A DNA stretch of 22,656 nt from positions 1 to 22,656 of the IMG/VR virus record IMGVR_UViG_3300045008_000273; one strand, given 5' to 3'. The notes under the pieces were generated by a model, which was not told where the DNA came from, ran no database searches, and saw only the letters and a list, made by a program, of their open reading frames with translations. Positions 1 to 22,656 of this stretch are shown here, piece after piece (within the stretch, counting starts at the first letter, position 1; every line of letters begins with the position of its first letter). The position numbers were made by a program, and so were the translations under genes. Source of the stretch: a virus.

Positions 1-3000
1 ACTATAGTCTCTGTGGGATTGTTTAAGATTTTTAAGCATCTGTTTCCCATGTTTTTCAAGAACTTTGTCCACACCCTTAGCATCTATAGCATTTACTTGT
101 GGGGCATAAGTAAAATTAATTGAAGAGCCTGATTGTGGGACATAGCCCGCATTCACAGCATTAAGGAATGGCACACCTACTGCATCTACTCCTCTGCGGG
201 ATATCATATATTCGCCGGTTTGGCCAATAATCAACCTTTCATCGGAAGCAATATTCCAACCGGAATGAGCATAAACTGGAATATGTCCACCCTGATGCAT
301 AATCAAACCGCCGGAGTGTAAGATCTTGGCCTGCATTAACATAGCAACAATTTGAAGAGCAAGTGCTGCGGCTTGTAATACCATACCTGCTGCTACCAAT
401 CCTTGAGAACCAGTCATAAGTCCCAAAGCAGCTAGTCCCATACCAGCAGCACTTATTCCCATTGCCATGCTACTCATCATTCCAGCTTGACCAGCCATCT
501 GACCTTGCACACCAGATTTATATTGAGCAGGAACAGCAGTACCACCAAAATATGCTACAGAAGGTTTCCAAAGTCCCACAGCTTGACCAAACAAAGTTAC
601 TACTTTAAGGAGGCCACCAAATATACCCGAACCACCACCGCCTCCTCCCCCAAAGCCACCCACAGAACCTGGGGCAGAACTTTCGGCTGCGGAAATCATT
701 CCTTCCGCAGATTCACCATATGGTCCCACACCGGCCGCGGCTTTGTTGGCCCCGAAACCACCTAGACTACCAGGAACACCCCCACCCACACTAGGAACAG
801 CATTCCTTAAAACCTCAGCAGCTTCATAACAATACTTCAAAATGGCCAAACCAGCAGCAATACCACCCTGTTCGATAGTTGTAGCTGCCAACTTGGCTTG
901 GGTCTGTTGTGTTCCAACTTCTGTGCCAGTTATCCATTGCCAAAGTTTTGCTACTCCTGTGAATACCTGACCAACTCCTAAATCTAAGCCCTTTTGCAGC
1001 AAACTACTTACTATAGTTCGAGCAATCGCTTTTAAATCAAACCCTTTCCCGCTGAAATAATTAATAAGCTGCTCTCCAATACCTTTACTAACCTGCTGTT
1101 CTACATCTTCTAAAACACTTTTCACTATCCCAGATATTTCTGTTAGGCTTTTTTTAATTCTCTCTAATGCCCAAATATTAATACCACCTAAAATATCCTG
1201 AGTTTCCCACTTCTTAACTGTCAACTGATATCTTTGGGCAGCTTGTTCAAGAAGCAACAAAGTGGCTAATTCTTCTTTCTGCACACTACTAAGATTTTGA
1301 TTTTTCTCAAGATATTCGGCCAAATCAATTTTTGCCACAGCCTGTTGTATGTGCAAACTAGCTTCTTGATATTTTAATTGGTCTGTAACAAGGGGCATAT
1401 TAGAACTGAGGCCAGAAAGGTATTTTTCATACTGACCAAGTATGCTTTTTTGTGCTTCCAGTTTGTTAAGCTGACTTTTAAGAAGATCATCTTTTTCTTT
1501 TTCTTTAATAATATTTTCGGTGTTCTTTCTTAGATATTCTACTATGTGTGTCCCATGTATTTGGTCGTAGGCTTCTAAACCTGCATCTAATATCAGTTGT
1601 TCTGTTTTAGAACGGAGTATTTCTTTCTCAAATCCTAAAGCGTATGTTCTCCACTCATTCTGTTCTTGATATGTTAGGTTCATTCCAGCAAGAATGTCAG
1701 CCGTATTTTTGACCATTTCATTTATTTTAATGGTGTCATTCAATTCAGTTCTATACAGTTCTATGGCTTTTCCCAGTTCCTGTATCCCTTCCTTGTCATA
1801 ACCCCCCATCTTCGCCGCCAAAGCCTTGTCTGCCACTTGTTGCCATGCTTTCGTTGCATCTAAGCCAGTATATTTACTAAAGATCTTATTCACATAATCG
1901 TAAGTTTCTTTGCGAATACCAGTTCTCGGCGCACCAGCTTCTATCCATTTATCTACATTCGCAGGACCCCAGTTGTATGCCATTAAGGCCAACCATCTAT
2001 CTTTAAATTTATCTAACATTAAATCAAAATATTTTGCCCCACCCATAATATTTTGGCGTGGATCAAAAATATCTGTCACCTCCATATCCAGAGCTGTGCC
2101 CGGCATTAATTGCATAAGTCCCTTTGCCCCCTTGGGGGAGACAGCCCCAACTCTGCCGCCAGATTCTGCAGCTATCATAATTCTGATAAAATCGGCACCT
2201 ATTCTTGGATATTTGTTTGCTGCTTCTTCCACTGCATCAGCAATTTGTTGGCTCAAGGGCCTAGTATCTATTTGCAAAGGAAATTGGGGATATTTTCCTT
2301 CCATTTGTCTGCGGTATTCTAAACCACCCATAAAATTTTCAAAAATCTTATAATATCCCCCATAGTCTGTGGCATAGGCGCCACTCGGAGGTATAGGAAT
2401 ATTACTGTATGGGCTTGATTTTCCTTTATTCCCAAATCTGTCAAACAGTTTTAATAGTTCGTCTAATCTATCGGTCAGTTCTTCTATTTGAAACTTCCAA
2501 CTGTTGCCAAATCTAGTAGCTGACTCTACTCCCTTATCCCCTACAGATACCAAGGTCTTTTCTAGAGCAGAACCACCCTCCAAAAGACCAGACATAATAC
2601 CACCAAGGAAACCTCCTTCTTTAGAAGGTGTGAATTTCCTTCTCAATTCTTCATACTTAAATTCTATTTTTTTGGCTTCTCCTCCTATGGTGCCCCCTAC
2701 TATAGTATCTAAGTAAAATTGGTAAAATTCTCTATTGGATTTTTCTATCCCCTCCTTAATAATTTTATCCCGTAGTTCATATAATTGTCTCTCGAAAGCT
2801 ATTGACATTTTTTGGGTTTCCCCAAATTCTCTCATTTTTGTTATTGATTTTTCTATAGAATCATTCAACTTAAACATATGGGACACTATCCTACCAAAAT
2901 GATTTTCAGTTGACTTGCCTAGTTCTTGTCCCATAGTGGCTATAAGGGAATTGGCAGAAGTTAAGGCTGCGACAGCTTCTTCCTTCCACTGCCTGACCCA

Positions 3001-4653
3001 AGGCTCCTGTTGGGTAGGTGGTAATCCTGTTGGAACCTGAAGACCCTTTTGTAAAGCTTCTATTGCTTCTTCCGCTTCTTTCCAGGTCCTCTCTTTTATC
3101 TCAGTCCATTCATTTAATAGTTCCCACCAACTCCTGGATCCTGTCTTCATGGCTTCCAAATATTCTTTAAAAGAAGCGGTTCCACTTTCAGACAACCTTC
3201 TTAAATACTCTTCTTCAACTTTTTTTGCTGTGGCTCTTTCTAATTGCAGCTGGGCTAGCAGCCCTATCCCCCCGCCTATGCCCATTCCTATGCCTGCCCC
3301 CTGTGGACCAAAGCGAGCTCCTGCTATACCACCAGCTACAGCACCAGCAATTGGCCAACCTGGATATCCCAACCCCCCAGCAGCAATTCCTCCTGCTGTA
3401 GCTCCTCCAGCAATAGCCCCAGGAATACCCCTAACTGCAAGACCAACACCAGCCCCAATTATTGCTGCCATTACGGGGTCTTTTACTAGATCTTTGATTG
3501 TTATAAGCAATTCTTTTATTACATACAAGACATTTCTAACCCCATCCCAAGCACCTTTTAATTGGGAACCGATATATTCTCTATTTTCTCTGATGTATTT
3601 ATTAATTTCCTTTATCCAATTAACAGTTTCTTGATAGGGGTCTATCATCCCAGTCCTTATTGCTTGGCGCATATAAGTACTTGTAGTAGATATTTGGGCC
3701 AGTAGAGTATCTTCAACAAAGGGCCTAGCTACTTCCATACCAGGAAGCATGCGAGCTAGAGGTTCAAGGCTCCCCGTCCTGCGGATTTCATCGAAAACTT
3801 CGTGCCAAGCCCCACCAAGTCTATCCTTCACCAACCTAGCCAATTGGTCAGTTGCCCTAGCTTGGCCAGTTAAAGCAGCCCGCAATTCTTGTGCAATTTG
3901 TACACTGCTGGTTTGCCCAACAGTTAGAAGTTTGACCTTGTCAACAATAATACCGAGATACTCTATTTCTTCCCCCTGAAGAACAATTCTGTTTTGGGCT
4001 AAAATATTCCAACCTTGAATAAGTTCTTGACCAGTAGCAAAATATTTAGCAGCAGCCATTTCTAACTTTTCATAAGTATCTCGTGCGTAACTAAGATTTT
4101 GAATAAAATTGCCATATGCATTAGACTGATCTTTGGCCATATCAGTCATAGTGGCAGCAATACCAATAGTAGTAACATGGTATTCGTCAACCACATTTAA
4201 TGCTGATTTCATTATATCAATGGCAGTACGAAGAGAATAATAAGCTACGGCTATGGAAGCAATAATGCGGGCAGTTCTTAAAAGGCGATCATTTAAGTAT
4301 TCTACAGTAGATTTGTGTGATTCAAATTCCCTCCCCTGTCTGGCTAAAACAACATTAACTTTATTTCCAGTTTCCCCTATAGTTTTAATTGCTTCATTTA
4401 TCTGTTTGTTCGCGGCAATTGCTTCATTTGTGCCAGAAGTTCTAACTCTGATTGTTGCTCCTTTTATTCCTTCCGTTTTCATTTTTTCTAGCAAGCCAAT
4501 AGCTTCTTGCACAGAAGTTGCGTCAACATTCAATCTAACTGGAGTTTTGCTGGCAGCTGCGCCCTTAGCCTTTATTTCATCAATGGCTTTTCTGGCCTGT
4601 TCTTCACCTTCAACTTTTATCTCTATTGCCAGCCTAGTTACGTCTATGTCCAC
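1..4653 (-). CDS. Tail tape measure protein with internal lytic transglycosylase domain (C-terminus beyond left edge)
   Basis: I read this frame through to base 1 and found no stop, giving at least 1,551 codons with the C-terminus missing. It sets tail length and is ejected with the DNA. The order is: an N-terminal helical region; a Gly/Ala-rich hydrophobic segment at about residues 390-470; long charged helical stretches; a goose-type SLT transglycosylase domain at about 810-905; more coiled coil to about 1270; then a Gly-rich and membrane-like segment at about 1280-1440. The SLT domain shows AAESGG with candidate catalytic Glu830, SPKGAKGLMQLMPGTA near 840-855 and AYNWGP near 893, all hallmark motifs, so it probably cuts peptidoglycan during DNA entry. 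The best start is GTG at 4653, about nine bases after AGGGAT. The upstream chaperone stop TAG lies in the same frame. Position after the G/G-T pair is the standard tape measure locus. Confidence 0.93.
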   Translation of the reverse strand, partial: MDIDVTRLAIEIKVEGEEQARKAIDEIKAKGAAASKTPVRLNVDATSVQEAIGLLEKMKTEGIKGATIRVRTSGTNEAIAANKQINEAIKTIGETGNKVNVVLARQGREFESHKSTVEYLNDRLLRTARIIASIAVAYYSLRTAIDIMKSALNVVDEYHVTTIGIAATMTDMAKDQSNAYGNFIQNLSYARDTYEKLEMAAAKYFATGQELIQGWNILAQNRIVLQGEEIEYLGIIVDKVKLLTVGQTSSVQIAQELRAALTGQARATDQLARLVKDRLGGAWHEVFDEIRRTGSLEPLARMLPGMEVARPFVEDTLLAQISTTSTYMRQAIRTGMIDPYQETVNWIKEINKYIRENREYIGSQLKGAWDGVRNVLYVIKELLITIKDLVKDPVMAAIIGAGVGLAVRGIPGAIAGGATAGGIAAGGLGYPGWPIAGAVAGGIAGARFGPQGAGIGMGIGGGIGLLAQLQLERATAKKVEEEYLRRLSESGTASFKEYLEAMKTGSRSWWELLNEWTEIKERTWKEAEEAIEALQKGLQVPTGLPPTQQEPWVRQWKEEAVAALTSANSLIATMGQELGKSTENHFGRIVSHMFKLNDSIEKSITKMREFGETQKMSIAFERQLYELRDKIIKEGIEKSNREFYQFYLDTIVGGTIGGEAKKIEFKYEELRRKFTPSKEGGFLGGIMSGLLEGGSALEKTLVSVGDKGVESATRFGNSWKFQIEELTDRLDELLKLFDRFGNKGKSSPYSNIPIPPSGAYATDYGGYYKIFENFMGGLEYRRQMEGKYPQFPLQIDTRPLSQQIADAVEEAANKYPRIGADFIRIMIAAESGGRVGAVSPKGAKGLMQLMPGTALDMEVTDIFDPRQNIMGGAKYFDLMLDKFKDRWLALMAYNWGPANVDKWIEAGAPRTGIRKETYDYVNKIFSKYTGLDATKAWQQVADKALAAKMGGYDKEGIQELGKAIELYRTELNDTIKINEMVKNTADILAGMNLTYQEQNEWRTYALGFEKEILRSKTEQLILDAGLEAYDQIHGTHIVEYLRKNTENIIKEKEKDDLLKSQLNKLEAQKSILGQYEKYLSGLSSNMPLVTDQLKYQEASLHIQQAVAKIDLAEYLEKNQNLSSVQKEELATLLLLEQAAQRYQLTVKKWETQDILGGINIWALERIKKSLTEISGIVKSVLEDVEQQVSKGIGEQLINYFSGKGFDLKAIARTIVSSLLQKGLDLGVGQVFTGVAKLWQWITGTEVGTQQTQAKLAATTIEQGGIAAGLAILKYCYEAAEVLRNAVPSVGGGVPGSLGGFGANKAAAGVGPYGESAEGMISAAESSAPGSVGGFGGGGGGGSGIFGGLLKVVTLFGQAVGLWKPSVAYFGGTAVPAQYKSGVQGQMAGQAGMMSSMAMGISAAGMGLAALGLMTGSQGLVAAGMVLQAAALALQIVAMLMQAKILHSGGLIMHQGGHIPVYAHSGWNIASDERLIIGQTGEYMISRRGVDAVGVPFLNAVNAGYVPQSGSSINFTYAPQVNAIDAKGVDKVLEKHGKQMLKNLKQSHRDYS

Positions 4654-4665
4654 GTTGTAATATCC

Positions 4666-5058
4666 CTATTTGTTTTTCTTCTTACTTCTTTTTTCAAGTT
4701 CTTCATTAACATATTCCATATAACAATTATCTAAATCTCTTATCGTGTTGATTTCCCACGGATTTAGATAAATACCCATATTAAAAGACCAAGCTACTAT
4801 TTCTCGATGGTTAATTGGGGATGGTCCAAACCCACCCCCCCCAACACCAGAACGTAAATCCCAAAACCAATCCCAAAGGTGTTTAGCTTCTATTGGTATA
4901 AGCAATTCCTTATCCAACAGAGGATCTTTGACTTTATATCCAGTTGATTTCCACGCCTGCTCTAGTTTTGACCTAAGCGAAACTCCTTTTTCATCTGGAT
5001 AATCTAAATGTAAAATGTCTTTACAAGCTTGAAGCAACCATTCCTTTATTTCTTCAAG
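4666..5058 (-). CDS. Tail assembly chaperone, G-T extension expressed by -1 frameshift
   Basis: This open frame has no convincing start of its own. It overlaps the end of the G-like gene in the -1 frame and joins it at the slippery heptamer at 5058-5064, adding 130 residues to the first 129 of the G-like protein (about 259 in total, close to lambda gpG-T). The extension is helical, with Trp-rich and Gly-rich patches (WDWFWDLRSGVGGGGFG) and a lysine-rich tail (EKRSKKKNK). In lambda-like phages the T part binds the tape measure and recruits tail tube subunits. A TTG at 5037 is the only in-frame start-like codon, and it lacks a useful Shine-Dalgarno site. The stop TAG is in frame with the tape measure start 12 bases downstream. 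Confidence 0.85.
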   Translation of the reverse strand, partial: LEEIKEWLLQACKDILHLDYPDEKGVSLRSKLEQAWKSTGYKVKDPLLDKELLIPIEAKHLWDWFWDLRSGVGGGGFGPSPINHREIVAWSFNMGIYLNPWEINTIRDLDNCYMEYVNEELEKRSKKKNK

Positions 5059-5444
5059 AAAAAACTCCTGTCCTCCATAAAACTAATACACTGTTCCCTG
5101 AGCCAAAGAAGTTCGGTATAAACCATTTTAGCATTTTCATAACTGTATTCTAATGGTTGGCCCTTCCATTCTATGTTGCGCCAACCAAGAGTACACCTAG
5201 CCACCAATTCGATGGTCTCTTGTTCCATTTCTTCAGAAGTCAATTGAATCCGGATTCCTGTCCTACGAAAAGCCCCTTTCATCCTTTTATTTGCGATTTT
5301 ATGTTGGGCATCCTGATAAATTTTGCTGTCTACCCCCGCAAGAACTATAAAAGCTCCAATAGGAACACCTGTTGCGGGATGAGCAATTTCCATTTCAGCC
5401 CCGACTTCAGCTTGGGGTGCCACATCTAGCGTAATTAGATCCAT
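5046..5444 (-). CDS. Tail assembly chaperone, G-like
   Basis: This 132-residue protein has the usual opening of phage tail chaperones: an acidic N-terminus, then HPATGVPIGAFIVLAGVDSK, followed by helices with basic residues. Such proteins coat the tape measure and keep it soluble before tube polymerisation, and they are not in the finished virion. It lies between the tail tube region and the tape measure, the canonical locus. Its last codons (AGT TTT TTC TTG AAG AAA TAA) contain the slippery site that makes the longer G-T fusion. Start ATG at 5444. Family assignment rests on motif pattern, length, position and the frameshift; no search was run. Confidence 0.85.
   Translation of the reverse strand: MDLITLDVAPQAEVGAEMEIAHPATGVPIGAFIVLAGVDSKIYQDAQHKIANKRMKGAFRRTGIRIQLTSEEMEQETIELVARCTLGWRNIEWKGQPLEYSYENAKMVYTELLWLREQCISFMEDRSFFLKK
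5058..5064 (-). promoter_or_regulatory. Programmed -1 ribosomal frameshift site (T TTT TTC)
   Basis: Read on the minus strand, the heptamer T TTT TTC sits exactly in the zero frame of the G-like gene (codons AGT TTT TTC). Slipping back one base gives TTT TTT CTT GAA GAA, which opens the 130-residue T frame without a stop. A GGAGG sequence at 5072-5076 lies seven bases upstream, where an internal Shine-Dalgarno can stimulate slippage as in dnaX. X XXY YYZ heptamers in tail chaperone genes are an established phage feature. Efficiency is unknown, and I did not model a downstream hairpin. Confidence 0.88.
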
Positions 5445-5454
5445 AAAAACTCCT

Positions 5455-5874
5455 TTATCTTCCGGTTATTATTGCTTCAGTAAGCAATTTTACTTGACTC
5501 AAAATTTGGTCTTGGCCTTGCTTAAGAACAGCCAAATTCATCTTTAAATCAGACAATGTGTGTTGGTGCTCATCGTATTTATCAAACAGCGCATTAATCT
5601 TTGTTTGATTTTGAAGACTTCTCTCATATTCAGCCAAATGAGCAGGACAGTTATCAGGACAAATTACTATAGGTTTTTCTATGTCAACTATAGCTGACCC
5701 TAAAGTGACTATGCGAAATTTAATTAAAGCATATCCAATTAAAACAAAAATGAATACAGTTGACACTATTCCGGCACCCAACCCCAGCAAGACATCCAAA
5801 ATAGAAAAGTCTATGGTTTGGGGTTGGGTTACTGGAATATTACTACTTGCAACAGCAGCAAGGAAGCCCTCCAT
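5455..5874 (-). CDS. Single-pass membrane protein with C-terminal coiled coil, unknown function
   Basis: This 139-residue protein has a short N-terminus, one strongly hydrophobic helix at about residues 27-51 (rich in Gly, Val, Ile, Phe), a CPDNCPAH motif at 72-79 and a predicted coiled coil at about 84-136 with regular Leu/Ile spacing. Start ATG at 5874 follows GGAGGG at good spacing. It lies between the tail tube gene and the tail chaperones, where most siphoviruses carry no membrane protein. I do not recognise the family. The layout (one membrane helix, then coiled coil) could fit a membrane-anchored moron, a holin-like or XhlA-like factor in reversed order, or a superinfection-exclusion protein. 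None of these is shown by the sequence. Confidence 0.7.
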   Translation of the reverse strand: MEGFLAAVASSNIPVTQPQTIDFSILDVLLGLGAGIVSTVFIFVLIGYALIKFRIVTLGSAIVDIEKPIVICPDNCPAHLAEYERSLQNQTKINALFDKYDEHQHTLSDLKMNLAVLKQGQDQILSQVKLLTEAIITGR

Positions 5875-5900
5875 GTTTGTATCCCTCCATATCGGACTTC

Positions 5901-7055
5901 CTATGCTATCTTAGTTATCCGCAAATTAGTCCTGTCCGTAGTGCTGTATAACGCCTGATAATCCATTTTTAGGGTTATGGGGTTTTCGTCAGAAACAGAG
6001 TTATCCCCAGAACCATATTTTACGTTAGGGAGATAAAAACGATAAGAACTGCCTCCCACATCCCCAGAACCTAAATAGAATTCTATGCTGGAAGTTGTTT
6101 CATTCTCGAACTTATTCAGCATAGTAAGATTCTGGAAATAAACTTCCAAACTGCCGGAAACATTAGAACGACTCAAAACAATGGCTGGCGTTTCGTCATC
6201 CCCAATAACAAACGTTGGGTCTCCCCCGTTATCCAGTTTAAGGTCTATGCTAGTTACATATCCAACAGCAGAACCACCTTCACTTATTGCGCCAGTAAAA
6301 CTGTCATAAGGCGAATTAGTTTGTGAAGCTGTTGGGTCACTATCCACAGGAGTTGAGGTTGCTGAAGACCCCTTACCTAAAATACCGAACTCCCCTGTAA
6401 CAATGGCGTTGGGTTTCACAGAAAGGGAAAGAGTGTTTATTACACAACCAGTGAATATCTGATATTTGACAATATCCCCAAATTCTCTTTCGATAGTAAA
6501 AGATCTTTGGGTAGTTCCCACCAGAAGAGACGGTTGGCGAGTCACACTAACAGTAGCCCCCACTGCTTTAGTGACCAGTGAGGTGCTTACAGTAAGTGTT
6601 TTAGCTACGTGAGCAGTAACTCTGTGTACAGCATTAAGTGTGAGACCAGCCGTGCCAGTAAAACCAGAGATAGCTATGAGGTCTCCTGTTGCTATGGAAG
6701 TAAAAGTGGTTGCAGTAGCATAAAATTGATTATTTGGAGCCCCCTGGGCACCAATATCCGCGCCAGTTTTGGCATATGCCACCTGCCAAGTCCCACAAAG
6801 GACAGCTTGTAACATAGAATCGAACTCCGCATAACTCATCTCAAAGCCAATATTCCCACTAACTCTTTTCGTTCCGTGGCGAAAATCAGTTATCTGCCTA
6901 TCATCCCGAAGTTCTCCACTTTGGAATGTGTCTTTGTTGAGAATCAAACTACAAGAAGTGTGTCTCAATTTAGTCATGGTAGCAGGACTAGTCCCAAAAA
7001 CAGTTTCGGAACCAACACACAGTCCATGAAAACCACCACTAGCAAATACGGTCAT
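5901..7055 (-). CDS. Major tail protein (tail tube subunit, Phage_tube_2-like)
   Basis: This 384-residue, beta-rich protein has low charge density. Near residues 44-66 it carries a pattern (SGELRDDRQITDFRHGT, then SGNIGFEMSYAEFD) that I recognise from siphovirus tail tube proteins of the Phage_tube_2 type. The polymer forms the tail tube around the tape measure. A Ser/Thr-rich stretch near 145-165 and a low-complexity linker near 230-260 suggest a two-part fold with a surface insertion. Start ATG at 7055 follows CGGAGG. It sits just after the tail terminator gene in reading direction and before the chaperones, as expected. Confidence 0.87.
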   Translation of the reverse strand: MTVFASGGFHGLCVGSETVFGTSPATMTKLRHTSCSLILNKDTFQSGELRDDRQITDFRHGTKRVSGNIGFEMSYAEFDSMLQAVLCGTWQVAYAKTGADIGAQGAPNNQFYATATTFTSIATGDLIAISGFTGTAGLTLNAVHRVTAHVAKTLTVSTSLVTKAVGATVSVTRQPSLLVGTTQRSFTIEREFGDIVKYQIFTGCVINTLSLSVKPNAIVTGEFGILGKGSSATSTPVDSDPTASQTNSPYDSFTGAISEGGSAVGYVTSIDLKLDNGGDPTFVIGDDETPAIVLSRSNVSGSLEVYFQNLTMLNKFENETTSSIEFYLGSGDVGGSSYRFYLPNVKYGSGDNSVSDENPITLKMDYQALYSTTDRTNLRITKIA

Positions 7056-7121
7056 TTTGTTATATCCTCCGGAGTATTATTACCCACATAGTTACATTCT
7101 GGGGAAATGTTCCCATGGGGA

Positions 7122-7541
7122 CTATGTTGAAAATGCAAAATACACAATACTTACAGGTATCCTGTACCAACTACCACTACTATCATAATATCCAGGTGCT
7201 GGATATGCTTGCCTGATTTTCACAGTTATATCGTTATAAGTACAGCTAGTGCCACGAGCAAAATAGTTTGCTATTTTACCAGCTTTTTCTTTAGCTGCCC
7301 CTCTTCCTTTTCCTGCTGGATATACACAAGATATTTGGTATATTCCAGCATATTCCTCCCAACAATTTGGACCCAAGGTAACAGGTAAAGTTACAGCCGG
7401 GAGCAACCAAGCCTCTAAATATTCCCTTCCATTCGTAGGGGTGTAATCAGTATTCTCCCAAACAATATCTATTGTGGGAGTCATCAAAGTTAGATGTTTA
7501 TTAAGTGCACAATCTATATAGTAGTCGGGATATGAACTCAT
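7122..7541 (-). CDS. Tail terminator protein (DUF4128-like)
   Basis: This 139-residue protein shows the pattern of siphovirus tail terminators: an EAWLLPA strand near residue 42, then YAGIYQISCVYPAGKGRGAAKEKAGKIANYF, with a conserved glycine-rich turn and following helix. These proteins form a ring that caps the finished tail tube and contacts the head. It sits between the HK97 gp10-like gene (stop seven bases before its start) and the tail tube gene. The Shine-Dalgarno site is weak (GGTGG), so translational coupling to the upstream gene is plausible. Assigned from pattern and order, not a search. Confidence 0.78.
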   Translation of the reverse strand: MSSYPDYYIDCALNKHLTLMTPTIDIVWENTDYTPTNGREYLEAWLLPAVTLPVTLGPNCWEEYAGIYQISCVYPAGKGRGAAKEKAGKIANYFARGTSCTYNDITVKIRQAYPAPGYYDSSGSWYRIPVSIVYFAFST

Positions 7542-7547
7542 TTGTAT

Positions 7548-8081
7548 TTAATCCACCCGAACAAATCTTTTACTATTCAGTACTGCTTGGCGGTATATTC
7601 CCAATGGAGCTTGTCCACTATGCCCAAATTCTAGGGGTTGAGCATAAACCAAATTATTAAATAGATATATGGAAGAACCCAACTTAAATCTATTTAAACT
7701 AGATTCCCCCTTTACTATAGTTGGTCCTGCATCAAAAATAACTACCCCCCTTTCGGAACTTACTCTTTTTGGGGGCCTTTCAGCATAAATCTTGCTTGAA
7801 TTCATTTTATCCACATCCATCTGATTGTTTGCCCGAAAAAGCCCAGTATCTACAGGACTAGTACGTATGATTTCTTTATATAAATTTAATGCAATTTTTC
7901 GCACCATTGTTTCTATCTTTTTAAATGATTTATTTTTGAACTTTTCCACATCTAGTGCAAATCTATCACCGAGGACATGACCCTTTCCCCCAGGCAGAAT
8001 ATCGCCAGTCTTAGAAGCTGGGTAGCGCCTGCTGCTAGTAGGAACCTCAAAGTCTTTAATGTTAAAATATGGGATTGGCAT
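7548..8081 (-). CDS. HK97 gp10-like neck/tail completion protein
   Basis: This 177-residue protein contains the HK97 gp10 signature: a helix with IALNLYKEIIRTSPVDTG near residues 85-97, then LFNNLVYAQPLEFGHSGQAP near 144-160, and a C-terminal helix. Members act at the head-tail interface. The first 50 residues are an extra basic extension (SSRRYPASKTG). The start ATG at 8081 follows GAGGAG, and that site lies inside the last codons of the upstream closure gene, so the two are tightly coupled. It precedes the tail terminator gene, the usual order. Confidence 0.8.
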   Translation of the reverse strand: MPIPYFNIKDFEVPTSSRRYPASKTGDILPGGKGHVLGDRFALDVEKFKNKSFKKIETMVRKIALNLYKEIIRTSPVDTGLFRANNQMDVDKMNSSKIYAERPPKRVSSERGVVIFDAGPTIVKGESSLNRFKLGSSIYLFNNLVYAQPLEFGHSGQAPLGIYRQAVLNSKRFVRVD

Positions 8082-8459
8082 TTAAGCTCCTCTATGTAAC
8101 CATAATCTCCAAATTAGAGAAATGGTTGCAGGTTTTATCTCCTCTGGGAAAACAATTTCATATTTTACCCCACCAACTAGTACTCTGTCCATTATAGTGG
8201 GAGTTACAGCCAAATCTTCAGAGGGAAGCAATCCAATCTTGTCCACTTTCTCTTCTAGTCCTGTTGGTATATCCCCAGCCAAGGATTTACCCCCAACACT
8301 CATAAACGCAATGTTTACAGCATACTCAGCGTACGTTGCTGTAGTATAATATCCAGTAATAGGCAAGAAAGTTGCCCCCGAAAATATACTAAGAGTAGCT
8401 GCTCTTCCATATTTGGTTATAAGAGTGGAAGCTCTACTAGCTAAGGCTTCATAATCCAA
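8082..8459 (-). CDS. Probable head closure / head-tail joining protein
   Basis: This 125-residue protein begins with a short helix (YEALASRASTLITKYGRAATL) and continues as a small beta-rich domain ending in IVFPEEIKPATISLIWRLWL. The opening phrase about an alpha helix leading into a beta barrel, and a length near 120, match head closure (stopper) proteins, as does the location between the connector adaptor and the gp10-like protein. The start must be TTG at 8459, because a TAA stop directly precedes it in frame; GGGGA lies 11 bases upstream. Function is inferred mainly from gene order and general fold pattern. Confidence 0.65.
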   Translation of the reverse strand: MDYEALASRASTLITKYGRAATLSIFSGATFLPITGYYTTATYAEYAVNIAFMSVGGKSLAGDIPTGLEEKVDKIGLLPSEDLAVTPTIMDRVLVGGVKYEIVFPEEIKPATISLIWRLWLHRGA

Positions 8460-8717
8460 TTATTTCTTGTTCCCCATTTTCTTCTGTTTTTTATTACCGT
8501 TCTCTTTCTTATTTTCTCCATTGCCCTTTCCAACAATAGTACTAGCAGCCTCAGCCCTCATTTTAGCTTCTTCTGCCAGCATTTTTGCCATTTTTTGAGC
8601 AGCAGACATCCTACCTTTGTCCATCTCAATCATTTTTGCTTGCATTAGGGTTTCAGCGTCCATTTTAGCTGCCCAATCTTTTTCTGTCATTTTAGCTGAT
8701 TCCAATATTTTTGCCAT
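8460..8717 (-). CDS. Small Ala/Lys/Met-rich coiled-coil protein, unknown function
   Basis: This 85-residue protein is almost entirely helical: a run of AKM, AKMI and AKML repeats over residues 1-60, then a Gly/Asn/Lys tail (ENKKENGNKKQKKMGNKK). I chose ATG at 8717 because AAAGGGG lies eight bases upstream. A longer reading from 8753 would overlap the adaptor gene and lacks a ribosome site. It sits between the head-tail adaptor and the closure gene, a place where most phages carry nothing. No family is recognised. It could be a DNA- or membrane-binding accessory protein, but that is a guess from charge. Confidence 0.65.
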   Translation of the reverse strand: MAKILESAKMTEKDWAAKMDAETLMQAKMIEMDKGRMSAAQKMAKMLAEEAKMRAEAASTIVGKGNGENKKENGNKKQKKMGNKK

Positions 8718-8728
8718 AATCTGCCCCT

Positions 8729-9235
8729 TTACGCCCTTTCTGTCTCCACACACAAAGAACTCTTAAGAAAAGGCGCTAGTATTTTGTCTACTTCCGGGAA
8801 ACTGACATTAGGAGCATATCCTTCACTATATTGCACCTCAATGTCCGCCACGCGTTCCATTGTTATATAGCCATCCCCAACAGATAAATCTGCTACCGGA
8901 TCTTTATCCAAACTATAGCGATAAGCAAGTTCCATTTGGCCACGTTTAATGGGAGTAGGTATTTCATCAGACAAAACGGGATAACCATTCTTGTCATAAA
9001 CTCCTCTTCTAGGCCACTCTAAAGGTTGAGTTGATAACGACTTTAGTCCCTTATAGTTTAGCAATTCCATATAGTAACAGGCTTCAATTAATGTAGTGCT
9101 TTGTGTTGTTGTAGTAAGGGCCGACCAAGTAGTAATCCCCTTGCTCTCCAAATACGCAGAGGCCGAAGCTATCGACACATAGGAATTGGCTGTAATTGTT
9201 GCGCCTGAACCTGATTCAACTATTATTGTCGCCAT
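8729..9235 (-). CDS. Head-tail connector adaptor (DnaT-like / gp6-like)
   Basis: This 168-residue protein matches the pattern of the phage connector family often labelled putative DnaT-like ssDNA-binding protein: ANSYVSIASASAYLESKGITTW near residues 17-38, a helix with EACYYMELLNYKGLKS, then LEWPRRGVYDKNGYPVLSDEIP near 73-93 and a helix with IKRGQMELAYRYSL. Structural work places such proteins as the first adaptor ring below the portal; the DnaT label is historical. ATG at 9235 follows AAGGA. It is the first structural gene after the sugar cassette in reading direction. Confidence 0.82.
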   Translation of the reverse strand: MATIIVESGSGATITANSYVSIASASAYLESKGITTWSALTTTTQSTTLIEACYYMELLNYKGLKSLSTQPLEWPRRGVYDKNGYPVLSDEIPTPIKRGQMELAYRYSLDKDPVADLSVGDGYITMERVADIEVQYSEGYAPNVSFPEVDKILAPFLKSSLCVETERA

Positions 9236-9300
9236 ATAAATTCCTTAACTTACTTTATTAAAAATGACAAAACATAAGAATACGCAAAAATAAAGTTGTT
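9236..9300. other. Short AT-rich intergenic gap
   Basis: These 65 bases separate the sugar acetyltransferase gene from the adaptor gene. They contain the adaptor ribosome site (AAGGA) and AT-rich sequence with a TTGTCA box on the minus strand, but no well-spaced -10 box. A local promoter is possible but not supported. Confidence 0.3.
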
Positions 9301-9771
9301 TCATTGCCTCTTGGACTTTTTGGGTTGAGCAGGAACTCCCATAACAGTTATTCCTGGTGGAACATCTCTAGTAACAACTGCCCCAGCCCCAACCATAGAG
9401 TGTTCTCCAATAGTTACTCCACAGATAATGGTAGAATTTGCTCCGAGACTAGCGCCAGACTTAACCACAGTTTTTTCAAACTTTCCTCTTCTATGGGATC
9501 TTGGAAATTTGACGTTGGTAAAAACAACCGAAGGTCCCACGAAAACATTATTCTCAAGAGTTACGCCATCATAAATTGAAACATTATTCTGTACATGAAC
9601 ATTGTCGCCCAAAATCACATCCGAAGCCACATAGACATTTTGACCCAAAACACAGTTTTTTCCTATTTTAGCTCCGGCCATAACATGGCAAAAGTGCCAA
9701 ATCCGACAACCTTCTCCAATTTGTGCTCCTTCATCAATTACTGCTGTTTCATGTACAAAATAGTCCACCAT
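9301..9771 (-). CDS. WlbB/WbpD-like sugar N-acetyltransferase (left-handed beta-helix), shortened
   Basis: This 156-residue protein is built almost wholly of hexapeptide repeats (IGEGC, IGKNC, LGDNV, IGEHS patterns, residues 10-145), the left-handed beta-helix of trimeric acyltransferases. The order IWHFCHVMAGAKIGKNCVLG followed by VQNNVSIYDGVTLENNVFVG is that of WbpD/WlbB, which acetylate UDP-2-acetamido-3-amino-glucuronate using acetyl-CoA. It ends soon after GVPAQPKKSKRQ and lacks the roughly 30-residue tail of bacterial members. It lies two bases after a WlbA-like dehydrogenase, a pairing seen in LPS sugar operons. Its place inside a phage head-tail module is unusual. Exact substrate is inferred. 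Confidence 0.85.
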   Translation of the reverse strand: MVDYFVHETAVIDEGAQIGEGCRIWHFCHVMAGAKIGKNCVLGQNVYVASDVILGDNVHVQNNVSIYDGVTLENNVFVGPSVVFTNVKFPRSHRRGKFEKTVVKSGASLGANSTIICGVTIGEHSMVGAGAVVTRDVPPGITVMGVPAQPKKSKRQ

Positions 9772-9773
9772 AA

Positions 9774-10616
9774 TTATCCCGCTTTCATATTTCTTATTTT
9801 TTCACATAATAAAACAGAGGGAGAGGCTTCTATAAGGCCGAAACCCTTGCCGTTAAGGATATACTGATAAGAAAATTCATGTAATTGAGTAAACCCTTGG
9901 CTAAATTCTATTTGTTTGTCCCCTATAATCAAATTTCGTTTAGGTTCCTTCCCTCCAATAGATAAATTAAAATGGACTTCAGCTCCTTCCAAAAACAATT
10001 TTCCTATTACACAACTGTCTGTTTTTTTATACAGTTCAATTCCCTGTTCTTTGCCAAACAGCCATAGGCACAAGTCAAACAAATGAATACCTATGTTGGT
10101 TGCAAGTCCCCCCGACTTCCCCTCACTTCCTTTCCAGGATTTGTGATACCAACAACCACGAGGAGTTATGTAATCAACAGATACTTTATAATATTCTTCC
10201 TTTTTCACTTCTTGCTTTAAAGCGATCAAAGAAGATTTTAATCTTAGTTGTAAAATAGTATTTATTTTTTTACCAGTTCTTGCTTCGGCCTCTGCTAATT
10301 GCAATAGATCATAACTATCTAAGGCTATAGGTTTTTCACAAATTACATTTGCTCCAATTTCCATTCCCCAAATAGACTGAGGAACATGGAGATAATTAGG
10401 GGAACATATTACTACATAATCAACAGAAATTTTTTTGCAATAGGTTTTAAACTTCCTTTCATCACTAAAAAATTCAGCTTCTGGAAAATAAGAATCAATC
10501 ACCCCCACTACATCGTGTTTGGGTTCACAAATAGCTATAAGTTCCCCCCCAACACTTTTTATTGCCGCCATGTGGCGGGGGGCCACAAAACCTACACCAA
10601 ACATAGCGAACTTCAT
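9774..10616 (-). CDS. WlbA/WbpB-like NAD-dependent sugar dehydrogenase (Gfo/Idh/MocA)
   Basis: This 280-residue oxidoreductase has an N-terminal Rossmann motif GVGFVAPRHM (residues 7-16), CSPNYLHVP (71-79), CEKPI with Lys95, YITPRGCWYHKSWKG (149-163) and NIGIHLFD with His178 (174-181). These match WlbA/WbpB, which oxidise C3 of UDP-N-acetylglucosaminuronate before amination. It is somewhat shorter than bacterial homologues (about 310-320). Its ATG overlaps the stop of the zinc-ribbon gene (ATGA), and the acetyltransferase follows directly. The dehydrogenase making the uronic acid and the aminotransferase are not in the window, so host enzymes or genes elsewhere would have to supply those steps. 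Confidence 0.87.
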   Translation of the reverse strand: MKFAMFGVGFVAPRHMAAIKSVGGELIAICEPKHDVVGVIDSYFPEAEFFSDERKFKTYCKKISVDYVVICSPNYLHVPQSIWGMEIGANVICEKPIALDSYDLLQLAEAEARTGKKINTILQLRLKSSLIALKQEVKKEEYYKVSVDYITPRGCWYHKSWKGSEGKSGGLATNIGIHLFDLCLWLFGKEQGIELYKKTDSCVIGKLFLEGAEVHFNLSIGGKEPKRNLIIGDKQIEFSQGFTQLHEFSYQYILNGKGFGLIEASPSVLLCEKIRNMKAG

Positions 10617-10768
10617 TTCTCCAACATCCCAACAAAAAATTCTGTTGTATTATTTTTATTACAACTATGGCAAATTATTGGGAGCGGGTAAACCACCCAA
10701 CCATTTTGTTTTTCACCCAATAAATTTTTGCACTTGCAGCAAACGAACTGTTTCTTACTTTTTACCAT
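10613..10768 (-). CDS. 51-residue zinc-ribbon-like microprotein
   Basis: This short open frame encodes 51 residues with a basic start (MVKSKKQF) and two cysteine pairs, CCKC at 10-13 and CHSC at 33-36, spaced like a zinc ribbon. Its stop overlaps the start of the WlbA-like gene (ATGA), and its start lies two bases after the DUF6582-like gene, so it is part of the same transcript. The ribosome site is only A-rich, which suggests coupling. No specific function can be assigned. Cys spacing and tight packing support it being real. Confidence 0.6.
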   Translation of the reverse strand: MVKSKKQFVCCKCKNLLGEKQNGWVVYPLPIICHSCNKNNTTEFFVGMLEK

Positions 10769-10770
10769 AC

Positions 10771-11019
10771 TTAAGATTTTTTCTTTTTTCTTCCCTTTTT
10801 CTTTTCCTTATTTTTGTCTGCCACAGAAGGCATATCGGGATACTTACGCTTTACTGCTGCACGCACCCGACGCTTCTCTTCTGGTGAGCCATGCTGTGAT
10901 ACCCTAGCCAACGCGTTGGCGGCATGTGCTCGGTCATTAATAGGATAAGCCCTATCCTCTGGTATTGCAAATTGGCTTTTGCTCATGCTTTTTCTCTGTT
11001 TGGTAGTAAGTTTGGCCAT
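10771..11019 (-). CDS. Small basic protein, DUF6582-like
   Basis: This 82-residue protein carries KSQFAIPEDRAYPINDRAHA, then ANALARVSQHGSPEEKRRVR and AAVKRKYPDM, a pattern I recall from DUF6582-type proteins found in phages and plasmids, followed by a lysine-rich tail (KEKKKGRKKKKS). ATG at 11019 follows AGGAGG at ideal spacing. The role is unknown; the strong positive charge would allow nucleic acid binding. It lies between the glycosyltransferase and the zinc-ribbon gene. The family name is from memory. Confidence 0.75.
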   Translation of the reverse strand: MAKLTTKQRKSMSKSQFAIPEDRAYPINDRAHAANALARVSQHGSPEEKRRVRAAVKRKYPDMPSVADKNKEKKKGRKKKKS

Positions 11020-11028
11020 AAAATCCTC

Positions 11029-12219
11029 CTATACTGCTAAGGGCAATGACTTTAATTCCGGTAAAGGCAGAACGTCCTCTTCTCTCAACTCTGCAAGTAA
11101 ATCATTAAATCCTAAAGAACTTAAATTACTTTTAAATTCTTCCATCATCTTAGGATCAGCCAATTCTTTGTTTGGTTTAAATAAATTCCAAGCATCCCTC
11201 GCCTCATGCAAACAAGATATACACAATCTGTATAACATCAAAACAAAAGCATCTTTTCTTAAAGTGAAATAGAATCTGCCCCCCATAGTATGGGGTTTGT
11301 TAATGCAATTGCTATACCCCTTTAAGAATCTTCTTGCCCCTTCAGCCACCAAAGCATTTTCTTTAGTAAAAGTACCTTGGTCAGAAAGAGCTAGCCCAAG
11401 GTCAGGATTAAACGGGTCATCTTTTAATCCCATGCGCAGCAATTCCTGAGCTTTTTTATAGTCCCCCATTGCCTGATAATTTCGTACTTGGGTAAAATAG
11501 ATAGTCTCATTGAAGTCACCACCCATGTCATCTTTCCGGTTTAAATACTCATCCCCCCATTTGGCTGAAGCCTTGAGATCTCCATGCTGTCCATATAATT
11601 GACAAAGATAAAAGGGAACTTGTAAATTATTTGAATTACTATGATATTCCTTCATTAATGCCTTGCGCGTCCTTCTAAATTTCTTCTCCATTTTCGCCTT
11701 GGAGAGACCATAACCATAGTGTTCGATATACATAGAGCTGCACAATCCACAAGAGCCCTCAAATTTGGGTTGGTTGTGAATTTTTCCTTCATACCGAATT
11801 TTTCCCCTGCGAAAAAGACGAGCCGAATTGCAACGCATCACAACAGAACCTTCTTGAATATCTTGCACCATTAGGGCAAGAGCTCCAATATTTTCTGGAA
11901 GAGTTGTCAACCATTCTTTTATTTCTTTTTTGGTAATTCCAGGGGTGGTTATTAATTTTTCATCTGCGTCTATAATTAAAATAAAGTCTGCGTCTACTGC
12001 TTTAGAAATAGACTCATTCCTGTGATAAGAAAAGTCATTTTTCCAAGGACTATGGTAGATAGTTGCGCCAAAAGATTCAGCAATTTCTATAGTCTTATCT
12101 TCACTACCAGTGTCACAGACTATAATTTCATCACAAATGTCTTTTATGGAAGATAAGCATTGAGACAGAAGATCCTCTTCATTTTTGACCATCATACAGG
12201 CCGTTAGTTTAGGCAACAT
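11029..12219 (-). CDS. GT2 glycosyltransferase with C-terminal TPR-like repeats
   Basis: This 396-residue protein opens with a GT-A fold of family 2: LTACMMVKNEEDLL (5-18), IIVCDTGSEDKTIEIAESFG (32-51) and the nucleotide-sugar/metal DAD motif in ILIIDADE (80-87). A helical region at about 195-290 (QVPFYLCQLYGQHGDLKASA, YFTQVRNYQAMGDYKKAQEL) looks like tetratricopeptide repeats. GT2-TPR proteins include peptide and protein glycosyltransferases. I chose ATG at 12219 because AGGGAG lies just upstream; an ATG 15 bases earlier has no ribosome site. Together with the WlbA/WlbB-like genes it implies transfer of a modified sugar to a virion or host target. Target and sugar are not shown by the sequence. 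Confidence 0.88.
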   Translation of the reverse strand: MLPKLTACMMVKNEEDLLSQCLSSIKDICDEIIVCDTGSEDKTIEIAESFGATIYHSPWKNDFSYHRNESISKAVDADFILIIDADEKLITTPGITKKEIKEWLTTLPENIGALALMVQDIQEGSVVMRCNSARLFRRGKIRYEGKIHNQPKFEGSCGLCSSMYIEHYGYGLSKAKMEKKFRRTRKALMKEYHSNSNNLQVPFYLCQLYGQHGDLKASAKWGDEYLNRKDDMGGDFNETIYFTQVRNYQAMGDYKKAQELLRMGLKDDPFNPDLGLALSDQGTFTKENALVAEGARRFLKGYSNCINKPHTMGGRFYFTLRKDAFVLMLYRLCISCLHEARDAWNLFKPNKELADPKMMEEFKSNLSSLGFNDLLAELREEDVLPLPELKSLPLAV

Positions 12220-12235
12220 AGATTCTCCCTGCATT

Positions 12236-12411
12236 TTATTTTTTTGTTTCTGCTTTGGCCTTTTCTTGCGCTTCTTTGTAAGCCATCTGGTAAGCTTCTT
12301 TTCTTTTTTCTGGTTTCACGTAAATCCAACCAGGCCGAGTCTTCAACTTCTGTATAAGTTCTTGATAATGGGAGTTTACCAATTCCAGATATTTGTTATG
12401 CGCTTCCCCAT
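12236..12411 (-). pseudogene. Small helical gene disrupted by a one-base frameshift near its start
   Basis: A strong Shine-Dalgarno (AAGGGG at 12421-12426) precedes ATG at 12411, but that frame stops after 11 codons. The next frame is open from just there to TAA at 12236-12238 and encodes a charged helical peptide containing ELIQKLKTRPGWIYVKPEKR and AYKEAQEKAKAETKK, with no ATG until late. Adding one G to the GGGG run at 12406-12409 would restore a 58-residue protein in frame with the good start. It may be a true frameshift, a base-calling slip, a recoding event, or a shorter protein from TTG or GTG. It fills the gap between the fibre-like gene and the glycosyltransferase. Confidence 0.5.
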
Positions 12412-12424
12412 TTGCTTATTCCCC

Positions 12425-13198
12425 TTAGTCTCTTAATATGCCAAAAGTAAATTTCACAGCAGTTGTAGTCGTATAAGTAGGAGTACTGGTTGTTCTCAAA
12501 ACGCAGTATATACTCTTAGTAGTTGCCACTGCTTTAATGGGCAAACTAAGATTTCTAATGCAGGCTACTGAATTATCACTTAATGTTTTGTAATCATAAG
12601 TATTTACTTCTACCCAACCAATGCACTTATCCAAATCGACATCTGCTATATCTAATACAGCATTGTCTGTATAAGTTGCTAAAGAAGTAGCCTGAAACAG
12701 ATAAACCCCAAATTGTGCGTTCTTAGCATCATAATCGCGCACAGTCACAGAATGTAAAATACCCGTACCACCATCGACTCTCACTGCCCCAGGGATAGCA
12801 AAACCCCCACCCACACAATCGTTAGCTGTGTAAGTAACTAGGGATACAGAAGGGATAACAGAAACAAGGGTCGTATTGCTCCCTACTTCGCCTATGTGGT
12901 TTTCTCCAGCACCAACAGGCACTCCAGCAATAATAGTACCTAATGAAGTATGAAGGACATCCAAACTAGTAACAACAGTACCCAATGAAGTATGAAGGAT
13001 ATCCAAACCAGAATTAACAGTACCCAATGAAGTATGAAGGATATCCAAACTAGTAATAACAGTACCTAATGAAGTATGAAGGACATCCACACCAGAATTA
13101 ACAGTACCTAATGAAGCCTGAATGATATCTAACAGTTGGGTTTGTTGATCATTCCATCGTTCCATTTTATTGACATAAGTGCTACTAGGAACAGCCAT
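12425..13198 (-). CDS. Head fibre / decoration-like protein with 14-residue coiled-coil repeats
   Basis: This 257-residue protein has a short N-terminal part, then five 14-residue repeats of the form SLGTVxSGxDxLHT at about residues 29-95. Leu, Val, Val and Leu fall at 3-4-3-4 spacing, the heptad pattern of a parallel coiled coil. A Gly/Pro hinge (AGVPVGAGENHIGEVG) leads to a beta-rich domain of about 145 residues (YTANDCVGGGFAIPGAVRV, AQFGVYLFQATS, IADVDLDKCIGWVEV, LPIKAVATTKSIYCVL). I recall similar C-terminal domains in phage virion proteins next to capsid genes. ATG at 13198 follows GGAGG. It reads as a trimeric fibre on the head, but receptor- or sugar-binding is inference. Confidence 0.72.
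   Translation of the reverse strand: MAVPSSTYVNKMERWNDQQTQLLDIIQASLGTVNSGVDVLHTSLGTVITSLDILHTSLGTVNSGLDILHTSLGTVVTSLDVLHTSLGTIIAGVPVGAGENHIGEVGSNTTLVSVIPSVSLVTYTANDCVGGGFAIPGAVRVDGGTGILHSVTVRDYDAKNAQFGVYLFQATSLATYTDNAVLDIADVDLDKCIGWVEVNTYDYKTLSDNSVACIRNLSLPIKAVATTKSIYCVLRTTSTPTYTTTTAVKFTFGILRD
12935..13144 (-). repeat. Five exact-period 42-bp in-frame tandem repeats
   Basis: Units start at 12935, 12977, 13019, 13061 and 13103, each 42 bases, the last more diverged. Each encodes one 14-residue coiled-coil segment. Units alternate between an NSG-type and a TSL-type middle, an 84-bp higher order that implies duplication of a two-unit block. Confidence 0.93.
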
Positions 13199-13231
13199 GA
13201 ACAGAACCTCCTCTTGTTAAGTAGGAAGGTT

Positions 13232-13268
13232 AAAAAAGGAGGAGGTAAAAGTCCTCCTCCTCCTTTTT
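13232..13268 (-). terminator. Intrinsic terminator after the cement gene
   Basis: A 13-bp perfect stem (13233-13245 with 13256-13268) with a ten-base loop is followed on the minus strand by a run of T. It lies 22 bases after the cement gene stop and before the ribosome site of the fibre-like gene. A T run on the other side makes it usable in both directions. It would limit read-through from the capsid genes into the fibre and sugar genes. Confidence 0.85.
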
Positions 13269-13289
13269 ATTACCATACTTTGTTATTAC

Positions 13290-13706
13290 TTACACAGCAC
13301 TAAGGGACATATATGCGTCCAACTGTCCCGAGGTACAAGCACTTGTTGCGATCGTGCATTTTAACCGCAGATAGCGTTTCAAAGAAATAGCAGGCAACAC
13401 CGCTTCGTATACCTTAAAACCAGCAGTATAAGAAGCATAAGTAGTAGCTGCTTTTAGGGTCAACGCAGTACCAAAACTAGCAGGAGTGTTGGTAGCAGCA
13501 TTTTCCAGAACAAAAGCCAAGGTGGGGACACCAACATTGCGACCCGCAGCAGTCTTCATCCGAAGGTGCAACCAAACAGGGGTCCCAGAACCCCAATCCG
13601 TTGCGTTAGCCCCCATATCAATTACGTTGCCTACAACTGTGGCACCAGTCGCACCGGAGACAGCAGTAGCATCGCAAAATTCAAGGCGATAATCCATAAT
13701 GGCCAT
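13290..13706 (-). CDS. Capsid cement protein, Bbp16-like
   Basis: This 138-residue, beta-rich, Ala/Thr-rich protein begins with DYRLEFCDATAVSGATG, continues with VIDMG and a GTPVWLHLRMKTAA strand, and ends with AISLKRYLRLKCTIATSACTSG. This is the pattern of Bbp16-type cement proteins, which bind between capsomers and stabilise BPP-1-like heads. It is two genes downstream of the major capsid gene, as in that group, and is followed by a terminator hairpin. ATG at 13706 follows AGAGG. Confidence 0.85.
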   Translation of the reverse strand: MAIMDYRLEFCDATAVSGATGATVVGNVIDMGANATDWGSGTPVWLHLRMKTAAGRNVGVPTLAFVLENAATNTPASFGTALTLKAATTYASYTAGFKVYEAVLPAISLKRYLRLKCTIATSACTSGQLDAYMSLSAV

Positions 13707-13727
13707 TCGTAATTACCTCTCTAAAAA

Positions 13728-13961
13728 TTATTCACCTATGAGGGTAAAATGATCAGGCACAAATTCTCCTGGTTCAAATGTTACTATGTCCCCAGGATTA
13801 TACATTTGGCACCGATGTGATACCCAACATTGTACTTTACAAATATACCGTTTTGGTTGAGGGGGAAGTGGGGGAGCCTCCTCAACAACAACCTCTGTTG
13901 GCTCTACATCTAGAGGAACCACTTCCTCAGGTTTTTTACTGATTGCTTTTTTATCTAGCAT
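13728..13961 (-). CDS. Small acidic/proline-linked protein of the capsid block, unknown function
   Basis: This 77-residue protein has an acidic and Pro-rich N-terminal half (EEVVPLDVEPTEVVVEEAPP), then a small beta domain with KRYICKVQCWVSHRCQMYNPGDIVTF. Short proteins ending in a Y.PGD.V.F-type domain are common next to phage capsid genes, but I know no defined role. ATG at 13961 is preferred over GTG at 13967 because AGGGG lies seven bases upstream of the ATG. It lies between major capsid and cement genes and may be virion-associated. Confidence 0.7.
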   Translation of the reverse strand: MLDKKAISKKPEEVVPLDVEPTEVVVEEAPPLPPQPKRYICKVQCWVSHRCQMYNPGDIVTFEPGEFVPDHFTLIGE

Positions 13962-13981
13962 TTCCACTCCCCTCTTTATAT

Positions 13982-14962
13982 TTAGGTTACCGCAGTTTCA
14001 GTAGTAGTTAGAGAATCAACCTGTTTAACAGGGAATCCGCGGAAGAACATAGTGGGCCGACCCCAAACATCGGGAGGACCATATTGGACATTAGATTTAT
14101 CCTTAGCGTCTTTGTCCATAAGCGCCAAAGTAGTTTTGTTGGCATATATGACAGCACCAGCACCGCCAAGAGGCATCTGCCGGATAGCATCAATCATTTT
14201 GTCATCACTCCAGGCTCCGGTAGTCCGGGTTGCATGGATATTACACACCCGTTGCACGCAACGGTCATCCCGAACCACTAGACCAACATAGACCTTAAAG
14301 TGGGTTTGGTATACCTTAAAGGGGTTGTTACTTGAGTCGTACACAGTCAAAATCCCATCATCCTTTGCAGAAATACCAACTGTTTTGGAGTTTTTGGGAT
14401 ATATCATATGCACTTTGTCTGCGCCCCACTGAACGATCCAGACAGAAGAAAGGGCAGAACCAGTACCCCCACAACCATGCACATTGTGAGTAGCACTCAC
14501 ATTAGCAGTAGTTAGAGCAGCATATCTGGTGGCAAATCCATTAAATTTCTCAGGATAACCAACAGTAGTGGAATAAAAAACAGCAGTAGCCATAGTCTGG
14601 GAAAGACCTTCGACAAATGATACATCTTCAGTCCACCGAAAACCCATAGGATCATCGGAGATGTCAATCAGGGCTTCATCAACCTGACTAAAGGCTTCCA
14701 ACATACCGATAGTTTCTACAACCTGTTGGGTCCGGGAAGCTTCGCGGGACACACCCGTATTAAGTTTACGCCAAGAACCCGTAGGCAAAGCCACCCGCTT
14801 GGTAGTAACATGAGAAGTTTCCCCATTAGCGGACAGCCAAATAGCATCATCTAAAATAGAGTTGACTTGGTTGAGCACTTCAGCAATAGCTTGGACCTGT
14901 CCATCTTTGGTCCGCTTTGCTAGTTCAACCAAAGTCAAGCGGTTAGCAGTCATTGTGGCCAT
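13982..14962 (-). CDS. Major capsid protein, BPP-1-like
   Basis: This 326-residue protein shows the succession typical of the BPP-1 (Bbp17) major capsid group: LTLVELAKRTKDGQVQAIAE near the start, NQVNSILDDAIWLSANGETS, the ALPTGSWRKLNTGVS strand, ETIGMLEAFSQVDEALID, then YPKNSKTVGISAKDDG and VGLVVRDDRCVQRVCNI. It has the HK97 fold by family knowledge. The protein lacks a long N-terminal delta domain, in keeping with a separate scaffold gene just upstream. ATG at 14962 follows GGAGG at a somewhat long spacing. It is flanked by scaffold and cement genes. Confidence 0.92.
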   Translation of the reverse strand: MATMTANRLTLVELAKRTKDGQVQAIAEVLNQVNSILDDAIWLSANGETSHVTTKRVALPTGSWRKLNTGVSREASRTQQVVETIGMLEAFSQVDEALIDISDDPMGFRWTEDVSFVEGLSQTMATAVFYSTTVGYPEKFNGFATRYAALTTANVSATHNVHGCGGTGSALSSVWIVQWGADKVHMIYPKNSKTVGISAKDDGILTVYDSSNNPFKVYQTHFKVYVGLVVRDDRCVQRVCNIHATRTTGAWSDDKMIDAIRQMPLGGAGAVIYANKTTLALMDKDAKDKSNVQYGPPDVWGRPTMFFRGFPVKQVDSLTTTETAVT

Positions 14963-15011
14963 GTTTTAATGTCCTCCAAAATAAAAAAAAATAATTACCT
15001 ACAAATCTACC

Positions 15012-15773
15012 CTACTTTTTCATACTAGGATAGAAGGAATCAAGCACATTTTGGGGTTGGTCTGCCGACTTCCCACCAGGAGGCGAAGCACCATACCCAG
15101 AACTTCCAGCACCTTTCAAGATTGAGTCTTTATTTGGGTACTTGTTTATCAGTTTCTCTATAGCCTCTTCCGGAGAAGCTAATTGTCCGGGGTTTATGTC
15201 TGAAAAAACATCCCCACCCTCGGGCCAAGAAGCAACAGTTTTCAAAACTCCATTAACTTCTTCCACCCTGAAACACCTACCAAAGTGTGAATATGCCATC
15301 TCGGCAGGTAAGTTTGTTTTTTCTTTAATGAACTTGGAAGCGTGGAAAGCCCCCTTGATAAGAAGATCATTAATCTGATTATGCTTCTTAGCTATAATCT
15401 GATCCTTCTCTTCAATTTTGCCAGTAAGATCCAGTTGCATTTCCTTTAATCGCAATTCGTAGGCTTCCCCAGTAGCCTGCTTAACTTTCTCTACCTCGCC
15501 AACATCAAGGAGCTTTTTATCCTCCAAATTCTGAACAGTCTCCATCGCTTTGCGGGCCTTTTCTGGATCTATTCCTTCATAAACCCTATACTTGGCTTCT
15601 AGTTCTTCTATTTTCTTGCGGCGACCAGCACTCTCGTTATTGGCAGCTTGCAAGTCCTTAATAACTTTTGGAATGTCATAGGCTACCTCAGTCTTGTCAT
15701 CCAAAATCCAAACAGGAAGCCCTTCCTCTGATACAACAACACTACCCGTTTCTTCATCAATCTTTAACTTCAT
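15012..15773 (-). CDS. Capsid scaffolding protein
   Basis: This 253-residue protein is highly charged. A small N-terminal domain (KLKIDEETGSVVVSEEGLPVW) leads to a long coiled coil (about residues 40-145, Lys/Glu-rich with regular Leu), then a segment with HASKFIKEKTNLP and YSHFGRCFRVEE, and a flexible Gly/Ser/Pro tail ending in a short basic helix (YPSMKK) of the kind that binds coat protein. Position directly before the major capsid gene supports scaffold. ATG at 15773 follows GGAGGG at seven bases, better than the longer starts at 15809 or 15788. The candidate promoter at 15860-15900 lies upstream. Confidence 0.82.
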   Translation of the reverse strand: MKLKIDEETGSVVVSEEGLPVWILDDKTEVAYDIPKVIKDLQAANNESAGRRKKIEELEAKYRVYEGIDPEKARKAMETVQNLEDKKLLDVGEVEKVKQATGEAYELRLKEMQLDLTGKIEEKDQIIAKKHNQINDLLIKGAFHASKFIKEKTNLPAEMAYSHFGRCFRVEEVNGVLKTVASWPEGGDVFSDINPGQLASPEEAIEKLINKYPNKDSILKGAGSSGYGASPPGGKSADQPQNVLDSFYPSMKK

Positions 15774-15832
15774 ATGGAATCCCTCCATCCTTCTGGGCAT
15801 CTCACCCAACCGTAATAATGATTTTCAGGCAT
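15770..15832 (-). CDS. Possible 20-residue leader peptide overlapping the scaffold start
   Basis: An open frame from ATG at 15832 encodes 20 residues ending GWVRCPEGWRDSI and stops at a TGA that overlaps the scaffold ATG (ATATGA). The overlap would couple its translation to the scaffold. Its own ribosome site is weak, so it may not be translated. Confidence 0.3.
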   Translation of the reverse strand: MPENHYYGWVRCPEGWRDSI

Positions 15833-15839
15833 CTCGCCC
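15796..15839. repeat. Imperfect 12-bp direct repeat in the scaffold leader
   Basis: The minus strand carries GGGCGAGATGCC (15828-15839) and GGGTGAGATGCC (15796-15807), 32 bases apart and 11 of 12 identical, just upstream of the scaffold ribosome site. It may be an operator or a remnant duplication. Confidence 0.5.
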
Positions 15840-15859
15840 ACTTTTGTTACATTTAAGTT

Positions 15860-15900
15860 ATATTACTTTCTCTATTTTATATTAATAAAGCCGTTTTCGT
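15860..15900 (-). promoter_or_regulatory. Candidate promoter with shared upstream element, before the scaffold gene
   Basis: The minus strand shows ACGAAAACGGCTTTATT (15884-15900), including a -35-like TTTATT, then an 18-base gap and TAATAT (15860-15865). The 17-bp element matches the one before the terminase operon at 15 of 17 positions. TTGAAC at 15905-15910 with TATTAA at 15882-15887 (17-base gap) is an alternative reading. The region is AT-rich and free of longer genes. Confidence 0.45.
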
Positions 15901-15914
15901 CGTTGTTCAAATTA

Positions 15915-16109
15915 TCACTTATTTTTTCTTGTTCCTTTGTAGTGTTTATTGCGATGTTTCTTTTTATTCAGTTGTCTTTTTTTCCCTCTTGTTCCTTTAT
16001 AGGTTTCCGCAACCATTTTTTCTCTTTTCTTCTTATCCTTAGTTTCATCCTTGGACTTTTTCTTCTTAAGTGATCTAGCCTTTTTTCCTCTCTGACTTTT
16101 ATTTCCCAT
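15915..16109 (-). CDS. Very basic small protein, unknown function
   Basis: This 64-residue protein is roughly half Lys and Arg, with no hydrophobic core: blocks such as SLKKKKSKDETKDKKKREK and two copies of YKGTR followed by basic residues. It is likely disordered and could bind nucleic acid, perhaps packaged DNA, or be a charge-neutralising component of the head; that is inference from charge. ATG at 16109 follows TGAGG. It ends just before the scaffold promoter region. Confidence 0.6.
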   Translation of the reverse strand: MGNKSQRGKKARSLKKKKSKDETKDKKKREKMVAETYKGTRGKKRQLNKKKHRNKHYKGTRKNK

Positions 16110-16118
16110 TTCACAACC

Positions 16119-16292
16119 TCATAGTTCTAAAAAGCCCAGCTCAAATAATTCTCTCATTTCCTTATCTGGAGGAAAAGGATCAATGAAACCGCCAGTCAAA
16201 GCATATAGTTTAATTGCTTCCCTTATGGCTTCTTCTTTAATGCGCTTGAGCATTATTTTATCAGTAATTTTAAATTCAACTACATCTCCCAT
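16119..16292 (-). CDS. 57-residue helical protein, unknown function
   Basis: This short frame encodes a helical protein (KITDKIMLKRIKEEAIREAI, then LYALTGGFIDPFPPDKEMRE). ATG at 16292 follows GAGG at eight bases. It is packed between the CDKC zinc-ribbon gene (gap nine bases) and the basic protein gene (gap nine bases), which favours it being real. No family recognised. Confidence 0.6.
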   Translation of the reverse strand: MGDVVEFKITDKIMLKRIKEEAIREAIKLYALTGGFIDPFPPDKEMRELFELGFLEL

Positions 16293-16301
16293 TGTTCAGC
16301 C

Positions 16302-16481
16302 TCAATTTGGTCTGTTATGGACCCAAATGTTTCCCCCCTCAAGTTCAATATGTTCTGGTCCACACCAACACAAACCATTCTCATCTAAAATATGGGAATT
16401 AGTATTACAGTTGGGGCAAATATAAGAACCATCTTCCAATTTGGTGAAACTACACAATTCCTTGCATTTGTCACACTGCAT
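16302..16481 (-). CDS. 59-residue zinc-ribbon-like microprotein
   Basis: It encodes 59 residues with CDKC (3-6), a further Cys at 10, CPNC (22-25) and CWC at 38-40, followed by GPEHIELEGGNIWVHNRPN. The first two pairs have zinc-ribbon spacing. Its start overlaps the end of the upstream 72-residue gene by 11 bases in another frame. Function unknown; a small protein adaptor or nucleic-acid binder is possible. Confidence 0.6.
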   Translation of the reverse strand: MQCDKCKELCSFTKLEDGSYICPNCNTNSHILDENGLCWCGPEHIELEGGNIWVHNRPN

Positions 16482-16689
16482 TATTTGCTGACTCCTCTAT
16501 TTCCTCTGTCTTTTTGCCACAGAAAGGGCAGTACTGAATACATAATAATCTACCATCTTGGTACTGACAAGGACTTAAAAAAATATTACCCCCTAAAATA
16601 ACGAACCAATCTTTAAAGGCTTCAGCCAAAACACAACAAGGTTGCAAATGGTATTCAAAAATTCTGTTTAGAACCTTGATTATTTTCAT
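16471..16689 (-). CDS. 72-residue protein with CPFCGKKTEE motif
   Basis: This small protein has cysteines at PCCVLAEAF (18-19) and a C-terminal YCPFCGKKTEE half-ribbon motif after a hydrophobic middle (DWFVILGGNIFL). Its ATG overlaps the stop of the head morphogenesis gene (ATGA) and its end overlaps the next small gene, so the set is translationally coupled. Such CPFCG proteins are common, uncharacterised phage products. Confidence 0.7.
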   Translation of the reverse strand: MKIIKVLNRIFEYHLQPCCVLAEAFKDWFVILGGNIFLSPCQYQDGRLLCIQYCPFCGKKTEEIEESANNAV

Positions 16690-17783
16690 TGTAATTCTTT
16701 TAGAGTTAATAGTCTTCCCGTGCTTTTATCTACAAGTTCATTAAATCTGATTCTTCCACTTTGTATCAATTCAAATCTGGTGGGACCCACTACATTTTTC
16801 TGAAACCTATCGGATTGTTGGTAAAAAAAATCTTCGTAATTTCCCTGTATTCTACCAGCTTGTAATATAGTTTTTCCTTTTCTTCCAGAACCAATGTTGA
16901 TATTAGGTCTTATAGTGTAGGGCCTGTAGGCTTCTTCCACTTCCTCCATGTCTTTTATACCTAGTTCTTTCCAAGTCTTTGTCCAGGGCACTAAACAACA
17001 CCTACAGAGAGGATGAAGTGGACATTGAGGCCTTTTTTCTCCCCATCCCCACCTTGTGCCATCTAATCCGGCACAAGCCAAACAAGTGCCTCTGCCTGTC
17101 TTTTTATAACTAGTTTCTAAAGTAGCTACCCACTGGACCCCCTTAACAATATCTCTATTTCCTTCATACACCATTTCTTGGGCCGCAACATTAGCCCCTT
17201 GTACATAAGTCCTGGCAACCATAATGGCATCAGATTCCGCTATCCCAAATCCCTCCCCTATCCTTTCAACTAAGGAAGAGTAAGATTCTCCTTGGATAAC
17301 ACCAGATAATAATTCCTTCTTAATTTGTTCCTGGACACTATATTCATAAACCCGATCAACCCAGTCTTGCAAAACCCTACCGCCTAAAGGCGTTTCCTGT
17401 ATAAAACTTTTTAACTGATTTGGAGACATAGCAACATTATTAAAATTCTCTATTCTACCACCAAAAGACAAAATATCAGAATGCACTGAAAGGGCATTAG
17501 TTCCCACAATAGACGCTATCTCAACTATGGATTCTCCCAACATAGTACGGGCTGCCACAGTTAAATCATTAAAATTATCTAGCAAGGCAATGCTACGAGC
17601 TTCTGACCAATCCGTAAGCCCAGCCCCAACAGCATCTAAATAATCAAGAATTTCTCTTTGTGCTTTTTGTAAAACAGCCAAAAGTTGTTTTAGTGTGCCA
17701 ACAGACCAAGACTCCAGATCATACAAATATTGTAAGTTTCTGTTAAAAATTATAAGTTCCAATATTTCCTGTTCTTTACTCAT
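16686..17783 (-). CDS. Head morphogenesis protein, Mu F / SPP1 gp7-like
   Basis: This 365-residue protein has a helical N-terminal half and then the Mu-F domain: GESYSSLVERIGEGFGIAES (165-184), VARTYVQGANVAAQEMVYEG (189-208), and TCLACAGLDGTRW (233-245) with CPLHPLCRC (254-262), whose Cys and His residues could hold a metal. Members are minor capsid proteins in a few copies, near the portal, acting in assembly and early infection. The position immediately after the portal fits. It is coupled on both sides: its ATG overlaps the stop of the 54-residue gene, and its stop overlaps the next ATG. Confidence 0.9.
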   Translation of the reverse strand: MSKEQEILELIIFNRNLQYLYDLESWSVGTLKQLLAVLQKAQREILDYLDAVGAGLTDWSEARSIALLDNFNDLTVAARTMLGESIVEIASIVGTNALSVHSDILSFGGRIENFNNVAMSPNQLKSFIQETPLGGRVLQDWVDRVYEYSVQEQIKKELLSGVIQGESYSSLVERIGEGFGIAESDAIMVARTYVQGANVAAQEMVYEGNRDIVKGVQWVATLETSYKKTGRGTCLACAGLDGTRWGWGEKRPQCPLHPLCRCCLVPWTKTWKELGIKDMEEVEEAYRPYTIRPNINIGSGRKGKTILQAGRIQGNYEDFFYQQSDRFQKNVVGPTRFELIQSGRIRFNELVDKSTGRLLTLKELQ

Positions 17784-17944
17784 CCGGCCTCTACAGAGGT
17801 ATTTTCCTTAGGATTTTTTCCCTTTGTGGGGCACTCCCCATGGTAAAAGGGACTACTAAAATTCATACACAATTTGGTAGTTTCCTCACAAAACCAACAT
17901 TCAAAAACTAAATCTTTTACCATAGGATCATATTGGCTACACAC
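17780..17944 (-). CDS. 54-residue Cys-rich microprotein between portal and Mu-F-like genes
   Basis: The start is GTG at 17944, overlapping the portal stop (TAGTG) with AGGGGA about nine bases upstream; the stop overlaps the next gene (ATGA). It encodes FECWFCEETTKLCMNF and FYHGECP, giving four Cys and a His in a ribbon-like arrangement (residues 16, 19, 26, 38). Double overlap argues for a real gene. Function unknown. Confidence 0.62.
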   Translation of the reverse strand: MCSQYDPMVKDLVFECWFCEETTKLCMNFSSPFYHGECPTKGKNPKENTSVEAG

Positions 17945-19470
17945 TATTTCACTCCCCTAAAGGTCTTACCTTTCTTAGTAAAATTAGGCAACTGAGGCCG
18001 TTTTACACTGCCTATAGGTACTCTAGGTGGGGGCAAAGTTCCACCTGGTTGCGGTAATCCTGTATTACTAAATCCTGAAAATGAAGAAACAGACTCATTC
18101 TCAAGCATATCAAAGATCTCATCAACATCGCTATCTTCAGCAATAATCCCTCTACGCAAGAATTCCTGAAGAACCACACGCCTTGGTAGAATTCCAGCAA
18201 CTTTAGCCTTAATGAGAACATCTGCATCAGCAGTTTGCAGTAAACGGTATTCCGTATTTACAGTTATAGAACCAGGAGAATCTATTTTCATCCACTCAGC
18301 CGTATATACAAGTGCCTGTTCCAAACAGTCCTTAAAAATAAGAGCCCAAGTTTTCAAAGTGCAGTCGTTTTCACTGCTAGACAATGCCTTTTCCGTAGCT
18401 GTTATTCTTCCTGTCTTGGGAATTAAAAGTTGCAACCCATAAAGAGCCATTCTTTGTTCCAGATTATCTAAGTCTTCCCTGCCTGCCCCTATAGCTTGCC
18501 CCGTATGTTCAACATATTTCAGATCTGCGTCTTCCCTGCTAGCATGAATCATGCGGTTGGGACCAATTTCGAGTTTACTTATGTCATCAGAAAGCAACTT
18601 ACCAAAAAGTAAAGGCACCCTAGCAAAGTGGAGAATATTTGTTTGGTCGCTATTGGATTGCCAATGAGCAAGATTCAAGTATGCAAGGTCCTCTAGAGGG
18701 GGAACTGCTGTCATGTAACTAATTTTTTCCCCTACCCTAAAAACAGCTAAGGGTATTTCATCTTTAAAAGAAACCTCGCCCTTCTCTATCAGTTTCCAGG
18801 AAATTTCTCTGCCACCACTATCATCTTCATATAATTCATATTTCCCCGGTTCTAGTAGGCGTATCCTCTTAACTGTTTTTATACCATATTTACCCTCGTC
18901 TTTTTCCACTTCTTCCAAAATGCGGATCTGAGTCAGTTTTATCTCCCCACCCACAGTTTTGGTTCTCCACCCGATTATTGAAGTCGCTGGAACATGAACC
19001 CAATATGGCCTGATATTCGCCGACTTCTCTTCTTCTTTAGTTAGGTCTGTAGGAACTATAGGATAATCTACGAGTATACAACTAATACCATCTATAAGTC
19101 CAGCTTCAAAAACCCTTTTTGCAAAAACTTCCAAATTATTATTCTGTAAATCGATGTTCTCTGTTAATTCCTTGACCTCTTCCGGGTTATCGTCCTGAAG
19201 AATTAGAGGTTTGGAAAAAACTTGCCCTGACAAATACGTAACTGTGCGGCGAAAGGCATTAAGAAGTACTGTTCTTTGCAAGCGATTTTCATAAGCCTTG
19301 TCGCTTTCTTCTGGTTCTTGGGGTAGATATTTTGTTCGTGCGTCTCGCATAGCCTTGGTTCCCCCCATCAGGGTGTCTACCAAGTCTAGTCTGTCTTGGT
19401 GTACTATATAAGCATCAACAGGCTGCGAAATATCATCGTTTGGGCTTTTACTCGGAATAGACTTAGCCAT
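17944..19470 (-). CDS. Portal protein (DUF4055 type)
   Basis: This 508-residue protein has the DUF4055 pattern: RTKYLPQEPEESDKAYENRL, AFRRTVTYLSGQVFSKPLIL, then NIDLQNNNLEVFAKRVFEAG and ISCILVDYP, YWVHVPATSIIGW, and later PPLEDLAYLNLAHWQSNSDQ, a portal motif. The dodecameric ring is the DNA gate and binds terminase. I chose ATG at 19470 over TTG at 19473 because AGGAG lies six bases upstream. The C-terminal 60 residues are a Pro/Gly-rich flexible tail ending in basic residues. Gene order between large terminase and Mu-F-like protein agrees. Confidence 0.9.
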   Translation of the reverse strand: MAKSIPSKSPNDDISQPVDAYIVHQDRLDLVDTLMGGTKAMRDARTKYLPQEPEESDKAYENRLQRTVLLNAFRRTVTYLSGQVFSKPLILQDDNPEEVKELTENIDLQNNNLEVFAKRVFEAGLIDGISCILVDYPIVPTDLTKEEEKSANIRPYWVHVPATSIIGWRTKTVGGEIKLTQIRILEEVEKDEGKYGIKTVKRIRLLEPGKYELYEDDSGGREISWKLIEKGEVSFKDEIPLAVFRVGEKISYMTAVPPLEDLAYLNLAHWQSNSDQTNILHFARVPLLFGKLLSDDISKLEIGPNRMIHASREDADLKYVEHTGQAIGAGREDLDNLEQRMALYGLQLLIPKTGRITATEKALSSSENDCTLKTWALIFKDCLEQALVYTAEWMKIDSPGSITVNTEYRLLQTADADVLIKAKVAGILPRRVVLQEFLRRGIIAEDSDVDEIFDMLENESVSSFSGFSNTGLPQPGGTLPPPRVPIGSVKRPQLPNFTKKGKTFRGVK

Positions 19471-19499
19471 CAATAACTCCTATACCAAAAAGTTTTTCA

Positions 19500-20915
19500 T
19501 TAAATCAAAAATTCCCTACTGAAAGCATCTACACCCACAACGGGGAATTCATAGGCAATATAATAACCAATGGCGTCCGTGAGATGGCTTAAACGCAAAT
19601 CGTAACTTTTATCTATCTCACCACTACCCCCCTCCAAAAGACGCACTCCTTCAAAATCCTTAACAACATGGGGAGCTTTGGTATTATCAATCATTAGCCT
19701 GACCAAGCCAGCTTTACTCAGCAATCTGCTATTTACACTATTTATCCGCACCCTTTCTCTCGGATTATGTTTGGGTACTCTATAGAACACCTTACCCCCC
19801 CATTCATTTTTAAACATAGTGCGTATAATATCCCAGTCGCTCCCAGCAGTTTGGCTAGTTCCCTTAGCTCCTCCTGTAGCATCACCATAACAGATTACTC
19901 TCCCTTTATGACCCTTATAATCATTGATTAATCTGTTACAGACAGCAGGAGTATTACTATTTCTTGGTATATAAACTTCTCCTATAACCCCAGTGCCCCA
20001 AATAGGTTCCTGGAAATATTGTCCCCCTCGCTCCGCCCATTGAAACTGTTCTGGCATAGGCTGTTCCTGGCAAATAGCAGCAACTCCGGGGTTGACATTA
20101 AAGTCGAAGCAAAAAATTAAATCTGCTTCTTCCCTATATTTTAGGGGAGAAGACGAATGAACAAAGGGATTATATGGATAATACGCTTTGCCATGAAAAG
20201 ACACAAAGTTTGCCTCATATTCCTGCATATAAGACAAGTCGTCTAAGTCTTTCTTGGCTTGTTCTATTTCCTCAGGGGGCAAAATATCTGCACTTTTCCA
20301 GTGGAATCCGTCCCACTCAGGTGCTTTACCTTCAGCCTTAGCCTTCACTGCTATGGCCCTAGCATCTTCATAAAGATCATAATAGTGGTTTCTACCTTCT
20401 GGAACGCCAATCATCCAAGCCCAACCATTTCTGTCAGAAAGGCATGGCCTAACATGGAGAGTCCATGTTACCGGCTTCATATTGGCATACTCATCCAGTA
20501 TACAACCATCCCAAGGGGGGCCTTCAATTCGTTCAGGCTTGTCTAAACCAACAACGCAGACCTCCGCCCCACTTATCAGCCTTATTACTAATTCGCTTTC
20601 GCTTATTCCCCTTTTTTTGTTCGGGTAAAAAGCCCAATTAGGTATCATGGCTTTTAGATCATTCCAAAAGATGGCTTTGGCCTGACCAAAAGTCGGAGCT
20701 CCCGCAAAGTATCTAGGATTCCTACTCTGTGCTGGTCTAGGTATTCTAGTATCCCAAGGATTTAGTGATCGCAAAACTAAATATCGTTTGCTTATCTCAG
20801 TTTTACCAGACCTCCTCCCAGCAGGAACAACCTTAAATCTAGTATCCTGATATAGTAATCTATGTTGTTCATAGTGGGGTTTCATATCCCCCCACCGCAG
20901 AGTAGGCCCACTCAT
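19500..20915 (-). CDS. terL: Terminase large subunit
   Basis: This 471-residue protein has an N-terminal ATPase with Walker A AGRRSGKT (32-39), Walker B GCILDEY (137-143, Asp141 and Glu142) and a coupling stretch near MIGVPEGRNHYYD, then an RNase H-like nuclease with FDFNVNPG (Asp271), YGDATGG (Asp345) and LSHLTDAIGYY (Asp447) forming the expected acidic triad. It cuts and pumps DNA into the prohead. It starts one base after the small subunit stop with no clear Shine-Dalgarno, so coupling is likely; an ATG ten codons later is an alternative start. Confidence 0.96.
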   Translation of the reverse strand: MSGPTLRWGDMKPHYEQHRLLYQDTRFKVVPAGRRSGKTEISKRYLVLRSLNPWDTRIPRPAQSRNPRYFAGAPTFGQAKAIFWNDLKAMIPNWAFYPNKKRGISESELVIRLISGAEVCVVGLDKPERIEGPPWDGCILDEYANMKPVTWTLHVRPCLSDRNGWAWMIGVPEGRNHYYDLYEDARAIAVKAKAEGKAPEWDGFHWKSADILPPEEIEQAKKDLDDLSYMQEYEANFVSFHGKAYYPYNPFVHSSSPLKYREEADLIFCFDFNVNPGVAAICQEQPMPEQFQWAERGGQYFQEPIWGTGVIGEVYIPRNSNTPAVCNRLINDYKGHKGRVICYGDATGGAKGTSQTAGSDWDIIRTMFKNEWGGKVFYRVPKHNPRERVRINSVNSRLLSKAGLVRLMIDNTKAPHVVKDFEGVRLLEGGSGEIDKSYDLRLSHLTDAIGYYIAYEFPVVGVDAFSREFLI

Positions 20916-20916
20916 C

Positions 20917-21654
20917 TTAATGTTTCACAATATCACTAACTGGAACAGAGGGTTGCTCCTCTTGCAAAACCTGTGATTCCTCTTTGTGTACAGAAGGTTG
21001 TGGTACAGTGGGAAGCCCAAAGCCAGAAATAGTCTTTTCATAGGCATCTTTAATTCTGTCAGCAACTTCATCAGCATCAAACCTACCCTCTTGGAACATA
21101 CCCTTGACAGCACCCAGAGTTTTCAGAGCTTCCAACTTGCCAGAATGCAGTTTGACTTTGACTTTTTTGACTACTTTTCCTGGCTTCCCCCCCGCAGCCA
21201 TAAATTCTACCTCTTCCATACTGACTTCTTGAATAGCAGCAGCCACATCGTTGGTTAGTTCATCACTAGGAATAATTGTAACTGAGTCCTTGTCCCATTT
21301 CATCACATCCTTCATGGTGACAAGGCTAAGTCTAGTAATTTCCCGTAAAATACGATTCTCAGTTACATTATCATATACTTTATCTATTTTATTCTGGATA
21401 TAATCGTTGACTTCTTTCCTATTGAAAATTGCATTTGCAGTTCTGATACTATATCCAGCTACTTTTGCTGCCGCTGACTTATCGAAACCATTTCTAAGGT
21501 ATTCTTCGCAAAGAATCTGTACCTTATGGGGGAGTTGGTATCTCCTAGCAGCAAAAGGTTTGTTAAAAGTAATATACTGACGCAAATTCTTTTCAGGATC
21601 TTCCCTAGGTATTGATTTTTTCCTTATAGCTTTGCGTTTAATTTTGTTAGTCAT
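20917..21654 (-). CDS. terS: Terminase small subunit
   Basis: This 245-residue protein has a basic N-terminus, a helix-turn-helix-like segment typical of small terminases (VQILCEEYLRNGFDKSAAAK followed by VAGYSIRTANAIFNRKEV, residues 45-82), a central helical oligomerisation region and a C-terminal Pro/Gln/Glu-rich tail. It recognises the packaging site and recruits the large subunit, which follows directly. ATG at 21654 follows AGGG. The insertion of VEFMAAGGKPGKVVKKVKVK near 150-170 looks like a beta-hairpin. Confidence 0.88.
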   Translation of the reverse strand: MTNKIKRKAIRKKSIPREDPEKNLRQYITFNKPFAARRYQLPHKVQILCEEYLRNGFDKSAAAKVAGYSIRTANAIFNRKEVNDYIQNKIDKVYDNVTENRILREITRLSLVTMKDVMKWDKDSVTIIPSDELTNDVAAAIQEVSMEEVEFMAAGGKPGKVVKKVKVKLHSGKLEALKTLGAVKGMFQEGRFDADEVADRIKDAYEKTISGFGLPTVPQPSVHKEESQVLQEEQPSVPVSDIVKH

Positions 21655-21662
21655 AAAATACC

Positions 21663-21842
21663 CTACAATTTTTCTATATCCACAATAAACCTAGTTGCTC
21701 GAACTTTAGCAACTCTAAGTTGTTTATTTATATTGGTAACTATCAGCATTTCGTCCAGACCACACTCCAATATCATGGACAAAACGTCATATTCGTCCAG
21801 AGGTTTGATTTTTCTGTAGGCGTTAAGGTCTACTATACTCAT
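21663..21842 (-). CDS. 59-residue protein leading the terminase operon, unknown function
   Basis: It encodes a small alpha/beta protein (SIVDLNAYRKIKPLDEYDV, LSMILECGLDEMLIVTNINK). The frame stops eight bases before the small terminase start. No ribosome site is visible before the ATG; the candidate promoter would give a leader of only about 27 bases. No family recognised. Its location as first gene of the leftward operon suggests a regulatory or packaging accessory role, unproven. Confidence 0.6.
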   Translation of the reverse strand: MSIVDLNAYRKIKPLDEYDVLSMILECGLDEMLIVTNINKQLRVAKVRATRFIVDIEKL

Positions 21843-21939
21843 TAAATAGGTTATAATATATGCAGTATTCTAAAATTGTATAAGTGTGATCGCTTCAAAA
21901 AGTAAAGCGGTTTTCGTTAATACAACTAGGAGAAACAAC
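21843..21939. other. Divergent intergenic region between late and rightward genes
   Basis: This 97-base AT-rich gap separates leftward assembly genes from rightward genes. It contains TATAAT (21852-21857), the shared 17-bp element, and a short imperfect hairpin (CGCTT at 21891 pairing with AAGCG at 21905). I could not define a convincing rightward promoter. Confidence 0.6.
21877..21917 (-). promoter_or_regulatory. Candidate promoter with shared upstream element, before the terminase operon
   Basis: The minus strand shows ACGAAAACCGCTTTACT (21901-21917), including -35-like TTTACT, then 18 bases and TATACA (21877-21882). The same arrangement occurs before the scaffold gene. It lies in the only divergent gap of the window, so it may also be an operator for the rightward genes. 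Confidence 0.45.
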
Positions 21940-22122
21940 ATGAGTTCTGTAATAGTTTATGTTGCCCTGGCTTGTTGTGGGTATAAAACACTCCAAATCC
22001 ATCTACCACTGATAGAAGGAAAAGTAAAAACAATAAAATGCCCGCATGGAGAACTAAAAATACAATATGAACAAACAAAACCAAAAGCCAATAATTATGA
22101 ACAACATCAAACTGGGGTTTGA
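21940..22122 (+). CDS. 60-residue Cys-containing protein, unknown function
   Basis: This first rightward gene encodes 60 residues with an ACCGYKTLQIHLPLIEGKV core and TIKCPHGELKIQYE; the CC and CPHG groups could bind metal. ATG at 21940 follows AGGAG at seven bases, so the longer frame from 21886 is not the start. The C-terminal part is polar. It overlaps the following nucleotidase gene by 26 bases in another frame. Confidence 0.65.
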   Translation: MSSVIVYVALACCGYKTLQIHLPLIEGKVKTIKCPHGELKIQYEQTKPKANNYEQHQTGV

Positions 22123-22656
22123 CTTCGATGGAGTAATTGGGGAAAGTGACACAGTTCTTTGTGATATCATCAACAAAAGATTTGGTTTAAATACTACACC
22201 CAAAGACTTCATAGACTATGAAATTTGTAATTGTATAAATATAACTAGGGAACAGAGAAGAAGTGTAATAGACGAACTTTTAACGCCAAATCAAACATTT
22301 AGAATAAAACCAGCAAGGGGGGCCTTAAAATTTATACAAGAATGGTATGAAATAGGAAATAAAATAGAAATTGTAACTACCAGAAATGATCATCATCCTG
22401 TTTATTTATTCTTCGAACAGTATCTACCAAATGTTGAAGTTTGCATCTACTCTTCCAGAGAGAAGGGAACCTTTTGCAAAAAATTAGGGATGACCCATTT
22501 TATTGACGATCATCCCCAAAATATTTTAGATTTAGCCAATGCTGGGATACAGCCGATAATCTTTGATCAATTATATAATCGAAATCTTTCTAGGCTGCTG
22601 GAGCAACTAATCTGGAGGGTTCGTTCTTGGGAAGGAGTTAAAAAATTATTTGTAAA
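22097..22656 (+). CDS. HAD-superfamily 5'-nucleotidase-like protein (cut by right edge)
   Basis: The frame stays open to the window end (186 codons). It has HAD motif I GFDFDGVIGESD with Asp9 and Asp11, motif II EIVTTR (91-96), motif III region with Lys123 or Lys128 in REKGTFCKKLG, and motif IV FIDDHPQN with Asp137-Asp138. This order resembles NT5C-type 5'(3')-deoxyribonucleotidases that remove phosphate from nucleotides; phages use such enzymes to adjust nucleotide pools. ATG at 22097 has only a weak ribosome site and overlaps the preceding gene, so coupling is likely. Little of the C-terminus seems to be missing. Confidence 0.82.
   Translation, partial: MNNIKLGFDFDGVIGESDTVLCDIINKRFGLNTTPKDFIDYEICNCINITREQRRSVIDELLTPNQTFRIKPARGALKFIQEWYEIGNKIEIVTTRNDHHPVYLFFEQYLPNVEVCIYSSREKGTFCKKLGMTHFIDDHPQNILDLANAGIQPIIFDQLYNRNLSRLLEQLIWRVRSWEGVKKLFV

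Follow-up and report, generated by a model that had tools for sequence, protein, structure and literature searches.

The phage represented by the window (the whole stretch of DNA analysed, a linear virus contig of 22,656 bp) carries two copies of a 17-bp element, one in front of its terminase genes and one in front of its capsid genes, and the leader that follows the second copy contains three small hairpins. The two 17-mers are probably the -35-side halves of late promoters, one for the terminase-portal operon and the other for an autonomous capsid unit, which would be read by a phage factor, with the leader hairpins acting as a translational operator. The elements and the boxes that follow them, the latter located by direct reading, are:

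21901..21917, minus strand: 17-bp element copy 1, ACGAAAACCGCTTTACT, in the -35 region of the putative promoter of the terminase operon
21877..21882, minus strand: -10-like box TATACA, 18 nt after element copy 1
15884..15900, minus strand: 17-bp element copy 2, ACGAAAACGGCTTTATT, in the -35 region of the putative promoter of the scaffold and capsid genes
15860..15865, minus strand: -10-like box TAATAT, 18 nt after element copy 2

The original prediction was that the two 17-mers are identical at 15 of 17 positions on the same strand, that a -10-like box comes 18 nt after each of them, and that one precedes the terminase operon and the other the scaffold gene. All of this is correct. Both 17-mers are on the minus strand, copy 1 precedes the genes for TerS and TerL, and copy 2 precedes a DUF6651 gene adjoining that for the major capsid protein. 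When the window was searched with a merged pattern allowing up to 3 mismatches, the two 17-mers were the sole matches (0.22 expected); further copies may lie beyond the contig. The genes and the terminator-like site in and beside the two late units are:

21669..21842, minus strand: 57-aa ORF of unclear status, which opens the predicted terminase transcript; no strong Shine-Dalgarno sequence was seen in front of it
20917..21654, minus strand: terminase small subunit (TerS), Pfam PF03592, Terminase_2
19500..20915, minus strand: terminase large subunit (TerL), by tblastn to annotated TerL; 76% to the relative L003
15915..16109, minus strand: 64-aa lysine-rich protein just 5' of the scaffold promoter, with a counterpart at L023:2012-2203
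15012..15773, minus strand: putative scaffold protein (DUF6651), Pfam PF20356, directly 5' of the MCP gene
13982..14962, minus strand: major capsid protein (MCP) of the GP7 family, Pfam PF20911
13237..13261, strand unassigned (listed on the plus strand): terminator-like hairpin, rich in GC and flanked by T runs, minus-strand reading GGAGGAGG..CCTCCTCCTTTTTT

After the second promoter the order is putative scaffold, GP7-type MCP, two small genes and the terminator-like hairpin, with which the capsid unit presumably ends. The 64-aa lysine-rich protein, which has no Pfam match, is kept in the relative L023 and is a possible nucleic-acid binder. Elsewhere in the late region (9301-12234, minus strand) are genes for a Gfo/Idh/MocA oxidoreductase, a hexapeptide acyltransferase and a family-2 glycosyltransferase, which suggests modification of surface sugars. 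At 1-4653 (minus strand) a tape-measure-like protein carries an SLT lytic transglycosylase domain, and because this domain is of the peptidoglycan type a bacterial host is indicated. For the same reason an archaeal BRE/TATA reading of the CGAAAA..CTTTA motif was set aside.

How surprising the repeat is depends on where it is sought. In the two intergenic regions only, a match of equal quality arose in 22 of 4000 dinucleotide shuffles (p 0.0055). Over all the non-coding stretches of the window an equally good pair was found in 64 of 100 shuffles, a figure that is pessimistic because several of these "non-coding" stretches probably contain small genes. Taken alone, the pair of 17-mers in the window is suggestive and not decisive.

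Additional evidence comes from the same two places in relatives. The closest are L003 (TerL 76%) and L023 (MCP 83%), both from one sample, and a contig from another sample, L051, runs from the portal gene of L003 to the scaffold gene of L023. L051 bridges the two, thus L003, L051 and L023 represent one phage type, and this is the one type close enough for testing the promoter element; more close relatives spanning both places were searched for and none was found. The region 5' of the terminase genes in L003 reads ATACAGCTTTTAAT-N16-TATTATAAT and that 5' of the scaffold gene in L023 reads ATACAGCTTTTAAT-N16-TATAAGTATTATAAT, with the exact 14-mer also present 5' of the scaffold gene in L051. This shared word was reproduced exactly in none of 5000 shuffles and equalled by score in 10 of 4000. 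It has little likeness to the 17-mer of the window beyond a GCTTT core, and the distance from the start of GCTTT to the start of the -10 box is 25 nt in all four promoters (two in the window, two in the relative). The same element thus occurs at more than one late promoter within each of the two phages, and the element differs between them. The TerL of the close relatives L003 (3751-6225) and L004 (619-3084) is split by an intein-like insertion that encloses an out-of-frame 258-aa ORF, HNH-like in appearance; the TerL of the window is without it.

Farther away the pattern was not recovered. L055 (TerL 59%) has a different arrangement upstream, and a second copy of its scaffold-upstream sequence was looked for and is absent. 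No convincing repeat was seen in the late intergenic regions of MW202621 (TerL 55%), and a TerL scan over bacterial and archaeal genomes gave no match. An exact-pattern scan of viral contigs for the element plus the -10 box gave 13 matches, mostly one repeated sequence, for which a link to the phage of the window was not established. The original interpretation of the 17-mer ("phage-specific late promoter or activator site") holds in part: the different element shared within the relative, the equal 25-nt spacing and the lack of a sigma-70 consensus match all fit it, while conservation of the 17-mer itself was not found outside the phage of the window. We read the 17-mer, from sequence comparison, as a phage-specific late promoter element that is alike within a phage and diverges between phages. 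An element that is identical within a phage and divergent between phages points to a phage factor that diverges along with it. This factor is probably encoded by the phage, as a sigma factor, an activator or a protein that modifies RNA polymerase, although the 22.6-kb fragment yielded no candidate for a sigma factor or activator. The GCTTT core starts 25 nt upstream of the start of a TATAAT-like -10 box in both units. Read by one such factor, the terminase-portal operon and the capsid unit would be transcribed from one late promoter each and switched on together.

Could the ordinary RNA polymerase of the host read both promoters? The 17-mer would then combine an AT-rich upstream element with a poor -35 that was copied within the phage, and no phage factor would be involved. 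The -10 boxes and the spacing (TTTACT/TTTATT, then 18 nt, then TATACA/TAATAT) are acceptable for sigma-70-family promoters, and each phage could have duplicated its own promoter. However, the -35-like hexamers are poor matches to TTGACA, neither site was listed in a sigma-70 consensus promoter scan, and the duplication would have to have happened independently in two phages at the identical two places; we regard this explanation as doubtful. It is very unlikely that the 17-mer is instead an operator at which a phage regulator represses or activates, serving divergent plus-strand genes as well, and not a promoter element proper. Copy 1 does lie only 22 bases upstream of a plus-strand ORF at 21940, but there is no divergent gene near copy 2, the element is not palindromic, and the distance from the core to the -10-like box is fixed in both phages. 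A chance similarity within AT-rich intergenic DNA, for which the 64 of 100 shuffles speak, is also highly improbable given the p value at the two places themselves and the independent, stronger match at the homologous two places of the relative.

The arrangement can be compared with known phage systems. As in the middle promoters of T4, a non-canonical element stands in place of the -35 and a TATAAT-like -10 is retained, and the core of the window, GCTTTA, is presumably similar to the MotA box. The centre of the MotA box is at -30 (PMC6024815). In the window GCTTT starts 25 nt ahead of the start of the -10 box, which places the core near -34, about 4-5 bp farther upstream than in a MotA-dependent middle promoter. 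In addition, no T4-like genes were seen in the window. Like the T4 late promoters, which depend on gp55/gp33, those proposed here would be late promoters directed by a phage factor; in T4, however, the late promoters combine a novel -10 with the lack of a -35 element (PMC6024815), while the shared part in the window is the -35 side.

The best-conserved segment between the scaffold upstream regions of the window and L023 is not the promoter but a leader stretch around GGGYGAGAYGCC. This sequence has two copies in the window, both in the scaffold leader and none elsewhere. The capsid transcript has a predicted start near 15853 and would have a leader of about 80 nt, in which the hairpin array, passed over in the original interpretation, begins a few tens of bases downstream of the promoter:

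15826..15840, minus strand: leader hairpin 1, TGGGC-GAGAT-GCCTG, in the centroid fold
15794..15808, minus strand: leader hairpin 2, TGGGT-GAGAT-GCCCA, in the centroid fold
15774..15788, minus strand: leader hairpin 3, ATGGA-GGGAT-TCCAT, in the centroid and MFE folds, lying over the Shine-Dalgarno sequence and abutting the ATG

The loops are in order GAGAU, GAGAU and GGGAU. The L023 leader (2250-2342) also has three hairpins, with loops GCGAT, GTGAT and GAGAC, and related hairpins occur in the leaders of L025 (ACAGC-GAGAT-GCTGT) and L055 (AGGC-GAGAT-GCCT); none of the CGAGAYG type was found in L003. When the leaders are folded singly, their energies do not reach significance (z -0.6 to -1.4). 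A leader peptide in place of an RNA was considered and set aside, as reading frames seemed inconsistent by eye. The array seems to be particular to the scaffold leader, and its effect is probably on translation.

Such hairpins extend well beyond this phage. Of 38 homologous scaffold-gene leaders, 36 contain one or more hairpins whose loop is GGAN or GNGAN (72 hairpins in total), compared to 5.4% of 7019 control windows; several of the 38 are close kin, so that not all are independent. The leaders come from IMG/VR contigs (L134-L155 are among those with hairpins) and from named phages, including HK639, P. aeruginosa R656 and AUS531phi, and Acinetobacter LPAB85 and TCUAN1. Other host groups covered are Klebsiella, Erwinia, Moraxella, Mannheimia, Pasteurella, Salicola, Rhizobium/Sinorhizobium, Synechococcus and Microcystis. 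Of the 61 GGAT sites in the leaders, 45 are enclosed by a stem of 4 bp or more, versus 4.8% elsewhere. When all distinct GGAW leader sites were taken, not chosen for pairing, stem pairs 1-4 form in 92, 90, 82 and 73% versus about 39% elsewhere. Several Watson-Crick types occur at each pair, with compensatory changes, and pairing mostly drops, though not at every pair, when the partner is slid. The GNGAN loops give a weaker signal (61, 67, 52 and 52% versus about 38%), and among the DUF6651 leaders stems kept by compensatory changes around a conserved loop are accordingly clear for GGAW and less so for GNGAN. The spacing between hairpins is about 21-25 nt in the clearest arrays. In cases with about 100 nt between the scaffold and MCP genes, hairpins of the GGAT type are often present ahead of the MCP gene as well (L137, L143, L149, L150, L154). 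BPP-1, HU1, BcepC6B and vir555, in which the scaffold gene was assigned by its position upstream of the capsid gene, have no leader hairpins. The Rfam covariance models gave no relevant match in the window, L003, L023 and seven further scaffold-homolog loci. Nothing on the leader array was found in open-licence papers, which is weak evidence of novelty, and a tandem hairpin array before the scaffold genes of phages of many hosts seems to be undescribed.

What might these hairpins bind? In known CsrA motifs GGA is in the loop of a hairpin and sites are generally paired (PMC4333381). Here too GGAU or GGAA loops are found in most arrays, often in tandem and with one near the start codon or Shine-Dalgarno sequence, which would fit host CsrA/RsmA sites. 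However, most of these GGAU tetraloops are closed by C-G, and a C or U engaged in pairing usually stands directly 5' of GGA. In the clade of the window and in Microcystis phage Me-ZS1 the loops are mostly GAGAU/GNGAN pentaloops without GGA; in the window hairpin 3 alone contains it. Rhizobium and Synechococcus phages also carry such hairpins, and we know of no use of CsrA in these hosts. Host CsrA/RsmA is thus an unlikely ligand for the leader hairpins, compatible with many arrays but at odds with most loops in the clade of the window; binding by a phage protein is the simpler assumption.

Scaffold autoregulation has its classical case in P22, where tuning by unassembled scaffold would likewise require a site on its message. 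Gene 8 of P22, however, begins 13 bases after the portal gene, without such a leader, and with so short a gap its arrangement is not the same as that in the window. No paper on P22 scaffold autogenous control was found in the open-licence literature. In the coat-protein operators of the MS2/PP7 type and in lambdoid boxB, phage proteins bind short hairpins whose loops are fixed and whose stems vary. The hairpins described here are also short, with fixed loops and variable stems, but they form a tandem array in the capsid leader of a dsDNA phage and their ligand is putative.

With hairpin 3 over the Shine-Dalgarno sequence, the three hairpins of the window are most likely a translational operator that would tune scaffold and capsid synthesis, perhaps bound by a phage protein, for example the scaffold. 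More tentatively, tandem hairpins with G(N)GAN loops before the scaffold, and sometimes the capsid, genes of many dsDNA phages may be a widespread RNA element, a cooperative translational operator bound by a phage morphogenetic protein that sets the scaffold-to-coat ratio, to which the phage of the window adds a phage-specific promoter element common to its terminase operon. That shared promoter element would coordinate the transcription of packaging and capsid genes. Through a factor that co-diverges with the element, it offers a handle on the late regulator of an uncultured phage group. The balance of scaffold and coat in dsDNA phages is an old question for which few RNA sites have been defined, and as the leader element is also present in HK639 of E. 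coli, its proposed role is directly testable.
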